Positions 1 to 64,000 of a stretch of 64,000 nt of DNA are shown here, piece after piece (the stretch's first letter is position 1; every line of letters begins with the position of its first letter). The notes beneath the pieces were generated by a model. It had not been told where the DNA came from and searched no databases. It saw nothing but the letters and a program-made list of their open reading frames with translations. This DNA is from a virus, in the IMG/VR virus record IMGVR_UViG_3300018065_000011, positions 186,001-250,000 of that record; one strand, written 5' to 3'. The translations under genes and the position numbers were made by a program.

Positions 1-1
1 G

Positions 2-1096
2 CTCCCAGAAGAGAAGAAGCGGCATTTGCGCCAGGCCATCATCGACATGGCCGTAGACAACATGACCGTCGTGGACCGCCTCATCCGCTCCCGACTGGAA
101 GAAGCCGGAGAGAAGAAGAAGGCCCGAGACGCCAAGTATGTGGCCGAGACGGCGCGAAAAGCTACTGGAAAGTCTTGGTGGCAGAAACTCATCGAGAAGT
201 ACCTAAAACCGGATGTTCCGATGGCGCAAACTCGGACTTCCTCCGGTAGTTTGAAACTTCCAGCGTGGACTCTCCGAGATGGAGAAAGGGTCCGACTGGC
301 AGATTCAGATTCTCCCGAGGAAAGCCCTGTTTTGGACATGCGGTTGGAGTATTTGCGGGCTCTCAACGACTTTGTGACCAAAGAAATTGGGAAGCCTTCA
401 AAGTCGCATGCAGACCGCGCAATTCAACGATTCTTGGAAACGAAGAACCCGAATTTCCTCCGATCCGAACCTGAAACTCCAGAAGGAGACTTTGAAAGTG
501 CGGAACGGAAGAAAGAGGGACGAAATTCTCGTTTTTCGCTTGATAGTAGGCACGTATTAGCAGCGGGGCAGCCTTCTGTCCGCGCTGTCGAACCCTTTTT
601 CGTCTCAAAGAGAGGAAAACAAATGTCAACGCTGACTCGTGAGGCTGCCCAAAAGGTCACGGATGACCTTGATCGTATTGCCAATCTCTTCCAGCACAAT
701 CACGAATCCCTGGGGGTTCCGCAGAAGATTGCGCTCGACTTTGCCTATCGCTGTGATCTGCTCTCCGACGAGATTGGCCGTCTGACCGGCCAGGAGAAAG
801 AGGCGTACCAGCAAGGCACAGGAGAGGGTACAGCGCCAGGTTCCGACGACAACACGAACAAGGGTCCGTCGCAGCCGTTCAACCCTGCCGAGATCGGCAA
901 GCAGGACAACACGCCCCCGCAGACGGAGCCCGATGAGCCTTACATGAAGGGCAACTTTCTCCAGAAGGAGTACAACGAGCTTCGCAACTGGCAGGAGCAA
1001 GGGTTGTTCTCCAATGCGAAGGCAGCCTCCGTAGTTGCCAGCCGGATGATCGCCAAGCTTCAGGGGCTTCAAGCTGCACTTGACGGCGCCGAGTAG
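2..1096 (+). CDS. Hypothetical phage protein, 5' end outside window
   Basis: The frame is open to the left edge of the window, so the true start lies upstream; a TTG at 26 and an ATG at 47 are internal candidates. The visible part is over 350 residues: a basic, Lys/Arg-rich N-terminal part, a variable middle, then from about residue 210 a helical region (REAAQKVTDDLDRIANLF) and a Pro/Gln/Glu-rich linker, ending in another helical region. It stands ten bases before a small zinc-ribbon gene and just upstream of the head-morphogenesis genes, so a virion or packaging role is plausible. I do not recognise the family. Confidence 0.6.
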   Translation, partial: LPEEKKRHLRQAIIDMAVDNMTVVDRLIRSRLEEAGEKKKARDAKYVAETARKATGKSWWQKLIEKYLKPDVPMAQTRTSSGSLKLPAWTLRDGERVRLADSDSPEESPVLDMRLEYLRALNDFVTKEIGKPSKSHADRAIQRFLETKNPNFLRSEPETPEGDFESAERKKEGRNSRFSLDSRHVLAAGQPSVRAVEPFFVSKRGKQMSTLTREAAQKVTDDLDRIANLFQHNHESLGVPQKIALDFAYRCDLLSDEIGRLTGQEKEAYQQGTGEGTAPGSDDNTNKGPSQPFNPAEIGKQDNTPPQTEPDEPYMKGNFLQKEYNELRNWQEQGLFSNAKAASVVASRMIAKLQGLQAALDGAE

Positions 1097-1105
1097 GCGA
1101 TCTGC

Positions 1106-1639
1106 ATGGAACGCAGGTCAGACGATGTGAATTGGCAGGAGACCACACGGGAATTCACCGTGGGGGATTCTGTCAGGCTATTCAACGGCGAGGATACCGA
1201 TGTAGGCCGCGTCGTTGCCGTCTGGCCTGCGATCGGAATGCTCGATCTGCAATTTGCCACGGGGTGGACTCGTAAGCCGGTCGAGGATGTGGTCCGGCTG
1301 GACAAGTGGACTCCGTATGCGCCGCCGAAGACCGAGCACAGTCAAGTTCCAGGCGGTGCGGGTACGGTTCCTGTCAGCGCAGGCCCGGCAAACAAGCAAT
1401 CTAGCGTGCGCCGGGTTGCGGAAGCATACGTCAAGAAGGCGCTCTATTGGGCCGCACGAGATCGCCAGTACCGACCCACACAAGAGGAGATTGAGACTGG
1501 CGAATACATCTGCCCACGATGCAAAGGGTCGATGGGGATGGCTCGCTACAAACGACGCAACGGCATCACTGAAAGGCTTCTGGCCTGTCATAGGTGTCTC
1601 TTCTTGATCAAACCAATGGACGCCGGGTTGGAGGGCTAG
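1106..1639 (+). CDS. Small zinc-ribbon protein upstream of prohead protease
   Basis: 177 residues from ATG 1106. The N-terminal half (TVGDSVRLFNGEDTDVGRVV) looks like a small beta-barrel; the C-terminal part has a CPRC...CHRC pair that should bind zinc. The stop at 1637-1639 abuts the GTG of the next gene, implying translational coupling with the protease-like gene. Function unknown; a virion or head-assembly role is inferred only from position. Confidence 0.7.
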   Translation: MERRSDDVNWQETTREFTVGDSVRLFNGEDTDVGRVVAVWPAIGMLDLQFATGWTRKPVEDVVRLDKWTPYAPPKTEHSQVPGGAGTVPVSAGPANKQSSVRRVAEAYVKKALYWAARDRQYRPTQEEIETGEYICPRCKGSMGMARYKRRNGITERLLACHRCLFLIKPMDAGLEG

Positions 1640-4600
1640 GTGGCTTTCCTCAAGTACGCATACGCTCAGACCGTCGAGCCCGCCATATCGGGACGCGGTT
1701 GGAGCAAGATCCGCACGGCAAGCGGCGGGTCTGATGCGAATTTGGTCGAGAAGGCCAGCGAGATCCTCGGGGAAAACTTCGACCCCCATCGGTATCTGCT
1801 GACACACGCCACGATCGTCGCGTCCGTGGACGTGGAAGAAGTCCCGAACGTCAAGCTCGGGTCAGTCCTCGATCCCAACACGGGACGCCGGATCAACCGG
1901 AAGTGGACCGACTACCGGGTCATACCTGAGTGCGACAAATTCATCAACAACAACTGTTTCATTCCTGGGACGCTCATCACAATGGCAGATGGCACGGTCA
2001 AGGCCATCGAGGACATCTGTGAGGGGGATGAGGTTCTGACGCATCTTGGTCGGCCGAAGCGAGTGACGGCCACGATGCGGCGCGATGTCGTTGAGGAATT
2101 ACGCGAGATCAAGCCGCGAGGAACAACGGAGCGGCTGTATGTCACGGCAGAGCATCCGTTCTATGTGTTTCGTGAGAACGCATGTGTGAATTGTGGAAGC
2201 CCGGCGCGGCAGCATGTCTCATGGAATGCACGCTGCATTTCGCATCTCATAGGGAAGTTTTACTGTTCCAGCGAGTGTTACTACGCGAAGCGGGTTCCGA
2301 AGCGCGAATTGTTGGAAGAGAAACGGGGAGAGTTTGTCGAGGCGAAGGATCTGACAGACCGCGATTTCACTGCTTCTCCCGTACTGAGAGGTGCAAAGGA
2401 TGTTGGGCTGACGCTTGGGCAAGCCCGTCTGATTGGATTGTTCTTGGCGGAAGGCTACTACGAGCAGGATAGTAGAAACGATAATGAGCGAGTTGGGGCG
2501 ATCTGGGCTTTTCACAAAGATGAAGCTCCTACGCTCGCGCGGCTCGTTCGGGATCTCATGAAGCGGGAGTTTGGGGTCGAGTGTGTCATACGGCCCCACA
2601 AGAACGACAACGGGATTCATGTCACGACAAGGACCCATCGTGACGCGGCGGCCTTCTTCACCAAGTGGGTTCGCGGAAGTGGATCTAAGACAAAGACTCT
2701 CCATCCTGATCTGCTGTTTGCTTCTGCCGACATACAAATGGAAATCGCGCGGGGGTGGCTGGAAGGAGACGGGTGTTTTCAGGACACACGCACTGAGAAA
2801 AAGCCTGGTGATATCCGGCTGACTGGCGATACCTCGAATCGTTCCCTTGCCAGTCAGATGCAGATCATCTTGCAGCGGCTCGGGATCTCTTCCCACCTGA
2901 CACGCATAGAATCGCCAGGACGTAAACGGCTGATCGTTGATGGTGAAATCAAGATTGTCAACGATCCCGAGAAGCCGCGAAACGTATCGTGGGCGCTTGC
3001 TTGCGGGGGTGCTTGGGTTGAAGATCTCGTGCAGGATACGGTGTACGAAGAGCCGTATCTTGCAGCCGTCGAGGAGCGCGGAGGACTTCAAGCTGCGCCC
3101 AAGTTGCGCTTCTTGAATGGCTACCACCTGCAAATCATCGAGAACCTCGATACGATCGCTTACGCGGGCCCTGTCTACAACTTTGATGTTGAAGACGACC
3201 ACTCGTATGTTGCTAACGGTGTCGCTGTTCACAACTGTGATGCTTGGGCTCGTCCGGTGTTGATGAAGTCGTACCGGACGTTCATCGGGGCACAAAACTT
3301 CTGCGAGCACTTGCAGAAGGAAGAAGAGTCGAAAGGCCGAATCATCGATGCCGTGGCTCGCGATATTGGACCATCAGTCTACATTGACATTTTGCTCGCG
3401 ACGGATCGTCGGCACACAGGTCTCGTGAGGGACATCGAGTCTGGCAAGATGAGCACTCTGAGTATGGGGTGCTTTCTGGCCGGGACGCAGGTGTCGTTGC
3501 AGGACGGCCAGCGGGTGGCGATCGAGGAGGTGGTCCCAGGGGATATGGTGCTGACCCACAAGGGTCGTTTTCGCGAGGTGCTCAACACGCAGATTCGGAC
3601 GTATCGAGGAGAGTTGCGTCGGATCAAGGCGGTTGGGGTTTCTTCTACCATTCAGGCGACGGCGAACCATGGGTTTGAGGTTTTGCGGGCTCCGAAGACG
3701 TGCGCTTGTGGGTGTGGAGAGCCCCTTGGGGAGACAAGCTCTATAACGCGCCGCACGACACGTCGTTTCAAACGAGGCCACGACAAACGGATCTACAACC
3801 CCAACAACACCTATTCGCTGGCGGAAGCCCGGCGGCGGAAGCAGCAGATTACTGATCTCAAAGCGCTTCGTTTCGAGAAAGTACGAGCGGATGAGCTTGA
3901 GGTTGGTGATTTCTTGTGCTTTCCCAAGGTTCGATTTCATCTACAGACTAAAGGCTGGACGGTTGGCAAGGCAAGGCTGGCTGGCTATTTCTTGGCCGAA
4001 GGTTCCTATCTCAAACACAAGGGTGAGCACGTTGAAGTGCAATTCAACTTCTCCATGGAGGAGAAGGACACTTATGTTCGTGAGGTAGTCGAGCTTCTTA
4101 AGGAGGAGTTTCCCGAGGCTAACGAACCCTGGGTTCAGGACCGGCCTAGTCGGAACACCTGTGTGGTCCACATGACTGGCCGTGATGCCGTGGCTTGGTT
4201 CTATAAACACTGCGGTGAGTATAGCCACGGCAAGCGGGTGTCGTTTGAGGCGATGCACGTACCCGCGGAGTTACACCGGCATCTTGTTGGCGCCTGGATC
4301 AATGGTGATGGCACGTTGGGTAAGGACAACAAGACGCTTTCGGGGACGACGACTTCCTATGCCTTGGCGTGTCAGTTGCATCTGCTATTGACGCGATGCG
4401 GTGTTTTTGTGCGGATGGAATGCGCGCAAAATGGAAGAGCGATCGAGCTTGCGGAGGCTGTAGGCGCCGGTTGGATGCCCGATCCTGAAACGGGTAAGCG
4501 TCCGGCCATTACTCTCGCGGTTGGGCTGTCCTCTGCACAACAGCTTCGGGGGTATTCTGACAAGGTTGGCCGTCCGTCAGAGGCACAGCAGCAGCTTCGT

Positions 4601-5755
4601 GTTTTAGATGACCATGTGGTTTTCCCCGTCACCTCTGTTGAGTCGGGCTGGTACGAAGGGCCGGTCTACAACATGGAAGTAGAGGAGGACCACACCTATG
4701 TGGTTGAGGGTGTGGCAGTTCACAACTGTTCGGTCACCGAGACGATCTGCACGAAGTGTGGAAATGTTGGCGCTGATGAAACAGAACTTTGCAATCATGT
4801 CCGATTTGAGAAGGGCAACTACTTCTACGATGACAAGGGCAACAAGCACAGAGTTGCTGAGCTTTGCGGCCACCCCACGCTGGCCAACGGAGGCGTCAAC
4901 TTCATCGAGGCTTCCTGGGTCGCAACCCCGGCCTTCGGTGGCGCTGTCGCTCGGAACATCCTGACGCCCACGGGCATGAGCCCAGAGATGCTTCGCCAGG
5001 CTCAGAGGGTTCTGAGCGAGCCTCCGCCACAGTGGCTCGATGGGCTCGCGAAAGCAGCCAGCAAAGAACCACCGTCAGACTTCAGCGAGGCTATCCAAGT
5101 TTCGCAAGCCGAGTCTCCCGCGAAGTCGCGGACTCGGGTTAGTGACTACTACGCTCCCGATGGTCCCGGAGCCATCATCGGAGAGCCCGGCAGTGCCCCA
5201 GAGGAGATTCTCGGATTCGACTTTGGTGACGATGAGGGCGGCGGCGAAGAGGAGAAGAAGCCGGAAGAGAAGCCGGAAGCGGGCCCGCTGGACCAGCTTA
5301 CCGATGCTGTCTACCAGCAGGTTCTCGACCGCGTGACTCAGAAGGTTCAAGACGAGTTAGCAGGGCGGGGGGAACAGCCTTCCGTGCAAGAGCCTGCAAA
5401 TTCGACTGGCGAAGACATCATCAAACAAGCCGCCCACAAGCGTGCGTATCGGCTGGGAATCGAGGCCATCGTGAAGTCGGCCTCAGGAGACGCCCATCTG
5501 ATTGACGCCGTTGCGCGATTCAACTCGCGCATGGGCGTGAAGGTTCCCAGAGCGCTCTACATGGCCGCTCTGAGTTTAGGGCCGCTATCCAAACACGGCT
5601 CGATTGAGGAGTGGGCTGTGAATGCTCACAGCGCACTCAACCGTACACCGTCCTTGGGAGAGACCAAGACGCTTCTGCGCCTTGGAAAACTTCTCGATCA
5701 AATGGCGGCTTTCACCAACCACAACCACAAAGTCGAGGAATCTCGCAATGGGTAA
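1640..5755 (+). CDS. Prohead-protease-like protein interrupted by two inteins
   Basis: 1371 residues as translated, GTG start at 1640. Removing the two inteins (1955-3235 and 3470-4726) leaves an extein of about 525 residues. Extein part 1 has HATIVASVDVEEVP (His56); part 2 has RHTGLVRDIESGKMSTLSMG, which resembles the motif around the catalytic Ser of S78-type prohead proteases; the second intein sits directly after SMG. Part 3 starts with CSVTETICTKCG (zinc-like cysteines) and FIEASWVATPAFGG, then an acidic low-complexity tail and a helical C-terminus. The position before an acidic scaffold-like gene and the capsid gene fits a maturation protease or a protease-scaffold fusion. The catalytic assignment is inferred. 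Confidence 0.6.
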   Translation: MAFLKYAYAQTVEPAISGRGWSKIRTASGGSDANLVEKASEILGENFDPHRYLLTHATIVASVDVEEVPNVKLGSVLDPNTGRRINRKWTDYRVIPECDKFINNNCFIPGTLITMADGTVKAIEDICEGDEVLTHLGRPKRVTATMRRDVVEELREIKPRGTTERLYVTAEHPFYVFRENACVNCGSPARQHVSWNARCISHLIGKFYCSSECYYAKRVPKRELLEEKRGEFVEAKDLTDRDFTASPVLRGAKDVGLTLGQARLIGLFLAEGYYEQDSRNDNERVGAIWAFHKDEAPTLARLVRDLMKREFGVECVIRPHKNDNGIHVTTRTHRDAAAFFTKWVRGSGSKTKTLHPDLLFASADIQMEIARGWLEGDGCFQDTRTEKKPGDIRLTGDTSNRSLASQMQIILQRLGISSHLTRIESPGRKRLIVDGEIKIVNDPEKPRNVSWALACGGAWVEDLVQDTVYEEPYLAAVEERGGLQAAPKLRFLNGYHLQIIENLDTIAYAGPVYNFDVEDDHSYVANGVAVHNCDAWARPVLMKSYRTFIGAQNFCEHLQKEEESKGRIIDAVARDIGPSVYIDILLATDRRHTGLVRDIESGKMSTLSMGCFLAGTQVSLQDGQRVAIEEVVPGDMVLTHKGRFREVLNTQIRTYRGELRRIKAVGVSSTIQATANHGFEVLRAPKTCACGCGEPLGETSSITRRTTRRFKRGHDKRIYNPNNTYSLAEARRRKQQITDLKALRFEKVRADELEVGDFLCFPKVRFHLQTKGWTVGKARLAGYFLAEGSYLKHKGEHVEVQFNFSMEEKDTYVREVVELLKEEFPEANEPWVQDRPSRNTCVVHMTGRDAVAWFYKHCGEYSHGKRVSFEAMHVPAELHRHLVGAWINGDGTLGKDNKTLSGTTTSYALACQLHLLLTRCGVFVRMECAQNGRAIELAEAVGAGWMPDPETGKRPAITLAVGLSSAQQLRGYSDKVGRPSEAQQQLRVLDDHVVFPVTSVESGWYEGPVYNMEVEEDHTYVVEGVAVHNCSVTETICTKCGNVGADETELCNHVRFEKGNYFYDDKGNKHRVAELCGHPTLANGGVNFIEASWVATPAFGGAVARNILTPTGMSPEMLRQAQRVLSEPPPQWLDGLAKAASKEPPSDFSEAIQVSQAESPAKSRTRVSDYYAPDGPGAIIGEPGSAPEEILGFDFGDDEGGGEEEKKPEEKPEAGPLDQLTDAVYQQVLDRVTQKVQDELAGRGEQPSVQEPANSTGEDIIKQAAHKRAYRLGIEAIVKSASGDAHLIDAVARFNSRMGVKVPRALYMAALSLGPLSKHGSIEEWAVNAHSALNRTPSLGETKTLLRLGKLLDQMAAFTNHNHKVEESRNG
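1955..3235 (+). mobile_element. Intein 1 with LAGLIDADG homing endonuclease
   Basis: 427 codons in frame inside the protease-like gene. It begins CFIPGTLITMADG (block A, Cys1) and has block B TAEHPFYVF. LAGLIDADG-type motifs LIGLFLAEGYY and ARGWLEGDGCF lie in the middle. It ends VEDDHSYVANGVAVHN, with Cys as the +1 extein residue. All splicing residues are present, so it should be active. A CxxC pair near block B may bind zinc. Confidence 0.93.
3470..4726 (+). mobile_element. Intein 2 with LAGLIDADG homing endonuclease
   Basis: 419 codons in frame. It begins CFLAGTQVSLQDG, has block B TANHGFEV, LAGLIDADG-type motifs LAGYFLAEGSY and VGAWINGDGTL, and ends VEEDHTYVVEGVAVHN followed by Cys. It is inserted right after the extein motif LSMG, the putative active-site segment; inteins typically settle in the most conserved sites. 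It is related in layout to intein 1 but clearly diverged, so the two are separate or old insertions. Confidence 0.93.
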
Positions 5756-7133
5756 TCGTCAACGACTGACCTGGGATAAGGGAGCCGCTGCATCGGACAA
5801 AGAAGCGTCCCCGCCACCGCAAATTCCGGCCAATGACCGGACCGAGAAGTCCGAGCATCCGGCGGCACAGCCCGATCCCGACTACGCGAAATACAAGGAA
5901 GGCGACCCGTCTGCCTGGGCCGAGGACGTACATCCTGGTCCCTACGACACGGCCGCTGCTCCTGCAACGCCCGGCTACAGAGAGCCAGCAGACCACCCGG
6001 CCGCCAAACCCGGCAAGCCCATGAGTGCGTCTGACCAGAGCGAGGAGGAGATTCGCAGGGCCACCGAGTTGAAGGCGGCGAAGTGCATTCGCGTCGCTGC
6101 CGTGATGCTCGGCGATGTCCCCGAGGGCGTCGATGAGGAAAAGCATGTCCTGGCCATCGAGAGCCAGGCTCTCGATCTCATGGACCTTCCCGACGATCAC
6201 CTTCAGTCGACTCTGGAGCGTCTCGGAATGGCCGACGATGAGGAATCCGACAAGGAAGCCTCCATGGACATCACAGCCCGTCTCGACAGGCTTGAGTCTG
6301 GCCTGGAGCGCATCGCAGAGAAGATGGGCATCGCCGGCAATCTGTTCGGCCAGATGGATGAGCCGATCATCGAAGAGCCCATGGAGGAAGACCTGCTGGA
6401 GACTCCACTGGAGGAAGAGGACGCGATGCTGGAAGAGATGCTGGCTCAAGATGAGCCGGTAGTCGAGGAAGACGCCATGCTGGAGGAGATGCTCTCCCAG
6501 GATGACGACGATCTCGATGACGACGAGGAAGAGATGCTCGCGGCCATGCTCTGCGGACGTACCGCGGCCGACGAGGAGGAGGAAAAGGAAGAGGACAAGG
6601 AGGGCGGCAAGAAGGCCAAGAAGGGTGAGGACGATGAGGATGAGGAGGCCGATGAGGACAAGGAGAGCGCCTGCAAGAAGGCCGAGGAGGAGGAGAAGAA
6701 GGAGGAGAAAGAGCCCGAGGAGAAAGAGGCTTCCCTCGACATCCAGCTTGAAGACCCAATGGGCCTGATGGATACGTCAGCCCCAGACAGCGACACAGAT
6801 CTGGAGCTTCTCTACCGCACTGCCGAGGACGATGAGGACAAGGGCGGCAAGCCCGAAAAGGGCAAGATCCCTTCGCAGTTTGAGAAGAAGGACAAGGACG
6901 AGGAAGAGGGCAAGAAGGAAGAGGACAAGGCCGAGGAGAAGGAGGAAGAGGCCCAGGATGAGGGTGAGAAGGAAGGCGGCAAGAAGAAAGGTACTGATCT
7001 CCGTCCGCAGCCGAAGGAGCCCAGCACAGGGGCTCAGGCTCTCGGCACCGTCCAGAAGTCGGCGTCGAGCGAGGTCAGCGATCTCAGCAGCCTGTGGGAG
7101 CACGCTCCCGACGTGTCCTCAGTGTTCAAGTAG
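5748..7133 (+). CDS. Highly acidic, low-complexity scaffold-like protein
   Basis: 461 residues from ATG 5748, overlapping the end of the protease gene. The N-terminal third is Pro-rich; a helical segment follows (residues ~100-200). The rest is dominated by Glu, Asp and Lys, with runs such as DDDDLDDDEEEML and KKAEEEEKKEEKEPEEKEA. Charged, helix-rich proteins between the protease and the capsid gene are typical of internal scaffolds or prohead core proteins, and that role is inferred here. There is no enzymatic motif. Low complexity makes database hits unreliable. Confidence 0.65.
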   Translation: MGNRQRLTWDKGAAASDKEASPPPQIPANDRTEKSEHPAAQPDPDYAKYKEGDPSAWAEDVHPGPYDTAAAPATPGYREPADHPAAKPGKPMSASDQSEEEIRRATELKAAKCIRVAAVMLGDVPEGVDEEKHVLAIESQALDLMDLPDDHLQSTLERLGMADDEESDKEASMDITARLDRLESGLERIAEKMGIAGNLFGQMDEPIIEEPMEEDLLETPLEEEDAMLEEMLAQDEPVVEEDAMLEEMLSQDDDDLDDDEEEMLAAMLCGRTAADEEEEKEEDKEGGKKAKKGEDDEDEEADEDKESACKKAEEEEKKEEKEPEEKEASLDIQLEDPMGLMDTSAPDSDTDLELLYRTAEDDEDKGGKPEKGKIPSQFEKKDKDEEEGKKEEDKAEEKEEEAQDEGEKEGGKKKGTDLRPQPKEPSTGAQALGTVQKSASSEVSDLSSLWEHAPDVSSVFK

Positions 7134-7327
7134 GACTTTCGCCTACCTGCCCTTTTCATCGAGGGCAGGTAGGTAATCGGGTTCCACCATCGGTGGAATG
7201 ACTATACGCACCCATATAAGTATCGGAGCTTGGTGAGGGTTGGTCTTTGACCACCATTCTGGGGGTCGCCCCGTCAAGCCGCAATCCACCAAACCTGTGA
7301 ACAGGGAGCAAAAGGAGCCATAGAAAA
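7134..7327 (+). promoter_or_regulatory. Leader between scaffold-like and virion genes, with strong hairpin
   Basis: 194 bp without a gene. It holds a perfect 12-bp stem (CCTACCTGCCCT at 7142-7153 pairing with 7162-7173) without a following T-run, so it may be an RNA-processing or mRNA-stability hairpin rather than a Rho-independent terminator. A 7-bp inverted repeat (TTCCACC/GGTGGAA, 7182-7198) follows, then an AT-rich CATATAAG. A promoter for the abundant capsid transcripts is plausible but I see no good -35 box. Confidence 0.45.
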
Positions 7328-8008
7328 ATGGCGTTGCTTGGACAGGCGAGTGGTGGTTTCACGGAGTCGTCCTCGGCTCTCCGAATTCTCCATGTGGGTG
7401 TGCGTAACACCGTGGGGGTTCTGACCGAGGATAGCTTCACGCAAACCAACCCTCCCGTAACTACGGTGGCTGCTCAGATTTCCACTCAGTGCGATACGTC
7501 AGTGCTGGGTGTTCTGTCTGGGTCGGTCGCTTTCACGCGCGTTGACGCGGGGGACAACTTCATCGGTGGTCCCGTTGAGCACGGTCTTGGCAATCAAGCA
7601 TTCCAGATCAAGCCGGTCGGATGCTTCATCAACACCGCGGTCGGAAACGCATTCGAGAATCAGCCCGGTCCCGCAAGTGGGAAGGGCCCCTACGTCTCGG
7701 CTCAGGGAACCTACGGGAATGCCCTCTTCGAGAGCCAGGTCATCGAGGCAGCTACCGTTGGTGGTGGCGTCCTGGCGGCCGGTACGGACATCGTCTACTC
7801 GACTGGTATGCGCCTGTTTGCTTCACGCAACGGGTACTTGCAGCCAATGGAGTCGGCGCAAGCTGGCGCTGCAACCTCGTTCCTGAACGCGGCCCACTCG
7901 GTCGAGATCACGAACGGCATTGTGGTAGCAGATGTAACCCTCATCGGCATCCTCAAGATGCCCCCTGACGCAACCATGAATGAGTTGGTCTACGACCAGC
8001 GCATCTAG
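7328..8008 (+). CDS. Virion-like protein (possible capsid decoration protein)
   Basis: 226 residues from ATG 7328, preceded by AGGAG. The sequence is rich in Gly, Ala, Thr and Val with short predicted strands and no Lys/Arg clusters, as in beta-rich structural proteins. It lies 14 bp upstream of the major capsid gene, the usual place for a head decoration or head fibre gene. I see no catalytic motif. The role is inferred from composition and place. Confidence 0.55.
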   Translation: MALLGQASGGFTESSSALRILHVGVRNTVGVLTEDSFTQTNPPVTTVAAQISTQCDTSVLGVLSGSVAFTRVDAGDNFIGGPVEHGLGNQAFQIKPVGCFINTAVGNAFENQPGPASGKGPYVSAQGTYGNALFESQVIEAATVGGGVLAAGTDIVYSTGMRLFASRNGYLQPMESAQAGAATSFLNAAHSVEITNGIVVADVTLIGILKMPPDATMNELVYDQRI

Positions 8009-8022
8009 GGGAGGACAAAACG

Positions 8023-8895
8023 ATGACGGTTGACAACGCAGTCAAACAGCGCATCATCAGCGACTACATCAAGACCGCTGCTGGGCGTCACAAGCTGGCC
8101 GCGTCCATGACGCAGCCTCTCCGCACGCGGCGTGACTACACGTCTGTGGGTCGGCGCACGTTCCTCGTGGAGCAACTCCCCGATGGCGCACTGCCGATCT
8201 ACGACAAGGATCCCGATGTCACGGCGTATGTCGTCGGCGAGGAAGGCGAGAACATTCTCGCTGTCACCAAGCCGCGGCGCGTGGTGTTCCCACTCTTCGA
8301 GATCGCGAGCTTGCCCGAGATCCCGCTGACCCAGATCAAGGAGCGGCGCTTCGACCTGATCGAGCGTGCGCAAGATCTGGCGAGGGCTCAGATCCAAGCC
8401 GCGGAGGACGAGAGGGTGTTCGCCATCCTCGACGCTATCGCCACTGTTGGATTCGACTCGCTTCCGGGCCAGTTGAACCCCGACGTGCCGGTGGTCGCTC
8501 CCATTTCTGGTGCCGTCCTGGCCGACGCATTCAGTCTCATCGAGCGTCACGACCTTCGGGTTGCTCGTGTGTACATGAATGCGCGCGACTATGCCGACAT
8601 CAGGAAGTTTGGTCGGGACATCTTGGATATCGAGAGTCAGCGCGACTTGCTGAAGACCGGTCTCCAGGCAACCCTGTGGGGCGCGCAGATCATCACCAGC
8701 CGGCTCGTTCCGGTTGGCACGGTCTATGTGTGCTGCGAGCCCGAGTTGTTCGGACGCATCCCGGTGCGTACAGAACTCACGGTCCTCTCGGCCGACGACC
8801 CCCGCGCCCGCACCATCGGGTTCTCAGTTTTTGAGAATCTCGGAATCGGTGCCTACAACCCGCGTGGGCTCACTCGACTGTCTGTCACCCGCTAG
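8023..8895 (+). CDS. HK97-fold major capsid protein
   Basis: 290 residues from ATG 8023 with GGGAGGA upstream. The N-terminal arm (TAAGRHKLAASMTQPLRTRR, residues 18-37), a long spine-helix-like region (FDLIERAQDLARAQIQAAED, ~110-129), the segment VAPISGAVLADAF and the C-terminal SADDPRARTIGFSVFENLG are typical of capsid subunits of large myo- and siphoviruses. It ends with a double stop (TAGTAG) and is followed by a strong terminator. Two genes in the 29-32 kb region carry segments resembling its arm and central domain. Confidence 0.85.
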   Translation: MTVDNAVKQRIISDYIKTAAGRHKLAASMTQPLRTRRDYTSVGRRTFLVEQLPDGALPIYDKDPDVTAYVVGEEGENILAVTKPRRVVFPLFEIASLPEIPLTQIKERRFDLIERAQDLARAQIQAAEDERVFAILDAIATVGFDSLPGQLNPDVPVVAPISGAVLADAFSLIERHDLRVARVYMNARDYADIRKFGRDILDIESQRDLLKTGLQATLWGAQIITSRLVPVGTVYVCCEPELFGRIPVRTELTVLSADDPRARTIGFSVFENLGIGAYNPRGLTRLSVTR

Positions 8896-8918
8896 TAGCG
8901 GCTGAGAGGCAGAATGGA

Positions 8919-8953
8919 ACCCCGGTGGCTTCGGCCTCCGGGGTTTTCTTTTT
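8919..8953 (+). terminator. Intrinsic terminator after capsid gene
   Basis: Stem ACCCCGG (8919-8925) with CCGGGGT (8938-8944), inner stem GGC/GCC closed by a TTCG tetraloop, then TTTTCTTTTT. A classic Rho-independent terminator isolating the capsid operon from the homing-endonuclease cluster. Confidence 0.92.
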
Positions 8954-8997
8954 GCTTGTGGGGCGTATTTGGGGCGCGGTAGGATACCCAGGACCCT

Positions 8998-9981
8998 ATG
9001 CGTGCCATCCCGTGTCCTATTTCTCCACAGGAGCTTGAACAGCTTTATCGAGTAGAGAAACTCACTGACGAGCAGATTGTCGAACGCATCGGTGAGGAGG
9101 CGACGGTCAAGCGTGTTCGATCGTGGCGTAAGCGGTTTGGCATTCGCACGCTTCATCGATGGGAGCGTTACGATGTGCCGCTGATTGAGGGGCGACTCAA
9201 GTCTTTGCTAGTTGGCTCAATGCTCGGTGATGGGAGGCTCGTTTACAGGACGCACGCAACCCACTACACGGAGAACCATGAGGAGGCTCAGAAGGCTTAT
9301 CTTGAGTGGAAAGTCGCTCAATGGGGGTCGTCCTGGGTGCGTACGGAGCCCAAGCCCAGTGTCAAGAAGAAGGATGGGAAAACCTACCGTTCATGGCGAT
9401 TCAACACGGTCGCCCATGCGATTCTGAATGATTGGCAAGCGCTTTTCTACGAACGGCGTGATCGCGGCTGGAAGCGTCTTGTCTCTGAGATCGTGGATCA
9501 TGTAGACGAATTCGCGCTGGCCATCTGGTACCTCGATGATGGTTCTGCGGGATGGTGGCCTGACATCATATTCGGTGCGGATGGGGAAAGCCGCAAGGTT
9601 GCGTGGGCCATCTTTGAAAAGTTCGGTCTCAAACCTCGGTGGCGGTTGGCGAAAGAGATGGCGGGTCGGGAGACAGGTACCTTTCACATGGAACGCGAAG
9701 ACACTGCCGAGAAATTTCTCAACATTATCACACCACATGTCCCGGTCTGCATGGCGTGGAAACTCAGGGGTTTCGGTTACAACAGCGGTCGAAACAACAT
9801 CATCAAGGGCAAGCTCGATTCCGAGGTCTTACGGGAGTTTGCGGCCGAGGGAATTCCAATTCGGCGCATAGCAAAGATTCTTGGGGTTGGTAGCTCCACG
9901 GTGGATCGCTATCTTCGGAAAAATGGGATCGAGCATCCCCGGACCAAGGGGAATCCAAACCATCGGAGAACCCATGTCTAG
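8998..9981 (+). CDS. Free-standing LAGLIDADG homing endonuclease 1
   Basis: 327 residues from ATG 8998. An N-terminal HTH-like segment (LTDEQIVERIG...RVRSWRKRFGI) is followed by two LAGLIDADG-type motifs, LLVGSMLGDGR and ALAIWYLDDGS, each carrying an acidic catalytic residue, and by a C-terminal HTH (IRRIAKILGVGSSTVDRYL). A double-motif monomer should recognise a long asymmetric site. It sits after the capsid terminator behind a TAGGAT element and overlaps the HNH gene by 8 bp. Confidence 0.88.
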   Translation: MRAIPCPISPQELEQLYRVEKLTDEQIVERIGEEATVKRVRSWRKRFGIRTLHRWERYDVPLIEGRLKSLLVGSMLGDGRLVYRTHATHYTENHEEAQKAYLEWKVAQWGSSWVRTEPKPSVKKKDGKTYRSWRFNTVAHAILNDWQALFYERRDRGWKRLVSEIVDHVDEFALAIWYLDDGSAGWWPDIIFGADGESRKVAWAIFEKFGLKPRWRLAKEMAGRETGTFHMEREDTAEKFLNIITPHVPVCMAWKLRGFGYNSGRNNIIKGKLDSEVLREFAAEGIPIRRIAKILGVGSSTVDRYLRKNGIEHPRTKGNPNHRRTHV

Positions 9982-10768
9982 CTCGACTGACGCACTTCGA
10001 AAATATCGTGAGGGATTGCGTGGAACGGCTAAGTATCGTGAGATGCGGGAGTATGATTGGGATCGGGTCCGGGCCGATCCTGCCAAGCATGCCAAGCGAA
10101 GTAAGACCAAACGAATCAAGCATGCTCGACGGATGGAGGAAGACTCTGACTACAAGACCAAGGTGTTGGCGGGAAGTAAGAGAGCCAACGCTCGTTTGAG
10201 AGAGCTTCCTGAGCATGAACGCTCTGCCAAACTCCACAAGTGGCGTTTGAAGAGCAGCTATGGTCTTACGCCTGAAGACTACGAGGAGCTTTTGGCTTCT
10301 CAGGGGAATGCCTGCGCGATCTGCCAGACCAAAGAGCCTGGCGGTAAGCGTAAGGTCTTTTCTGTAGACCATTGCCATGAGTCGGGAAAAATCCGGGGGC
10401 TTTTGTGTGCTGGCTGTAATCTGGGGTTGGGTAAATTCAAGGATGATCCTGAGCTGCTTTGTTCAGCCATCGCCTATCTGAAAGCAGCAGAAGGAAAGCC
10501 GTCTCCTGAGGATATGCTTCATACAGTCACCTGTTCTGATTGTGGGAAGCGGTGGAAGACCAGGAGAGTCAGAGGATTGGTTTGTCCAGAGTGCGAGGAA
10601 AAGCGGGCTCAGGAACGAGAGCGGCGTTGGAGGTTGCGTAGAACCAAACAGTGTCCCACATGCGGTGGTGGGTTTGTGGATGAAACGCAGGCCAACAACC
10701 GTAAGTACTGTTCTTCTCTGTGCTTGGCCAAGGCACAGGCTGTGCGTCGGAAGGAGCGGGATGCGTAG
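9974..10768 (+). CDS. HNH endonuclease, recombination endonuclease VII type
   Basis: 264 residues from ATG 9974, overlapping the upstream stop. The core at ~100-170 has ACAICQTKEPG, SVDHCHESGKIRGLLCAGCN and LGKFKDDPELL, the zinc-binding and DH catalytic pattern of T4 gp49-type endonuclease VII, common in phage homing enzymes. The C-terminal part adds two further zinc ribbons (CSDCGKRW..CPEC and CPTCGGGF..YCSSLC), which could read target DNA. It lies between two LAGLIDADG genes, so a homing role is more likely than Holliday-junction resolution. Confidence 0.88.
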   Translation: MSSSTDALRKYREGLRGTAKYREMREYDWDRVRADPAKHAKRSKTKRIKHARRMEEDSDYKTKVLAGSKRANARLRELPEHERSAKLHKWRLKSSYGLTPEDYEELLASQGNACAICQTKEPGGKRKVFSVDHCHESGKIRGLLCAGCNLGLGKFKDDPELLCSAIAYLKAAEGKPSPEDMLHTVTCSDCGKRWKTRRVRGLVCPECEEKRAQERERRWRLRRTKQCPTCGGGFVDETQANNRKYCSSLCLAKAQAVRRKERDA

Positions 10769-11936
10769 CAAGAGGCCACCGCGAGAAGTCTTGGAGAGCT
10801 TGGTCGCGGAGCTTTTGACGCAACAGCAGATTGCTGGTCGTTATGGTGTGGCTCAGGTAACGGTGAGTCGCTGGCTGCGGCATTATGGGATTGAGGCGTT
10901 GGGTAAGACGGGGAAGATTGATCGGGAGCTGCCGCCTCTGACCGCGATTCAGCAGGCGCTCGTCGTGGGATCTTTGTTGGGGGACGGGACGATGAGTGCT
11001 CCCAGCTTTCGCACGGCACGGATTGCGGAGGGGCATGCGCTCAAGCAGCGGGAGTACACGGATTGGAAGGCCGGCATCATGGGATCTTACGTGTCCAATC
11101 AGTATGAGGCTACCAAACGGAAGGACGGCAAGACGTACAAGGCGTGGTGGTATTCGTCTCGGACGACGACTCGGCTGCGTCCTTTTTACGATATGTTTTA
11201 CGGCAGCGGGCACAAGGTGTTTCCGAAGCAGTTACCTGAGTTGATGACGCCTTTTGTGCTTGCCGTGTGGTACATGGATGACGGGAGCCGGTGGGGGAGG
11301 TACTACCCACGCATCTCCTACGGCCTGGATGCTCAGGGTCTAGACCGAGCTTTGGAGGCTTTGGCGATGTTGGGTTTGTCTCCAAAGGTATACACGAGCA
11401 AGAAGGGGCGCACGCTTCATTTTCCGGGGCAAGATGATCTTTTCTTTAGCTTGGTCCGAGAGCATGTGCATTCGTGTATGGTTTACAAGCTGCCTCTTGA
11501 GCGTGTCCGAAAACGTTATGTGTTTGTTGCGGAGAGGCAGGATCGGAGGCCCGAGTTTATTTCTGCCCTGACGCCGGAGCGTTTGCGGAAGATGTACGAA
11601 GGCGACCTGATGACGGATGGGGAGATTGCTGTTTGTGTTGCCAAGCGCTTTGGTGTTTCTCCGTTTCGTGCGGAGACTGTGCGGAGAGTCCGAAAGAAGT
11701 GGGGTATTCCGGCCATGACGAGTCAGGAACGGAAAGAGAGGAGGCGTGGGACTGCTCCGCGATTGACTGGCTTGACACGGAAGGTTTTGGAACGTTTGTA
11801 CGTCGAGGATTTGCTAAGCGACACGGAAATTGGGAGAATCTACGGCGTGAGCAAGACGCCGATTCGGGCACGACGCAGGGCATACGGGATTTTGGCCATT
11901 TCCAAGGCAGAACGAGCCAGGTTGAGGTTGGGTTGA
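10761..11936 (+). CDS. Free-standing LAGLIDADG homing endonuclease 2
   Basis: 391 residues from ATG 10761, which overlaps the HNH stop and follows AAGGAG. N-terminal HTH (QQQIAGRYGVAQVTVSRWL), motifs ALVVGSLLGDGT and LAVWYMDDGSR, and two C-terminal HTH-like segments (GVSPFRAETVRRVRKKWGI and IGRIYGVSKTPIRARRRAYG). It resembles endonuclease 1 in layout but has an additional HTH. Confidence 0.88.
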   Translation: MRSKRPPREVLESLVAELLTQQQIAGRYGVAQVTVSRWLRHYGIEALGKTGKIDRELPPLTAIQQALVVGSLLGDGTMSAPSFRTARIAEGHALKQREYTDWKAGIMGSYVSNQYEATKRKDGKTYKAWWYSSRTTTRLRPFYDMFYGSGHKVFPKQLPELMTPFVLAVWYMDDGSRWGRYYPRISYGLDAQGLDRALEALAMLGLSPKVYTSKKGRTLHFPGQDDLFFSLVREHVHSCMVYKLPLERVRKRYVFVAERQDRRPEFISALTPERLRKMYEGDLMTDGEIAVCVAKRFGVSPFRAETVRRVRKKWGIPAMTSQERKERRRGTAPRLTGLTRKVLERLYVEDLLSDTEIGRIYGVSKTPIRARRRAYGILAISKAERARLRLG

Positions 11937-11981
11937 ACGGCATGCTTCAAAAAATCGTGAGGGATTGCGTATGAGGAAGTG
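11937..11981 (+). repeat. Remnant of HNH gene start: 17-bp direct repeat
   Basis: ATCGTGAGGGATTGCGT at 11954-11970 is an exact copy of 10005-10021 near the start of the HNH gene, and the surrounding bases (CTTC, A-run) also match. Translated, both read REGLR. The copy has no HNH gene behind it, so it may be a relic of another endonuclease copy or mark an insertion boundary. Confidence 0.6.
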
Positions 11982-13226
11982 ATGAGCGACGGATCGTTCA
12001 AGCGGTTTCTCGGGATTTCCGTTCTGGAGGCAGCGCGTCAGCGTATCTCTTGGACATTTGATGTGTTTGAGAAGATCTGCGTTTCGTTTTCGGGCGGGAA
12101 GGATTCGGGGGTCATGTTGCATCTTGTCATGGACGAAGCCATCAAGCGGGGTCGGAAGGTTCATGTCATGTTCATCGACTGGGAGGCGCAATACGATCTC
12201 ACGATCAGCTACGTGCGGGATTGTTTCAAGCTGTATGAGGAGCACATCATTCCCTATTGGGTGTGTCTCCCGTTGACGACCACGAATGCGGTCAGCGTAT
12301 ACGAGCCCGAGTGGGTTTGTTGGGACCCGGCCAAGAAGGATTTGTGGGTACGTCCGCTGCCTGAGGGTGTGATATCAGATCCTCGCGGGTTTCCCTTCTA
12401 CGAAGACAAGATGACATTCGAGGACTTTGTCCCAGAATTCGGCGAGTGGTTTGGCCAGGATGCCGGCTCCGCCGCGTGTCTGATTGGTCTTCGGTCTGGG
12501 GAGTCGTTGAATCGGTTTCGGACGTTGATTAGCGATCGGAAGGTGACCAAGGATGGGAGGCAGTGGACGACCAAGGTAGGGCAGCCGGGGACGTTCAATG
12601 TCTACCCGATCTATGATTGGCAAACGAAAGACGTTTGGACATATTACGGGGCGTTTGAGAAGCCGTACAATCGGTTGTATGATCGGTTTTACCAGGCTGG
12701 GTTGTCGCTGCACCAGATGCGGATTTGCGAGCCCTATGGAGATGAGCAGCGCCGGGGCTTATGGTTGTTTCACGTGATCGAGCCACAGACGTGGAGCCGC
12801 ATCATGGCCCGTGTTGCGGGGGCGAATTCCGGCGCCTTGTATGCTGGCGAGCGTGGAAACATCTTGGGAAATCAGAAGGTCACGCTACCTGATGGTCATA
12901 CGTGGAAATCGTTTACGATGATGTTGCTCGATACGATGCCGCAGGCGACGGCTGAGCATTACAGGAACAAGTTTGCGGTCTATCTCAAGTGGTACAAGGA
13001 CCACGAGGGTTTGGACGACGTACCTGATTCCGTGCCTGGTGATACAGGGTCGCGGGATGTGGGGTCTTGGCGTCGGATGGCGCGTTGCATCTTGAAAAAC
13101 GACTTCTGGGCAAGTAGTTTGAGTTTCGGTCCTCAGAGAAATTCGGCGTACAAGAAGTATCAAGATCTCATGAAACGCAGGCGCAGAGAGTGGGGTATTT
13201 TTGCAGAGACGGTGACAGATGAGTAA
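11982..13226 (+). CDS. IbrA-like PAPS-reductase-family protein (DUF3440 type)
   Basis: 414 residues; ATG 11982 chosen over GTG 11979 for its AGGAAG site. The PP-loop motif SFSGGKDSGVMLHLV (~34-48) binds ATP or PAPS-type nucleotides in the adenosine-phosphosulfate reductase superfamily. FIDWEAQYDLTISYVRDCF and IGLRSGESLNRFR match the DUF3440 family (E. coli IbrA). An IbrB-like ParB gene follows two genes down, the known partnership. The biochemical role of the pair is unsettled; in E. coli ibrAB activates eib genes. Overlaps the next gene by 8 bp. Confidence 0.85.
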   Translation: MSDGSFKRFLGISVLEAARQRISWTFDVFEKICVSFSGGKDSGVMLHLVMDEAIKRGRKVHVMFIDWEAQYDLTISYVRDCFKLYEEHIIPYWVCLPLTTTNAVSVYEPEWVCWDPAKKDLWVRPLPEGVISDPRGFPFYEDKMTFEDFVPEFGEWFGQDAGSAACLIGLRSGESLNRFRTLISDRKVTKDGRQWTTKVGQPGTFNVYPIYDWQTKDVWTYYGAFEKPYNRLYDRFYQAGLSLHQMRICEPYGDEQRRGLWLFHVIEPQTWSRIMARVAGANSGALYAGERGNILGNQKVTLPDGHTWKSFTMMLLDTMPQATAEHYRNKFAVYLKWYKDHEGLDDVPDSVPGDTGSRDVGSWRRMARCILKNDFWASSLSFGPQRNSAYKKYQDLMKRRRREWGIFAETVTDE

Positions 13227-13641
13227 CGTCCAATTGACTCTGATCGAGGGTGACCGGGATCGCGAGTTTTACGCGGATATGGGTCCTTTCTTTGCGAGCG
13301 CCGAGGTAAGTAAAGAGCTTGGTTCGCCCCTTTATGATGAAGCGGGATCTTTTTGGGTGATTGCCCGGAAGGCCAAGAAGGTCGTGGGGTGGTCCGTGTT
13401 TCGGATTCGGAAGGACGGAGTTGCTGTGTTTGATTGGACCTACGTGGTGCCGGAATGGCGACAGGAGGGCTTGTGGGAGCGGCTTTACGATTTCAAGATG
13501 GACTGGTTGCGTGAGCGCGGGGTGGCGCGCGTGAATACCGCAACCAGTGATGAGGACATGCAGAGGGCGTTCAAGAAGCGCGGGTGGCGCGTCCGGCGCG
13601 AGAAGGGAGCTTGGTTGTTTTACGAGAGGGAGGTGTTCTGA
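13219..13641 (+). CDS. GNAT-family N-acetyltransferase-like protein
   Basis: 140 residues from ATG 13219. The pattern FWVIARKAKKVVGWSVFRI, DWTYVVPEWRQEGLWERL, WLRERGVARVNTATSD and FKKRGWRV follows the GNAT fold, with the acetyl-CoA loop partly changed (RQEGLWE instead of RGxGxG/A). It is sandwiched between the IbrA- and IbrB-like genes with stop/start overlaps, so it is probably part of the same activity. Substrate unknown. Confidence 0.7.
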   Translation: MSNVQLTLIEGDRDREFYADMGPFFASAEVSKELGSPLYDEAGSFWVIARKAKKVVGWSVFRIRKDGVAVFDWTYVVPEWRQEGLWERLYDFKMDWLRERGVARVNTATSDEDMQRAFKKRGWRVRREKGAWLFYEREVF

Positions 13642-14291
13642 TGTCTGAGACGCTTCTGGCGCGCGCGGAGGAGCTTTTTGCTGAGCTAGACGTCATGGGC
13701 CTTGAGGAGCGTGTGGAGGCTCTCAATGGTCTACGGAAGCTCCTACATGCTCATAGTCCGTTTCGAGAGGAGCCTGTGGACTGTCTCCAGTGGGTACCGG
13801 AGAAGGGGGTCAGGGCCAACTCTTACAATCCCAACGTCGTGTCTCCCGTGGAGATGGAGCTTTTGGCCCACTCGATCAAGTCGGATGGGTACACGCAGCC
13901 AATTGTCGGCTTTTATACGGGGGGCGAGTATGAGGTTGTGGATGGGTTTCATCGGAATCGGGTGGGGAAGGAGGATGGTGAGATTCGGGAGCGCATTCAC
14001 GGGTACTTGCCGCTGGTAGTGATCAACGAGGAGCGCAGGGGGATCAGGGATCGGATGGCGGCGACAATTCGTCACAATCGTGCTCGGGGGCGGCACCAAG
14101 TCAGCGGGATGGCTGAGATTGTGGTTGAGTTGTCACGACGCAAGTGGAAGGATGAGCGTATTGCGAAGGAGCTTGGTATGGACCCTGATGAGGTCTTGCG
14201 GCTCAAGCAGATTACCGGACTTGCTGAGGCTTTTCGGGATCGAGAGTTTTCCAAGGCGTGGGAGCCTGAGCTTGACGGAGGCGACACATAA
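13641..14291 (+). CDS. IbrB-like ParB/Srx-fold protein
   Basis: 216 residues from ATG 13641, abutting the GNAT stop. The ParB N-terminal core is clear: MELLAHSIKSDGYTQPIV, EYEVVDGFHRNRV (the GxHR-type nucleotide motif) and RMAATIRHNRARGRHQV. A helical HTH-like region follows (RIAKELGMDPDEVLRLKQI). This is the family found beside DUF3440 proteins (IbrB). ParB-fold domains bind CTP or ATP; whether this one acts on DNA or protein is unknown. Confidence 0.82.
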   Translation: MSETLLARAEELFAELDVMGLEERVEALNGLRKLLHAHSPFREEPVDCLQWVPEKGVRANSYNPNVVSPVEMELLAHSIKSDGYTQPIVGFYTGGEYEVVDGFHRNRVGKEDGEIRERIHGYLPLVVINEERRGIRDRMAATIRHNRARGRHQVSGMAEIVVELSRRKWKDERIAKELGMDPDEVLRLKQITGLAEAFRDREFSKAWEPELDGGDT

Positions 14292-14292
14292 T

Positions 14293-14302
14293 GGGGTAAG
14301 AT
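14293..14302 (+). promoter_or_regulatory. GGGGTA-type -10 element, leaderless spacing
   Basis: GGGGTAAGAT; its TAAGAT hexamer ends six bases before GTG 14309. The same geometry recurs at 16984, 17883, 29172 and 52921 (see findings). No -35 match is seen. Confidence 0.45.
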
Positions 14303-14308
14303 CTCGTT

Positions 14309-14533
14309 GTGGGGCAGAGCCTACCCAGACTCCTCACCCGTCAACAGATCGCGGCACTTCGCGATGGGGATCTCATCAAGTGGTACAGGAAGTTGAAGTT
14401 TGTTCGGCAGGAGGGTTTGGACGGGAGTTTCTCGACGCCCAAGAGGGCGCGGTGGTGTTACCATGAGGCGCGGAGGGAGATTGGGCGGCGGGGTCTGCGA
14501 GAGTACGAGACGACGGAGAACGTGAATGGCTGA
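14309..14533 (+). CDS. Hypothetical small basic protein
   Basis: 74 residues, GTG 14309, immediately behind a GGGGTAAGAT element. RQQIAALRDGDLIKWYRKLK and ARWCYHEARREIGRR suggest a compact helical protein, possibly nucleic-acid binding. It overlaps the next start by 8 bp. No family recognised. Confidence 0.6.
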   Translation: MGQSLPRLLTRQQIAALRDGDLIKWYRKLKFVRQEGLDGSFSTPKRARWCYHEARREIGRRGLREYETTENVNG

Positions 14534-15035
14534 GGTTGACGATCTCAGAGCGGAGAATGAGAAGCTCAAGGGCGAGCTTGCTGATGCCGTGGAGCGAGCG
14601 AAGTTGTTTCTGGCCCAATTGCACACGCGTTGCCCCGTGTGCCAACCGAACGGGACCCCGCAACTGCTTGAGATTGAGGAACAGTGCAGTCGCCTAGCGG
14701 CAGCGCTGAAAATGATGGCAACGGCGGCTGTGGCCGTACTCGCGGAACATGTCCGTCCTAAGATGACGCGCCAAGAGGCGCGTCGGGTTTTTGAGGACGC
14801 TCTCGCCGACAATCCTGTGCCGAAGGTGTGTGCCGTTTTCTCTGCTCCACACGACGTGGGGCTTTCCACGCGCGTCTTGCAGAAGTGGCTCGATTCAGGG
14901 GAGACTCCTGCTGATGCGCCTCCCGTGATTGAGGTTGTCCGTGAAGTCTTACGCCTGAGAATGATACTTCGGGACGCGCAGGAAGGTCTCTCCACTGAGA
15001 TGCGGTCGTGGGGAGAAGCTCCTTACAGCGACTAA
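14526..15035 (+). CDS. Hypothetical coiled-coil protein
   Basis: 169 residues from ATG 14526. It starts with a coiled coil (DDLRAENEKLKGELADAVER) and has a CPVCQPNG segment near residue 36. The rest is helical without recognised motifs. Part of a run of overlapping small genes. Confidence 0.6.
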   Translation: MAEVDDLRAENEKLKGELADAVERAKLFLAQLHTRCPVCQPNGTPQLLEIEEQCSRLAAALKMMATAAVAVLAEHVRPKMTRQEARRVFEDALADNPVPKVCAVFSAPHDVGLSTRVLQKWLDSGETPADAPPVIEVVREVLRLRMILRDAQEGLSTEMRSWGEAPYSD

Positions 15036-15046
15036 GGAGATGGATG

Positions 15047-15286
15047 ATGCGATCCCTCGAAATCGCGGACAAGCTCAGCAGTCAGGACAAGGCGCTCTTG
15101 GTTTTCATGTGGAGTTTCGACGGCGAGTTTCGACCCGCAAGTGAGGCGCAATTCAGTAGCGTTGAGCGTTTCATGAAGTGCAAGTGTGTATGGGGCAGCG
15201 GCGAGCCTGTAGGTTCGCACTGTGAGATCAGCGATCTCGGGAAAGAGGTTGCCAGGGCCGTGCAGGAGAAACACGATGTGCGATGA
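15047..15286 (+). CDS. Hypothetical small protein
   Basis: 79 residues; ATG 15047 (or 15044) behind TAAGGAG. RSLEIADKLSSQDKALLVFMW at the N-terminus and a pair of Cys near residue 47; resembles short phage proteins of winged-helix size, but nothing decisive. Overlaps the next gene. Confidence 0.55.
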   Translation: MRSLEIADKLSSQDKALLVFMWSFDGEFRPASEAQFSSVERFMKCKCVWGSGEPVGSHCEISDLGKEVARAVQEKHDVR

Positions 15287-15494
15287 GTGGCTGCCGGTTG
15301 ATCTAGCCCATTTCGAGGGCGTGCAGGAGAGTCGAGACGTTTGGAAGAAGCGGGCAACGTGGTTTGAAAGGGCGTTGCGGAAGCTCAAAGCGTCAATGCC
15401 AGGCGATACGCCGCAACGCGGATTCCTGATCGCGATCATCGACACCGCGCTCGCTGTAGAAACGGGCCATGAGCAACGAGATAATGAGGTATAG
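15276..15494 (+). CDS. Hypothetical small protein
   Basis: 72 residues from ATG 15276, which lies inside the upstream gene and follows GCAGGAGAA. Helical (SRDVWKKRATWFERALRKLK) with a hydrophobic C-terminal helix. Overlaps the downstream start at 15469. Unknown function. Confidence 0.55.
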   Translation: MCDEWLPVDLAHFEGVQESRDVWKKRATWFERALRKLKASMPGDTPQRGFLIAIIDTALAVETGHEQRDNEV

Positions 15495-16011
15495 GGAGAT
15501 GGACACAGACGAGAAAGTGACAATTGAGGAATCGCCGCGCCCGGAAACGGAAGAGGAAGAGAAAGCCTATTTTCTCAGAGCTTTTCGAGACGCGCTTGAG
15601 GAGATCTCGTATATTCTCCGGCTTCCTGGCTCCCCGGACTTGGTCGTTGATACAGTCGCGGGCGTGCGGAAGCTGGTTGCTGAAAACTCGGCTTATAGAG
15701 GTAAGAAGGAGGAGCATGCTCACGCTTCGACTCCAACGTGCCGTTTGTACGAACGAGTTGAGACGGGGATTGCTGCGGTCGATTCTGCTTTGGCTGGAGA
15801 CATGATCGAGTGCAATCGCAAGACATCAACCTGGGAAGACGAGGCTCGGCGCGCGGTTAATGTCTTGGCTCGCGAGATCGTTGAGACGACGCGGTGGGTG
15901 GACATCATTGATCTCGTGAACGCGATTCGGCACATCCGGCGGGAGACGGAGCAGCACCAAGCGGAGGCAGAGCATCTATCCGCAGACGGGACTGAGAAGA
16001 CCGATGGTTAA
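15469..16011 (+). CDS. Hypothetical helical protein
   Basis: 180 residues from ATG 15469. Acidic N-terminus (ESPRPETEEEEKAYFLRAF), then two helical stretches. No recognised domain. The stop overlaps the next ATG (16004) by 8 bp. Confidence 0.6.
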   Translation: MSNEIMRYREMDTDEKVTIEESPRPETEEEEKAYFLRAFRDALEEISYILRLPGSPDLVVDTVAGVRKLVAENSAYRGKKEEHAHASTPTCRLYERVETGIAAVDSALAGDMIECNRKTSTWEDEARRAVNVLAREIVETTRWVDIIDLVNAIRHIRRETEQHQAEAEHLSADGTEKTDG

Positions 16012-16405
16012 GCGCTACAGCATCAACCCGGTGGACGTTTGTTTGGTCGAGGATTCTGATGGGGACTATGTGCTCGCAACCGACTACGCTGCCGTGGAGG
16101 AGCGGGCAGAGCAGCTACGGCAGTGGGTTCACGATTGTCAAGCTGGCATGTACATCAACTGCGTCTACTGCGGACATCGCTATGGCCCGGATGATGAAGT
16201 GCCTGCGACGATGGCGGAGGTTCTCAAGGAGCACATCGAGCAGTGTCCTGAGCATCCGATGTCGGCGTTGAAAGCCGAACGAGACCAATTGGCTGAGGAG
16301 AATGCGTTGTTGCGTCGTGCGTTGTTGTCTGAGGAGGAGTTGACCAAGGAGGAGCAGGAGATGGTGAGGAAGCTGGAGGCCGTTATCGCGTCTCGGAAGG
16401 AGTGA
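16004..16405 (+). CDS. Conserved phage zinc-finger-like protein
   Basis: 133 residues from ATG 16004. The signature NCVYCGHRYGPDDEVPAT followed by EHIEQCPEHP gives a C-C-H-C zinc site that I recognise from many small phage and bacterial hypothetical proteins. A C-terminal coiled coil follows (LKAERDQLAEENALLRRALL). Function unknown. Confidence 0.7.
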   Translation: MVKRYSINPVDVCLVEDSDGDYVLATDYAAVEERAEQLRQWVHDCQAGMYINCVYCGHRYGPDDEVPATMAEVLKEHIEQCPEHPMSALKAERDQLAEENALLRRALLSEEELTKEEQEMVRKLEAVIASRKE

Positions 16406-16410
16406 ATGTC

Positions 16411-16584
16411 ATGAAATCGACACCTAAGTGGTTGATTGTCTTGGCTATCGCATTGGTGGGACTGGTGGGGCTCATTGGCGACTGGGGGCTCGCGATTCAT
16501 TTTGGGTTGCACATGATGTTGGCGGTTGTGGTCGTGATTGGGTTAGGTCTTGTGTGCCTGGACATCAGGAAGGGAGATAGGTGA
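16411..16584 (+). CDS. Small membrane protein
   Basis: 57 residues from ATG 16411 (GGAAGGAG upstream; a GTG at 16402 is possible). Two hydrophobic stretches (WLIVLAIALVGLVGLIG and HMMLAVVVVIGLGLVCL) make a likely inner-membrane hairpin. The last codons lie in a 26-bp sequence repeated at 17692-17717. Confidence 0.65.
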   Translation: MKSTPKWLIVLAIALVGLVGLIGDWGLAIHFGLHMMLAVVVVIGLGLVCLDIRKGDR

Positions 16585-17003
16585 TGCAGAAGCCATGTGC
16601 TGACGCGGGAGTCGGTTCGGAGAAACAGGCCGGCACGAGCTGGCGCGGCCGTCATTTCCTGACGGGGATGCCGCTGGAGGGCACGCTCTACCCGGACTTC
16701 CCGTCGCTCCTCGCGGCGTTGAGGTCGCTCTCCGTGGAGGTGTTTTCGCACGACTACCCGTCGCAGGATCCCGACGAGAGGTCCTTCGGGTTCGAGGAGG
16801 TGAGAGAGGGCTGGGAATCCGTGCTCCATCTTGTGCCCGTCGCCGCTCTCCGCGGAGAGGAGACGACGGGGCGCTTCAGGCCCGAGGCCGTTGAGGCCGA
16901 CCCCACGGTTGACGGGCTGGAGTTTCTGATGGGGACGCCGGAGGGTCGGAGTCGCGTCGCGAAGATTCTCAATCGGGACAAGAGGGGTAGACTGACGGTA
17001 TGA
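16584..17003 (+). CDS. Hypothetical protein
   Basis: 139 residues from ATG 16584, overlapping the previous stop. Starts with SWRGRHFLTGMPLEGTLYPD; GC-rich codon use, no recognised domain. The 3' end contains a GGGGTAGACT element that may drive the following gene. Confidence 0.6.
   Translation: MQKPCADAGVGSEKQAGTSWRGRHFLTGMPLEGTLYPDFPSLLAALRSLSVEVFSHDYPSQDPDERSFGFEEVREGWESVLHLVPVAALRGEETTGRFRPEAVEADPTVDGLEFLMGTPEGRSRVAKILNRDKRGRLTV
16984..16993 (+). promoter_or_regulatory. GGGGTA-type -10 element
   Basis: GGGGTAGACT inside the 3' end of the upstream gene; TAGACT ends six bases before ATG 17000, so a transcript starting at the usual distance would be leaderless. Confidence 0.4.
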
Positions 17004-17284
17004 GGCGACCGCAGGTGCTTTTAGTTGGAGGTCTCTACGACGGAGATCCTTTGGATTACCTTCTCGCGAGCGACGCTTCGACACGTCTCGTGGACGCGCA
17101 CGCGATTTTTGGGCGGAGTATGAAGGCATTGAGGGATGCGGGCTACGAACAGACCACGTTGGACCGCTACACGCGGGAGGCGTTGGGTGTTGCTGCGTAT
17201 GATGCCTCCGATTATCCGCGGCTTTTACGTGAAAACTACGAACGCCTTGTTCGGGTCACGGCCAAGTGGGTCGAAATCCGATGA
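17000..17284 (+). CDS. Hypothetical protein
   Basis: 94 residues from ATG 17000. QVLLVGGLYDGDPLDYLLAS at the start, then helical with several Tyr. Unknown; no domain recognised. Confidence 0.6.
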   Translation: MRRPQVLLVGGLYDGDPLDYLLASDASTRLVDAHAIFGRSMKALRDAGYEQTTLDRYTREALGVAAYDASDYPRLLRENYERLVRVTAKWVEIR

Positions 17285-17329
17285 GCGTTGAGGCGGACGA
17301 CCGGGGCAGCAGAAGCGGTAAGGTTTTGT

Positions 17330-17566
17330 ATGGCACTCAAACGCAAACGCAAGCCCTCTGAGATCCTGGCTTCGACTAGCCGTCGATTCGGGGATCATAC
17401 TGTTCGGTGTGTGCTTCGGCAGACACTCGATCAACGGGGCCGACCGACAGACGTTTTCCGTATCGAGGCCGACGCCATGAGACCTGCAAAACGTGGGGAC
17501 CGATGGCAGCCGATTCCGCTGTCGTGGAGACGCTTGTGGTTGGGAGATCGAGTAGAATGCCCATGA
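17330..17566 (+). CDS. Hypothetical small basic protein
   Basis: 78 residues from ATG 17330. Lys/Arg-rich N-terminus (ALKRKRKPSEILASTSRRFG) followed by beta-like segments; could be DNA binding. No family recognised. Confidence 0.5.
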   Translation: MALKRKRKPSEILASTSRRFGDHTVRCVLRQTLDQRGRPTDVFRIEADAMRPAKRGDRWQPIPLSWRRLWLGDRVECP

Positions 17567-17700
17567 CTCGCTACTTGGAGCCTTTTTTGCTCCCTCCTGA
17601 AGAGCGGGGTAAAGCTCCCGCGCGTGTCCAGGCCGAGATTTCTTCGATCAAAGGCACCGAGGCGAAATTGACGGGGACGAGCGCGGCTTGGTTGGGTTAG
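17563..17700 (+). CDS. Very small protein, doubtful
   Basis: 45 residues from ATG 17563 (ATG 17557 also possible) behind a GAGTAGAAT element at 17551. Starts TRYLEPFLLPPEERGKAP. Plausible by composition but too short to be sure. Its end runs into a copy of a 26-bp repeat. Confidence 0.35.
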   Translation: MTRYLEPFLLPPEERGKAPARVQAEISSIKGTEAKLTGTSAAWLG

Positions 17701-17717
17701 GTCTTGTGTGCCTGGAC
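17692..17717 (+). repeat. 26-bp direct repeat, second copy (first 16538-16563)
   Basis: An identical 26-base run starting TTGGGTTAGG and ending GCCTGGAC occurs at 16538-16563, inside the small membrane protein gene, and here between genes. The second copy looks like a truncated fragment of that gene, hinting at local duplication and loss. Confidence 0.7.
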
Positions 17718-17721
17718 GAGA

Positions 17722-17731
17722 GGGGTAGGAT
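17722..17731 (+). promoter_or_regulatory. GGGGTAGGAT element
   Basis: GGGGTAGGAT ends one base before ATG 17733. As a -10 box it is too close for a normal leader, so either a downstream start is used or it doubles as the ribosome-binding site. Confidence 0.4.
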
Positions 17732-17732
17732 A

Positions 17733-17894
17733 ATGGCTCACGAGCAGCAGGACGAGCAGAAGCAGGTCGTGAAGCGGCTTCGAGAGATTGCTGAGACTGC
17801 CGAGGACGATCCCGTGAAGGCCGCGGAGGACGCCGTTGCTGTGCTCAGGGATTTCGCGTCCCGTCTCCGTGAGGTGCCTGACGGGGTAGGATGA
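17733..17894 (+). CDS. Small helical protein
   Basis: 53 residues from ATG 17733. Almost entirely helical and charged (QQDEQKQVVKRLREIAETAE). Function unknown; too short for domain assignment. Confidence 0.5.
   Translation: MAHEQQDEQKQVVKRLREIAETAEDDPVKAAEDAVAVLRDFASRLREVPDGVG
17883..17892 (+). promoter_or_regulatory. GGGGTA-type -10 element, leaderless spacing
   Basis: GGGGTAGGAT; the TAGGAT hexamer ends six bases before GTG 17899. It lies at the very end of the upstream gene. Confidence 0.45.
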
Positions 17895-17898
17895 GGGC

Positions 17899-18405
17899 GT
17901 GCTCCGGGTCGAGTCCTTTCCCCTTGGCGAGCCCGCCGCGTTCGGTTCCTTCTGGACCCGTCGTCCGGCTCGACGTGGGACGGTGAGGGTTTTCATTGAC
18001 GACCGCAAGCTCGTCGAGGCCCCCACGGTGACCGCCTGTCGAAGCGGGATCTCGTTTCACTTCACGGTGACGCGCAAGAGCTACAGCGACTCCTTGTGGG
18101 TCAAGTGGCATCCTGACAGGGAGTGGCGTACCACGTGGATGAGAGGGGAGACGGTGCGCGTCGTCTACGAGGAGCCCGAGGAGCCCGAGTGCCCCTATCT
18201 CCAGGATGGGCTGCCTTGTGATGGTGGGCCCGTCCATCCCACGGGAAAGACCAGGGGTGCCGGTTCTCTGATCGAGCACGAGTGGGCCTGTTCGTGCAAA
18301 TACCAGACGTGGTGGAGTTACCGGGACCCCGATCCCGTGCGTGGGACGCCTGAGGAGCGATCTGAGCGTTCGAAGTTGCCTTGGTGTAGACTACGTTACT
18401 GGTGA
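17899..18405 (+). CDS. Hypothetical zinc-binding protein
   Basis: 168 residues from GTG 17899. Beta-rich N-terminal half (RGTVRVFIDDRKLVEAPTVT). The C-terminal half has CPYLQDGLPCDG and WACSCKY, spaced Cys that could bind metal. Unknown function. Confidence 0.6.
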   Translation: MLRVESFPLGEPAAFGSFWTRRPARRGTVRVFIDDRKLVEAPTVTACRSGISFHFTVTRKSYSDSLWVKWHPDREWRTTWMRGETVRVVYEEPEEPECPYLQDGLPCDGGPVHPTGKTRGAGSLIEHEWACSCKYQTWWSYRDPDPVRGTPEERSERSKLPWCRLRYW

Positions 18406-18434
18406 GGTTGATGAGGAATGGGTGACGATGTGAG
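18376..18434 (+). repeat. Gene fragment duplicated from (or to) 30334-30388
   Basis: This stretch closely matches 30334-30388 (shared GCCTTGGTGTAGACTACGTT and GAGGTTGATGAGGAATGG). In one frame it encodes CLGVDYVTGEVDEEW, the C-terminus of the Cys-rich protein at 30076. Here the rest of that gene is missing, so it is a remnant carried with the duplicated gene at 18631. Confidence 0.75.
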
Positions 18435-18624
18435 CCAGAAGCCAGCGACCGATGACTTGCACTTCCGCGGTCAACAGAAGTGCCTCAAGTGTGGCCGTTT
18501 CATGCGAAAGACACCCGACTACCAGATCTGGACGTGCCGATGCGGGGGTTGGGCCGTTGGTCTGGCGGACTTGGAACACATGCAGATTGCGACCGAGGTT
18601 CTCTTGGCTCGCGGGTGTGCGTGA
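18418..18624 (+). CDS. Small zinc-ribbon protein
   Basis: 68 residues from ATG 18418 (GTG 18430 possible). CLKCGRF...WTCRCGGW is a clear four-Cys zinc ribbon. Its start codon lies in the duplicated fragment at 18376-18434. Function unknown. Confidence 0.6.
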   Translation: MGDDVSQKPATDDLHFRGQQKCLKCGRFMRKTPDYQIWTCRCGGWAVGLADLEHMQIATEVLLARGCA

Positions 18625-18630
18625 GGAATC

Positions 18631-18996
18631 ATGAACAAGACGGACAAGATCCCGACCAACCGACGATCTCCGGCTGCTACGCTGGCGTATTTGGCTCACG
18701 AAGCGTGGGATGGGCATTCCGCTCTGATCGTTCACGGCGGCATCCGAGGTTCGGGGCCCTCAGAGCATCGAGCGTCGATTCTCCGGTTCTTTTGGAAACA
18801 GCGTCGGCCGGGAGCTTTCATCGAGCAACAGTCTCCTGAGGTGCGCCAGCGTTTGCGTGAGCTTAGGTCTGACGACATAGCGAACGTTGGTGCGTTTCCA
18901 GATTGGTACGCGGCGGACGAATCCCCCGTAGGACGGGTCTGGAAACTGCCGGGTTCCAGAGATCGAAGCGGAGGGACGTACAATGACGCGTACTGA
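18631..18996 (+). CDS. Hypothetical protein, paralogue of 30390 gene
   Basis: 121 residues from ATG 18631. About 80% identical by eye to the protein at 30390-30737 over ~110 residues (both have RRSPAATLA, HSALIVHGGIRG, FWKQRRPGAFIEQQ, IANVGAFPDWYA, GRVWKLPG). The two copies diverge at the C-terminus. No known domain. Confidence 0.7.
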   Translation: MNKTDKIPTNRRSPAATLAYLAHEAWDGHSALIVHGGIRGSGPSEHRASILRFFWKQRRPGAFIEQQSPEVRQRLRELRSDDIANVGAFPDWYAADESPVGRVWKLPGSRDRSGGTYNDAY

Positions 18997-19168
18997 GCCA
19001 GACGAACCTGGGCTTTATTGGGCGCTCATCGATGGCCGCTGGGAGTGCGTGTTGCTCAAGGGGCCTGACTTCATCGTCAGGATGGGAATGTCGGGTGGCT
19101 ATTCGTCATCTATGCTTGTCATCCAGTGGGGAGAGCCGATCCCCGCACCAGGGGCCACGCATGGGTGA
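18983..19168 (+). CDS. Hypothetical small protein
   Basis: 61 residues from ATG 18983, overlapping the previous gene. EPGLYWALIDGRWECVLLKG resembles short phage proteins with one beta-sheet. Unknown. Confidence 0.5.
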   Translation: MTRTEPDEPGLYWALIDGRWECVLLKGPDFIVRMGMSGGYSSSMLVIQWGEPIPAPGATHG

Positions 19169-19172
19169 AACC

Positions 19173-19506
19173 ATGAACACGATCGAGGACATCACTTCGC
19201 GCCCGAGCCGAGGAGCTTCGTTCCGAGGCCGAGGAGCTAGAGCGACAGGCCCACGATATTCAGTACAGCGCGCCAACGCGCCAATGGCCCGGTGGTCGCC
19301 CACGTCGCCTTGCCGTCCAGCTTACAATGACGGACGTTTTCTGGATCGAGCTTGAGCGCCTGTGCGATGCCGGTTGCGTCGAAGCGGCACGCGCTTGGTT
19401 GCAGGGCGAAGTCTTGCCGAGACGGGACGGAGTTGATCTGTTGGGATTCGGGGACGCAGGGACCCAGTGCTTCCGCATGTTGGATCGTCTCGCAGGGGAG
19501 CCATGA
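19173..19506 (+). pseudogene. Frameshifted small gene (coiled coil plus C-terminal part)
   Basis: ATG 19173 gives MNTIEDITS. The coding-like sequence then continues in another frame from about 19195 as LRARAEELRSEAEELERQA, without its own start codon, through MTDVFWIELERLCDAG to TGA 19504-19506. The stop overlaps the next ATG (19503). The intact reading therefore needs a one-base shift near 19193-19200. An internal ATG at 19327 could give a 59-residue product. A real mutation, recoding or a sequence error are all possible. Confidence 0.55.
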
Positions 19507-19685
19507 ACCTGGGTTGCGATACGTGTGGGCACATCGCCTGCGTTTGCGAGATCATGGCCGCGCATGAGGATGGGTGTCGTTTCCGTCTCGCTGCGACGTG
19601 TGCCGTTCCTATCGAGTGCGACCATGGCTACGACGTGTGTCCGCGGTGCGATCCTTGCACCTGCACAGATCGGAAACCACAGTGA
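19503..19685 (+). CDS. Small Cys-rich protein
   Basis: 60 residues from ATG 19503. Repeated Cys pairs (CDTCGHIACVC, CDHGYDVCPRCDPCTC) suggest two zinc sites. It follows the frameshifted gene with an ATGA overlap and overlaps GTG 19682. Function unknown. Confidence 0.6.
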   Translation: MNLGCDTCGHIACVCEIMAAHEDGCRFRLAATCAVPIECDHGYDVCPRCDPCTCTDRKPQ

Positions 19686-19879
19686 CTCAGCCCGGTCCTT
19701 ACCGAAAGCCAGATTTCCGTTGTGAGGAATGCACCATCCATGGCGAGCGGTGCATCCTGCCTCTTGGGCATCGTGGGATGCACATGTTGTCTGGGGGCGA
19801 CTGTTGGGTCACGGCGGGCACCGCGGCAGAGAGCTACGAGGACTGCATCTGGGCGGGAAGCAAGCCAGAGGATGCCTGA
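19682..19879 (+). CDS. Small Cys-rich protein
   Basis: 65 residues from GTG 19682 overlapping the previous stop. CEECTIHGERCILPLGHRGMH looks like a metal-binding CxxC...C...H motif common in small phage proteins. Unknown function. Confidence 0.55.
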   Translation: MTQPGPYRKPDFRCEECTIHGERCILPLGHRGMHMLSGGDCWVTAGTAAESYEDCIWAGSKPEDA

Positions 19880-19938
19880 CCTGACCGGTGTTTGGGGTAT
19901 ACGGGAATAGCCCAGATGCTCGAAAGGTTGGGTTTCTC

Positions 19939-20472
19939 ATGCGCAAGTACCTTCTGATTCTCGGTTGCCTCGCCTTCATCGCCTAGATCGGCGTCAGGGC
20001 GTATGCTGCAATCCAGTACGACCGGCAGGTTGGTGGTCACCTGAAGCTCGCTGCTGATGCGTCCAACATCCAGCTTGCACAGGATCGGCTGGCTCTCGGT
20101 CTTGAGGGCATGGACGACCGACTAGGCGGAGGCAAGTGGTGCCATGACCCCGACAAGCAGGAATTCTACACGTCGGTGGTCTACACGACTCCAGATGAGA
20201 ACGTGTCATTTTGGTGCCAGAATCTACTCCAAGCGCTCACCGATCTGCGTGAGCTACCGCCTGATTCCGACGCGCTCACGGTGAGCAACACGTTGATGAA
20301 GGTGCGTGAGACGCTGCTCGATGAGGGCCAGAGCGTGAGGGTCACGAGTCCAGACGGCATTTCGGTCTACCCCCACAACACGCCTTTCTTCTTGTGGGGG
20401 TGGGGATCGTTTCTGCTGATTGGCCTCTGTGTGGGGTCGTGGGTGTGGGAGAACCGGGAGGACATCTTCTAG
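19939..20472 (+). pseudogene. Membrane protein gene with in-frame TAG stop
   Basis: ATG 19939 encodes MRKYLLILGCLAFIA and then TAG at 19984-19986. The same frame stays open and protein-like (IGVRAYAAIQYDRQVGGH) to TAG 20470. The full product would be 177 residues with an N-terminal hydrophobic segment, a periplasm-like middle and a C-terminal membrane helix (FFLWGWGSFLLIGLCVGSWV). Other genes here use TAG as stop, so general TAG recoding is unlikely. A nonsense mutation, local readthrough or sequence error are the options. ATG 20110 could start a shorter product. Confidence 0.6.
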
Positions 20473-20501
20473 GGAAACCGGTCGGAGTTGCCGACGCTGA
20501 G

Positions 20502-20561
20502 GAGTGACGGCAAGGTCACTCTTCGCGTTCTCAAGAGAACCCAGGTTGTCCTGGTTTCTCT
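20502..20561 (+). other. Stem-loops upstream of the cas operon
   Basis: Two good hairpins: GAGTGAC/GTCACTC (20502-20521) and AGAGAACCCAGG/CCTGGTTTCTCT (20534-20561, one mismatch, loop TTGT). Neither has a T-run. They may end or insulate the upstream transcript, or be operators. The rest of 20473-20734 holds the cas promoter. Confidence 0.5.
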
Positions 20562-20642
20562 CGCGCTTGGCGCTTGACGAAGAGATCTCCTTTTCGCTTC
20601 GCTGAATTTTTCGTGGAAGGTTGTTCTCGGCCTGATTAGGGG

Positions 20643-20671
20643 TTGACTCGGCGCAGGTCTCCAAGTATGGT
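20643..20671 (+). promoter_or_regulatory. Sigma70-like promoter of the cas operon
   Basis: TTGACT (20643-20648), 17-bp spacer, TATGGT (20666-20671). It would start transcription around 20678, giving a leader of about 57 bases before ATG 20735. This is the best bacterial-type promoter in the window. Confidence 0.7.
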
Positions 20672-20734
20672 GGCGGGTGGCGGCGCACGGGGCGCGGCTG
20701 TCTCAATCTACCACCAACATGGAGATCAGATCAG

Positions 20735-21703
20735 ATGAAAACACCAAGTCTCAAGAGACTCGATTGGATGGCTTTCTTCGAATCGGAGTTGGGCATCTGC
20801 AATGGAGACCCGGACAATCCGGGTTATCCGAGGATGACGGAGGACGGCTATCTGGTGATCAGCGGTCCTTTCCTGAATCGTCTGGGACGCAATCAGTACG
20901 AGCGCATGGTGGAGACGGGCGAGCTGCCCGCAAAGGGGAATGCGATCCACATTCAGCGTGGAGCCCGGCTTGCTAACGTTGCTGAGGAAGCCATTGCTGC
21001 GGCTGATCCCAAGGAAGCCGGGAAGATCTTGGAGGATGCCCGTAGTAAGCGCGACAAAGAGGCTGAGGAGGGGAAGAAAAAGACAAGAGCCCGGTCGAGT
21101 GTCAAGTATCCAGAGGAGAAGGTTCACGATGCGCTGACTCGCACGTTCATCGATGACGCGATGTACGGATCGGTCTTGACGAGCACAGTTTACACAGCCC
21201 CTTCCATTCACGGCGCCGTCACTACGCGTATGGGCATGTCTCTTCATCCTGTGGAGCTACACAACATGACCAACACGCGCATGGCGTCTGATAGTGATGC
21301 GGTGGACCGTTCTCGCGACTTCGCGCGCTCTAAACCGGTTCGCTACGCGCTCATTCGCACTGTGGGAACCTTTGATGCTTTTCGGGCTGAGAAGAACCAT
21401 GTCGATGCTGAGCGTCTCAAGGATTTCTTTGCCGTCTATCTGACGATGTGCGACAACGCGACATCGAATGCGCGCGGAACCTTCGGCCTTCGGGAGTTGA
21501 TTGTGGTCAAGCACAAGAGCCCCACAGGCAGCATGAGTCTGATCGATTTCAAGGATCGGCTCAAGGTGCGTATGCGGAATGGGGAGTGCCCGCGCTCGTT
21601 TGCCGACATCGAGCTTGGCTATGATGACAAGAACCTCCCTCCGGGGGCTGAGATCATCCGACTGGCTGAGCTACGGGGGAACTTGGATTGGCTGGTTAGC
21701 TGA
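20735..21703 (+). CDS. cas7: Cas7-like backbone subunit, type I-C
   Basis: 322 residues from ATG 20735. It has the NGDPDNPGYPR motif (residues ~23-33) typical of Csd2/Cas7c, the YTAPSIHGAVTTRMGMSLHP segment corresponding to the conserved Cas7 beta-strand region, and NMTNTRM in place of the usual SITRM. Cas7 subunits form the helical backbone of Cascade along crRNA. It is first in the operon and its TGA overlaps the cas5 ATG (TGATG). The gene order cas7-cas5-cas8 is inverted relative to common I-C loci (cas3-cas5-cas8-cas7). Confidence 0.85.
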   Translation: MKTPSLKRLDWMAFFESELGICNGDPDNPGYPRMTEDGYLVISGPFLNRLGRNQYERMVETGELPAKGNAIHIQRGARLANVAEEAIAAADPKEAGKILEDARSKRDKEAEEGKKKTRARSSVKYPEEKVHDALTRTFIDDAMYGSVLTSTVYTAPSIHGAVTTRMGMSLHPVELHNMTNTRMASDSDAVDRSRDFARSKPVRYALIRTVGTFDAFRAEKNHVDAERLKDFFAVYLTMCDNATSNARGTFGLRELIVVKHKSPTGSMSLIDFKDRLKVRMRNGECPRSFADIELGYDDKNLPPGAEIIRLAELRGNLDWLVS

Positions 21704-22368
21704 TGCCAAGTGTTTACTTTCAGGGCGACTTCGCCCACTTTTCCAACCCGCTGCTGAAGGCCGAGGGGACTACCTTTCCCGGCCCTCCGCCTTCGGCTCT
21801 CCGCGGAGCCATTGAAAACATCCTGTTCAAGATGGGCGTCTACGTGGATGTCCGCCGCATCACGTACCACCGGCCGATTCGGACGATGAACTTCAAGACG
21901 AACGGCCTCAAACATGCGGTAGGCATGTCGCAGATCACGCTCCCGGATGCCCATCAGATGAACAACACGTTGCTCTACGACGTGGCCTATACAGTGGACT
22001 TCGATCTGCGCTTGTGTTGGCGTGACCGAGAGACCCAAGAGATCGTTAAGTTCGATGAGAGGGTGCTGGAGAGCCAGGATCTTCGGAAGTACATGGCGAT
22101 GTACGAGAAGTATATCCGCCTGGGTAAGTGTCAGCACCCGCCTTGGCTGGGGTCGAAATTCTGCGAAGCTCTGTTCAGGGCACCCCGGCCCGAGGACACG
22201 CCGATTCAGGAGTCGCGGGACTTGGGGATGATGACGCACGGCATCGAGTACCGTAAGGCGGGGAACATCACCCATGTCTTTCATCCGGTGATGAGAGACG
22301 GGGTTGTAGAGGTGGACTCGTTCTTCGATGTTCTCAAGGCCCGCTACGGGTTGAGGGCGGGTCAATGA
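21703..22368 (+). CDS. cas5: Cas5-like crRNA endonuclease/subunit, type I-C
   Basis: 221 residues from ATG 21703. FQGDFAHFSNPLLKAEGTTF, PSALRGAIENILFKMGVYVD, VRRITYHRPIRTMNFKTNGL and KCQHPPWLGSKFCEALF follow the Cas5c/Cas5d pattern. In type I-C systems Cas5 replaces Cas6 and cuts repeats on the 3' side of the hairpin; no cas6 is present here. Lengths match (usually 220-240). The stop overlaps cas8 (ATGA). Confidence 0.83.
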   Translation: MPSVYFQGDFAHFSNPLLKAEGTTFPGPPPSALRGAIENILFKMGVYVDVRRITYHRPIRTMNFKTNGLKHAVGMSQITLPDAHQMNNTLLYDVAYTVDFDLRLCWRDRETQEIVKFDERVLESQDLRKYMAMYEKYIRLGKCQHPPWLGSKFCEALFRAPRPEDTPIQESRDLGMMTHGIEYRKAGNITHVFHPVMRDGVVEVDSFFDVLKARYGLRAGQ

Positions 22369-24041
22369 TTCGTCTCGACACACTCGTTGCCTTGGGGCAA
22401 CGGGAAAAACTCGGCTATCTGCTCGATGACCAGCGGCCCTATGGGGAAGTTGTGTTGGATGCGGAGGGCCACATCATCACTGTTCGCAAATCCTCTGGGG
22501 CGGTTCCCGTCCCAGACTTGCCCAATCGCACCAACTCCGAGTTGCGCATTGGGATGTATGTCGAGAACGAGATGTATCTCTTTGGGACGACTCCGAAGGA
22601 GTACAAGGACCCCACGAAGCCTAGGAAAGCGCTGGAGCACGCTGCTGAAGCCTATGCCAAGATCGCCAAGGAAGTGCGGATCAAAGCCACACAGGCGGTC
22701 GCGCGGTTCTACGACTTGTCTCTAAGGGGCAAGCACAAGGTGCCGAAGGGGTGGCGATTTCAGCGGTATGTGTTTGTCTATAAGGACCAATACCTGCCCA
22801 GCGTTCCGCAGCTTCGCCCTGTGATTGAGAAATTTGTAGATGCCATTCCTAGCGTGGACAGCATCGAAAGGCAGTGCTTGATTACGGGAGAGTGGGTGCG
22901 GTGTCAGACGACGCCCCACGCAAACACCAAAGGACTTAGCTCCAACTCCAGTGGAGCGTCCTTTGTGAGTTTCAATGGGACAAGTCAGTACCAGGGGCGT
23001 CCCGAGGATCGGTTCTTGACGGCTCCCATCGCCCCTGGTGTATCTCGACTCATGACTTCAGCGCTTTCGTGGTTGAGCCGGAATCGTAGAATCCAACTCA
23101 CGCCCGATCTCAATGTCTTGGTCTGGACTGAGGAAGGCCACCCGCTAGAGGCTCTCGGGCCGAAGTTGTTTGCGCCAGAGAAGGAGTCCCGAGAACAGCG
23201 AACGAAACGCGAAGAGGAAGCCGTTGGTGACCTCTTCGCTCATCCTGAGTGGGATGAGAGCACGGAGGCCGCCTACCTCCTGACAACGACTGGGAATATG
23301 GGTCGCTTCGCGGTCCGTGAGTGGGAGGAAACGACTGTCGGCAGGCTCTCTGCCAATCTGAGGCGGTTCGTTCAGGACTTCACAGTCGAGATCACAGTTG
23401 GGGAAGAGGAAGTCCAAGCTCGTCACACGTCTCTCTCGCGGCTGTACGCAGCGTGGTCCGATAGGCAGGTGGTACACCGTGACATCCTTGCCCTAGCCAA
23501 CATGGCGCTCAAAGGAATGCCGGTACCAGAGTGTGCGTGGCCCTCCGGTGCGCCAGAAACCATTATCCAGAAAGCCATCTTTCAAGCGTATAGGAAACGG
23601 AACATGGAGAATCCAGGAAATTTCACAGCGGACATCAGCGTAGACGGGCAGTCGAATGCTTACCGGATGGGACGGGCTTGTGCCGTCATGGAGGACGCTC
23701 GGTACAGCGCGAACAGAGCCAACAGTCGGGGGGTGATCGCGCACAATGTGGTTGACAACCCGTCTGTTGGGTTTCACCGGGCGATGCAGTCCATCATCCA
23801 CCATTTGCCCAAGCGCCCAGGCAATCAGTACGCTGAGAGTCTCAGCGTGTTCACCAGCGGGATCGAAATTCCTGATCGGTTTGCTGTTCGGGAGCAGAAC
23901 GAGTTTTGGCTGGGGTATCTCTACGAGCAGGGCCGTCAAAGCTACTTGTATAGGCTGGGGCGCGATGCCAAGAGCGCCAAGAAGAGCGAGCAGGGCGCGG
24001 ATGGCCAGGACGTAGACGCCAGGGCATTGCTTGATGATTGA
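22365..24041 (+). CDS. cas8c: Cas8c (Csd1)-like large subunit
   Basis: 558 residues from ATG 22365. Csd1 hallmarks: VPDLPNRTNSELR near the start, CLITGEWVRCQTTPHANTKG (~168-187), ASFVSFNGTSQYQG and SALSWLSRNRRIQLTPDLNV (~230-250), then QNEFWLGYLYEQGRQSYLYR at the C-terminus. Cas8c recognises the PAM, starts R-loop formation and in I-C also supplies the small subunit by internal translation. Overlaps cas5 by 4 bp and the helicase by 8 bp. Confidence 0.87.
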   Translation: MIRLDTLVALGQREKLGYLLDDQRPYGEVVLDAEGHIITVRKSSGAVPVPDLPNRTNSELRIGMYVENEMYLFGTTPKEYKDPTKPRKALEHAAEAYAKIAKEVRIKATQAVARFYDLSLRGKHKVPKGWRFQRYVFVYKDQYLPSVPQLRPVIEKFVDAIPSVDSIERQCLITGEWVRCQTTPHANTKGLSSNSSGASFVSFNGTSQYQGRPEDRFLTAPIAPGVSRLMTSALSWLSRNRRIQLTPDLNVLVWTEEGHPLEALGPKLFAPEKESREQRTKREEEAVGDLFAHPEWDESTEAAYLLTTTGNMGRFAVREWEETTVGRLSANLRRFVQDFTVEITVGEEEVQARHTSLSRLYAAWSDRQVVHRDILALANMALKGMPVPECAWPSGAPETIIQKAIFQAYRKRNMENPGNFTADISVDGQSNAYRMGRACAVMEDARYSANRANSRGVIAHNVVDNPSVGFHRAMQSIIHHLPKRPGNQYAESLSVFTSGIEIPDRFAVREQNEFWLGYLYEQGRQSYLYRLGRDAKSAKKSEQGADGQDVDARALLDD

Positions 24042-26241
24042 CGTGTGTCAATTCGTCACCGGCCTCTCCTCGGACAGAGGAGAGGCCGAATCTTCTGGCC
24101 CCGACTCTCTGTGGGAGCATCAGCAGTTTGGGTTCCTTGATGTAGTAGACCACATCCTGAATCGGAAGGAGAAGCAAGTTGGGCTGTCTGGCCAGCCAGG
24201 GTGTGGTAAGACGCGCCTTACGACGTATATTGCGGCTTACTTGGCCAAGTCTCCGGTGTCTCCTATCACTAGAGTAGTCGTTGTGGTCCCGACCCAGATC
24301 ATTCGGGACCAGTACAGAGGACAGAAGTCTGTAGTCCGGTTTGGGGCTGTTGAGGACGTAGCTGGGGAGGGCCCGAACAACAAAGCTGTCATCTCGGTCC
24401 CTGACATTGACTTAGGGAAGCTGATAGACCCTATGGTGGCTGGTCCAAAATATCTCGTGGACCACGTCACAGGTGCCGGCAAGCCGAGAGTCATCCTTGC
24501 CACGACTATGGACACCTTTCGCAGAGCCCTAGATTGCATTGGCGACATGAGCCATGTGTTAGTCGTTCTCGATGAGGCGCATCGGTTCCCTGTAGGAGAA
24601 TTCAAAGCATGGGCAAAGGCCAGAGTCGCTTGTGAGGAGAAGAGTGCCACTATCCTTGCCACGACGGCTACGATGTACCGAGCGGACGGGCTTCCGATTT
24701 GTCCTGGTGCGTACATACACCAAATTCCCCGGATCAAACTGATTGAGGCTGGCCTCTGCCCAAGTCGCTTTCCTGTAAAGGTTGTTCTCCTTCCCTCCGT
24801 CGCTAAGACAGCGACGGAGGTAGTGGATGTCCGTGTGAAAGGGGAAGGAACGGAAGGAACCCTTGTAGAGCTTCTGACCGATGACGATCTCCGTTTTGGG
24901 GTGCGGCATTGGGTTGGTCTGGGATGCCCGTTTGGCCTCATGCGATGCCAAACCCAGGCGTTGACCAAGCGCTTGAAAGAAATTGTCGAGGAGGAGTGTC
25001 CCCACCTGAAGGCTGAGGAGGTGGGGCGCCCCGTTGTGGATCTTTCGGGCAAAGAGGTAGACAAGATGTGGCCCGTTGTGGATCTTTCGGGTTCCAAGGT
25101 GAACAAGGCGTTGGAGGCCCAGATTGCGCATGATGGCCGTGTGCGGCATGCCAATGAGATACGGACACAGCTAGTTGTGGGCATTCGACGTGTTGAGTGT
25201 GGTTTCGACTGGCCTCCGGTATCTCATGTCTTCAACTTCGGGCTCATTTCGTCTGAGACCCTCCTGGCCCAGCTTCGAGGACGGGGTTGGCGTTCGAAGA
25301 CGAGATACGAGGGCTACCCTGAGCGGTTTCGGGATGAGGCGTGGCTCATCATGTTTGTGCCGACTGTGTCAGAGGAAGCTCGAACGGAGTTTCTGAGGAG
25401 CCCTGATCATCTCAAGCTGTTGATGATCATCGCGGCGACCACGGTCAATGAAGAGGCAGGTACTCTGCTGTCGTTCATCCATGATGAGATCCAGAAGGGG
25501 TTGTCGCGGTATGTGCGTGGGTACCGGGACCAGTTGCAGGTCATCCGTATCCTGGGGGCCCTCAACCCTGAGCCCAGAGAGATGGACGAAATACGGGCTG
25601 ATCTTGGAAAGATCGAGACTCGGCTCGGAGGCGATGTGTCCGTTTCGGACTACATCAGAGAGATTGTCTTAGAGTCGCGGGACGAGAAGAAGCGTGGGGT
25701 CGTGAAGAGAAAGTGGTCGAGACGACGGAAGCTCGGAGCCCTGATTCTTTTGTTGGGGCAGAAGGGTCAGTCCAAGAAAGAGACCGCGCGGCTGATTCGG
25801 GAGCTTCTGGACAAGAAGAAATCGGTTACGCTCGTGGAGAGTCCTGAGCAGGTTTCAGATGAGGTTCGCTCCGTGCTTGCAGATGCTCTCAATCAGTTGG
25901 TTGAGAAGCATGGCGACATTGTTACCTTCACGGACACATACGAGGAGATGGCGGCCACCATGAACACCGATGTGGACACTATCCGTCGCATGCAGCGAGA
26001 GGTGGACCGTCTGACACAATTCAAGCCTCGCAGCTATCAGGTTGCTGTTGAGGCTGTTAGCCAAGAGTTGGTTCACTGCGGAAGGCGGTGGAAGGTTCTC
26101 CAGGACCTTTCCGGGCCTCTTGGCTTGGACCCAGGGACCTACACAATGCGTCATCTCGATCGCGATCTACGACATCAGGTGTTGAAAGGCCAGCCAGAGG
26201 ACATCAACAGTTTGAGAGACTTGAGGCATGCGTTTCGGTAA
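24034..26241 (+). CDS. SF2 DEAH-box helicase in Cas3 position, no HD nuclease
   Basis: 735 residues; ATG 24034 preferred over TTG 24031. Motif I GQPGCGKTRL (~53-62), Ia VVVPTQIIRDQY, II VLDEAHR, III ATTATMYRADG, V QLVVGIRRVECGFDWPPVSH and VI LAQLRGRGWRS define an SF2 helicase of the DEAD/UvsW-like kind. No HD motif is present at either end and the N-terminus is too short for a Cas3 HD domain. It is translationally coupled to cas8c, so it very probably serves the same complex, unwinding or displacing DNA rather than degrading it. Huge-phage type I-C variants with a helicase instead of Cas3 have been reported. Confidence 0.85.
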   Translation: MIDVCQFVTGLSSDRGEAESSGPDSLWEHQQFGFLDVVDHILNRKEKQVGLSGQPGCGKTRLTTYIAAYLAKSPVSPITRVVVVVPTQIIRDQYRGQKSVVRFGAVEDVAGEGPNNKAVISVPDIDLGKLIDPMVAGPKYLVDHVTGAGKPRVILATTMDTFRRALDCIGDMSHVLVVLDEAHRFPVGEFKAWAKARVACEEKSATILATTATMYRADGLPICPGAYIHQIPRIKLIEAGLCPSRFPVKVVLLPSVAKTATEVVDVRVKGEGTEGTLVELLTDDDLRFGVRHWVGLGCPFGLMRCQTQALTKRLKEIVEEECPHLKAEEVGRPVVDLSGKEVDKMWPVVDLSGSKVNKALEAQIAHDGRVRHANEIRTQLVVGIRRVECGFDWPPVSHVFNFGLISSETLLAQLRGRGWRSKTRYEGYPERFRDEAWLIMFVPTVSEEARTEFLRSPDHLKLLMIIAATTVNEEAGTLLSFIHDEIQKGLSRYVRGYRDQLQVIRILGALNPEPREMDEIRADLGKIETRLGGDVSVSDYIREIVLESRDEKKRGVVKRKWSRRRKLGALILLLGQKGQSKKETARLIRELLDKKKSVTLVESPEQVSDEVRSVLADALNQLVEKHGDIVTFTDTYEEMAATMNTDVDTIRRMQREVDRLTQFKPRSYQVAVEAVSQELVHCGRRWKVLQDLSGPLGLDPGTYTMRHLDRDLRHQVLKGQPEDINSLRDLRHAFR

Positions 26242-26860
26242 GGCCAAGGAAGTTTCGCGGGAGAACAATCTCCTTCACGTGATGAACAGCTATTTGCTGT
26301 TCTCGGGCGGCAAGATGCGAGTCGATTGGCTGGAGGTGCCGGGCGAAGGCTCTCCGATGGTGAGAATCCTTCGATCCTATCTCGTACCGGGCGTGTCCAA
26401 GCTCGTTTGTTTGGATCGTAACGCCGAGTACGTCCGGGAGGGCGAGGAGCAATACGGGAGTGAGATCTGCGAGTGGGTTTTGGCCGATGACTTGTTTGCC
26501 GAGCTAGCTAATTCACCGGACAAGTACGCTAACGTAGGGGTTCTGAATGTCGATCTCTACAACAGCCTTCGTCTGCTCGAATTCCCCGAACAGATGCGGA
26601 TCGTCATGGAGTTTGCCACACGCCAGTTCTGGGCGATCGGGGCCTTCATGGTGTTTCTGAACTACTCGATGCGAGGCAGTGTTCGCGAGGAGTTTGCTCA
26701 AGACGTGATCAAGACTCTGGAGCCTTATCTAGATTTGTCACAGGTTGATCTCACTGATGAGGGCTACCTGTACAAAGGAGGAACGCCTGACCAACCAGGC
26801 AACCGGAGATTGAATCTTCGGATACACCTAGGACCAACAAGGACACCGAACAATGAGTAA
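26228..26860 (+). CDS. Unknown protein with Rossmann-like segment, cas operon
   Basis: 210 residues from ATG 26228, overlapping the helicase by 14 bp. PMVRILRSYLVPGVSKLVCLD followed by an acidic residue and later VGVLNVDLYNSLRLLEF is reminiscent of Rossmann-fold methyltransferases, but the glycine-rich SAM loop is not evident. Its place inside the CRISPR operon suggests an accessory role (interference nuclease, DNA modifier or regulator). No nuclease motif seen. Confidence 0.7.
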   Translation: MRFGKAKEVSRENNLLHVMNSYLLFSGGKMRVDWLEVPGEGSPMVRILRSYLVPGVSKLVCLDRNAEYVREGEEQYGSEICEWVLADDLFAELANSPDKYANVGVLNVDLYNSLRLLEFPEQMRIVMEFATRQFWAIGAFMVFLNYSMRGSVREEFAQDVIKTLEPYLDLSQVDLTDEGYLYKGGTPDQPGNRRLNLRIHLGPTRTPNNE

Positions 26861-27191
26861 GAAGAACGATGATCTGGAGGCGGTTCGTGTGATCGCTGAT
26901 GCGCTTGAACCGTTTGATGATGTCGTCAGGGAGCGTATTCTGAAATGGGCATGTGAGCGGGTCGGGATGCACCCCAAGGAGATCAAGATCATACATGAGA
27001 CACAAACTGCCTATTCGGAAGACGGTGGGGGTGGGAAGAGCCCCGCCGAGAAGGCAGCCAGGACCAGGAAGGCCAATGCTGAGAAGCGCTCTGAGGCCGC
27101 CAGGAAAGCGAACAAGACCAGGGGGAAGAAGGGGCGATCCGAGGCCGCAAAGAAGGCAGCGGCTACGCGTCGTGCTTGTCAGGCTGCCTAG
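26853..27191 (+). CDS. Unknown basic protein, last gene of cas operon
   Basis: 112 residues from ATG 26853. N-terminal ~60 residues helical (AVRVIADALEPFDDVVRERI); the C-terminal half is Lys/Ala/Arg-rich (EKRSEAARKANKTRGKKGRS) like histone-tail-type nucleic-acid binders. Overlaps the previous gene by 8 bp and stands just before the array leader. It may bind crRNA or target DNA. Confidence 0.65.
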   Translation: MSKKNDDLEAVRVIADALEPFDDVVRERILKWACERVGMHPKEIKIIHETQTAYSEDGGGGKSPAEKAARTRKANAEKRSEAARKANKTRGKKGRSEAAKKAAATRRACQAA

Positions 27192-27400
27192 AGGCAGAAA
27201 AGCACGCTACGGGTCGCGTGAGCGCCTCCTAGTTTTGCGTGCCTTTTCCTGAGGTTTCCTTCTGCGGGGCGATTGCGAGTACAACGAGCTTTCTGACATT
27301 CGCAGAGTAGAACACGTCAGCGCTGTTCAGGCGCGCGATTTCACCCCTCGTGCATAACCTGCGATTACGAGCAATGATTTCAGCAGGTTCTAAGCCAAGG
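27192..27400 (+). promoter_or_regulatory. CRISPR leader with decayed repeats
   Basis: 209 bp. A long stem pairs AAAAGCACGC (27198-27207) with GCGTGCCTTTT (27237-27247), possibly ending the cas transcript. 27254-27285 is a decayed repeat (GTTTCC, then CTGCGGGGCGATTGCGAG, then ACAAC). Around 27340-27371 a second has only its tail (CCTGCGATTACGAG). No strong promoter seen. Decayed repeats at the leader end are unusual, as new units are normally added there. Confidence 0.6.
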
Positions 27401-28006
27401 GTTTCCGCCCTGTTACGGGGCGGTTGCGATTACAAGGAAGAGCCGCTGGACCTGAGCGCAGCCACCAAGCTGTTTCCGCCCTGTTACGGGGCGGTTGCGA
27501 TTACAAGAGCCGTGAACGAGCAGGAATGCGCCCAAATCCTGGCCGAGTTTCCGCCCTGTTACGGGGCGGTTGCGATTACAAGGCCATGAGCTTGGCGCTC
27601 ATTGATTCGAGGGCCGCTGCGTTTCCGCCCTGTTACGGGGCGGTTGCGATTACAAGATCGAGATTCTGCGGTGGACACGCGCCAGCATGTTGAGTTTCCG
27701 CCCTGTTACGGGGCGGTTGCGATTACAAGGATTGCACGGCCTACGAGGGGTTTCCGCTCTCTCTTCCGTCTCCGGCCTCGAATCGAGGAGGCGGTTTCGA
27801 TTGCAACGCACGCGGATGCGAAACTCCGTCTTCTCCAAGTCTGTCTCCGCGGGAGGCGGTTTCGATTGCAACATGTCGTGCGTCGAGACATCCAGAGTGG
27901 GTTCCGTCTCCGCGGGGAGGCGTTTCGATTGCAACACCAACGGCGGTCAGGGAGTTGGAGCATGGGATTGCGTTCCGTCTCCGCGGGGAGACGGTTTCGA
28001 TTGCAG
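27401..28006 (+). CRISPR. CRISPR array 1: five uniform repeats, then four of a second family
   Basis: Repeats of 36 bp start at 27401, 27472, 27547, 27621 and 27694: GTTT, arm CCGCCC, loop TGTTAC, arm GGGGCGG, tail TTGCGATTACAAG; spacers are 35, 39, 38 and 37 bp. Four repeats of another family follow (27764-27807, 27838-27872, 27901-27935, 27972-28006): arm CCGTCTCC, arm GGAGRCGG, tail TTTCGATTGCAAC, with spacers of about 28-36 bp. The first of these has a longer loop holding CCTCG/CGAGG. The hairpin near the 5' side fits Cas5c processing. The array is read in the same direction as cas. Confidence 0.93.
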
Positions 28007-28034
28007 TATGTTGGTGGTGGAATCCTCGCCGAGT

Positions 28035-28064
28035 AGAGCCCCCTCAAACGAGGGGGCTCTTTTT
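28035..28064 (+). terminator. Strong intrinsic terminator inside the CRISPR locus
   Basis: Perfect 11-bp stem (AGAGCCCCCTC, 28035-28045; GAGGGGGCTCT, 28050-28060), loop AAAC, then TTTTT. It should stop a transcript coming through array 1, so array 2 would need its own promoter or antitermination. Confidence 0.93.
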
Positions 28065-28070
28065 CCCAGT

Positions 28071-29011
28071 CTTCGATTACAACTACGCCATTCGGCCCCA
28101 AGGCGATCTCGTTTCCGCCCTCCTGCGGAGCGGTTGCGATTACAACGCTCTCACCGGCCTCAGTGTTCTCTACTCCTTCTGGTTTCCGCTCCTCTGCGGA
28201 GCGGTTGCGATTACAACTACCGGACCGACAGCTACACCAATCTGATCAGAAAATCGAGCACCGTCGCATCGGACAGTGGTTTCCGCTCCTCTGCGGAGCG
28301 GTTGCGATTACAACTAATCGGTTTCCACCGCCGAGGGAGAACCCCGCACGTTTCCGCCCTCCTGCGGGGCGGTTGCGGTTACAACGTGACGGTCACAGGT
28401 CGAATTTCGTCTGCCCGGTCCGCCCTCCTGCGGGGCGGTTGCGATTACAACGCTACCGAGAGATCGCGGAACGGTTGGGTGTTTCCGCCCTCCTGCGGGG
28501 CGGTTGCGATTACAACCTGCACGCTCAGCCGCCCACGAGGGTACGAGGTTCGTCTCCGAGGGAGACGGTTTCGATTGCAACCAGATGTGGGATGCAGTGT
28601 CCGTGTCCGCCTCTCACGGAGGCGGTTTCGATTGCAATTTCGTTGGCTCTCACTGATCGGTTTTTCGTGTTCCGTCTCCGAGGAGGCGGTTTCGATTGCA
28701 ACCCCACTGACCTCAGCGCCATACGACGGTTCCGTTCCGTCTCCGAGGAGACGGTTTCGATTGCAACCTCCACCCACGTCGTGTAGGTGCCGCCCCGTAG
28801 AGGGGCGGTTTCGATTATAACACGCGGGACTCGGGAAGAAGTTGAACCCGGATCGTTGGGTCCGCCCTTTTGGGCGGTTTCGATTACAACAATCAAGGTG
28901 GTACGTCATTTCGGGAGAGGGAGCGATTGCGATTACAACCGCATGATGTCCTGGATGGGCTTGATCGTTGAGGTTTCCGCTCTCTGCGCTACGGAGGGCG
29001 GTTGCGATCAA
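28071..29011 (+). CRISPR. CRISPR array 2: heterogeneous repeats
   Basis: It starts with a partial repeat (28071-28082). Family A tails (TTGCGATTACAAC): 28111, 28182, 28279, 28350, 28418, 28481. Family B tails (TTTCGATTGCAAC): 28548, 28603, 28669, 28734. Hybrids follow at 28787 (TTTCGATTATAAC) and 28858 (TTTCGATTACAAC), then degenerate ones at 28909 and 28973. Spacers range from about 18 to 61 bp. Arms differ among repeats but stay paired (CCGCTCC/GGAGCGG, CCGCCTC/GAGGCGG, CCGTCTC/GAGACGG, CCGCCCC/GGGGCGG). No new uniform repeat block suggests no recent acquisition. Confidence 0.9.
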
Positions 29012-29178
29012 CGATTTCGAACGGGTACGAGCCGGAGATTCAGCGAACGAAGAAATTGTTGGGTCCCCTCATTCATCCCAAAATCGTGTGGGAAGTCAGA
29101 CAGGGGGAAAGCCCCGTGTGGGAAACGGACGGCAACCCTCTCAAGGAAGCGTGGAAAACAATCCACGGATCGGGGTAG
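29002..29178 (+). CDS. Short ORF or gene remnant abutting the array
   Basis: A 58-codon frame from TTG 29002 to TAG 29176-29178 has protein-like composition (NGYEPEIQRTKKLLGPLIHP, then KIVWEVRQGESPVWETDG). Its 5' end runs into the last degenerate CRISPR repeat, so it may be the 3' remnant of a gene displaced by the array. No family recognised. Confidence 0.35.
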   Translation: MRSTISNGYEPEIQRTKKLLGPLIHPKIVWEVRQGESPVWETDGNPLKEAWKTIHGSG

Positions 29179-29181
29179 AAT
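29172..29181 (+). promoter_or_regulatory. GGGGTA-type -10 element, leaderless spacing
   Basis: GGGGTAGAAT; TAGAAT ends six bases before ATG 29188. One of the clearest members of the recurring element. Confidence 0.5.
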
Positions 29182-29187
29182 GAGCCC

Positions 29188-29697
29188 ATGCGTCGTCGTG
29201 AGATACTGACTGGTTTGGCTCTGGCCCCTTGTGTGGGCCTCCTGCCCTCCATCGCGAGAGGGTCCGAGGGGTTGAGCATTCCTGAGAAGCAAAGGCGCAT
29301 TGCCAAACTCCTTAAGAGTCCTGAGGGGCGCCGTAGGCTGACTGCGAGCATGACTCACCCTCGACGTTGTGGGGGATTGGGCTATTCCACGGTGCCGCAG
29401 GGGCGACCGTTCCGTCCCGGTTACGAGTTTGTCCGAGGGGACCTGGCCCTGTTCACCGCGGGAGGGCCCGTCGAGTCGGTGACGTACACCTTGGTGGGTC
29501 CGTTGTCGTCCAAATGGAAATACGGTTACGCGATCGGCCCGGTGGATCGCGTTCCGGTCAACCCGGCACCGGGGGAGTACTACCCTGCGCTTCATGTTCC
29601 TTTGAGCGCGTTGCCGGGCGAGTACCAGATCCGATGGAAGGTGCGTTTGGAGAATGGCGAGGTTCGGGATCCCGTTCAGCCGTTTTGGGTAGGATAG
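29188..29697 (+). CDS. Tat-signal-like protein with capsid-arm-like motif
   Basis: 169 residues from ATG 29188. The N-terminus MRRREILTGLALAPCVGLL is a twin-arginine or Sec-type signal with RRR before a hydrophobic core, ending about PSIARG. Residues ~36-60 (RRIAKLLKSPEGRRRLTASM) resemble the N-terminal arm of the capsid protein (GRHKLAASMTQP). The C-terminal half (VTYTLVGPLSSKWKYGYAIG...LPGEYQIRWKVRLENGEV) is beta-rich, immunoglobulin-like. An exported protein is inferred; function unknown. Confidence 0.65.
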   Translation: MRRREILTGLALAPCVGLLPSIARGSEGLSIPEKQRRIAKLLKSPEGRRRLTASMTHPRRCGGLGYSTVPQGRPFRPGYEFVRGDLALFTAGGPVESVTYTLVGPLSSKWKYGYAIGPVDRVPVNPAPGEYYPALHVPLSALPGEYQIRWKVRLENGEVRDPVQPFWVG

Positions 29698-30054
29698 ATG
29701 CCTTTCGATCTGACCAAAGAGGAAGCGCAGGCGCTTCTCGACGTGATCGTTCACTTCCAGGTGTTGAGCCACACTCCCGAACCCGAGTGTGGTCGCCTTC
29801 GTTCCGTGGAGCAGAAGCTCGAAAGGTTCGTGGGAGGCGAGCCGTCCGAGCCAGAGACGCCTCTCTCCGACCAAGTGCTACTGCGTGTCCAGTTTGGGAT
29901 GCTTGGTGTGATCGAAGCAGGTGAGTTGGCCGGACGGACGCGAGATCAGGTTCTCGATGAGTTTCCGATGGACAGGTCCGTGTTGGAGCCGTTGTTGGCT
30001 GGGGACTTTGATGCGGTGCGGAAGGCTGCGCGGGCGCGGAAGGAAGTGGGCTAG
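29698..30054 (+). CDS. Hypothetical helical protein
   Basis: 118 residues from ATG 29698, directly after the previous stop, with GGGTAGGAT at 29687-29695. Entirely helical (LTKEEAQALLDVIVHFQVLS), no recognised domain. Likely co-expressed with its neighbour. Confidence 0.6.
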   Translation: MPFDLTKEEAQALLDVIVHFQVLSHTPEPECGRLRSVEQKLERFVGGEPSEPETPLSDQVLLRVQFGMLGVIEAGELAGRTRDQVLDEFPMDRSVLEPLLAGDFDAVRKAARARKEVG

Positions 30055-30075
30055 AGGAACGGAAGGCGTGACAGC

Positions 30076-30393
30076 ATGGAATGCACGTGCGAAATAGAGT
30101 GTTGTGACGGAGAGCCTATCCTCGACTACGAGGCTGTCCGGCTCACGGTGCAGGAGAGCCCTCTATGCGATGAGTGCGGTGAGACGATTCCGAAGGGAGC
30201 GTTTGCGGAGCGCGTGACGGGGTTGTGCGAGGGCGAGTTTGTCTGCTGGTACACCTGCGAGGTATGCTTGCGGATCAGAGACGATCTCATGGGCCGGTGT
30301 TTCTGCCATGGCACGATGCGAGATGACCTGCGAAGCTGCCTTGGTGTAGACTACGTTACGGGCGAGGTTGATGAGGAATGGGAGGCGGCATGA
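30076..30393 (+). CDS. Cys-rich zinc-binding protein
   Basis: 105 residues from ATG 30076. MECTCEIECCDGE and then CDECGETIPKG..CWYTCEVCLRIRDDL give two zinc-ribbon pairs, a pattern seen in small phage proteins. Its C-terminus is the piece also found as a fragment at 18376. Overlaps the next gene by 4 bp. Confidence 0.68.
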   Translation: MECTCEIECCDGEPILDYEAVRLTVQESPLCDECGETIPKGAFAERVTGLCEGEFVCWYTCEVCLRIRDDLMGRCFCHGTMRDDLRSCLGVDYVTGEVDEEWEAA

Positions 30394-30737
30394 ACAAGAT
30401 GGATGAGATCCCAACCAGCCGACGATCCCCAGCCGCCACCCTGGCACACCTAGCCCATGAAGCATGGGAGGGGCACTCGGCCCTGATCGTTCACGGCGGC
30501 ATCCGAGGGACGGCGCCTCCGTCAGAGCATCGGGCGCGGATACTCCGCTCGTTTTGGAAGCAGCGTCGGCCGGGAGCGTTCATCGAGCAGCAGCCACCAG
30601 GGGTACGCCAGCGTTTGCGGAACCTCCGATCCGAAGACATCGCCAATGTCGGCGCATTCCCGGATTGGTACGCTGAGGAAGAACCCCCAGTAGGCCGCGT
30701 CTGGAAACTGCCGGGTTTCCGAGACGACATCCTCTAG
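30390..30737 (+). CDS. Hypothetical protein, paralogue of 18631 gene
   Basis: 115 residues from ATG 30390. Strongly similar to the 18631 gene along its length (shared FWKQRRPGAFIEQQ and DIANVGAFPDWYA). Here the upstream Cys-rich gene is intact, so this is the more complete copy of the duplicated unit. The stop overlaps the end of the convergent minus-strand gene. Confidence 0.7.
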   Translation: MNKMDEIPTSRRSPAATLAHLAHEAWEGHSALIVHGGIRGTAPPSEHRARILRSFWKQRRPGAFIEQQPPGVRQRLRNLRSEDIANVGAFPDWYAEEEPPVGRVWKLPGFRDDIL

Positions 30738-31069
30738 GGATCGTTCCGGTCACGTCTGCGGCGAGCGATGGCGGCTTCGACTGCTTCGAAGCAGGCACCA
30801 TCTGCGTTCAGGAAGTCTCCACCGTCATCGTTCCACACTTCGACGGTGTAGCCTTCCTTGCTTGTGGCACATACACGTTCTTCGCCTCCACTGAGGCGAA
30901 AGTTGTCTTCTTTTGACCACCATTCCCAGCCTTCCGGTAGCTTGGTGGCTTCGGCGGTGAGCGTTGCGCGTGCGTCTTTCTGTGCGTGATGCCATTCGTC
31001 GCTACCTGGGGTCGCATCTACGAGGTTTTGCAGCGCGGTTGTCAGGTTGGCGCAGCGTTTACAGGGCAT
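30734..31069 (-). CDS. Hypothetical protein (minus strand)
   Basis: 111 residues; start at the ATG complementary to 31067-31069 rather than a longer start overlapping the leader. MPCKRCANLTTALQNLVDAT at the N-terminus (CxxC), then WEWWSKEDNFRLSGGEE and a beta-rich part. One of the few minus-strand genes, convergent with its neighbour and divergent from the 31275 leader. Unknown function. Confidence 0.6.
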   Translation of the reverse strand: MPCKRCANLTTALQNLVDATPGSDEWHHAQKDARATLTAEATKLPEGWEWWSKEDNFRLSGGEERVCATSKEGYTVEVWNDDGGDFLNADGACFEAVEAAIARRRRDRNDP

Positions 31070-31096
31070 GGGGCTAATATACGCCCTTTGCTTGGA

Positions 31097-31274
31097 TTTG
31101 GGGTATAGTCCTGTGAGGGCGACGATCCATCGCCTGACCTCCAAAGGCTCACCCGCGCGGAGTCTGGGACGGAGGTAAAGGGGCTGCCGGACCTCGGGTC
31201 ACGTCCTACGAATCTCTGACCGGCGAAGAAGTCGGAGCGCGGGTCCGCTTCGGAGCTAGCGGAGATACGAGGAA
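31097..31274 (+). promoter_or_regulatory. Conserved structured leader, copy 1
   Basis: GGGGTATAGT (31100-31109) is a -10-like element. The ~165 bases after it up to GTG 31275 closely match 39591-39774: GATCCATCGC, CTCCAAAGG, GGGACGGA, AAAGGGGCT and ACCTCGGGTC are shared in order. ACCTCC (31137-31142) can pair with GGAGGT (31171-31176). In the other copy one pair of this stem changes from C-G to T-A. A cis-acting RNA is possible. Confidence 0.55.
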
Positions 31275-32387
31275 GTGACCAAGGAAAGCAAATTCAAGCA
31301 ACGCGTGCGTGATCGTATGGAGAGGACGGGCGAATCCTACGCTACTGCTCGACGCAACGAGAATGAGGCTGCGGGTTTGATCGAGGAGATGAAGGCAGTG
31401 GATGCTGAGCTTAGTGAGCTAGAGAAAGCTCAGCTAGAGCGCGAGAAGGTCAATCGTCAGTGGGTGAAGGACAACCCAGGGCTCAAGGTTGTGACGCTGA
31501 CGTTGACGCATAACGAGCACGGGACGCCGACGATTCACGTGTCGGGTCCTGAGCTTACGTCCATCCAGATCACCCAGCCGCCTGACGTATACGTGGAAGC
31601 CATCCGACAGGCGTACCAGGACAACGAGTGGGCGAAGAACCCGAAGGACGATCTTGGTGATCTTCCCGAGTGTCGTTTGGAGGACTCCAAGCGCAAAGAG
31701 GACTTTGTCTACGAAAGCGGACCCGCGCCCGAGGGCACGATTCATGAGGACTTTGATGCGTTGGTGGCGGCGCTGTACAAGGTGAAGGGCCGTGTCATGT
31801 CTGTGGATCATCCGAACCATGGGCTTGTCGGGTTTGTGGAAACCGAGACGGACAAGTACCACTGGATACGGATCAAGCCGACTCTTGCCTGGACTGAAAC
31901 GGTCGCTTGGGAACATCGAGAGCTTTGGGGCCTGATGCAGACGCCGCGAGGGCGTTGCAAGGCCGCGGGTCTTTTCAGCCAGGAAGAGATGCTGGCGAAG
32001 GTGTCGTCGGCTCTAGAGGGCTGGTGGAAGAGTGCCTCTCCGTTTCCGACCAATCCTGATCCTGCGGAGATCGTTGCTCCGCTTTCTGGAGAAGCGTTGG
32101 CTGATGTGTTTGCTCACGTCGAGAAATTCGATGTTTCGGTTGAGGCGATTGTGATGTCGGCGCGCAGTTTCCATGAGGTTTGTAAGCACGCAAGCGACAG
32201 CATCCGCTTGGAAACTCGTGCCCGGCTGATGAAGAAAGGGCTAATGGGTCGCCTGTGGGATGCTCTCGTGATCACGACCCGAGAGATCGATGAGGATGAG
32301 ATATGTTTCTTGGGTCGGGATCCCGAGGGGAAGTGGGTGTGTCACTCGCTTCGTGTGATTCGGCCATCTGCGCAGGGTTCAGAGTGA
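31275..32387 (+). CDS. Protein with capsid-like C-terminal domain
   Basis: 370 residues from GTG 31275 (GAGGAA upstream). N-terminus KFKQRVRDRMERTGESYATA, shared with the 39775 gene. The middle is unassigned. Residues ~261-363 align with capsid protein residues ~153-256: VAPLSGEALADVF, VMSAR, LMKKGLMGRLWDALVITTRE match VAPISGAVLADAF, YMNAR, LLKTGLQATLWGAQIITSRL. The aligned part of the HK97 fold is probably the central P/A-domain region. It ends inside the opposite gene. Role unknown: decoy, inhibitor or assembly factor. Confidence 0.75.
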   Translation: MTKESKFKQRVRDRMERTGESYATARRNENEAAGLIEEMKAVDAELSELEKAQLEREKVNRQWVKDNPGLKVVTLTLTHNEHGTPTIHVSGPELTSIQITQPPDVYVEAIRQAYQDNEWAKNPKDDLGDLPECRLEDSKRKEDFVYESGPAPEGTIHEDFDALVAALYKVKGRVMSVDHPNHGLVGFVETETDKYHWIRIKPTLAWTETVAWEHRELWGLMQTPRGRCKAAGLFSQEEMLAKVSSALEGWWKSASPFPTNPDPAEIVAPLSGEALADVFAHVEKFDVSVEAIVMSARSFHEVCKHASDSIRLETRARLMKKGLMGRLWDALVITTREIDEDEICFLGRDPEGKWVCHSLRVIRPSAQGSE

Positions 32388-34637
32388 CCTTCCGTGTTTT
32401 CGGAAGGCGATCCCGAGATTCCTTGCCCTGAGCTTGTCGTCTGCCCAGCACAGCCTGCATTCGCTACACGTCAACCCGGACAAGGTCTGCGCCGGGCAAG
32501 GGGCCAGCGACCAACCCGTCCCAGGTACCTGGAATACCTGACCGTCGGGAGATAGAGCAGGCACAATGACGGCAGGCGCGTACCCCATTGACACGACCCT
32601 CTTGATGTCTTCCACCGTGTCACAGGAGCCAAGGACGCTCGCCCGCCGAAACGCGGCGCGTGGGATCCACGCTGCCGAGTGAGTGTACGTCCACAGAGCC
32701 GTTCCCCTGTTCGCCAACCACCAGTCCGCGAGCCCAGCAACCATTTTTGCCTGACCGACCGTCGTCACGTCTCCACCACCATCGTGTAGACATAAGGCGA
32801 GCCCTTGGGGATCGGGAAATTTCTCCTTCGCAAGTTTGGCCTCAGCCGCGATAATTTCGTCGGCCGTCCAGTTTCCGTCTTTCGCTATTCGCTCAAGCCG
32901 CTTTGAGTTGCAAGGGTGTGCGTAGCATCCGTTGTCGCGCAGGGGGCAACTTGGCGGGCATGTTTGTTTGATGGGAATCGAGGTTGAGATGATTTGAGAG
33001 ATCGGCTTGGAGCCTCGGATCGGTGCATGTATTGCGACGGGTGGTTGGCGCGTTTTTGAAGAGATCCCGTGTTTGCGGAGATGGCAGATCACAGTTGATG
33101 GGGACACTTCCAGAGCTTGAGCGATGGTTTGATTGGTTGCTCCCTCTGCTACCATCTGTCGAAGAACATCCGCATCGAGGGGCTTGGGTTTCGGCCGCTC
33201 GATCCCATGTTTGCGGAGATGGTACGCCACAGTTGATGGGGACACTTCCAGAGCCCGAGCGATGGTCCGATTGGTTGCTCCCTCTGCCACCATTTGTCGA
33301 AGAACATCCGCATCGAGCTTTCGAGCGGTGGTTTGGTTGGGTTTCTCTGCCACAACCTTCCGCTCGATCCCGTGTTTGCGGAGATGGTACGCCACAGTTG
33401 ATGGGGACACTTTCAGAGCCCGCGCGATGGCCTGATCGGTTGCTCCCTCTGCTACCATCTGTTGAAGAACGTCCGCATCGAGAGTTTTCTGTTTCGGCCG
33501 CTCGATCCCGTGTTTGCGGAGATGGTACGCCACAGTTGATGGGGACACTTTCAGAGCCCGCGCGATGGCCTGATCGGTTGCTCCCTCCATCGTCATTTGT
33601 CGAAGAACATCCGCATCGAGGGGCTTGGGTTTTGGCCGCTTGATCCCGTGCTTGTGGAGATGGTACGCCACAGTCGAGATAGACACTTTCAGAGCCCGAG
33701 CGATGGTCCGATTGGTTGCTCCCTCCATCACCATTTGTCGAAGAACATTCGCTTCTATGGTGGTTTTGCAGCGCTGCGATGGTGGAGGGGCGGCCTTCCA
33801 AAGCTCCTGTTGCCATTCGGAGAAACTGTCGAAATCGCGTCCGTTAGTGTAAGCCCATCGTTTGAGGAGACGGCTGCGTTTGGGTTCGGGCGTCTTGCAC
33901 CAAGCGATGTAATTCAGCAGCCATCGAAAGTTGGTCAGGGTTTTCGGAATCTCTGCGGGAAACCTTCGTGGGAAGATTTGTCGGAGGATTCTCTGAAGAG
34001 TCTCTTGTTTCCAGGCTCTAGTCTCGATCTGGAAAGGCGCGTACCACCCTGCCTTTTTTCCAGCAGACATCCAGGCTTGGATTTGAGCCTTGGTCTGGTC
34101 GGCCGATGCGTATTCTCTGCGGTACGATTTAGAGAAAAAATGCTTTCCGTCCGGCAGGCTTTCCAGCAAGCGTTTCTGTTTCGGTTCGATTTTTCCGAGA
34201 ACGTATCGCCTGCGCCATGTTTCTAGCCACCATTTCCACTTTTTCTGGGAGCGTAGTTCCCAAAGAGATTGAGACTTTGTTAGGTGCTTGAGTCGGGTGA
34301 TCCTGTCAAGCCATCGGGCGTGTGGGTATTTGCCGTCATTGTGGACTCGGTTGTTCCAGGTCCACCCGTCTAAGCTCTCAAGCAGCCGTATGCGATCTTG
34401 TGTTAGCTCTCCGTTGCGGTACATTCGGCGCTGATAAGCTATCCATTTCCCTATTGGTCGTCCGTCTCTTCGATCCGTGTAGCGGATTTGGTCGGCGCCA
34501 CCACGTTCTTCCGATTCGGCAAGCACTTCGTAGTACGTCCCCATCCACTGGGCTGTCGAAAACGGTTGTGATCGCTTCCGCCATCTTCGAAGGTCCCTCA
34601 TCCAGTCTTTTTCGACGCACTGATCTCGGCTTGGCAT
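32379..34637 (-). CDS. Helicase-associated + five HTH + Cys-rich fusion protein
   Basis: 752 residues, start ATG at 34635-34637. Residues ~13-97 match the helicase-associated (HA) domain (GKWIAYQRRMYRNGELTQDR, LLESLDGWTWN); two more degenerate HA-like repeats reach ~270. Five nearly identical ~40-residue HTH repeats follow at ~293-526 (GATNRTIARALKVSPSTVAY, KHGI). The C-terminal ~200 residues have TCPPSCPLRDNGCYA, LCLHDGGGDVTT and CSECRLCW, resembling a Cys-rich phage domain of unknown function, perhaps with a metal cluster. Probable DNA-binding protein with a long modular reader. It is not a CasPhi-type nuclease: no RuvC motifs seen. Confidence 0.8.
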   Translation of the reverse strand: MPSRDQCVEKDWMRDLRRWRKRSQPFSTAQWMGTYYEVLAESEERGGADQIRYTDRRDGRPIGKWIAYQRRMYRNGELTQDRIRLLESLDGWTWNNRVHNDGKYPHARWLDRITRLKHLTKSQSLWELRSQKKWKWWLETWRRRYVLGKIEPKQKRLLESLPDGKHFFSKSYRREYASADQTKAQIQAWMSAGKKAGWYAPFQIETRAWKQETLQRILRQIFPRRFPAEIPKTLTNFRWLLNYIAWCKTPEPKRSRLLKRWAYTNGRDFDSFSEWQQELWKAAPPPSQRCKTTIEANVLRQMVMEGATNRTIARALKVSISTVAYHLHKHGIKRPKPKPLDADVLRQMTMEGATDQAIARALKVSPSTVAYHLRKHGIERPKQKTLDADVLQQMVAEGATDQAIARALKVSPSTVAYHLRKHGIERKVVAEKPNQTTARKLDADVLRQMVAEGATNRTIARALEVSPSTVAYHLRKHGIERPKPKPLDADVLRQMVAEGATNQTIAQALEVSPSTVICHLRKHGISSKTRQPPVAIHAPIRGSKPISQIISTSIPIKQTCPPSCPLRDNGCYAHPCNSKRLERIAKDGNWTADEIIAAEAKLAKEKFPDPQGLALCLHDGGGDVTTVGQAKMVAGLADWWLANRGTALWTYTHSAAWIPRAAFRRASVLGSCDTVEDIKRVVSMGYAPAVIVPALSPDGQVFQVPGTGWSLAPCPAQTLSGLTCSECRLCWADDKLRARNLGIAFRKHGRSL
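33060..33761 (-). repeat. Tandem HTH-encoding repeats
   Basis: Five repeats of about 130-140 bp inside the 752-residue gene, with high DNA identity (recurring GATGGTACGCCACAGTTGAT on the plus strand). Most linkers are alike (RPKPKPLDADVLRQM); one is longer. The near identity points to recent expansion, unequal crossing-over or selection for changing specificity. Confidence 0.85.
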
Positions 34638-34825
34638 CTCGGTTGGTCTACGCCAATTTTAGACAAATGTTTACTTCGCGGGGTTAGAAGCTATCAAAAA
34701 CGGCCCGTAGGGCATTGTTTTCGCACTTTTGCGTCAGCGCGGCAATTGATCGCGCTGCTTGCGCGGTTTATTTTGGGGGTTTGATGGCGTAGATGTCACA
34801 GACGAGGATCGAGAGAGGTTGCAAA
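34638..34825. promoter_or_regulatory. Divergent intergenic region
   Basis: 188 bp between the minus-strand HA/HTH gene and the plus-strand small-gene series. AATGTTTACTT (34666-34676) is also found upstream of the other larger minus-strand gene (47562-47572), 29 and 38 bp from the starts, so it may be an operator or promoter part. TAAAAT on the minus strand (34656-34661) is a possible -10 box. AGAGGTTGCAAA precedes ATG 34826. Confidence 0.45.
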
Positions 34826-35170
34826 ATGGCTGAGAAACGAGTGATGGACAACGATTTCGTACCTGGGCGCATGCTCGCCTTCGTGGAGCCGGAACTTGAT
34901 CGCGGATCCATTCTCGATCCGGGCCCAGTGTTCCGCGAAGAGATCGAGAACAGCGGTTCGGACATTAGCGACCACGACATTCCGAAGGCCCTTCGTGGGG
35001 GCCTGCTGATCTTTGAGGGATGGATGGAGTTCACGAGCGGGCCCGACCCGGACTGCTACTTTGCCGGCGAATGGCGACCGCTGACGCACTGGGAGATGTG
35101 CCGGCTGCGTGCGGGCCTCGATCTTCAACTCCACGAGCCAGATCTAGAACCCGCCGAGGTTTCACCATGA
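34826..35170 (+). CDS. Small protein of the MSxKR cassette series (1)
   Basis: 114 residues from ATG 34826 (MAEKRVMDN), preceded by GAGGTTGCAAA. Contains RMLAFVEPELDRGSI and a Trp-rich middle. Ends PAEVSP*, where the last bases overlap the next ATG. A longer start at 34793 is possible but lacks the conserved junction. Unknown function. Confidence 0.65.
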   Translation: MAEKRVMDNDFVPGRMLAFVEPELDRGSILDPGPVFREEIENSGSDISDHDIPKALRGGLLIFEGWMEFTSGPDPDCYFAGEWRPLTHWEMCRLRAGLDLQLHEPDLEPAEVSP

Positions 35171-35562
35171 GCACGAAGCGAGCAGAGGACAGAAGCAAGC
35201 CGCCGATCGGATACGAGGTCGTGCTCATTTGCCACGACGCGGAGGGCAACGAAATCAGCGAGGAGGAGGCGAGGCGCGACGAGCTTGCTGAAGCGCACTA
35301 CGTGCCGCGCCTTGTGATGCTCAGCGCCTCAAGCGAGCGAGGCGCCGTCGAGCACTGCTGGCGCATGCACGACGCGATGCATGAGAGAGTGCGCCGCGAG
35401 ACGCTGCGAGAGCTTGTGGCCGCTGAGTGCCACTGCTGCTCGGTGGGCATGGAACGGACGCCCGAGGGCGACGGCTACGTCCACCGGGACGAAGATGGTT
35501 TTATCTGGACGTGCTACGCAAGTCGCAAGGCAGTCGGCATGCTGCGGGAGGTTTCGCCATGA
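35167..35562 (+). CDS. Small protein of the MSxKR cassette series (2)
   Basis: 131 residues from ATG 35167 (MSTKRAEDR). YEVVLICHDAEGNEISEEEA and a CHCCSVGM Cys cluster; the C-terminal part contains FIWTCYASRKA. Starts and ends at the shared junction (GAGGTTTCACC before, ATGA overlap after). Function unknown. Confidence 0.65.
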   Translation: MSTKRAEDRSKPPIGYEVVLICHDAEGNEISEEEARRDELAEAHYVPRLVMLSASSERGAVEHCWRMHDAMHERVRRETLRELVAAECHCCSVGMERTPEGDGYVHRDEDGFIWTCYASRKAVGMLREVSP

Positions 35563-35798
35563 ATGCAAATCGAGGAGTCGGAAGAGTAGCGAGCAACGCG
35601 CTTGAGCTGATGTTCGCCATGGACAAGGGCGAGAGCGCGATCGGGCTCGTCTGCACGTGTCGCGAGGAGGACGGCGAGGACGCGCCGTGGCTGGCGGAGT
35701 GCCTCTGGCACGGTCACACGGATTGCCCCCACGGAGACCCGCTCCACTACCACCACGACGGCTGCCCGTCGTGTGTGTGCGATGAGGCTTCACCATGA
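35559..35798 (+). CDS. Small His/Cys-rich protein, cassette series (3)
   Basis: 79 residues from ATG 35559 (MNANRG). CTCREEDGED...CLWHGHTDCPHGDPLHYHHD, then CPSCVCDEASP*, suggests metal binding. The start and stop follow the repeated junction. Unknown function. Confidence 0.6.
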   Translation: MNANRGVGRVASNALELMFAMDKGESAIGLVCTCREEDGEDAPWLAECLWHGHTDCPHGDPLHYHHDGCPSCVCDEASP

Positions 35799-35962
35799 GC
35801 GGGAAACGACAATCCGAGTGGCAGCACGCCGATGCGTGCACCGAGCGCGAGTGCGTCTGCGCCGATCCAGAACAGCCCGATCCGGTATGTGATTGTGGCC
35901 GTCCAGCGTGGGCCTGCAAGTGCGACGACCTGGAGGACTGGGAACGCGAGGTTTCGCCATGA
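35795..35962 (+). CDS. Very small Cys-rich protein, cassette series (4)
   Basis: 55 residues from ATG 35795 (MSGKRQSEW) to TGA 35960-35962, ending EREVSP*. Seven Cys in pairs (CTERECVCADP, CDCGRPAWACKCDD) suggest two zinc sites. Easily missed by length cut-offs, but both ends carry the conserved junction, which supports it. Confidence 0.6.
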   Translation: MSGKRQSEWQHADACTERECVCADPEQPDPVCDCGRPAWACKCDDLEDWEREVSP

Positions 35963-36333
35963 GTCAGAAACGAGGTGACAATGAGCGAGAGCAAGCGCTG
36001 CGGGAGTGGCTTGGTAGCTCCAGATTGCGCTGGGCGCTCTACCGGACCGTCTACTACGGAGTGCGCGTGCTCGGATCTCTTGCGCTGCTTGCCACAGCCT
36101 ATCTTCTCGACACCCTGTTGCCTCGCTCTGTAGAGTGGGGAGCAACCGTCGTGTGTCTGTGGTGGGTACATCACTTCGACGCCGTATCCCGGGATATCGT
36201 TGCGAAGGCCAAACTGCGCGAGACGCTGGCACGACAACGTATGTGGTTGAGCCTCATGGCACGGGGGGCCGCGACGGTTGGAGCCATTCTGGCACACTGG
36301 AAGATGAGAAAACGTGCACGAGGTACGACATGA
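35959..36333 (+). CDS. Membrane protein of the cassette series (5)
   Basis: 124 residues from ATG 35959 (MSQKRGDNER). Hydrophobic stretches VLGSLALLATAYLLDTLL and EWGATVVCLWWVHHF, with a basic C-terminus (HWKMRKRARG), suggest an inner-membrane protein with two helices. It uses the shared junction at its start; the end is a weaker copy (GAGGTACGACATGA). Confidence 0.62.
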   Translation: MSQKRGDNEREQALREWLGSSRLRWALYRTVYYGVRVLGSLALLATAYLLDTLLPRSVEWGATVVCLWWVHHFDAVSRDIVAKAKLRETLARQRMWLSLMARGAATVGAILAHWKMRKRARGTT

Positions 36334-36644
36334 CTTCAAAACGAGGATGTGCCCACTGTGGCGTACTGGAAGCCAGGCTTGAGCGGGTCGCCCAGATCAT
36401 CGAGGCAGTGGACAGCCGAGCAATGGCGGCTGATGGCCCCGTATCTTCGACCCTTCAGGAGATGACCCAGGAGGAAATGTCGGCAATCTACGCCATCGCC
36501 ACCGCCCACACCGACAATGCCGAACCGGAAGACGAGGGGCTCGTGGAGTGCAAGCTGTGCGGACAGCGGCACCGTCGCGATTTCTGCCCGACCTTGAGCA
36601 TCGAACTGCACGTCGTCGGGCCGAAGGGAGAGGTTACGGAGTGA
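36330..36644 (+). CDS. Small Cys protein, cassette series (6)
   Basis: 104 residues from ATG 36330 (MTSKRGCAHCG). N-terminal CAHCG with a coiled coil (VLEARLERVAQIIEAVD), then CKLCGQRHRRDFCP. Zinc binding likely. Overlaps the next start. Confidence 0.6.
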   Translation: MTSKRGCAHCGVLEARLERVAQIIEAVDSRAMAADGPVSSTLQEMTQEEMSAIYAIATAHTDNAEPEDEGLVECKLCGQRHRRDFCPTLSIELHVVGPKGEVTE

Positions 36645-36871
36645 TGAGGAAACGAGGAGACGATGCCGGGGCGCTGTGGAAGGCAACGCTGCGATGTGCC
36701 GACTGCGGCGAGATTCTGAACACCGCAGAGCACGTCCCCGAACATGAGAAGTCGAAGGTGAGCATGGCGTCGCCGCTTGTCGCCGGTCGATGCCCTAAAG
36801 GCTGCCGTTCGACCTGTTCCGACATGAACATGAACACGACCATCGAGTGGGAGCAGGAGGTTGCGCCATGA
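36644..36871 (+). CDS. Small zinc-ribbon protein, cassette series (7)
   Basis: 75 residues from ATG 36644 (MRKRGDDAG); GTG 36641 is an alternative. LRCADCGEILN and CPKGCRSTCS make a zinc ribbon. It ends EQEVAP* with the ATGA overlap into the ATPase gene. Confidence 0.6.
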   Translation: MRKRGDDAGALWKATLRCADCGEILNTAEHVPEHEKSKVSMASPLVAGRCPKGCRSTCSDMNMNTTIEWEQEVAP

Positions 36872-39570
36872 GTAAGAAACGAAGGTATTGGACCGACAAG
36901 GAGATACGCACCATCGTACGGATGTTTCGGCGCGGCAAGACAGACTCCGAAATTGCTCTCAAGCTGGAGCGGACGGAGCGGAGCGTTTCTCTGAAGCGGT
37001 ATGCACTGGGGCTACGTCACGAGGCGTGTCCAACTGTCAACAGGAAACCAACCCTCGCTACGGCCGGAAGGCGTGCGGGGACGGCCGGACGGCCAGAAAG
37101 ACAACCTATGTCAACATGGACACCAACCAAGTTGTACTATGCCCTCGCGCGTTCTGAGGAGTTTGTATACGTCGACAAAGGGGCGCGGGGCAAGAGCAAG
37201 GGAACAAAGAAAAGAGGGCTGCGGCCCTGGGCCACTTTCAAAAAGGATCTGGTTCCCGAAGCCAAGGCGATCCTTGAAGAGTTTTTCGCGAGTCCTCATG
37301 TTTCATGGTCTCCCGTAGGGCAGCGCAAGGGTAACTCTGGCGTGATAGGGGTTTCGACGGATCCCATGCGGGCTTTTGTGGAACGGATCGTGAATTCGAT
37401 CGATGCGTTGCTCATGCGGGCCAAGGAGGAGGGCGGTTATGCGGAGGAACAGAATGTTAGGGATGCCGTGAAAAAGTGGCTCGGCGTTCCTCATGAAGCC
37501 CTTATTGACATGTCTGATCATGACATCCGTGAACGGCTGGCCAAACTGATTACGGTGAGGTTTTGGCGTCCTGACTCCGGGGCACGCGTGAGTCAGTTTA
37601 TGTTGGACATCCGCGACATGGGCATTGGGCTAGCCCCCGCGGAGGTTCCCCACACGATTGTAGGACTCAACGACAGTTTGAAGATCGGGATGCCGTATGT
37701 GGTGGGGCAATTTGGTCAAGGCGCGGCGGCAACGTTTCGGTTTGGGGAATACGCGATCATCGTGACGCGCAAGTTTGGGACAAGTCGTGTGTCGCTGACT
37801 GTGGTCAAGGAGGAGTTTGAACCGGGGTACAAAGCACCCATTTACTACTACATGCTCTGGGATGAGGAGATTGCCGTGTTGGATATTCCCGAGGAGGAGT
37901 TTCCAGCCGGAACCCTTGTGAGGCACATCGGGTACGCGGCTGAGGAGTACAGGGCCAAGGCTCGACATCGAAGCCTATACGGCGCCTTCAACTACTATCT
38001 GTTTGATAGCCCGTGGCCATGTTTTCTGGAGAATTACGGACTGCCCTCTTGTCGAGCGGCTACTAGCTCGGTTGAGTGGGGAGCCCATCGGACCATCAAA
38101 GGCAGCCGCAATGCTCTTGTCCGTGCTCGGGACCAGAAGACCTTTCGCGGCCGTGCGGAAGACCGAACGACAATTGCCGCTTACGATCGAACGACTGAGT
38201 GGCTAGGAACAGTCAAGATCCGCGGCTGCAAGTATGAAGTTGGGTCGTTTACGGCAGAATACTTCGTTATCGATCGCCCAGCGCAGGAGGGTAAAAAGAA
38301 GAAGTCGGAAAAAAAGTCGGAGGAGTTTGTCAAGAAGAACCATCCTGTGGTGTTCACCGTCAACGGGGTTGCGCACGGTTCGTGGACACGCTCATTCATC
38401 GCCACCGATCTTAACCTGCCGAGTCTTGAACAGAAGATTATCGTTCATGTGAATTGCGACGGCTTGACAATGGTGGGCAAAAATCTCGTAGTTTCCTCGA
38501 CGCGAGAGGCGCTTTGCGACAATTCCGTGACAGAGGAGATTAGGCGTCGTTTGCTGACTTGGTTAGGCCAAGATGATGACTTACGTCGTCTGAACCGCGA
38601 GTTTTTGGCGCGGTCAATCAAAGGGCGTGCCTCACGGATGAGCCGAGCAATGCAGAACCTAGCCAAGAGCTACCTTGAGAAGCTCGGGATTGGGGATACT
38701 ATCCTGAAGCGAGGTACAACTTTCAGGCCGCCAAAGCCCGAGATAGAGATCGTGGATCCTCCGACAAGCATTCGGTGGTCTCTGGGCGCCAATGAGCTTG
38801 AATTCGTCCCTGGGCGGCAGCGATTGCTTCAGTTTGAGACGAATGCTCCGGGGCGCTACTGGGATCCTGACAACATGGATGTGTCTTCGATCGTGATTAA
38901 GAGTGAGGGGGTCGAGATGGGAGGGGGTACCATGCTCAAAAACGGCCGGGCAAGAGTGCGATTCGTATGCCCAGAAGAGGCCGTCGTAGGTTCGACAGGA
39001 GAGATTCGGGTCATCTTGAAGGTAGGCGACAAGCGTATAGAAGATCGTGTGCCTGTGATCGTCGTTGCTACCAAGGTCAAAGGCGAGCCCCCTGAGGGAG
39101 AAGACACGAGGAAGTTGGGAAGGAGAATTCCCGAGCCCACTTATGTGAAGGTTTCGAGCCTGCGTGATGAGGTCTGGAAAACAGCCGGATTCCCCGAGGA
39201 CCCGATACGAGGAGCGTTCTCCTGGCTCGTGCAGGAGAACAAGTTTATCGTGTACTGGTCAGCGCTGCTCCCAGAATTTCAAGAGGAGTGGAAGGAGTAC
39301 GAGGCGGCGGACCCGAACGTGGCAGAGTCCTTCGAGAACTTCTATAAGCTGGCTCTGTTTCTTTACTGCGCGGTTGATGCTTCTAGTAACTACGGCGGCC
39401 TGCCTACGGTGACTAATGGGCCGCTTGCGCTGGAGGATTCGTCTGTACAAGAGAAAATCATCAATACGCGGCGGGCTATAGCTCACAAATGTGTGCTCCA
39501 GGCCAAGACCTGGATGGAGTCTGAGTTGTCAGACAAACAAGTGTTGTCCAGCGCGGTCGCCGCCGCCTAA
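36868..39570 (+). CDS. Large GHKL-ATPase protein with N-terminal HTH
   Basis: 900 residues from ATG 36868 (MSKKRRYWTD), the last member of the cassette series. Residues ~5-50 are a Myb/HTH-like segment (DKEIRTIVRMFRRGKTDSEI); a Pro-rich linker follows and Met81 would be a natural start of the ATPase proper. The Bergerat fold shows N-box ERIVNSIDALL (172-182), DIRDMGIGL (247-255) and GQFGQGAA (280-287). The C-terminal two thirds are unassigned. GHKL ATPases of this size occur in MORC-, Hsp90- and defence-type proteins. A role against host or rival phage is a guess. Confidence 0.75.
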   Translation: MSKKRRYWTDKEIRTIVRMFRRGKTDSEIALKLERTERSVSLKRYALGLRHEACPTVNRKPTLATAGRRAGTAGRPERQPMSTWTPTKLYYALARSEEFVYVDKGARGKSKGTKKRGLRPWATFKKDLVPEAKAILEEFFASPHVSWSPVGQRKGNSGVIGVSTDPMRAFVERIVNSIDALLMRAKEEGGYAEEQNVRDAVKKWLGVPHEALIDMSDHDIRERLAKLITVRFWRPDSGARVSQFMLDIRDMGIGLAPAEVPHTIVGLNDSLKIGMPYVVGQFGQGAAATFRFGEYAIIVTRKFGTSRVSLTVVKEEFEPGYKAPIYYYMLWDEEIAVLDIPEEEFPAGTLVRHIGYAAEEYRAKARHRSLYGAFNYYLFDSPWPCFLENYGLPSCRAATSSVEWGAHRTIKGSRNALVRARDQKTFRGRAEDRTTIAAYDRTTEWLGTVKIRGCKYEVGSFTAEYFVIDRPAQEGKKKKSEKKSEEFVKKNHPVVFTVNGVAHGSWTRSFIATDLNLPSLEQKIIVHVNCDGLTMVGKNLVVSSTREALCDNSVTEEIRRRLLTWLGQDDDLRRLNREFLARSIKGRASRMSRAMQNLAKSYLEKLGIGDTILKRGTTFRPPKPEIEIVDPPTSIRWSLGANELEFVPGRQRLLQFETNAPGRYWDPDNMDVSSIVIKSEGVEMGGGTMLKNGRARVRFVCPEEAVVGSTGEIRVILKVGDKRIEDRVPVIVVATKVKGEPPEGEDTRKLGRRIPEPTYVKVSSLRDEVWKTAGFPEDPIRGAFSWLVQENKFIVYWSALLPEFQEEWKEYEAADPNVAESFENFYKLALFLYCAVDASSNYGGLPTVTNGPLALEDSSVQEKIINTRRAIAHKCVLQAKTWMESELSDKQVLSSAVAAA

Positions 39571-39590
39571 CCCCTGGTGCGTGTTTCAGG

Positions 39591-39774
39591 CCGTTTGGGG
39601 TATACTGGCCCCTGAGCGGTGATCCATCGCTTGATCTCCAAAGGTCAGCCCACACCTGGCCTGGGACGGAGACAAAGGGGCTTCCACACCTCGGGTCGCG
39701 TTCCTCGATTCTCTGATCGGTTTCGGGGTTCGGAGTGTGGGTCTGAGCCCGGAGCCGGGGGGAGAGTTAAGAAC
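39591..39774 (+). promoter_or_regulatory. Conserved structured leader, copy 2
   Basis: TTTGGGGTATACT (39594-39606) includes a -10-like TATACT. The following ~165 bases match the leader at 31097-31274 in order and spacing. ATCTCC (39634-39639) faces GGAGAC (39668-39673). The GTG at 39775 begins the same KLKQRIRARM-type N-terminus as the gene behind copy 1. Confidence 0.55.
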
Positions 39775-41790
39775 GTGACCGAGAAGAAGAAGTTGAAGCA
39801 GCGCATTCGTGCGCGCATGGCCAAGACGGGTGAATCGTACATGACGGCGATGGCCCAGATTGGAAGAGAGGCTGCCCACGCGCAGAAGCTCTTTGATCTG
39901 GAGGAGTACTACGAGTTGATGAGCCGGTCGCCCGTGCCCGAGGATGATCCGGTGGTGCGTCGGGCTGAGGAGGAGCTACGCAAGCGTGGTTGGGTTCAAG
40001 CAGGGATGGACGGGTTTGTCGAGTTTGGGTTCGGGGAGGAGGAAGTTGAAACCGCGATCCAGGGCAAGTGGAAGCGCCCGCAGGACGACAAGTGGCTACA
40101 TCGTGAAGAGGCTGTGTGGGAGGAGATCGAAGAGGCCGCGCGGAAGCGAGAGGGACGGAAGAAGTATGCCGCTGGGGATTACGTCGAGGCGACGGCGCTC
40201 TACCGGACTATCGTTACGAAGGGTGTGAGAGTAGAAAAGCGAGGCGAGTCGTGGTTCCCCATCGAGCCCGATGAGGGCATATTCAAGCAGGCTGAGAAGG
40301 TGTACTTGCCGGACAAGACCGTGATCAAGGATGCCCAGGAGGAGCACCCAGACACACGAACATTGCGTACTGTGTGCCGAATCGCGGACTTGAGCATGGA
40401 TGCTGCTCGACACCTTGCGGACAAGCCTCCGAAGCTGTCGAAGGAACAGCTAGCGTGGGCAAAGAAGGTCGCTGAGAGCATCGAGAAGGAGCCTCAGGAT
40501 GGAGAGATGGCGTCGGTTACGTTTGGTCCTCATCTGCCGAACGGGGAGATGCTGAGCGAAGGGATGCTCGCTGCTTTGGCCGAGAAGATAGGCGGTACCG
40601 TAGAGGACGGCCGGGTGGTGGCGACACTTCCTGTCGAACATCCCCGCGCACAGGAAGCCCTGATGAAAGGTGGGATCTCCGTGTCGGCGGAGAGCATCAG
40701 GTCGAAGGGTAAGACGATCCCATTTCCGCCGATTCCTGGGCCTGGGATTCATCCAGCTTACGCCCAAGGGGGCGTCGAGAGGGAGCCTCAGGAGGTTCGC
40801 CGAGGCGATGTGCTCATGTATGAGGAAACCGGAGAGGAGCCGTTGTGGGTTGTTGGGGAGACGCGTGGAGGTATTTTGGTAGTGCCTGCCGGGACCCCGA
40901 CGACGCTGTGGCCTACCAAGCAGACGGAGCTTTCTCTGTATGGGATTCAGAGTGCTCTCAAAGGGGGGCGGATCACGGTCGAGAAGATGCCGGCGGAGCT
41001 ACGGGACAAAGACCTTTCGGATCTTCAGCCGATAGTGTTTCGAGATGCGGTGAACGGGCTTCTCGACAATCTTCATCGTGGCGACTGGGAAGTGGCGAAG
41101 GGCTATTGGGAAGAGACTTGTATGCTGGCGGGACGGCATCAGATGGAGCCGCATCCGTGGCTCAAGAAGCTGTTTGAGACGGAGGAAGGGGTGGTGATCA
41201 AGGGTTCTGGTCTGCCGTGGGATAGTCCTGAGATGGAGAGCCCGTCTGTAATTGTTACGGGCGGGGTTGCGGTCCAGAAAGCCTCCGAGATCGAGGACGA
41301 TACGCGGTCAAATCGGGAAGCGCGAGCGAATCTTCAAGCGGCTCTACAGATTCTTGATCATGGCGGAGAGGAGCCCCGCGCGCTTTGGCGTCTGTATGAC
41401 GCGGTTGTTCATCTGGCTGAGGGGCTTGGCGAGGCGGAGGTTACAAGCGGTCTCGGGGCGGCTCGTGGCTGGAGGATGGTGAGGGCTGATCCTTTCCCGC
41501 CGATTCCGGGGCCGGGGGTTCACACTGTTCCCGAGCCTGATGTGACTTGGATCTACTCCCCGGACAAGAGGGGGGAAGCGGAGCATCTCGGTCCTGGCTA
41601 CTACCATGCCTATCGTCGGACTGACCGGGACAGCTTCCGATCTGTTTTCTCGGATGTGGTCGACAACGGCACTGTGGTATCTGTTTGCGGCGATTACGGC
41701 ACCGCGACGATGGAGACGAAGACCCCAGGAGCGCCGAAGTGCCCCAAGTGCTTGGCTTGTCTTGAAGAGATGGGACACGATTCCGGTTAG
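39775..41790 (+). CDS. Large hypothetical protein with repeated FPPIPGPG motif
   Basis: 671 residues from GTG 39775. N-terminus KLKQRIRARMAKTGESYMTA, a short basic helix also on the 31275 protein and on many phage/plasmid proteins. The middle is Lys/Glu-rich helical. IPFPPIPGPGIH and DPFPPIPGPGVH occur about 280 residues apart and may mark a duplicated unit or linker. The C-terminus has APKCPKCLACLEEMG. I do not recognise the catalytic part, if any. Confidence 0.65.
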   Translation: MTEKKKLKQRIRARMAKTGESYMTAMAQIGREAAHAQKLFDLEEYYELMSRSPVPEDDPVVRRAEEELRKRGWVQAGMDGFVEFGFGEEEVETAIQGKWKRPQDDKWLHREEAVWEEIEEAARKREGRKKYAAGDYVEATALYRTIVTKGVRVEKRGESWFPIEPDEGIFKQAEKVYLPDKTVIKDAQEEHPDTRTLRTVCRIADLSMDAARHLADKPPKLSKEQLAWAKKVAESIEKEPQDGEMASVTFGPHLPNGEMLSEGMLAALAEKIGGTVEDGRVVATLPVEHPRAQEALMKGGISVSAESIRSKGKTIPFPPIPGPGIHPAYAQGGVEREPQEVRRGDVLMYEETGEEPLWVVGETRGGILVVPAGTPTTLWPTKQTELSLYGIQSALKGGRITVEKMPAELRDKDLSDLQPIVFRDAVNGLLDNLHRGDWEVAKGYWEETCMLAGRHQMEPHPWLKKLFETEEGVVIKGSGLPWDSPEMESPSVIVTGGVAVQKASEIEDDTRSNREARANLQAALQILDHGGEEPRALWRLYDAVVHLAEGLGEAEVTSGLGAARGWRMVRADPFPPIPGPGVHTVPEPDVTWIYSPDKRGEAEHLGPGYYHAYRRTDRDSFRSVFSDVVDNGTVVSVCGDYGTATMETKTPGAPKCPKCLACLEEMGHDSG

Positions 41791-41808
41791 ATGGGGTAAT
41801 TGTTACTG

Positions 41809-42171
41809 ATGCACGACATGCGGACGGACGGCGACTGCTTTCGCTGCTGCGTAGCCACGGTGCTTGGTCTGGAGTACGCGGACGTGCCCGCGTTCAACGA
41901 GCCAGATGAAGATCAGTGGGTAGGCAATCTCTCAGCGTGGTGTCGAGAGCGCGGGATTTCGATGGTGATGGTGTTGCCTCACGAGGGTACTGTATGGTCA
42001 CACTTCCTCAGCCACGGCTTGTGGATTGCAGGAGGACCGGGGCCGCGAGGAATTCACCACGCCGTCGTGTACGATGGGCCGAACCTACTTCACGATCCGC
42101 ACGAGTCACGAGAAGGGCTGCTCAAGATCACGGATGCCTTGGTCTTGTTCCGCCGGGACGGCAAGCTGTGA
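41809..42171 (+). CDS. C39/papain-fold-like protein
   Basis: 120 residues from ATG 41809 (ATG 41818 possible). The pattern RTDGDCFRCCVATVLGLEYA, GPGPRGIHHAVVYDGPNLLH and DPHESREGLL, with an N-terminal Cys, a central His and a following Asp, is that of small papain-like proteins seen in phages. A peptidase or amidase activity is possible, not proven. GGGGTAATTG lies upstream at 41792. Confidence 0.6.
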   Translation: MHDMRTDGDCFRCCVATVLGLEYADVPAFNEPDEDQWVGNLSAWCRERGISMVMVLPHEGTVWSHFLSHGLWIAGGPGPRGIHHAVVYDGPNLLHDPHESREGLLKITDALVLFRRDGKL

Positions 42172-42752
42172 TGGACCACCGAATGAAGCAACTTTTGAGA
42201 GAGCGAGGAGTGGCAATTGCCGAGGATGCTGAGGACGCTCGGATTGTGTATGGCGTGGGCTGCACTTGGTGGGGCAGCATCTATGAGGTTGCGAAGCGTG
42301 AGCGCAGCGGGTTGCCTTGCTGTCCAGAGTGCGGTGGGATGTTGATGGAAGTGGAAAGTCAAGAAGTGTGGGACGAGAACGTTCAGTCCTACGCGGATTC
42401 GGTTGGTGATTCGGGCTATCCAGCGTACATTGCTTGGCTTCGTGGCAGGTGTATCCAGGGTCACTACGAGTTGGGAATCGACTCGACCAAAGTGGACTGG
42501 GAGGCCGTTCACGATCTCCGTTACAGGGCTCCGAGGCATGTCACGTTTCCCAAGAGTGTGACGGAGCGGTGGACTGAGGGCGAGTGGGTCTATGTCGATC
42601 GAGATGGGACGCTTCGATTCGATGAGGCGCACGTCACGGCACTTGGGTATGTGAATGCTGACACGGCCGCTATCTACCGAAGGGCTGTCGGGCATAACTC
42701 GGAGCTTTACTGGCAGCGTCGCTGGGCACACGGCGTTGCTTACTCGTGCTGA
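42171..42752 (+). CDS. Hypothetical zinc-ribbon protein
   Basis: 193 residues from ATG 42171, overlapping the previous stop. YGVGCTWWGSIYEVAKRE and CCPECGGMLMEVES (zinc knuckle) near residue 50, later WLRGRCIQGHY. A conserved-looking phage protein of unknown function. Confidence 0.62.
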   Translation: MDHRMKQLLRERGVAIAEDAEDARIVYGVGCTWWGSIYEVAKRERSGLPCCPECGGMLMEVESQEVWDENVQSYADSVGDSGYPAYIAWLRGRCIQGHYELGIDSTKVDWEAVHDLRYRAPRHVTFPKSVTERWTEGEWVYVDRDGTLRFDEAHVTALGYVNADTAAIYRRAVGHNSELYWQRRWAHGVAYSC

Positions 42753-42779
42753 GCAGAAGTCGCTTCGATAGGAGGGTCC

Positions 42780-42977
42780 ATGCCGACATACTGGGAAGCC
42801 TTCGCTGCCGAAGCCTACAAGAAGGGGGTTCGGCTCGCTGATTACGACATTATCGATGTGCTCGAAATGTTCTGGAATTGGCTGGCTCACAACGGGCACA
42901 TTCGGGATGTCGCGGCGGGCTTTAGGCCGAATCCGCTCGACCGGGTGACGGAGGCTGCCGATGGGCGACCCGAGTAA
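42780..42977 (+). CDS. Small hypothetical protein
   Basis: 65 residues from ATG 42780 with GGAGGG upstream. Helical, aromatic-rich (YWEAFAAEAYKKGVRLADYD, then FWNWLAHNGHIRD). Overlaps the next gene by 17 bp. Unknown. Confidence 0.58.
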   Translation: MPTYWEAFAAEAYKKGVRLADYDIIDVLEMFWNWLAHNGHIRDVAAGFRPNPLDRVTEAADGRPE

Positions 42978-43521
42978 CCGCATGTTTCCCTGGCACGTGG
43001 TCAAGACCGTGAGTTGGCTTGGGCTTTGCGTGTTGGCTGCCATGGCTCTGCGCATCTACGACAGAACGCAGAGAGCGCGCACCATCTACGAGTGCATGGC
43101 GACGCTTCAAGGCTCACCACTCGGCAAGCGGTACGCTTGGTGCGACATGCTGGAGAAGGAGGGCGTGCCTCCGCTCGTGCCGGAGAAGACGCAAGAGAAG
43201 CCGAAGGGGGAGACCAAGAAGCAGGTTGATCTGAGCGACAACAAGAGGTTGGTCTCTGACGTGAACCTTCCTGCTCCGCCTCCGAGGGGGGTAGAGCCGG
43301 GGTCGGCTGATGATCCGTGCATGCAGACGTGTGTGGGTTTGGAGAAACAGGAACGGGGGCGCTGTCTGCTGAAATGCCACGATTGGCGTCGTCTCTGTTT
43401 GAACGACAAGGAATTGGTCGCCTACGAGGAGGCTCTTGAGGACTGTCTGGCGAGGAGCGACGATCCGCTTCTCTTTCATGACGATTGTGAGCACATGGCT
43501 GCTTTGGAGGCTTGCTGGTGA
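42961..43521 (+). CDS. Membrane-anchored Cys-rich protein
   Basis: 186 residues from ATG 42961. One N-terminal transmembrane segment (VVKTVSWLGLCVLAAMAL), a Lys/Glu/Pro linker, then a Cys-rich C-terminal domain (CMQTCVGLEKQERGRCLLKC, C...C) that would be oxidised outside the cytoplasm. Probably an exported or periplasm-facing protein. Overlaps the next GTG. Confidence 0.6.
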   Translation: MGDPSNRMFPWHVVKTVSWLGLCVLAAMALRIYDRTQRARTIYECMATLQGSPLGKRYAWCDMLEKEGVPPLVPEKTQEKPKGETKKQVDLSDNKRLVSDVNLPAPPPRGVEPGSADDPCMQTCVGLEKQERGRCLLKCHDWRRLCLNDKELVAYEEALEDCLARSDDPLLFHDDCEHMAALEACW

Positions 43522-44069
43522 AGAAGTTTCCCATCAAGACTGATCACCCGGATGACCAAACTCTTGCGCCCCAGGGGGAGCCTTACGGGCTGCGCTATAG
43601 ACCGTCTGATGCGCTGGCGCGTGGCGGCGCGGCTGAGCCTGGGGTAGCTACGATCACGCGCATCGTGGAGCTTCTGATCGAGGCGACGGCGGATGGGAAG
43701 ATCAGTTGGTTCCGCGACGCCGAGTACTTCGCGGTGACGTATTTCCCCATGTTGGCGGTGACATTTCGTCTTCAGGTTTCGGGGCCTCTTCAGTCATCGT
43801 TTGGCGGGGGCTACGCAGCGACAGAAAAGACCAGCTTCGATCCGAGCAGGGCGATGCACTTGAGCATTGCGTTCATCGACAACAAGGAGTTTCGGTGCCT
43901 CGCGAGCCAGTATTCGAGGATTCACGATCTCTCCAAGCTCGTCTGGAGTACGTTTGAGGACGCTTTCCAGCGAGATCGGAACGAGCGTCTGGAGTGGCTG
44001 GAGAAGGCGCTTCGCGTGTTTCTACCTCATGTTGTTTCGTCCAACGTAGACCCGGAGGACGAGCCATGA
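43518..44069 (+). CDS. Hypothetical protein
   Basis: 183 residues from GTG 43518, overlapping the previous stop (GTGA). Alternating strands and helices (ITRIVELLIEATADGKISWF; FPMLAVTFRLQVSG). No recognised motif. Ends with an overlap into the next ATG. Confidence 0.6.
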   Translation: MKKFPIKTDHPDDQTLAPQGEPYGLRYRPSDALARGGAAEPGVATITRIVELLIEATADGKISWFRDAEYFAVTYFPMLAVTFRLQVSGPLQSSFGGGYAATEKTSFDPSRAMHLSIAFIDNKEFRCLASQYSRIHDLSKLVWSTFEDAFQRDRNERLEWLEKALRVFLPHVVSSNVDPEDEP

Positions 44070-44743
44070 GTTGTGAGAAGCATCGAGGCCGCACGGTTGC
44101 CCGCTGTCTGTGGTGTAGGCTGGAAGAGGCGCAGGAGCGCCTTACGGCAGTGGAAACTGCGTTGACGTTTGCTGGCGACTGCACTACAACGTGGCCGGGG
44201 GATTGGGGATCGCATCCGTCTATTGCTGCCATCTATGCTGTGATTTCTGGCTGGGGTGAAGCGTGGCCGTCGGTGCTCAGGGACATGAGGGGCTTGAACG
44301 AAAGAGGAAAGGGTGGCTGGAGCAGCGAGTTTGCAGAGCGTCTGAGGCGTCATTGTCAAGCCGTGGAGCATACGAGAAGGCATCGCGGGGCACCGGATGA
44401 GCGTCCTGAGAATCCGGCACTGGATGCGTTGCTTCAGGATCTCAGAGAAGAATTGGAGAAGATGACTCAAGAGATCTTGGAGAAGACCAGATCTCGGCTG
44501 TACACAGGATGCAGCGAGTGTGACCGGCTTCGGGATCTTCTTGAGGAGAAAGAGGCGCGTGGCAGGGACTTGGCAGAGGCCCTTCAAGACATGACGCTCT
44601 TGGCCAACATGGCATGGCCCACGCTTCAGAAACAGGTAAACTCAAATGTCGAGGCAAAGGAGTGGGTCTTCACGTACCAAAAGACCGTCAAGAAGGTCGA
44701 AGAGAAGCTGGCCAATCCTTTGAAGATCGTCAGGCGTAGGTAG
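44066..44743 (+). CDS. Coiled-coil protein with zinc-knuckle N-terminus
   Basis: 225 residues from ATG 44066. CEKHRGRTVARCLWC is a likely zinc-binding start; later come CSECDRL and a coiled coil (LRDLLEEKEARGRDLAEALQ). Seen in several phage hypothetical proteins. The following 92 bp show nothing. Confidence 0.6.
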   Translation: MSCEKHRGRTVARCLWCRLEEAQERLTAVETALTFAGDCTTTWPGDWGSHPSIAAIYAVISGWGEAWPSVLRDMRGLNERGKGGWSSEFAERLRRHCQAVEHTRRHRGAPDERPENPALDALLQDLREELEKMTQEILEKTRSRLYTGCSECDRLRDLLEEKEARGRDLAEALQDMTLLANMAWPTLQKQVNSNVEAKEWVFTYQKTVKKVEEKLANPLKIVRRR

Positions 44744-44835
44744 GATGCTTGTGGGCTGGCAGTCTTGGGATCGCGTATGCTCTCGGGACTTTGGTCGTGA
44801 GGGTGCCAAGATGTCAGCCCTTTTTGGAGAAGAGC

Positions 44836-45192
44836 ATGGGCTGGGCACACTGCGGTGAAGACGACCAAGGGCGGCCGATAGGTTACGCCATCGAGGCAAC
44901 TTGCGATCATCCGGGCTGCGAGACCAAGATCGATCGTGGGCTTTCCTACTGCTGTGGCGGCATGCATGGAGGCGAGGCTGTCGAGAATCACGATGGGTCT
45001 TGCTTCATCACGACGTGCGGACGCTACTTCTGCCCGGATCATCGAGTCCTTGCCGTGGCCTTCGTGAACGGGGTTGATCGGGGTGTCGAGGTTTGCGAAA
45101 CCTGCGCGGACGAAATTTTGAAGTATCTCGGGGACTACGCCAATTGGCCGAAATCCTACGAACCCCCCCCACCGAGCCGGAGTAAGCCGTGA
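44836..45192 (+). CDS. Conserved phage zinc-binding protein
   Basis: 118 residues from ATG 44836 (GGAGAAGAGC upstream), preferred over a longer 5' frame. MGWAHCGEDDQGRPIGYAIE, CDHPGCETKIDRGLSYCCGG, CGRYFCPDHR and CETCADE are a cross-braced zinc arrangement that I recognise from small phage proteins. Overlaps the next GTG. Confidence 0.68.
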   Translation: MGWAHCGEDDQGRPIGYAIEATCDHPGCETKIDRGLSYCCGGMHGGEAVENHDGSCFITTCGRYFCPDHRVLAVAFVNGVDRGVEVCETCADEILKYLGDYANWPKSYEPPPPSRSKP

Positions 45193-45584
45193 GAGTCGAT
45201 AGCATCTCTTTTCATCCCATCCGTCTGACGATGAAGCGCCTCAAGCCTGGCAAGTTTTGGATCGGGCGCCTTGGGTTTCGACAAGGCGGCAAGGATCTGA
45301 GCGGCAAGGATCTGGGGATGGTCGAGTACGTGGATGGTCGTTGGCTGGCCACGAACATGAGCCCGTGGCCCTATACGGATATGTACCATTGTTCATCCTT
45401 CCGAGCGGCTGTTCTGCATCTTTGCACGGATTCGGACGTACACGGATGGGCCGCAAGACTGCGGTTCTGTACACATGCTTCGTGTGCAGGCGGGTGGTGT
45501 CTGGTACACGGTGCTTTTTGGCAAACATGGTCCGTATGTGTACGAGGACTTTTCGATCCCTGGGTATCGCTCGATTCTGCCTGA
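45189..45584 (+). CDS. Hypothetical protein, C-terminus uncertain
   Basis: 131 residues from GTG 45189. The first ~85 residues look real (MKRLKPGKFWIGRLGFRQGG, VEYVDGRWLATNMSPWPY). The last ~40 are Cys/Trp-rich and unlike coding sequence, while another frame becomes protein-like from ~45475. A frameshift or true overlap could explain this. Confidence 0.5.
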   Translation: MRVDSISFHPIRLTMKRLKPGKFWIGRLGFRQGGKDLSGKDLGMVEYVDGRWLATNMSPWPYTDMYHCSSFRAAVLHLCTDSDVHGWAARLRFCTHASCAGGWCLVHGAFWQTWSVCVRGLFDPWVSLDSA

Positions 45585-45651
45585 TAATCAGCAAGCTCAA
45601 CTTCGGAAGGTTGTTTGCATAGCTGAGAAGTGGGCGAAGGAGAACCTATGA
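45475..45651 (+). CDS. Small protein in overlapping frame
   Basis: 58 residues from ATG 45475 to TGA 45649-45651 (LRVQAGGVWYTVLFGKHGPY, YEDFSIPGYRSILP). Protein-like composition and an ATGA overlap with the 45648 gene support it. It may be the true continuation of the 45189 gene after a frameshift. Below common length cut-offs. Confidence 0.5.
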   Translation: MLRVQAGGVWYTVLFGKHGPYVYEDFSIPGYRSILPDNQQAQLRKVVCIAEKWAKENL

Positions 45652-46301
45652 GACGCCAAGAGCTACTTGAGCGAGCCATCGAGATCTTGGCGAGTCTCCC
45701 CAGGACGGCTCCGTACTCCAATCCCACAACGAGTCGCCAAGCAGCGAAACGCATGGCTCCGTTCCTGACTCCTCGCCGCCTTCAGGTCTACGATCACATT
45801 CTTCGTGCTGGAGAGAGAGGAGTCGAGGACACCGAAGGAGCCGAGGCGCTTGGGCTCGAAGCGGGTCGTCAGTATTCGCCGCGACGCAAGGATCTCGTTG
45901 ATGCGGGGCTCGTGTTGGACAGCGGGCAAACGCGCAAAACGCCGCGGGGGCATGATGCTACTGTCTGGGTTGTGAATCCCGACCCTGATCCCGTGCGAGT
46001 CGAAGCGACGATCAAGGCCAAGAAGGAAGAGGCAGCCAGGGCGAAGGGGATCACCATTGGCGACTATCCGAAAGCCGACATGGCGTTGCTCAAGTTGCCT
46101 GGGGGTCTCAGCATCCACATTCCTGAGCCTGTGCTGGATGCCTTGACATCGAGCTTGAGCGGCCAGGAGGGGGATCTACAACAGCTTCAGAGCGCGCTCG
46201 AAAGTGAAGGTTTTGGTCTTCCAGACGACGGGCTAGACGAGATGTTGCGAGAGGCGAATGTCCAAGTAGCTATTGACGAGCTAGGGATGCTGGACTGGTG
46301 A
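45648..46301 (+). CDS. Winged-helix DNA-binding protein
   Basis: 217 residues from ATG 45648. Residues ~40-110 (RRLQVYDHILRAGERGVEDT, GLEAGRQYSPRRKDLVDAGL, TRKTPRGHDATVWVV) fit a MarR/phage-replication-type winged helix. The C-terminal half is helical and acidic. Could be a repressor or replication accessory. Overlaps the next GTG. Confidence 0.62.
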   Translation: MRRQELLERAIEILASLPRTAPYSNPTTSRQAAKRMAPFLTPRRLQVYDHILRAGERGVEDTEGAEALGLEAGRQYSPRRKDLVDAGLVLDSGQTRKTPRGHDATVWVVNPDPDPVRVEATIKAKKEEAARAKGITIGDYPKADMALLKLPGGLSIHIPEPVLDALTSSLSGQEGDLQQLQSALESEGFGLPDDGLDEMLREANVQVAIDELGMLDW

Positions 46302-46555
46302 GTTGCTCTCCACTGCTCGATGGGGTCACGGATCCGTTGGATGTGCTTCGCGTCATCCGAAACAACCCCGTGCTCTGCTACTCGGAGTCCTCTGCCTTTC
46401 GGCCGCTGGAGGAACGAGGCTGGGCCGTCTACGAGGATGGTCGTTGGCAGTTGACGGAAGAGGGTAAAGAACAGGCAGGGCCGCCTACTTCCAAACCCAA
46501 GAAGCCCCCGGCTCTCCTGGGTGGTTTCTTCAAGGTACGAAAGGCATCCAAATGA
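46298..46555 (+). CDS. Small winged-helix-like protein
   Basis: 85 residues from GTG 46298. Starts LDGVTDPLDVLRVIRNNPVL, then LEERGWAVYEDGRWQLTEEG, like the recognition helix and wing of a small wHTH. C-terminal basic tail. Coupled to the preceding gene; unknown function. Confidence 0.55.
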   Translation: MSCSPLLDGVTDPLDVLRVIRNNPVLCYSESSAFRPLEERGWAVYEDGRWQLTEEGKEQAGPPTSKPKKPPALLGGFFKVRKASK

Positions 46556-46860
46556 AGAAGATCCTCGCGCGCCTCGTTGGGTTTGCTGTTGCGTTGGGAC
46601 TGTATTACGGGATCGCGTACATGATCTTGATGGCGCTCGGTCCGGCGTACCATCGTCCGTACATGCTCCACATTCTGGCGTGGCTGGGAGCCGTGGCATT
46701 CGGGAGTGGTGACTGGATCAACGGAGCGCTGCACAGCCGGATTGTACGGAGCTATTGGAAGGCCCAGGGGTACACGGCTGAGGCTTCTCAGAGGAAGCTG
46801 GAGGAGCTTGAGGAGCATGCTCGGGGAGGGTCGTGGGTCAAGCATGGCGGCCGGGAGTGA
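46552..46860 (+). CDS. Small membrane protein
   Basis: 102 residues from ATG 46552. Two hydrophobic stretches (LVGFAVALGLYYGIAYMI; HILAWLGAVAFG) and a charged C-terminal coil (EASQRKLEELEEHA). Inner-membrane location inferred. Its 3' end overlaps the convergent ATPase gene by 23 bp. Confidence 0.6.
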   Translation: MKKILARLVGFAVALGLYYGIAYMILMALGPAYHRPYMLHILAWLGAVAFGSGDWINGALHSRIVRSYWKAQGYTAEASQRKLEELEEHARGGSWVKHGGRE

Positions 46861-47524
46861 GGATGGGGTATAAGGGAGTGTGGGCTTCCTTCAGGACAAG
46901 GTAGACCTGGACTTCGGTCTTGCGTTTGGTCATCCTCATGTTCCCTTCCTCATCGGAGATGCGGGTGGGGAGGATGGTCTCAAAGGAGCAGACTAGCTCA
47001 GGCTTGGTAAGCTCCTCGGTGTTGAGCGTGGTCCTGCACTTGCCGGTTGGGATGAGATTCCAGAAGGCGTCGAGGACTTCTTGGTACTCAGGCTGGTTCA
47101 TCCTCATCTCAGCTTCGAAGATGGTTCCGGCTTCGGTCTTCCGACGCCCCTTGGTCATCGAGCCATCTTCGTTGAAGGTGACGGTGCCTTTGGTGCTGCG
47201 GACTTCGGCCTTGCGACACAGAGAGAGCACGAGCTTCTCTCCGAGGTTCATGAAGCCACGTCGGGTCGGGTCTCCTTTCTTCTCGGACTCGGCAAACAGG
47301 GTGTACGCATGAGCCAGGTTTGAGAAGCCATCCGGGTGGTCGTCTCGGATGATCATGCGAGCGAAGGGCCGACCGGGAATCTTCTCTAGCTTGATCTCCA
47401 CGGTCGTCGCCTCGGTATCCCAGCAATTCTGCACTAGCTCATAGAGGACGACTCCGCGGCCTCGATGATCGATGAGCTTGCGCAGACCCTCCTTGTCTAC
47501 GGCGAACCAGTTGTTTTGGGTCAT
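46838..47524 (-). CDS. GHKL-ATPase domain protein (minus strand)
   Basis: 228 residues, start ATG at 47522-47524. LYELVQNCWDTEATTVEI is the N-box (Asn33, Asp36), RDDHPDGF the G1-like motif, and FMNLGEKLVLSLCRKAEVRS the lid/G2 region, as in Hsp90/MutL/rIIA-type ATPases. It is short, so only the ATP-binding domain with a small extension is present. One of few minus-strand genes; its upstream region shares AATGTTTACTT with that of the 34637 gene. Confidence 0.72.
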   Translation of the reverse strand: MTQNNWFAVDKEGLRKLIDHRGRGVVLYELVQNCWDTEATTVEIKLEKIPGRPFARMIIRDDHPDGFSNLAHAYTLFAESEKKGDPTRRGFMNLGEKLVLSLCRKAEVRSTKGTVTFNEDGSMTKGRRKTEAGTIFEAEMRMNQPEYQEVLDAFWNLIPTGKCRTTLNTEELTKPELVCSFETILPTRISDEEGNMRMTKRKTEVQVYLVLKEAHTPLYPILTPGRHA

Positions 47525-47778
47525 GGTTTGGTCCTTGTCTTCTCTACGCGGGTTTGGGAAGAATGTTTACTTGCCCTTAAATTGTCGCACGTGGCAATTC
47601 GGAGGTCGATAGCTTCAATCAACTTTGTTCGCGCGAGATCGAAACGTTTTTTCGCGAAACGGAAACTTCACTTGCTCTCCGACTGTGATCGCAGGGAGCC
47701 TCGCATAACTTGGTCTCTGGAGGGCACGTCAGATCAACAACCGGTAGCCATTCATTGCGTTTTGGAGTAGGTTAAGGT
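47525..47778. promoter_or_regulatory. Intergenic region with divergent promoters
   Basis: 254 bp. The minus-strand gene has AAGTAAACATT (complement of 47562-47572) and an AAGGACC ribosome site. The plus side has TTTTGGAGTAGGTTAAGG before GTG 47779. No gene or RNA is apparent. Confidence 0.4.
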
Positions 47779-48330
47779 GTGGAGTGGTTACCCCTAGTCG
47801 AAAGAACCAGGCCCGAGTCGGAGGAACCGGAACCTCCGCGTGGTCATCCGATGCCGTACACGTCACCAGAGATGGGTGCGGGTTGTGTCAAGCCGTTGGT
47901 GAACGAGTACTACAGTGAAGGCTGCTACCTCTGGGTGGTGTTGGAACAGACTGATGCCGACCTAGAAGTGGAAGATGCTGCGTTTGATCAGGCAACCGAC
48001 CCGCCTCCCTGGGTGGAGTACATGCTCAGCGACGTAGGGTTGGAGGATATCGTCGGATGTGGTCGCGGTTCGTTCCGTGGATGGGGCGGTGTGTTGGAGT
48101 GGTCGATGGAGAACGGCATCGCGCCGGGGCAGCCTTTCTTGATCTTCTGCTCGCGCCCGTGGACTACGAAGACATGGACCGACTACGGTTGGGAGTACGA
48201 CGTGGACTTTGAGGCGTGGATCGTGCGGAGGCTGCCCACGGAGATGGGTGTTCGCCAGTACGAGAGGGTGGTGAGCGAGGTCTTCAGCGACCGCCAGAAA
48301 ATCCTTGACGCCGAGCGCCTGCGTCGGTAG
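47779..48330 (+). CDS. Hypothetical protein
   Basis: 183 residues from GTG 47779 (ATG 47851 also possible). Acidic, aromatic-rich (NEYYSEGCYLWVVLEQTDAD; PGQPFLIFCSRPWTTKTWTD). No family recognised. Downstream a GACGTG/CACGTC inverted repeat lies at 48391-48413. Confidence 0.58.
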   Translation: MEWLPLVERTRPESEEPEPPRGHPMPYTSPEMGAGCVKPLVNEYYSEGCYLWVVLEQTDADLEVEDAAFDQATDPPPWVEYMLSDVGLEDIVGCGRGSFRGWGGVLEWSMENGIAPGQPFLIFCSRPWTTKTWTDYGWEYDVDFEAWIVRRLPTEMGVRQYERVVSEVFSDRQKILDAERLRR

Positions 48331-48410
48331 AGTCCCGGCGAAGTGCAAGAAGCACTACAACTTGATTGGCAGCGAGGACCACCCTGACGTGACCTTTACG
48401 GCCACGTCAG

Positions 48411-48731
48411 ATGAGTAACTCCAACCCCAATCCCAAAAACCAGCCTGAAAACCCCAAGCCCCGGAAATCGCGTCCGGGCATGAAGCGCATCGTTGTGGAC
48501 TATCGGCTCGTTGCGATGCAGGCTTCGCATGTGGATGCGATTGCTCGTGCGGAGCAATCGCAGTATTTGAACCCCGACCATTTGCCGCGATGTCCGAAGT
48601 GTTTTCTCTTGCTTCGGAGATCCCAGCACTTCTGTCGCTGGAACGTTGCACGGGAGGCTCCCGGTCGTGATCCGAATCCTCCCATGCGACGTGAACCCAT
48701 CTTCCGATGGGTAAAGGACGACTCTGGGTGA
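48411..48731 (+). CDS. Small hypothetical protein with C-terminal CPKC
   Basis: 106 residues from ATG 48411. Disordered Pro/Asn-rich N-terminus (NSNPNPKNQPENPKPRKS), then helical; CPKCFLLLRRSQHFC could bind zinc. Weak ribosome-binding site. Unknown. Confidence 0.5.
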   Translation: MSNSNPNPKNQPENPKPRKSRPGMKRIVVDYRLVAMQASHVDAIARAEQSQYLNPDHLPRCPKCFLLLRRSQHFCRWNVAREAPGRDPNPPMRREPIFRWVKDDSG

Positions 48732-48775
48732 TCGCTAGTCGGGCTATTGGCTTGCATAGGTAGAGTACCTTATGC

Positions 48776-48994
48776 ATGAACGATAACCCACGTCACAGAT
48801 TCAAGGTTGGAGATAGGGTCATGCTCGACTTGAATGACCTTCGGATCGTGATCTGTGGCGCATGTGGGGCTCGGTGGGGAATTGTGGGCATGTTGGGAAT
48901 TTCTTTCATGGAGTGCCCTGAGTGCGGGGAGGCTTGCGGCATCGGTGAGGTTTCCATGGGCGTTGATTCTCAGGCGGCGATATGGAGTAACTAG
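48776..48994 (+). CDS. Small zinc-ribbon protein
   Basis: 72 residues from ATG 48776. FKVGDRVMLDLNDLRIVICG, CGACGARWG and MECPECGEACG form a zinc ribbon with a beta-barrel-like start. TAGAGT (48761) lies 9 bp upstream. Confidence 0.58.
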   Translation: MNDNPRHRFKVGDRVMLDLNDLRIVICGACGARWGIVGMLGISFMECPECGEACGIGEVSMGVDSQAAIWSN

Positions 48995-48998
48995 TGCT

Positions 48999-49169
48999 AT
49001 GGACCGTCGTCGCAAGATGCTCAAGAAACGTCGCCGCCTCCAGCGTTTGGCAGAGGAGGAGACACCGGGTGTTCGGTTGATCTTCGCGGAGGGATACGCT
49101 GCCACGAAGGGCAAGAGGATTCCGGGCGACAAGGATGAGCCGCCGCCTGCGCCCGAAGAACAGCCATGA
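48999..49169 (+). CDS. Very small basic protein
   Basis: 56 residues from ATG 48999. MDRRRKMLKKRRRLQRLAEE is strongly basic and helical; acidic Pro-rich end. Possibly nucleic-acid binding. It ends four bases before the sulfotransferase gene. Confidence 0.5.
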   Translation: MDRRRKMLKKRRRLQRLAEEETPGVRLIFAEGYAATKGKRIPGDKDEPPPAPEEQP

Positions 49170-49172
49170 TCG

Positions 49173-49760
49173 ATGGCGTACTACGTCCCAGGGAAATTCG
49201 TCTACCTGGCGACGCCGCACACGGCATCGTCCTCTACGATCACGGTGTTTCGGAAGTGGGAGCGGGATAGGGGTTTCGGTCGCGAGATCAAGACTCACCA
49301 CATCCTGCTGGCCGACATCAAGAAGCAGCTTCAAGGGCATCCGCACCTTCCTCAGATTACGAACGAGCTAGTCTGGACGGTTCTTCGCAACCCCTACGAT
49401 CTGATCGTGTCGTGGTGGTTGCGGAGGGGTGTTCCGAGAGGCCGAAGCGACTTCAGGTCGTTTGCCCGGTCTTGGACGGATGAGCCGTATGTCGTGAACG
49501 GCAAGATGTATTTCCACCTTCCAGACGCCAAGCGTGTTCTTTTCTTTGAGCGCATGGAGGCCGACTTTCGGAAGCTGGCTCAGGACTTGGATCTTCCGCC
49601 CATCGAGTTGCCGCAGACCAACCCGACGCCAGACAAGAAGCCATGGCAGACGTACTATGATGACGAGGCTCTCAGAATCGTGAACGAACGGTGGGGCTCA
49701 GAATTCGAGTCCTTCTACGACCGGATCACTAGCTCGTCTATGTTACCCAAGATTGAGTGA
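49173..49760 (+). CDS. Sulfotransferase-family protein
   Basis: 195 residues from ATG 49173. The N-terminal YLATPHTASSSTITVFRKW is a PAPS-binding 5'-phosphosulfate-type loop with the usual Lys replaced, and VLRNPYDLIVSWWLRRG is the 3'-phosphate motif of sulfotransferases. It lies far from, but in the same genome as, the PAPS-reductase-family gene at 11982. Activity is uncertain because the 5' loop is altered. Substrate unknown. Confidence 0.68.
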   Translation: MAYYVPGKFVYLATPHTASSSTITVFRKWERDRGFGREIKTHHILLADIKKQLQGHPHLPQITNELVWTVLRNPYDLIVSWWLRRGVPRGRSDFRSFARSWTDEPYVVNGKMYFHLPDAKRVLFFERMEADFRKLAQDLDLPPIELPQTNPTPDKKPWQTYYDDEALRIVNERWGSEFESFYDRITSSSMLPKIE

Positions 49761-49978
49761 CTCCAGTTGAGGTTTACTGCCTGGAGGGGCTTCTTCCTCC
49801 GTTGCTTCACTCCGATCTCAACGAACGGACCTTGTACGTCGTGAGGAAGCGATGGCTGGAGAAGTGGACTGAACGGGAGATTGCATCTTCGTGCGGATGG
49901 AGTATACCTGCGGTACAGTTTCATTTGCGGCGGGCGCAAGAGATCTTACGCAACAACAGGAGTCATGATGCCGGTTGA
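49757..49978 (+). CDS. Sigma-region-4-like HTH protein
   Basis: 73 residues from GTG 49757, overlapping the previous stop. LNERTLYVVRKRWLEKWTER followed by EIASSCGWSIPAVQFHLRRA matches a sigma70 region 4/LuxR-type HTH. A small transcription regulator is likely. Confidence 0.6.
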   Translation: MTPVEVYCLEGLLPPLLHSDLNERTLYVVRKRWLEKWTEREIASSCGWSIPAVQFHLRRAQEILRNNRSHDAG

Positions 49979-50180
49979 CATTCCAGAGTGGGGTGAGAGT
50001 CGTCGCGGAGGCACCCATCTGTACGTGCCTTTCAACGAGGACTTCATCACGGATCTCAAAACGAAACTCCCGAGCACCAAGCGAGTGTGGAAACCTGATG
50101 ATGGTGCTTGGTGGATACATGACGATTGGCTCGATCAGGTCGAGTCGTTGCTCAAAGAGCATTTCGAGGACTACGAGTAG
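49968..50180 (+). CDS. Small HARP-like protein
   Basis: 70 residues; ATG 49968 preferred to 49965 because of AGGAG spacing. GGTHLYVPFNEDFITDLKTK, RVWKPDDGAWWIHDDW: the F..eFi..lK..P...R.W.p....W pattern resembles HARP-type DNA-annealing domains common in phages. Small size suggests an accessory to a replication protein. Confidence 0.6.
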   Translation: MPVDIPEWGESRRGGTHLYVPFNEDFITDLKTKLPSTKRVWKPDDGAWWIHDDWLDQVESLLKEHFEDYE

Positions 50181-50218
50181 TCCTCCTATAGGTTCGGCCA
50201 GGGTAGGAGATCTTGGTC

Positions 50219-50860
50219 GTGCGAGAGCGCAAACTACGCAAGGCTCTGATTCGACTGGCGTATGAGCGTCCTGACAGCCGATCGAAGTTGCTTGCGGTGC
50301 TTGCCAAGGCGCTATCCAAAGCGCACAAGATCCCGCGAGTGCCGGGAGTTGCTTGGGTCGAGGAGCTTGGGGGAAAGGTCTGGATAGGGCTCAAGAGAAA
50401 GATCAAGCCGCAGCGTGTCGAGCATATCCGAACGCTCGCCAAGGGTCTCCTTCACGATGAGGGGGCCGAGGTCAAGAAGTCCACTACGAAAGGTGGAAAA
50501 TCTCCGACCAAAGGCTTCGCGGACATCTTTCTTGAGTACGCGCCCGCCAGGACCGCCTCTCAACTCACCACCACGATTCTCGATCAGATGGGCGGAGTGG
50601 GTCGCATTCGTGCGATGACGGGAGCACACTCGTTTGTCGATCACGGGGATGCCGTGTCGTTCTTGTTTCCCAACCGGCAGAGGAGTCGTGGGAACAGCGT
50701 GAAGATCACGCTCGACAGAGGTCGTGACACCTACAACATGGAGTTTTTCAACGTCTCGATTCGCGGGGCCAAGAAGGTCAAGACGTTCAAGGACGTTGGT
50801 GCTGAGCAGCTAGCCCCGTTGTTCTCGAAGCAGACAGGGCTGCACCTGAGGCTCGTGTAG
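50219..50860 (+). CDS. Conserved phage protein of unknown function
   Basis: 213 residues from GTG 50219 (TTG 50213 possible). The N-terminus RKLRKALIRLAYERPDSRSK is a helical pattern frequent in large-phage proteins. The C-terminal half (GGVGRIRAMTGAHSFVDHGD, AVSFLFPN, VKITLDRGRDTYNMEFFNVS, TGLHLRL) is a beta-rich domain also seen widely in phages. No known activity. Confidence 0.62.
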   Translation: MRERKLRKALIRLAYERPDSRSKLLAVLAKALSKAHKIPRVPGVAWVEELGGKVWIGLKRKIKPQRVEHIRTLAKGLLHDEGAEVKKSTTKGGKSPTKGFADIFLEYAPARTASQLTTTILDQMGGVGRIRAMTGAHSFVDHGDAVSFLFPNRQRSRGNSVKITLDRGRDTYNMEFFNVSIRGAKKVKTFKDVGAEQLAPLFSKQTGLHLRLV

Positions 50861-50880
50861 GTCTGCCCTGTGACTCGCAA

Positions 50881-51225
50881 GTGAAGCCGGTCCTGACGAG
50901 ACTCCGGGTTCTGTTCGAGGACATTGTGGTTGTGGGGTCCTGGCAGCAGGCACTTGGGATGGAGTTTCAGGGCTTTCGAGGAACCTACGGAAGTTTCCAG
51001 GTTCTTTTCGCTCGCTCCGATGTCGGGCTCACGCTCTGGTTCATTCTGGGGGAGCGAGGCTGGCTGCTACGGATCGGTGTCCGCAAGCTCATGGAGGATG
51101 GCCAGATCGCTGAGAAGGTCTGGCAGAGGGACGTAGAGAGCCCGGTCGCGTTCTTCATGCAGACAGGCTATGGGAGCCTCCTGCGGGCCGAGTTGAACCG
51201 GGTGCTCGACTCGTTTCGTAGCTGA
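50881..51225 (+). CDS. Hypothetical protein
   Basis: 114 residues from GTG 50881. Beta-rich with hydrophobic core (LRVLFEDIVVVGSWQQALGM), helix at the end. No recognised domain. Followed by a GC-rich stem-loop at 51243-51262 (TTCCGGCC/GGCCGGAA). Confidence 0.55.
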   Translation: MKPVLTRLRVLFEDIVVVGSWQQALGMEFQGFRGTYGSFQVLFARSDVGLTLWFILGERGWLLRIGVRKLMEDGQIAEKVWQRDVESPVAFFMQTGYGSLLRAELNRVLDSFRS

Positions 51226-51354
51226 TGTTTTTCGTGGAACATTTCCGGCCCCTGGGCCGGAACGGTGGATAACTACGCGCGATGGCCGCGAGTGCGTAAA
51301 AAGCGCGAAAGTATACTCTTGGGGGAATTCCGCGTAGAGAGGCTAGGAGAGGCC
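51226..51354 (+). promoter_or_regulatory. Hairpin and candidate -10 element
   Basis: A GC-rich stem (51243-51262) without a T-run, then AAAGTATACTCTT with TATACT at 51312-51317 and a GGAGAGGCC ribosome site before ATG 51355. No clear -35. Confidence 0.4.
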
Positions 51355-51856
51355 ATGCCAACGATTGCTGATGACACCTTTGTTCCCCTCGACATTGAAG
51401 TGATCGATGTCGAAGTGAACGATTCAGACTACCATTCTGAGCTACCGGCCGGGACGTTCGTTCTCGACATCGTGCTTCGGGTGAGAGGTAGAGGAGGGTC
51501 GCGAGGCCGAGATTGATGTCACGGCCGAGGTAGACGTGGTGGATGGCCAGACAATCAGCGCGAGGGTCAGAGTGGCCATTCCGAGCGAGTTTGACGAATC
51601 CGACCCAGAGGTTCCCGACTGGATCGTGGGCGGTCAACATCCCCAGATTCTTGCCGCGGTCGCAAAGGCTGGCGAGGATCACTTCCTCCCACTGGGCAAG
51701 GCCATGGAGGCTTTGATGGCGTTGACGCCGCATGAGCGCGGTCTTGTTCTTTGTTGGTTTTGTGATGCGTGCCACGAGTACGTCGGCCCCGGCGACGATC
51801 ATCGCTGCACTCAGGGCAGCGAGCTTTATCCTTCGGCGGATGAGGCAAAGCCATGA
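51355..51856 (+). pseudogene. Frameshifted gene with zinc-ribbon C-terminus
   Basis: ATG 51355 encodes TIADDTFVPLDIEVIDVEVN and FVLDIVLRV, then the frame runs out at 51514. From about 51495 a second frame continues naturally (GREAEIDVTAEVDVVDGQTI, then ARVRVAIPSEF) to CWFCDACHEYVGPGDDHRC. Together they make one ~167-residue protein. A one-base shift near 51488-51500 (GGTAGAGGAGGG) is needed. Either a frameshift mutation, programmed frameshift or sequence error. Confidence 0.6.
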
Positions 51857-51872
51857 GAAATTAAACGGTTGG

Positions 51873-52234
51873 ATGATGATGAAACTCCCGAGACGATTTG
51901 ACCGACGACGCCGCAAGCTCGCGCGAGAAGCAGTCGAAAGCCTCTCTTTTCAGGAGCGGTTCATCATCGACACCGTGTCAACACAGTTGACACGTCATCC
52001 TCGACTCGTCACCAATGGTCTTGTTGCAACTGACGCTGACTGCGTGCTCGTCCAGTACGTCAAGAGCGTCAGCCCCAAGGGTCGCTCGATCAAGACGGAC
52101 TCCGAGCTAAGGGTTGGCTCCGGTTCATTGAAGGACCGGCCGCGGAAGATGAGGCCAACCCGTATGGGCATGTGGTGCTCACGGAGGCGGCGCAGGATGT
52201 CATCGAGTCCGCAACAGGGGTGACCGTGTGGTGA
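51873..52234 (+). pseudogene. Frameshifted basic protein
   Basis: ATG 51873 (alternatives 51840, 51876) opens a basic protein (LPRRFDRRRRKLAREAVESL, FIIDTVSTQLTRHPRL). After SIKTDSELR near 52110 the original frame becomes unnaturally Arg/Ser-rich, whereas the neighbouring frame continues GWLRFIEGPAAEDEANPYGH, VVLTEAAQDVIESATGV to TGA 52232-52234. That stop overlaps the next start (GTGA at 52231), which supports it as the real end. Confidence 0.58.
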
Positions 52235-52539
52235 CGCCTATCTCCATGACTACCGAGGAGATGACCGAAGCGGCTTTGCAGTGGTTTGGTAGCCTAGGCA
52301 AGTGGCCGAAGGAAAGCGTCAGGCAGATGGTCACGCAGCTTCGCAACGCGAAAACCGAGACTGCGGAGTACTACGGAGTCCAGGCGATTCTGCTTTCGTT
52401 CTTGGTGGCGAACAATGGAGAGTGGCCGCCCATGTCGCCGGGGAAATTCAGCAAGAAGATCATCCCCCTGATGCCCGATCTCATCACACGGTACGCCAAA
52501 TCGATTATGATTGTCGAGACGAGGCACGATGGCACGTAG
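52231..52539 (+). CDS. Hypothetical helical protein
   Basis: 102 residues from GTG 52231 (GTG 52228 possible). EEMTEAALQWFGSLGKWPKE at the N-terminus; all helical. Coupled with the frameshifted gene upstream and the next gene downstream (overlap at 52529). Unknown. Confidence 0.55.
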   Translation: MTPISMTTEEMTEAALQWFGSLGKWPKESVRQMVTQLRNAKTETAEYYGVQAILLSFLVANNGEWPPMSPGKFSKKIIPLMPDLITRYAKSIMIVETRHDGT

Positions 52540-52759
52540 GAAGAAGTCACAGATTGTCGTGTCGTACAGGCACAAAGAGAACACCGAGGTTGTTGGGGTC
52601 TATCCCACGCACGAGAAGGCCATGGAGGCAGCCATCGATCATCTCAAGTCCTTGAATGTGGACGAGTGTGATCTGGATGGGCTCACGTGGGAAGAGGCAG
52701 TCGAGCAGTGGGAAGACTTGTCTGATGGCTATGAGGATTTCACGTTTGTAGAGCGATAG
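52529..52759 (+). CDS. Small acidic protein
   Basis: 76 residues from ATG 52529. RRKKSQIVVSYRHKENTEVV, then AMEAAIDHLKSLNVDECDLD; a beta-alpha small fold, acidic C-terminus. Function unknown. Confidence 0.58.
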   Translation: MARRKKSQIVVSYRHKENTEVVGVYPTHEKAMEAAIDHLKSLNVDECDLDGLTWEEAVEQWEDLSDGYEDFTFVER

Positions 52760-52771
52760 GAGCAGATCGGG

Positions 52772-52921
52772 ATGCGACCATACACACGAGTAGATCAAGT
52801 CTTGGCCGCCGCGATGCCCGCTTGTGCTGGAGTTGCAGCAAGCGGGATTTTCATCGTTCTTGGGACAGAGCCTCATTTGGTGTGGGGACTTCCGGTGCTT
52901 GCTCTGATTCTGTTGCCGTAA
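52772..52921 (+). CDS. Very small membrane protein
   Basis: 49 residues from ATG 52772 to TAA 52919-52921. AAAMPACAGVAASGIFIVLG and LVWGLPVLALILLP are two hydrophobic segments. AGGAGCAG precedes it. Short, so modest confidence. Confidence 0.5.
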   Translation: MRPYTRVDQVLAAAMPACAGVAASGIFIVLGTEPHLVWGLPVLALILLP

Positions 52922-52930
52922 CGGTAGAAT
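52921..52930 (+). promoter_or_regulatory. GGTA-type -10 element, leaderless spacing
   Basis: ACGGTAGAAT; the TAGAAT hexamer ends six bases before GTG 52937, as at 14293, 16984, 17883 and 29172. Confidence 0.45.
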
Positions 52931-52936
52931 GCGTGC

Positions 52937-53641
52937 GTGTCGAAGAAGAAGGCACGCATCGTCACCCGAGACGATCTCCAAAGGCACTATCCTGGCGTCA
53001 AGCTAGCTCGCTATTTCTGGCAGGAGACTGAGGACGATCCCGACGTAGGCTGGACGGTCGAGCACCCATTCGAGCCGTCCCATGTGGTGGACTTCTATGC
53101 CTACGGAGCGGGCCGCACGGCGACCTTGAAGGACTACGTGTACCTGGACGCCGTGCCCAACCTGTCCGGCTACCAGGAAGCCTTCACGCCCTGCGACTTC
53201 ACGCGCGGGATTCCGCTGGGCGGCGATCGGATGTTGTACTTCCCTTCGTACCTGAAGGACCCCAAGACGGGGAATTGGTGGCACACGCGAAATGAGCATT
53301 TCTCCTGGGTGCGGGGGAAGTGTCGCGTCGCCCCCGTTACGTACATGAAAGAGTTGCCTTCCGAGCTACGTGAACCGGAGGAGCAACAAGGATTCGTGTA
53401 CTTCGTGTCCGCTGGAGAAGGTGGCCCGATCAAGATCGGGTGGTCGCAGGATGTTGCGTCTCGCATCGAACAGTTGCAGGTAGGAAATGCCTACAAGTTG
53501 ATCTTGCTAGCGAAGATTCCGGGGACGATGGCTGATGAGGCCGAGACCCACAAGCGGTTCAAGCATCTGCGAATGGAGTCCGAGTGGTTTCGGAACAGCA
53601 TCGAGATCACCGGATGGCTGGAGTGCCTAGGGAAGCGGTAG
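52937..53641 (+). CDS. T5orf172/GIY-YIG-like protein
   Basis: 234 residues from GTG 52937. The C-terminal ~85 residues (GFVYFVSAGEGGPIKIGWSQ, DVASRIEQLQVGNAYKL, ADEAETHKRFKHLRMESEWF) match the T5orf172/Mug113 domain, a GIY-YIG nuclease relative. The N-terminal part is unassigned (HYPGVKLARYFWQETEDDPD). A nicking or homing role is possible. The usual GIY...YIG is replaced by VYF..IKIG. Confidence 0.75.
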   Translation: MSKKKARIVTRDDLQRHYPGVKLARYFWQETEDDPDVGWTVEHPFEPSHVVDFYAYGAGRTATLKDYVYLDAVPNLSGYQEAFTPCDFTRGIPLGGDRMLYFPSYLKDPKTGNWWHTRNEHFSWVRGKCRVAPVTYMKELPSELREPEEQQGFVYFVSAGEGGPIKIGWSQDVASRIEQLQVGNAYKLILLAKIPGTMADEAETHKRFKHLRMESEWFRNSIEITGWLECLGKR

Positions 53642-53667
53642 CCGGACTATAGATCTCCCTTGGCTGA

Positions 53668-53859
53668 ATGCCGCCTTCGTTCAAACGTGTCGCTCGGAGG
53701 TATCTGGAGCGCCAGGGGGCGTTTCCCGAGTTGAAGCATGAGCAGGACTTGGATTCGTGGAGGGACAAGCCTGCACTGCCTGATGGACACTCGGAGCTAC
53801 CGGGCGATGAGGACGATGAGGATCTCGACGGCCTGGAGGATGAGTGGTCGCGCGCGTAA
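53668..53859 (+). CDS. Small acidic protein
   Basis: 63 residues from ATG 53668. Basic start (PPSFKRVARRYLERQ), very acidic end (LPGDEDDEDLDGLEDEW). Unknown. It precedes the fibre block by 65 bp, where GGCCCAGGTAGGAG recurs (also near 50196). Confidence 0.5.
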   Translation: MPPSFKRVARRYLERQGAFPELKHEQDLDSWRDKPALPDGHSELPGDEDDEDLDGLEDEWSRA

Positions 53860-53924
53860 AGCGCGAGCGGTATTCCCTGCATAGGTCGGCCCAGGTAGGA
53901 GCCGCTATGGCTGCTCCCTGAGCC

Positions 53925-55178
53925 ATGACGAATATCGTCGCCGTCTTGATCGTTCGGTGTACCCACACCGGGGTCTACAAGGATGGTCGGCCCAACGCCG
54001 GGTCGGTCACTCTTTACGATCTTGACGAGATTACGATTCAGAAGAATCGGACGCGGGCGGTTCCGATTCCACCGGGGACGTTTGTGGACATTCCGATGTC
54101 CACGCGAACGTTGGTTTCGTACCACAACGGCGCGATCTGCAAGCATGTCAAGAACGGTGAGATCACGGCCGAAGTCATTCTCCAGCTTCGCGACAAGGGG
54201 AATGCGGGAGGTCCGGCTGGTACAGGTCAGCAACTCCGACCCGCGGTCCTGAATGCGGAGCGGGTCAACAACGAGCTACGTTTCGTTATCCCCGACAACG
54301 TGATTCCAACGAATCTTGATTCGGTTGGTTTCATGGTCGGGGAGCCTGTGCAGATCACCGGCCTGACGGGTGCTTTCTATGGGCTCGATGCCGAATACGT
54401 GATCTCCGATGCGGTTCCCGGTGATGGCCTCGCCGGAGCGCAGGCCGGTAGCTACCTCGTTGTTGTTCCCTCAGAAGGGCCGGACATCCTGGCGGCGACT
54501 CTCTCTGGAGTCAACCTGGCCTTGAGTGCTGACTGCGGTGGCGGTCGGGTCGTTGCTCAATTCAACAGCGGCGGCGATGTTGGTGGTTTCGGCGGCAACG
54601 TCTACGGGTACATCGGCGGCCAATTCTTCCCCAATGCTGGGGGAGGCGGCGGTGCTCCTGTAGACGCGACTTACGTCACGATGACTCCCAATGCCACGCT
54701 GACGCAGGAGCGCATCCTGACGGCGGGCACTGGAATCACCATTGTAGATGGGGGAGCCAACAACCCCGTCACCATCTCGGCACTCGGGATAGAAACGTTC
54801 ACTGCGGCGCAGGCGCTAGCGATTGGCGACCTGATCGCGCTGGATGCCGCGGGCCAGGCGATTCTCGCCAATTCCTCTATAGCGGGAGGCAATTGGGAAG
54901 TGGTCGGTGTTGCCACGAATGCCGTTCCGCCCGGAGGCACAGTGCAGGCGATCACTCATGGCGGGTCGGCGGTGGGAGTGACCTTTACGGTTCCTCCGCC
55001 AGCGGCGTTGAACGGGCAAACCGCTTTTCTGAGTGCGACAAACGGACGAGCAACGATGACGCCTCCAACAACGCCCGGTAACTCGGTTTTTCAGGTTGGT
55101 GTTTTGCAGGGAGCCGATGGAGTTTCTCCGACACCAACTGTTGTCTTTAGGCCCCATTTCACTGCCCTGCGGCGGTAA
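53925..55178 (+). CDS. Tail-fibre/baseplate-like protein with shared C-terminal domain
   Basis: 417 residues from ATG 53925. The N-terminal ~150 residues (VYKDGRPNAGSVTLYDLDEI, PIPPGTFVDIPMSTRTL) look like a virion attachment module; Gly-rich middle. The last ~110 residues (AQALAIGDLIALDAAGQAIL ... GVLQGADGVSPTPTVVFRPH) match the C-terminus of the next protein (GILQGADGADTSPLVVYQPQ). That domain may be a trimerisation or receptor-binding tip. Confidence 0.7.
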   Translation: MTNIVAVLIVRCTHTGVYKDGRPNAGSVTLYDLDEITIQKNRTRAVPIPPGTFVDIPMSTRTLVSYHNGAICKHVKNGEITAEVILQLRDKGNAGGPAGTGQQLRPAVLNAERVNNELRFVIPDNVIPTNLDSVGFMVGEPVQITGLTGAFYGLDAEYVISDAVPGDGLAGAQAGSYLVVVPSEGPDILAATLSGVNLALSADCGGGRVVAQFNSGGDVGGFGGNVYGYIGGQFFPNAGGGGGAPVDATYVTMTPNATLTQERILTAGTGITIVDGGANNPVTISALGIETFTAAQALAIGDLIALDAAGQAILANSSIAGGNWEVVGVATNAVPPGGTVQAITHGGSAVGVTFTVPPPAALNGQTAFLSATNGRATMTPPTTPGNSVFQVGVLQGADGVSPTPTVVFRPHFTALRR

Positions 55179-55190
55179 GGAAACCAGAAA

Positions 55191-58100
55191 ATGGCCGGAA
55201 ACCAGACTGACAACGTTACGCTCCTCGATCTCACGACAGGATTGATTCGTACTGTCGAGACGGGCGGCACCCCCGACACGATCCAATTGTCTACGGACAT
55301 GGAATTGATCTCGGGCGCGAACATGCTCGTGGATGGTGATCTGACGGTCAACGGGACAACTACGACCATTCACAGTGAACAGGTCAACATTCGGGACAAC
55401 CATCTGTATCTGAATGCAGATTACACCACGGCTGCGGTTTCGCAGACAGGCGGAATTGTCGTCAATGTTTTGCCCACGGCGACTGCGGATACAGTTGCGG
55501 CGGCAGGGTTCGTGGCTGGTAATGGCGGAGTGGCTAACCCGCAGGTTACCACGGTGGGGTCGGCTACGTTCTCCGCTGGCGACATCATCCAGATCACGGG
55601 GGCTAACAATCAGGGGAACGACGGAATTTTCGAGGTTTTGAGCCACATTGGCGCAATCTTGAAGGTTAAGGGTGTCGGCATCACGGGCACGACAGTTCCT
55701 TGGGTGGTCAATGACTTTGTAACAGATGCAACGGGCGGCGGCGACATTCGGGTCGTCAACGTCAATGTTCTTGAGGGCAATTCGAGCGGCAACTGGCAGA
55801 CCGCCACGGTCAGTACCACGACGGGAATCTCCTACAACACAATCACGCAGCAAGGAGTTGTTGATCTTCAGGAGGCATACGAGCAAGGCAACACGATCAC
55901 GACTAGCAACACGTATGGCGACGTGATCATCGCGGGGACGGAGCAACTCCTGATCACCGCGACGGGCGGTATCGACATCGATACAGAGCTTGACTTCGAC
56001 GGGACCGTTTTCGATGTCCAGATGACGGGAGCCAATGGTTTCTCGGTTGCCGGTACGGCCACATCGACCATTACGGTCGATTCGGGGGACCTGGATCTTG
56101 GCACTACCACAACCGGGGACATCAACATCAATGCTGTTGATGAGCTAGATCTCGATGCTGGGACGACGATTGTCATCGATACCGCAGATGCGGCTGACGC
56201 GAGTGGTAACGACATTACAGTCACGGCGGGATCTTCGACGGGTGGCGCAAACGCGGGTGCTTCCATCATCCTCACACCCGGAGACGGAGACGCTGCTGGA
56301 GCCGCCGGATCTGTCGATGTTACCGGTCCGAATGATGAAGATGAGGCGGTTTTCACACTGGAGACGACGGGGGTCAACGGCGACAAGATCGAGATGTTCG
56401 TTGGCGACAGCGCACCCGGAGGAGCAATCACGGGTCTCGCTGGATCTCTCTTTTTCCGAGACACAGGCGGAAGCGCCGAGCTTTACCTGAATACGTCCAA
56501 CGGCTCCGGCAACACATGGACTCAGCTTTCGACAGGTGCGGGGAACAGCCTTCAGCAGGCTTACGTGGTGGGCAACACGATTGTCACGGACGCTACGAAC
56601 GGCGACTTCGACGTGTCCGGTACAGAGGCGATCTCCCTAGACGCCAGCCAGGCGTCGAATTTCACGGTTGCCGGCGCGGGACTCACGCTGAGCACGACGG
56701 GGTCTGGGGATGTGGACATTTCCGCAGCCGATGAGTTGGATCTCGATGCGGGAACTACACTCGTTGGCAACACGGCAAGCATTGTCGACGCGAGCGGTAA
56801 CGATATTACGTTCACAGCCGGTTCCTCGACGGGTGGCGGGAATGCCGGCGCGTCGGTCATCCTCACACCCGGAGACGGCGACGGAGCCGGAGCGGCAGGG
56901 TCGGTGGATGTCACTGGACCGAACGATGAGGATGAGGCTGTTTTCACGTTGGAGACGACGGGGAACAACGGTGACAAGATCGAAATGTTCGTTGGCGACT
57001 CTGATCCGAGCGGAGCCATCAGCGGACTGGCCGGATCTCTTTTCTTCCGAGACACAGCAGGGAGCGCCGAGCTTTACCTGAATACGTCGAATGGCTCGGG
57101 CAACACGTGGACCCAGATCGCAACGGGCGGAACGGTCACGTTGCAGAATGCCTACGTCGGCGGCAACACGATCACCACGAACGCAACCGAAGGCGATGTT
57201 ACCTTCAACGGGACTGAAGATTTCATCGTCGGTGGCTCCGTCACGGTGGACTTCGACACTACCGACGCGATCAGCCTGGATGCTGACGTAGCCTCCAACT
57301 TCACGGTGAACGGCGCTGGTCTCACCCTGAGCACCACCACAAGCGGAGACGTAGATATTTCCGCGGCGGACGAGCTAGACCTGGATGCCGGATCGACACT
57401 CGTAGGCAACACGGCCGATGCGGTCGATGCCAGCGGCAACGACATCACATTCACGGCGGGTTCTTCGACAGGAGGAGCGAATGCGGGAGCCTCCATCGTC
57501 CTGACGCCCGGAGATGGTGATGCTGGAGGGGCCGCAGGTTCGGTGGATGTCACTGGACCGAACGATGAGGATGAGGCTGTTTTCACGTTGGAGACGACGG
57601 GGAACAACGGTGACAAGATCCAGATGTTCGTTGGCGACAGCGATCCGTCTGGGGCAGTCACCGGACTCGCTGGATCTCTCTTCTTCCGAGACACAGCCGG
57701 AAGTGGGGAGCTTTACCTCAACACGTCGAATGGCTCGGGCAACACGTGGTCTGAGATCACCGTGGGCGGCGATGTCACCCTTCAAGTTGCTTACGAGAAT
57801 GGCAACACGATCACGACCAACGCCACCGAGGGTAACATCACATTCCAAGGGACGGAGGATTTCATCGTTGGTGGCGGTGTCACGGTTGACTTCGATACGA
57901 CGGATGCGATCAGCTTTGACGCGGACGCTGCTTCCAACTTCACGGTAGATAGCGCGGGGCTTACCCTCTCCACGACTACGAGTGGTGATGTTGACATTTC
58001 CGCGGCTGACGAGTTGGACCTGGATGCCGGGTCCACGATGGTTCTCAACACGGCCGATGTTGCAGACGCGAGTGGGAACGACATCACGGTTACTGCGGGA

Positions 58101-59192
58101 TCTTCCACGGGTGGGGGAAACGCGGGTGCTTCCATCATCCTCACACCCGGAGATGGCAATGTTGCCGGGGCTGCGGGGTCGGTTGATGTTACTGGACCGA
58201 ATGATGAGGATGAAGCGGTTTTCAGTCTGGAGACGACGGGGAACAACGGTGACAAGATCGAAATGTTCGTTGGCGACTCCGATCCAAGCGGAGTTGTGAC
58301 GGGTCTTGCAGGTTCGCTCTGGTTCCGAGACACAGCAGGGAGCGCCGAGCTTTACCTGAATACGTCGAATGGCTCGGGCAACACGTGGACGCCGATCGCA
58401 ACCGGTGGAACGGTCACGTTGCAGAACGCGTACGTCGGGGGCAACACGATCACGACCAACGCCACCGAAGGCGATGTTACCTTCAACGGGACTGAAGATT
58501 TCATCGTCGGTGGCGGGGTCACCGTTGACTTCGACACTACCGACGCGATCAGCCTGGATGCTGACGTAGCCTCCAACTTCACGGTCGATGGTGCGAACCT
58601 GACGCTGAGCACCACGACTTCTGGAACGCTGGCGCTCACGTCGGCCGACGACATCGACGTGACGTTCGAGAGCGCTAATGCGACGGCCGTTACTTTCGAC
58701 GACGACGCCGCCAACAACTACATCACACTCGACACCACGGCGGCGAACCAAGCCGTTGAGCTAAACCAGTTTGTAGACATCGTTGGCAGCGGTGCTGGGA
58801 TCACCCTCACCGCGGGCGAGAACCTGACGGCGGGGGACGTAGTGACCATCGAGGACACGACCGGCGACGTCGTCAAGGCCGACTCCAACACGGGGACGAC
58901 GATCGACGGCCTCTGCATCGGGGTCGTCGCCATCGGAGCCAACGACACGAATCCCGTGAAGGTCTACACGGTTCCAGGAAGCTTAATTCCAGTGACCTTC
59001 GCGGCGGCTCCGGCCGCCAACCGCAATGGCGACCCCGTGTGGGTGAGCACGACTGCGGGCGTTGCCACCCTGACGCCGCCCACGGCATCGGGGAATGTCC
59101 AATACATCATCGGCATCCTCCAGGGCGCGGACGGAGCCGACACCAGTCCACTCGTGGTCTACCAGCCACAGTTCATCGCTATTCGTCCGTAG
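55191..59192 (+). CDS. Long tail fibre with tandem repeats
   Basis: 1333 residues from ATG 55191. N-terminus (TDNVTLLDLTTGLIRTVETG) is similar to that of the 59427 protein (IDNLTLNDDTTGLSRTVDVA). The body is beta-rich with four large repeats (each with TAGSSTGGANAGAS, VDVTGPNDEDEAVFTLETTG, GLAGSLFFRDTAGSAELYLN). The C-terminal ~110 residues are the domain shared with the upstream protein. Very Thr/Gly/Asp-rich, Lys-poor, as in phage fibres. Repeat number may set fibre length. Confidence 0.8.
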   Translation: MAGNQTDNVTLLDLTTGLIRTVETGGTPDTIQLSTDMELISGANMLVDGDLTVNGTTTTIHSEQVNIRDNHLYLNADYTTAAVSQTGGIVVNVLPTATADTVAAAGFVAGNGGVANPQVTTVGSATFSAGDIIQITGANNQGNDGIFEVLSHIGAILKVKGVGITGTTVPWVVNDFVTDATGGGDIRVVNVNVLEGNSSGNWQTATVSTTTGISYNTITQQGVVDLQEAYEQGNTITTSNTYGDVIIAGTEQLLITATGGIDIDTELDFDGTVFDVQMTGANGFSVAGTATSTITVDSGDLDLGTTTTGDININAVDELDLDAGTTIVIDTADAADASGNDITVTAGSSTGGANAGASIILTPGDGDAAGAAGSVDVTGPNDEDEAVFTLETTGVNGDKIEMFVGDSAPGGAITGLAGSLFFRDTGGSAELYLNTSNGSGNTWTQLSTGAGNSLQQAYVVGNTIVTDATNGDFDVSGTEAISLDASQASNFTVAGAGLTLSTTGSGDVDISAADELDLDAGTTLVGNTASIVDASGNDITFTAGSSTGGGNAGASVILTPGDGDGAGAAGSVDVTGPNDEDEAVFTLETTGNNGDKIEMFVGDSDPSGAISGLAGSLFFRDTAGSAELYLNTSNGSGNTWTQIATGGTVTLQNAYVGGNTITTNATEGDVTFNGTEDFIVGGSVTVDFDTTDAISLDADVASNFTVNGAGLTLSTTTSGDVDISAADELDLDAGSTLVGNTADAVDASGNDITFTAGSSTGGANAGASIVLTPGDGDAGGAAGSVDVTGPNDEDEAVFTLETTGNNGDKIQMFVGDSDPSGAVTGLAGSLFFRDTAGSGELYLNTSNGSGNTWSEITVGGDVTLQVAYENGNTITTNATEGNITFQGTEDFIVGGGVTVDFDTTDAISFDADAASNFTVDSAGLTLSTTTSGDVDISAADELDLDAGSTMVLNTADVADASGNDITVTAGSSTGGGNAGASIILTPGDGNVAGAAGSVDVTGPNDEDEAVFSLETTGNNGDKIEMFVGDSDPSGVVTGLAGSLWFRDTAGSAELYLNTSNGSGNTWTPIATGGTVTLQNAYVGGNTITTNATEGDVTFNGTEDFIVGGGVTVDFDTTDAISLDADVASNFTVDGANLTLSTTTSGTLALTSADDIDVTFESANATAVTFDDDAANNYITLDTTAANQAVELNQFVDIVGSGAGITLTAGENLTAGDVVTIEDTTGDVVKADSNTGTTIDGLCIGVVAIGANDTNPVKVYTVPGSLIPVTFAAAPAANRNGDPVWVSTTAGVATLTPPTASGNVQYIIGILQGADGADTSPLVVYQPQFIAIRP
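56219..58715 (+). repeat. About 640-bp tandem repeats in fibre gene
   Basis: Units begin near 56219, 56811, 57451 and 58089 (at the TAGSSTGG coding segment), spacing about 590-640 bp, with long stretches of near-identical DNA such as GAGACGACGGGGAACAACGG. The last is truncated into the C-terminal domain. Recombination among them could vary fibre length. Confidence 0.85.
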
Positions 59193-59207
59193 GTAGGGAG
59201 CTGAGCC

Positions 59208-59420
59208 ATGAAGGTCACGCTCAAGGTCGATTTTGAGGTCGAGCCCGAGAAGGGCCTCACCAAGAAAGAGGAGGCCAACATCATGGGGATGATGGTCCGG
59301 GTGGCGAAGCACCGTCTCGGGGCGCTGATCGGGCGTCGTCTCGGTGGCGAGGTGGAACCCGTCGGGTGGGAGGTCACCGTCAAGGATCTCGATGTCGCGG
59401 GGCAGAGCAAGGTGAAGTGA
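59208..59420 (+). CDS. Small hypothetical protein in fibre block
   Basis: 70 residues from ATG 59208 (AGGGAG upstream). VTLKVDFEVEPEKGLTKKEE then helical (NIMGMMVRVAKHRLGALIGR). Could be a fibre assembly chaperone by position. No motif. Confidence 0.55.
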   Translation: MKVTLKVDFEVEPEKGLTKKEEANIMGMMVRVAKHRLGALIGRRLGGEVEPVGWEVTVKDLDVAGQSKVK

Positions 59421-59426
59421 GCCTAG

Positions 59427-60422
59427 ATGGCGAACCAGATCGACAATCTGACGCTCAACGATGACACGACGGGGCTGAGCCGCACCGTTGACGTCGCGGC
59501 AGACGATCTGTTCATTTCCGTCGATCTCACGCTCCAGAGCGGCGGCGTCCTCACGGCGGACAACATCAAACGTGGAACCGCCGATCCCAACGCAGGAGCC
59601 GGAACGCCCGGTAACGAAGGAGACGTTTATCAGAGGACTCTTGCAGCCACGGGTGAAATCTACGTCAACACGGACGGCACGAACGCGGGCTGGGCGAAAC
59701 TCCTCACGTCGGCAGGAGCCACCCCCACGTGGGCCGCGGTTCTCGCCACCGGAAACACGTCAGGAGGTACCGACGCCGAGATATCCAATGGAGATTCGAT
59801 CGTTGGTGAGGACAACGGAGCCGGAGACGGTGGGGATGTTCCCATCACGGCAGGAAGCTCAACGGGCGGCGGCGGTGACGGCGGCGACGTCGTTATCAGT
59901 CCAGGGTCGGGAAACGGCGCGGGAGTCGATGGCGTCGTCATCGTCAACGGGACCAAGCATTACGCGGATACGGCCAGCGATCCGTCAGACCCAGCGCCAG
60001 CGGAAGGAGACCGGTACTACAACACGACGCTCGAAATGGAGATGCGCTACGACGGTCTGCGGTCTAAGTGGCTCAGCGTCGAGTCGGGAACCTTTGACGC
60101 TTCGGACAACGGGAACGTTCCGGTGGGTACTTATTTCAGGGTGGGCTGGCTTCGGATGGCCGGAGCCCTGGGCTTCACTGCTCACTTCGACGGAACGGTC
60201 GTGAGTTTGGCGTACACACGCAGCGACAGTGATGCCGCAGACTTTGCCGTGACCGTAGCTGGTGTGACGATCGCCACGGTCGCTTCGGCAGCAACGTCTG
60301 GTTACAGCACGACTCTCGATGCTGATTTTAATCAGGGGGATGTCTTATCTCTTCGTAATGACGGAGCCAACGCGATGAAAGATGTTATCGCGTGGGTCCG
60401 CGTGAAGTGGAGGAGCGCCTGA
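59427..60422 (+). CDS. Fibre-like protein sharing N-terminus with long fibre
   Basis: 331 residues from ATG 59427. The N-terminal ~50 residues match the long fibre, suggesting the same attachment point. Gly/Thr/Asp-rich middle (ITAGSSTGGGGDGGDVVISP) resembles one fibre repeat. C-terminus (YFRVGWLRMAGALGFTAHFD) is unique. The stop overlaps the next ATG. Confidence 0.68.
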   Translation: MANQIDNLTLNDDTTGLSRTVDVAADDLFISVDLTLQSGGVLTADNIKRGTADPNAGAGTPGNEGDVYQRTLAATGEIYVNTDGTNAGWAKLLTSAGATPTWAAVLATGNTSGGTDAEISNGDSIVGEDNGAGDGGDVPITAGSSTGGGGDGGDVVISPGSGNGAGVDGVVIVNGTKHYADTASDPSDPAPAEGDRYYNTTLEMEMRYDGLRSKWLSVESGTFDASDNGNVPVGTYFRVGWLRMAGALGFTAHFDGTVVSLAYTRSDSDAADFAVTVAGVTIATVASAATSGYSTTLDADFNQGDVLSLRNDGANAMKDVIAWVRVKWRSA

Positions 60423-61219
60423 TGGCCATTCCCGTCATTCAACTCGACAATCAGACGGGCTCCCCCATCGTGCTCGTCCAGCTTGGGGTTACGGTGCCCG
60501 CGAGCAGCAGCATCGCAATCACGGGTCAGGATGGCGACGTATACGTCGCAGAAGTCATTGAAGATCGCGAGCTTCAGACGCAGGTCTCCGATGGCTACAT
60601 CACGTTAACAGTAGATACCGTTGCTCTGACCCAAGAGCAGTCATTGGCCTACCTGAACCCCCACAATGACCTTGAAGGCATCAAGCACAACATGGATGCC
60701 TCGCAGGCGCCAGGGGTGAACGACGACGCGTTGGCCGGGTACTCTGTCGGGTCGATGTGGTTCGACATGACAGACGGTGTTACCTACCTCTGTTTCGATG
60801 CTTCGTCTGGTGCAGCGGTCTGGGCTAGACTCGTCGGCCAAGGTGGCAATGTTGTCGATGAGGGATTCACTTACGAGAGTAGCGACGGGCTTTCTGAGAC
60901 CACTAGTTCTGTTTGGCAGACGAAGGTTACGCTTGTCACACCCTCATTGGGAGCTTCTGTTACGTGTCGGATAAGGTGGTACTGCGAGCTTTCCAACACA
61001 GGCAGTGGAACGGAGACCGAGGTTCGCATAATTCTCGACAGTTCGACGGTACTTGGAGAGGCCACGAACGGAGTTACCTGGATGGAGGGAGAGGCCGGTT
61101 TCTGTTGCGGTCAGCCTGGTTCTGGGTCGCACACGTTTGAACTTCAATATCGAAGGTCGGCCGGATTAGGAAGTGCTCGGATTCGGCGTGCCCGGATGAG
61201 CTACAACCGGGTTGAGTGA
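60422..61219 (+). CDS. Tail-fibre-like protein
   Basis: 265 residues from ATG 60422. N-terminal beta domain (VIQLDNQTGSPIVLVQLGVT), NPHNDLEGIKHNMDAS, then GSMWFDMTDGVTYLCFDASS, a fragment common in phage fibre and receptor proteins, and a beta-sandwich-like C-terminus. Virion role inferred from location and fold pattern. Confidence 0.65.
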   Translation: MAIPVIQLDNQTGSPIVLVQLGVTVPASSSIAITGQDGDVYVAEVIEDRELQTQVSDGYITLTVDTVALTQEQSLAYLNPHNDLEGIKHNMDASQAPGVNDDALAGYSVGSMWFDMTDGVTYLCFDASSGAAVWARLVGQGGNVVDEGFTYESSDGLSETTSSVWQTKVTLVTPSLGASVTCRIRWYCELSNTGSGTETEVRIILDSSTVLGEATNGVTWMEGEAGFCCGQPGSGSHTFELQYRRSAGLGSARIRRARMSYNRVE

Positions 61220-61244
61220 TGCTGTCACTGAAAGGAGATGAGTA

Positions 61245-62168
61245 GTGACCGAGAAGTACACGTACAGTATCCTCGACGACTTCCCCAACCAGCAAGTCAA
61301 TCTCGCGTTGCTGACGACGGAGATCGAGTCTTCTTCTATTTCGACCGCCCTAGAGTACGTCGCGACCGACGAGGATCTCGACATCTGTGACATCTGGTTC
61401 GAGTCCTCTCTCTCCAGCGAGGATGAGACGACCTTGGGTGGGGTCGTTGCCGAGCATGCGGGAGTTCCGTGTCTCTGCCTTCCGATGAGCGCACCAGGCT
61501 GGAATCTCAAGGTTGAGGATCGTGATCTGACAGATCCTCCCGCGTCTCCGACTGTTGGTCTGTACTATATTGTGGCTGCCACGGCAACTGGAGCCTGGGT
61601 TGGGCAGGAGGACAAGATCGCTTCTTGGAACGGAACGACATGGCAGTTTCAGAAGGGGTCAGTTGGATTCGCGGCGTGGATAGCAGACGAGAACGCTGTT
61701 GTCGTCTATCAGGACGACAATGACAAGTGGCAGCCGTACGGCGACATTAGGCTGGTCCCTACGCCTGTTTTCGGAAGCGATCTCCACGCTGCTCAAAGCA
61801 CCTTTGTTTCTACCACCACAAGCATCGGTTGGCAGAACAAGATTACGCTGGTGACGGCAACTCTCACGGGTGGGACATACCGACTTGAGGTCAGTTACGG
61901 ATGGAATCACGACGAGGTAACGAGTGACTTCGGAGCGTGTGTGCGGCAGGACGGCAGCCCCGTGGGAGAGATACACCAGCAGGAGCCAAAGGATGCCGGC
62001 GGTAAGTTTGGCTTCACAGGGACTTCTCAGCGACACGTCGCAACGCGGATCTTTCACTTGGATTTGTCAGCACAGTCGTACACGTTCACTCTTGACTACG
62101 CCAGCGAAGTTGCGTGGGCTGAGTCGAGCATCTGGGACGCCTATATGACTCTGTGGAGGATGAGCTGA
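61245..62168 (+). CDS. Fibre-like protein with DUF2793-like domain
   Basis: 307 residues from GTG 61245 (AAAGGAG upstream). N-terminal ~75 residues (YTYSILDDFPNQQVNLALLT, SSLSSEDETTLGGVV) recur in the next two proteins. Residues ~90-160 (PPASPTVGLYYIVAATATGA, WVGQEDKIASWNGTTWQFQK) match DUF2793, found in phage tail proteins. C-terminal beta-sandwich. Confidence 0.72.
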   Translation: MTEKYTYSILDDFPNQQVNLALLTTEIESSSISTALEYVATDEDLDICDIWFESSLSSEDETTLGGVVAEHAGVPCLCLPMSAPGWNLKVEDRDLTDPPASPTVGLYYIVAATATGAWVGQEDKIASWNGTTWQFQKGSVGFAAWIADENAVVVYQDDNDKWQPYGDIRLVPTPVFGSDLHAAQSTFVSTTTSIGWQNKITLVTATLTGGTYRLEVSYGWNHDEVTSDFGACVRQDGSPVGEIHQQEPKDAGGKFGFTGTSQRHVATRIFHLDLSAQSYTFTLDYASEVAWAESSIWDAYMTLWRMS

Positions 62169-63268
62169 TGGCAGTCACAACCTACACCTATAGCGTTGCC
62201 GACGACACGGCGAACGGAGCGGTTCACCCCCGCAGCCTGGACGCGGAGATCCGTGCCTCCACGATAGTCACCGCGTTGGACGGGATTGCGACGGCGGGGG
62301 ATGTGTTGTCGATCAAGATGAAGGACGCTCTCTCGTCCTCGGATGAGACTACGCTCGACGGTCTTGTCGAGGCACACCAGGGCGTCGTGACGGTCAACTT
62401 GCCGCCTCCGACCAACTCGAAGGGAGCCCCCGTTTTCCAGCCTGATTGGCGTGAAGGCTCTGCCTGCGATTTCATCACTTTCAATTGGTGCGATCGAACC
62501 TCGTGGTATCCGCAGAGCACGAGAGTGACGGATGAGACGCTCGCGGACGACGGAGACGGGGTCACTTTCAACTCCGACCACGAGTACTGGATCGACGTGA
62601 CTCATGGAAGGATCACGCACGAGCATCGCCTGGCGGATAGCCATGGCGTCGCGATTACCGTAGACGACGTAACCAAGACCGAAAGCTCTCCAGGGACGAC
62701 GGACGGCGATTTCCAGATCGACTATGACACGGGAGTCGTGACCTTCAATGCCAGTCAGGCGGGGAAGACGGTCAAGGCCACGTACAGCTACGCCACGAAC
62801 AGCGTCTTCTACGTCGAGCCTGACGAGGGGAGGACCGTCCGGCTAACGGCTGTGGAAGTTCAATTCACGGCCGACGTGGAGGTAAACGACTCTGCGGTCT
62901 TCTCGGTGGAGGGGTTCGTGGAAGTGTTTGCTCCCCAACTCGTCAACGATGTTGATCCTGACTATGTGACGAGCTTTCCCACGGGCACGCGCATTCCTCT
63001 CGACAGTCCTCGCATCTACAAGACGATGTACGACTACATCGCCGAGGCGCAGAGGAGCTATCCCTCTATTCCGGCTATCGGTGGGTCGAGTTGGAGAGGC
63101 ATGGCTCAGGCTATCCATCTTTTTCGGTGGCCCTATCAGGAAGACGCAACGCGCGACCTAGTGGCGTCTCAGGGGATGCGGATCAAGATTTGCCTGGAGA
63201 ATGATGAGGTATTCGGAGGAACCATGGCTGTGGCGACTCTGTATGCGGTTTCAACAAACAACAGCTAA
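62168..63268 (+). CDS. Fibre-like protein, shared N-terminal domain
   Basis: 366 residues from ATG 62168, overlapping the previous stop. TYTYSVADDTANGAVHPRSL and ALSSSDETTLDGLVEAHQG repeat the N-terminal pattern of its neighbours. The middle (GDFQIDYDTGVVTFNASQAG) is a beta-rich tail-protein-like segment; the C-terminus is unassigned. Confidence 0.67.
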   Translation: MAVTTYTYSVADDTANGAVHPRSLDAEIRASTIVTALDGIATAGDVLSIKMKDALSSSDETTLDGLVEAHQGVVTVNLPPPTNSKGAPVFQPDWREGSACDFITFNWCDRTSWYPQSTRVTDETLADDGDGVTFNSDHEYWIDVTHGRITHEHRLADSHGVAITVDDVTKTESSPGTTDGDFQIDYDTGVVTFNASQAGKTVKATYSYATNSVFYVEPDEGRTVRLTAVEVQFTADVEVNDSAVFSVEGFVEVFAPQLVNDVDPDYVTSFPTGTRIPLDSPRIYKTMYDYIAEAQRSYPSIPAIGGSSWRGMAQAIHLFRWPYQEDATRDLVASQGMRIKICLENDEVFGGTMAVATLYAVSTNNS

Positions 63269-63279
63269 AGGAGAAAATT

Positions 63280-63882
63280 GTGGCAACGTATCACTTTTCA
63301 ATTCAGGACGATTTCCCCAACCAGAAGGTAGATCCTTCTGTTCTGACGGCGGAGATTGAGGGTTCGACCATTACGGCAACCCTCACGGGAATCACAATCA
63401 GCGAAGACGATGTGGCGATCGACTTCGACACGGAGCTTACGGGGGACGAGCAAACGACGCTCGCCACGATCGTCGGCAATCACACTGGAGAGCCTTTTCA
63501 TGAGGGGCCTCAGCGCGTCAACGTGATTGCGGAACAAACAAACACCACGACCACGTGGGAGAATGCGGCTGTGCTGGATTCTGAGCCGGTCCCAGCCGGC
63601 GACTATATTATCGCCTTTTATTACGAGTTGAAGATACAAGACACGAGCGACACGAGCGCTTGCCAAGTCGCGGTAACTTTCAACGGGTCGGAGGTTAGCA
63701 CCGGGATCTCTGGCGTTACACAATGGGATAGCCGCAGCGGGAGCGCAATTGTGGCTTTGACGGCCGGAGACGGTCCTACACTTGCGGTTCAGTGGCACCG
63801 CATCGGAACAGCGAATACAGCAGTAATTCGACGCATCCGAATGAGCCTGACGCCTCTGCACGAAGAGGCTGAAGAAGAGTGA
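63280..63882 (+). CDS. Fibre-like protein, shared N-terminal domain
   Basis: 200 residues from GTG 63280 (AAAGGAG upstream). YHFSIQDDFPNQKVDPSVLT and ELTGDEQTTLATIVGNHTG are the shared N-terminal motif; the C-terminus is a small beta-sandwich (VTFNGSEVSTGISGVTQW). Overlaps the next start by 4 bp (GTGA). Confidence 0.67.
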   Translation: MATYHFSIQDDFPNQKVDPSVLTAEIEGSTITATLTGITISEDDVAIDFDTELTGDEQTTLATIVGNHTGEPFHEGPQRVNVIAEQTNTTTTWENAAVLDSEPVPAGDYIIAFYYELKIQDTSDTSACQVAVTFNGSEVSTGISGVTQWDSRSGSAIVALTAGDGPTLAVQWHRIGTANTAVIRRIRMSLTPLHEEAEEE

Positions 63883-64000
63883 GCCGGAGCCTGACAAATC
63901 GCTCTCTCGTATTCATCGCCACCCAGACGACTGGGTGGGATGAGGATCAGCACGAGATCATCGAGATTGCGATGATCGATGGTGGGGGTAGTACACTACT
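63879..64000 (+). CDS. DnaQ/DEDD-like protein, partial, altered active site
   Basis: GTG 63879 overlaps the fibre stop; the frame runs off the window (40 residues seen). RSLVFIATQTTGWDEDQHEI, then IEIAMIDGGG, is the Exo I region of DnaQ-type 3'-5' exonucleases, where FxDTETTG is expected. Here the first Asp is Ala and the Glu is Gln (ATQT). If the rest follows the family, the enzyme lacks key metal ligands. Only the N-terminus is visible. Confidence 0.5.
   Translation, partial: MSRSLTNRSLVFIATQTTGWDEDQHEIIEIAMIDGGGSTL

Follow-up and report, generated by a model that had tools for sequence, protein, structure and literature searches.

Sequence-diverged repeats with paired stem changes in the type I-C-like CRISPR array of a jumbo phage

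Canonical type I-C CRISPR systems of bacteria (Bacillus halodurans, Desulfovibrio vulgaris; review PMC5965380) have a Cas5d-type enzyme, repeats that consist of a hairpin followed by a 3′ tail, and spacers of about 35 nt. The phage locus described here resembles them in these respects, the spacer length being that of one block of repeats, family A. However the phage tail reads CGATTrCAA(C/G) and the canonical tail ATTGAAA(C/T), the phage repeats are 36 nt and not 32-33 nt long, and the phage is without Cas3, Cas1 and Cas2 and displays far more repeat variants. The type I-C variant of huge phages (Al-Shayeb et al. 2020, PMC7162821) has Cas5, Cas7 and Cas8 of the I-C type, a helicase in place of Cas3, no Cas1 or Cas2, altered Cas5 residues, and spacers directed against other phages. 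These features are shared by the present phage, also a huge phage with a helicase in place of Cas3 and no Cas1 or Cas2 found in its records of 372 and 497 kb. It should be noted that the likeness is one of gene content, and that the passages on this variant make no mention of diversified repeats or of covariation within an array. In the structure motifs of CRISPRmap (PMC3783184) stems are likewise kept by compensatory base pairs; those are seen on comparison of arrays from different genomes, whereas in the phage they are seen within one array. The virus-borne mini-CRISPR arrays (Medvedeva et al. 2019, PMC6858448) also target related viruses, and stand-alone repeats are found in virus genomes in both cases; the mini-arrays have no cas genes and 1-2 spacers, whereas about 25 units and effector genes of its own are found in the phage array.

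The window, i.e., the whole stretch of DNA analysed, is 64,000 nucleotides long and represents positions 186001-250000 of a virus record of 372,162 bases. A second IMG/VR record of the same phage, with 497,194 bases, shows 1 mismatch in 21,674 compared bases, and an 86.8-kb record is a third copy. A circular genome of about 498.5 kb is probable from the offsets of shared matches between records (276,023 for the array and a solitary repeat, -222,525 for a gene located beyond them), the size being deduced from these offsets and not from assembly. The element that hosts the array is a jumbo phage of about 498 kb that infects bacteria. With 1 differing base in 21.7 kb, the records give no information on recent change.

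Upstream of the array, all on the plus strand, are cas7 (Csd2-like, 20735-21703; Pfam Cas_Cas7 7.4e-37, PADLOC Cas7), cas5c, the presumed pre-crRNA endonuclease gene (21703-22368; PADLOC Cas5c 3e-30), cas8c (Csd1-like, 22365-24041; Pfam Cas_Csd1 1.4e-42, PADLOC Cas8c), and, in the place of cas3, a ResIII/DEAD helicase gene (24031-26241; Pfam ResIII 1.8e-10). The type I-C Cas5c, Cas7 and Cas8c are thus present by PADLOC and Pfam, with scores that lie under the NCBIfam equivalog cut-offs. No Cas3_HD domain is found in either phage record (372 and 497 kb), the helicase being without an HD nuclease, and neither Cas1, Cas2 nor a Cas6 match is detected. A search of the phage genome for adaptation genes gave a single Cas4-like match, below cut-off and far from the array. 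Relatives of the Cas proteins in IMG/VR belong to the same phage only, none are present in INPHARED, and elsewhere only distant plasmid I-C proteins are found.

Several other genes of the phage are noted here. A 210-aa gene at 26228-26860, between the helicase gene and the array, overlaps the end of the helicase gene, and its product has no match in Pfam, PADLOC, NCBIfam or PHROGs. The cas-array region is flanked by a pair of duplicate genes (18630-18962 and 30389-30724) with 79% DNA identity. At 32379-34637 on the minus strand, 3.4 kb from the array, is a gene for a protein of 752 aa that has a DUF7227 domain and about five helix-turn-helix units in tandem, near-identical to one another; its similarity to the CRISPR repeat-binding protein Cbp1 is weak and below cut-off. 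Three Cas12f/TnpB-type zinc-ribbon proteins are above cut-off in the phage genome (G000:55215, G000:97731, G001:242154), and may be either TnpB proteins of transposons or CRISPR effectors. The huge-phage type I-C variant is accompanied by a CasPhi (Cas12j) system, and these three proteins are what the phage genome shows of this kind.

The AlphaFold2 model of the phage Cas5 has a pLDDT of 82, and in the PDB it matches type I-C Cas5 chains best, the top fold match being Cas5 of the D. vulgaris I-C Cascade (8dej_A, E 2e-15). Sequence and predicted fold together support the assignment of this array-adjoining gene as a type I-C Cas5. Lys129 is kept in the phage protein, and K is found at this position in 69 of the 73 bacterial Cas5c proteins compared. 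In B. halodurans Cas5d the catalytic residues presumably are the equivalent of Lys129, the His next to it and a Tyr; the phage has Y in place of the His and L in place of the Tyr. The phage Cas5 differs also at many positions that are otherwise invariant among the 73 bacterial proteins. Altered Cas5 residues are reported in huge phages as well (PMC7162821). B. halodurans Cas5d leaves an 11-nt 5′ handle (PMC5965380), and by analogy the conserved 13-nt tail of the phage repeats would fit a Cas5d-type 5′ handle.

The array extends over 27251-29011 of the window with about 25 units, all on the plus strand. Stem-forming units number 23, of which 22 are in the array (27401-29011) and one is solitary elsewhere; each has a hairpin of 6-10 bp followed by TTkCGATTrCAA, with loops of 2-13 bases when an eight-pair scheme is used. 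The cas-proximal end has two degenerate repeats (27251-27371), one at 27251-27289 and one, at 27357-27371, consisting of the tail only; their tails have 2-4 mismatches, with a covariance model (CM) match of E 0.04. These are followed by family A, five identical repeats GTTTCCGCCCTGTTACGGGGCGGTTGCGATTACAAG at 27401-27729, and by family B1 at 27764-28007, four repeats with the stem CYGTCTCC/GGAGRCGG and the tail TTTCGATTGCAAC. Family C (28111-28516) has six repeats of the form CCGCYCYC..CGGRGCGG, TTGCGATTACAAC, and family B2 (28548-28767) has four. Downstream are two intermediate repeats with a CCGCCC-type stem and the tails TTTCGATTATAAC and TTTCGATTACAAC (28788-28890), a degenerate repeat without a proper stem (28905-28939; CM match E 0.19), and the last repeat (28973-29011), which has a 10-bp stem and a truncated tail. 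The stem of the last repeat corresponds to that of family A with a paired insertion, TC in one arm and GA in the other.

Between families B1 and C, at 28035-28064, is a hairpin that resembles an intrinsic terminator, with 11 bp followed by a U-run (-25 kcal/mol, z -4.2). An orphan repeat tail without a stem of its own is found 3′ of it (28069-28083), and the section 28035-28083 appears as if a repeat stem had been replaced or the array split. Transcription of the second half of the array is uncertain because of this strong terminator-like hairpin in mid-array. The solitary repeat, GTTTCCGCTCTGCTACGGGGCGGTTGCGATTACAAC, is on the minus strand (G000:4478; L011 4460-4501) and adjoins the 3′ end of an open reading frame on the plus strand (3952-4470), and the would-be guide is antisense to the end of that gene. 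A scan of 20-36 kb with Rfam gave sub-threshold matches only.

Direct repeats and unique spacers, as are characteristic of CRISPR arrays, are found throughout, in regular form in family A and irregularly elsewhere. Unit spacing is 71-75 in the family A block (sd 1.5) and 49-97 elsewhere, with an sd of 9.4 over the whole array. Several spacers in the diverged parts have a length of only 18-30 nt, below the usual I-C length, and may not guide a normal complex. The hairpins at 27766, 27841 and 28420 are predicted to lose to other folds in their local context. Almost no variation is seen among the units in the outer three stem pairs or in the tail TT.CGATT.CAA. Thus of the original prediction, that selection keeps the fold and only loosely the sequence, the part on the fold stands, by the paired changes described below, and the part on the sequence does not extend to the stem base and the tail. 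These two elements are likely the processing signal, with only the inner pairs and the loop free to vary.

Bacterial type I-C loci, 80 of which were fetched, were used as controls; all are bacterial, and phage-encoded arrays would be the better control for this comparison. With ungapped detection, 60 bacterial arrays with 1573 repeats have a median of 2 distinct repeats, which bears out the premise that normal arrays have near-identical repeats. No stem pair with two Watson-Crick types is found in 57 of these arrays, one such pair in two arrays, and two in one array. A tail-anchored method was also applied equally to phage and bacterial loci. By this method 64 of 65 bacterial clusters are without a pair of two Watson-Crick types and the remaining cluster has one, as compared with five in the phage. 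The near-identity of repeats usual in CRISPR arrays is not found in the phage, where 24 units have 18 distinct stem and loop sequences (bacterial median 2, tail-anchored). The spacing of the family A block is like that of the bacterial arrays, but that of the whole phage array is not (sd 9.4, bacterial median 1.3), and greater irregularity is found in only one of 55 bacterial arrays. Rare paired stem variants within an array are seen also in a few bacterial I-C arrays (L151, L167, L185).

All hairpin arms named in the original prediction are present, having been placed there 2-4 bases ahead of the true stem starts (27405, 27975, 28186, 28551 or, with a T-G pair, 28550, 28607, 28790 and 28862). 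The original prediction had at least three stem positions changing on both sides together; five of the eight positions display two or more Watson-Crick pair types. The pair types are CG/UG/UA at pairs 4, 5 and 7, CG/UA at pair 6, and CG/GC at pair 8. Intermediate steps are found in neighboring units. Pair 4 is C-G at 28607, U.G at 28672 and U-A at 28737 in consecutive B2 repeats; within family C, pair 5 is C-G, with C.A at 28115 and U-A at 28186. Among half-changed pairs, six positions have U.G and one has C.A, as expected for selection on the plus-strand RNA, which this difference suggests. However the excess of U.G may instead stem from a strand-biased mutation.

Among the 16 distinct arm sequences, 93.7% of cells are paired, and this drops to 42-62% when the partner is slid by 1-3 columns. 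None of 500 shuffles matched the pairing percentage or the covariation score; this control ignores the relatedness of the repeats, and for that reason two further nulls were run. When the right-arm columns are relabelled, with the history of each column left intact, co-change along the array has P 0.002, or 0.005 if the G-C pair is kept fixed, and the 112 of 119 cells that are paired have P 0.0001, or 0.0008 with that pair fixed. Of 20 right-arm changes, 14 coincide with a change in the partner. By co-change the covariation is significant; it is weaker by the tree-based null, whose tree was made from the same columns as those tested. The latter null reached the observed number of pairs with at least two Watson-Crick types in 44 of 5000 runs, the mutual information in 231 of 5000 and the paired cells in 356 of 5000. 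It is concluded that the paired change is genuine, though from modest numbers; independent paired changes are few, and with the tree-based null P is only 0.009-0.07. Families A and B are set apart by several sites together, and many units may thus have inherited some of the covariation from just one or two old events.

Part of the variation represents two interleaved repeat lineages (A/C and B) and not one drifting repeat. This leads to the consideration that the two lineages evolved their stems in separate arrays, of other phages or hosts, and were merged by recombination or duplication, with most of the paired changes being older than the merger. The block order A-B-terminator-C-B, with stem and tail changing together between blocks, would be expected from such a history, as would the finding that adjacent repeats resemble each other more than expected at random (P 0.0017), and the two arrays of one bacterial genome (L155) show that arrays can differ by compensated stems. 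However paired steps and half-steps are also found inside blocks, in pair 4 in B and pair 5 in C, and arrays with these tails are not found in the other viral contigs and the bacterial genomes searched. A mosaic origin is possible for the array as a whole, but not the probable one. With the two-tail pattern, related arrays in viral contigs were found only in the same phage (L058, L085), and no related array was found in bacterial genomes. The other viral contigs with the pattern, 80-odd, are unrelated and mostly represent coding tandem repeats. Two of them, small viral contigs (L038, L092), have unrelated CRISPR arrays with repeats that end in GATTGCAAC.

Simple decay of the older, distal repeats of the array, with pairing by chance, would be in keeping with five identical repeats near the cas genes and irregular, degenerate ones further on, and with the modest extent to which the tree-based null is exceeded. 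But random decay breaks pairs, and the proportion of paired cells remains at P ≤0.0008 with column histories kept; degenerate units are moreover present at the cas-proximal end too, and decay is a most improbable explanation. Hardly better placed is a correction at the DNA level, whereby template switching during replication perfects imperfect palindromes with no selection on RNA. Although it could yield the double changes and the paired TC/GA insertion of the last repeat, it would not leave the U.G half-pairs, and bacterial arrays with similar hairpins do not show such paired change; it is very improbable.

Of four spacers of the family A block searched in viral contigs, spacer s4 (27583-27620) has a match in another contig, the 23.3-kb phage contig IMGVR_UViG_3300028840_004731, at 37 of 38 positions, in an open reading frame upstream of a capsid-like gene. 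In this contig spacer s2 (27437-27471) also matches a portal-like gene at 33 of 35 positions, and the last 17 bases of spacer s3 (27508-27546) match the capsid-like gene. In the diverged half, the long spacer s13 of the C block (28218-28278) matches at 25 of 28 positions a capsid-like gene of IMGVR_UViG_3300009509_000148, a relative of the first contig with a capsid protein 80% identical. All four spacers are on the plus strand, and the gene names portal-like and capsid-like are from the context of the open reading frames and sequence resemblance, not from a family search. Reversed spacers, as a control, peak at 23.8 bits, as compared with 58.6, 50.7 and 36.5 for the unreversed spacers. Thus the spacers match mobile elements, as those of CRISPR arrays do, and a rival phage group is the target of the guides in the array, with at least one match in the diverged half. 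The targets are on both gene strands, as for DNA targeting. No self-targeting spacers were found, the two good matches show no fixed PAM motif (upstream TTT and ATG), and a search with the whole array against phage and plasmid collections gave chance-level matches only.

The explanation that probably holds is that Cas5 exerts selection for the hairpin and the tail, and that the array, not being refreshed by a Cas1-Cas2 of its own, drifts in ways that are neutral for pairing. The locus is a phage-encoded type I-C-like system with its array aimed at competing phages. The transcript would be cut at each repeat, the diverged ones still in use, most likely by the phage Cas5c and at the 3′ base of the hairpin. 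The substrate of the enzyme would have to have a hairpin of about 6-8 bp with C-C-G/C-G-G at its base, followed by the 3′ tail TTkCGATTrCAA, which would become the crRNA handle. Inner stem pairs and the loop would be tolerated in any form that pairs, with divergence along the path C-G > U.G > U-A. Repeats in normal arrays are uniform because Cas1-Cas2 keeps copying one repeat; the phage apparently is without these proteins, and thus its array would not be refreshed and would drift under selection for the fold. The five identical repeats of family A would be recent, and possibly were added with host adaptation proteins acting in trans. Recombination or duplication of two repeat lineages had a part as well, as the interleaved blocks show. 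It is doubtful that the repeats have in addition been selected to differ and yet fold alike, in that identical 36-base repeats would let a recombination-prone phage genome delete spacers; in that case the array would be a guide store that is conserved in fold and diversified in sequence.

About 18 stem variants, including single-step intermediates, are found beside one Cas5, and represent a natural test of which features a type I-C processing enzyme recognizes, and of how repeats evolve when the genome that carries them has no Cas1-Cas2 to refresh them. The array also ties the guides of a jumbo phage to structural genes of one rival phage group. A single array would thereby record which features the CRISPR machinery requires and which are free to vary.
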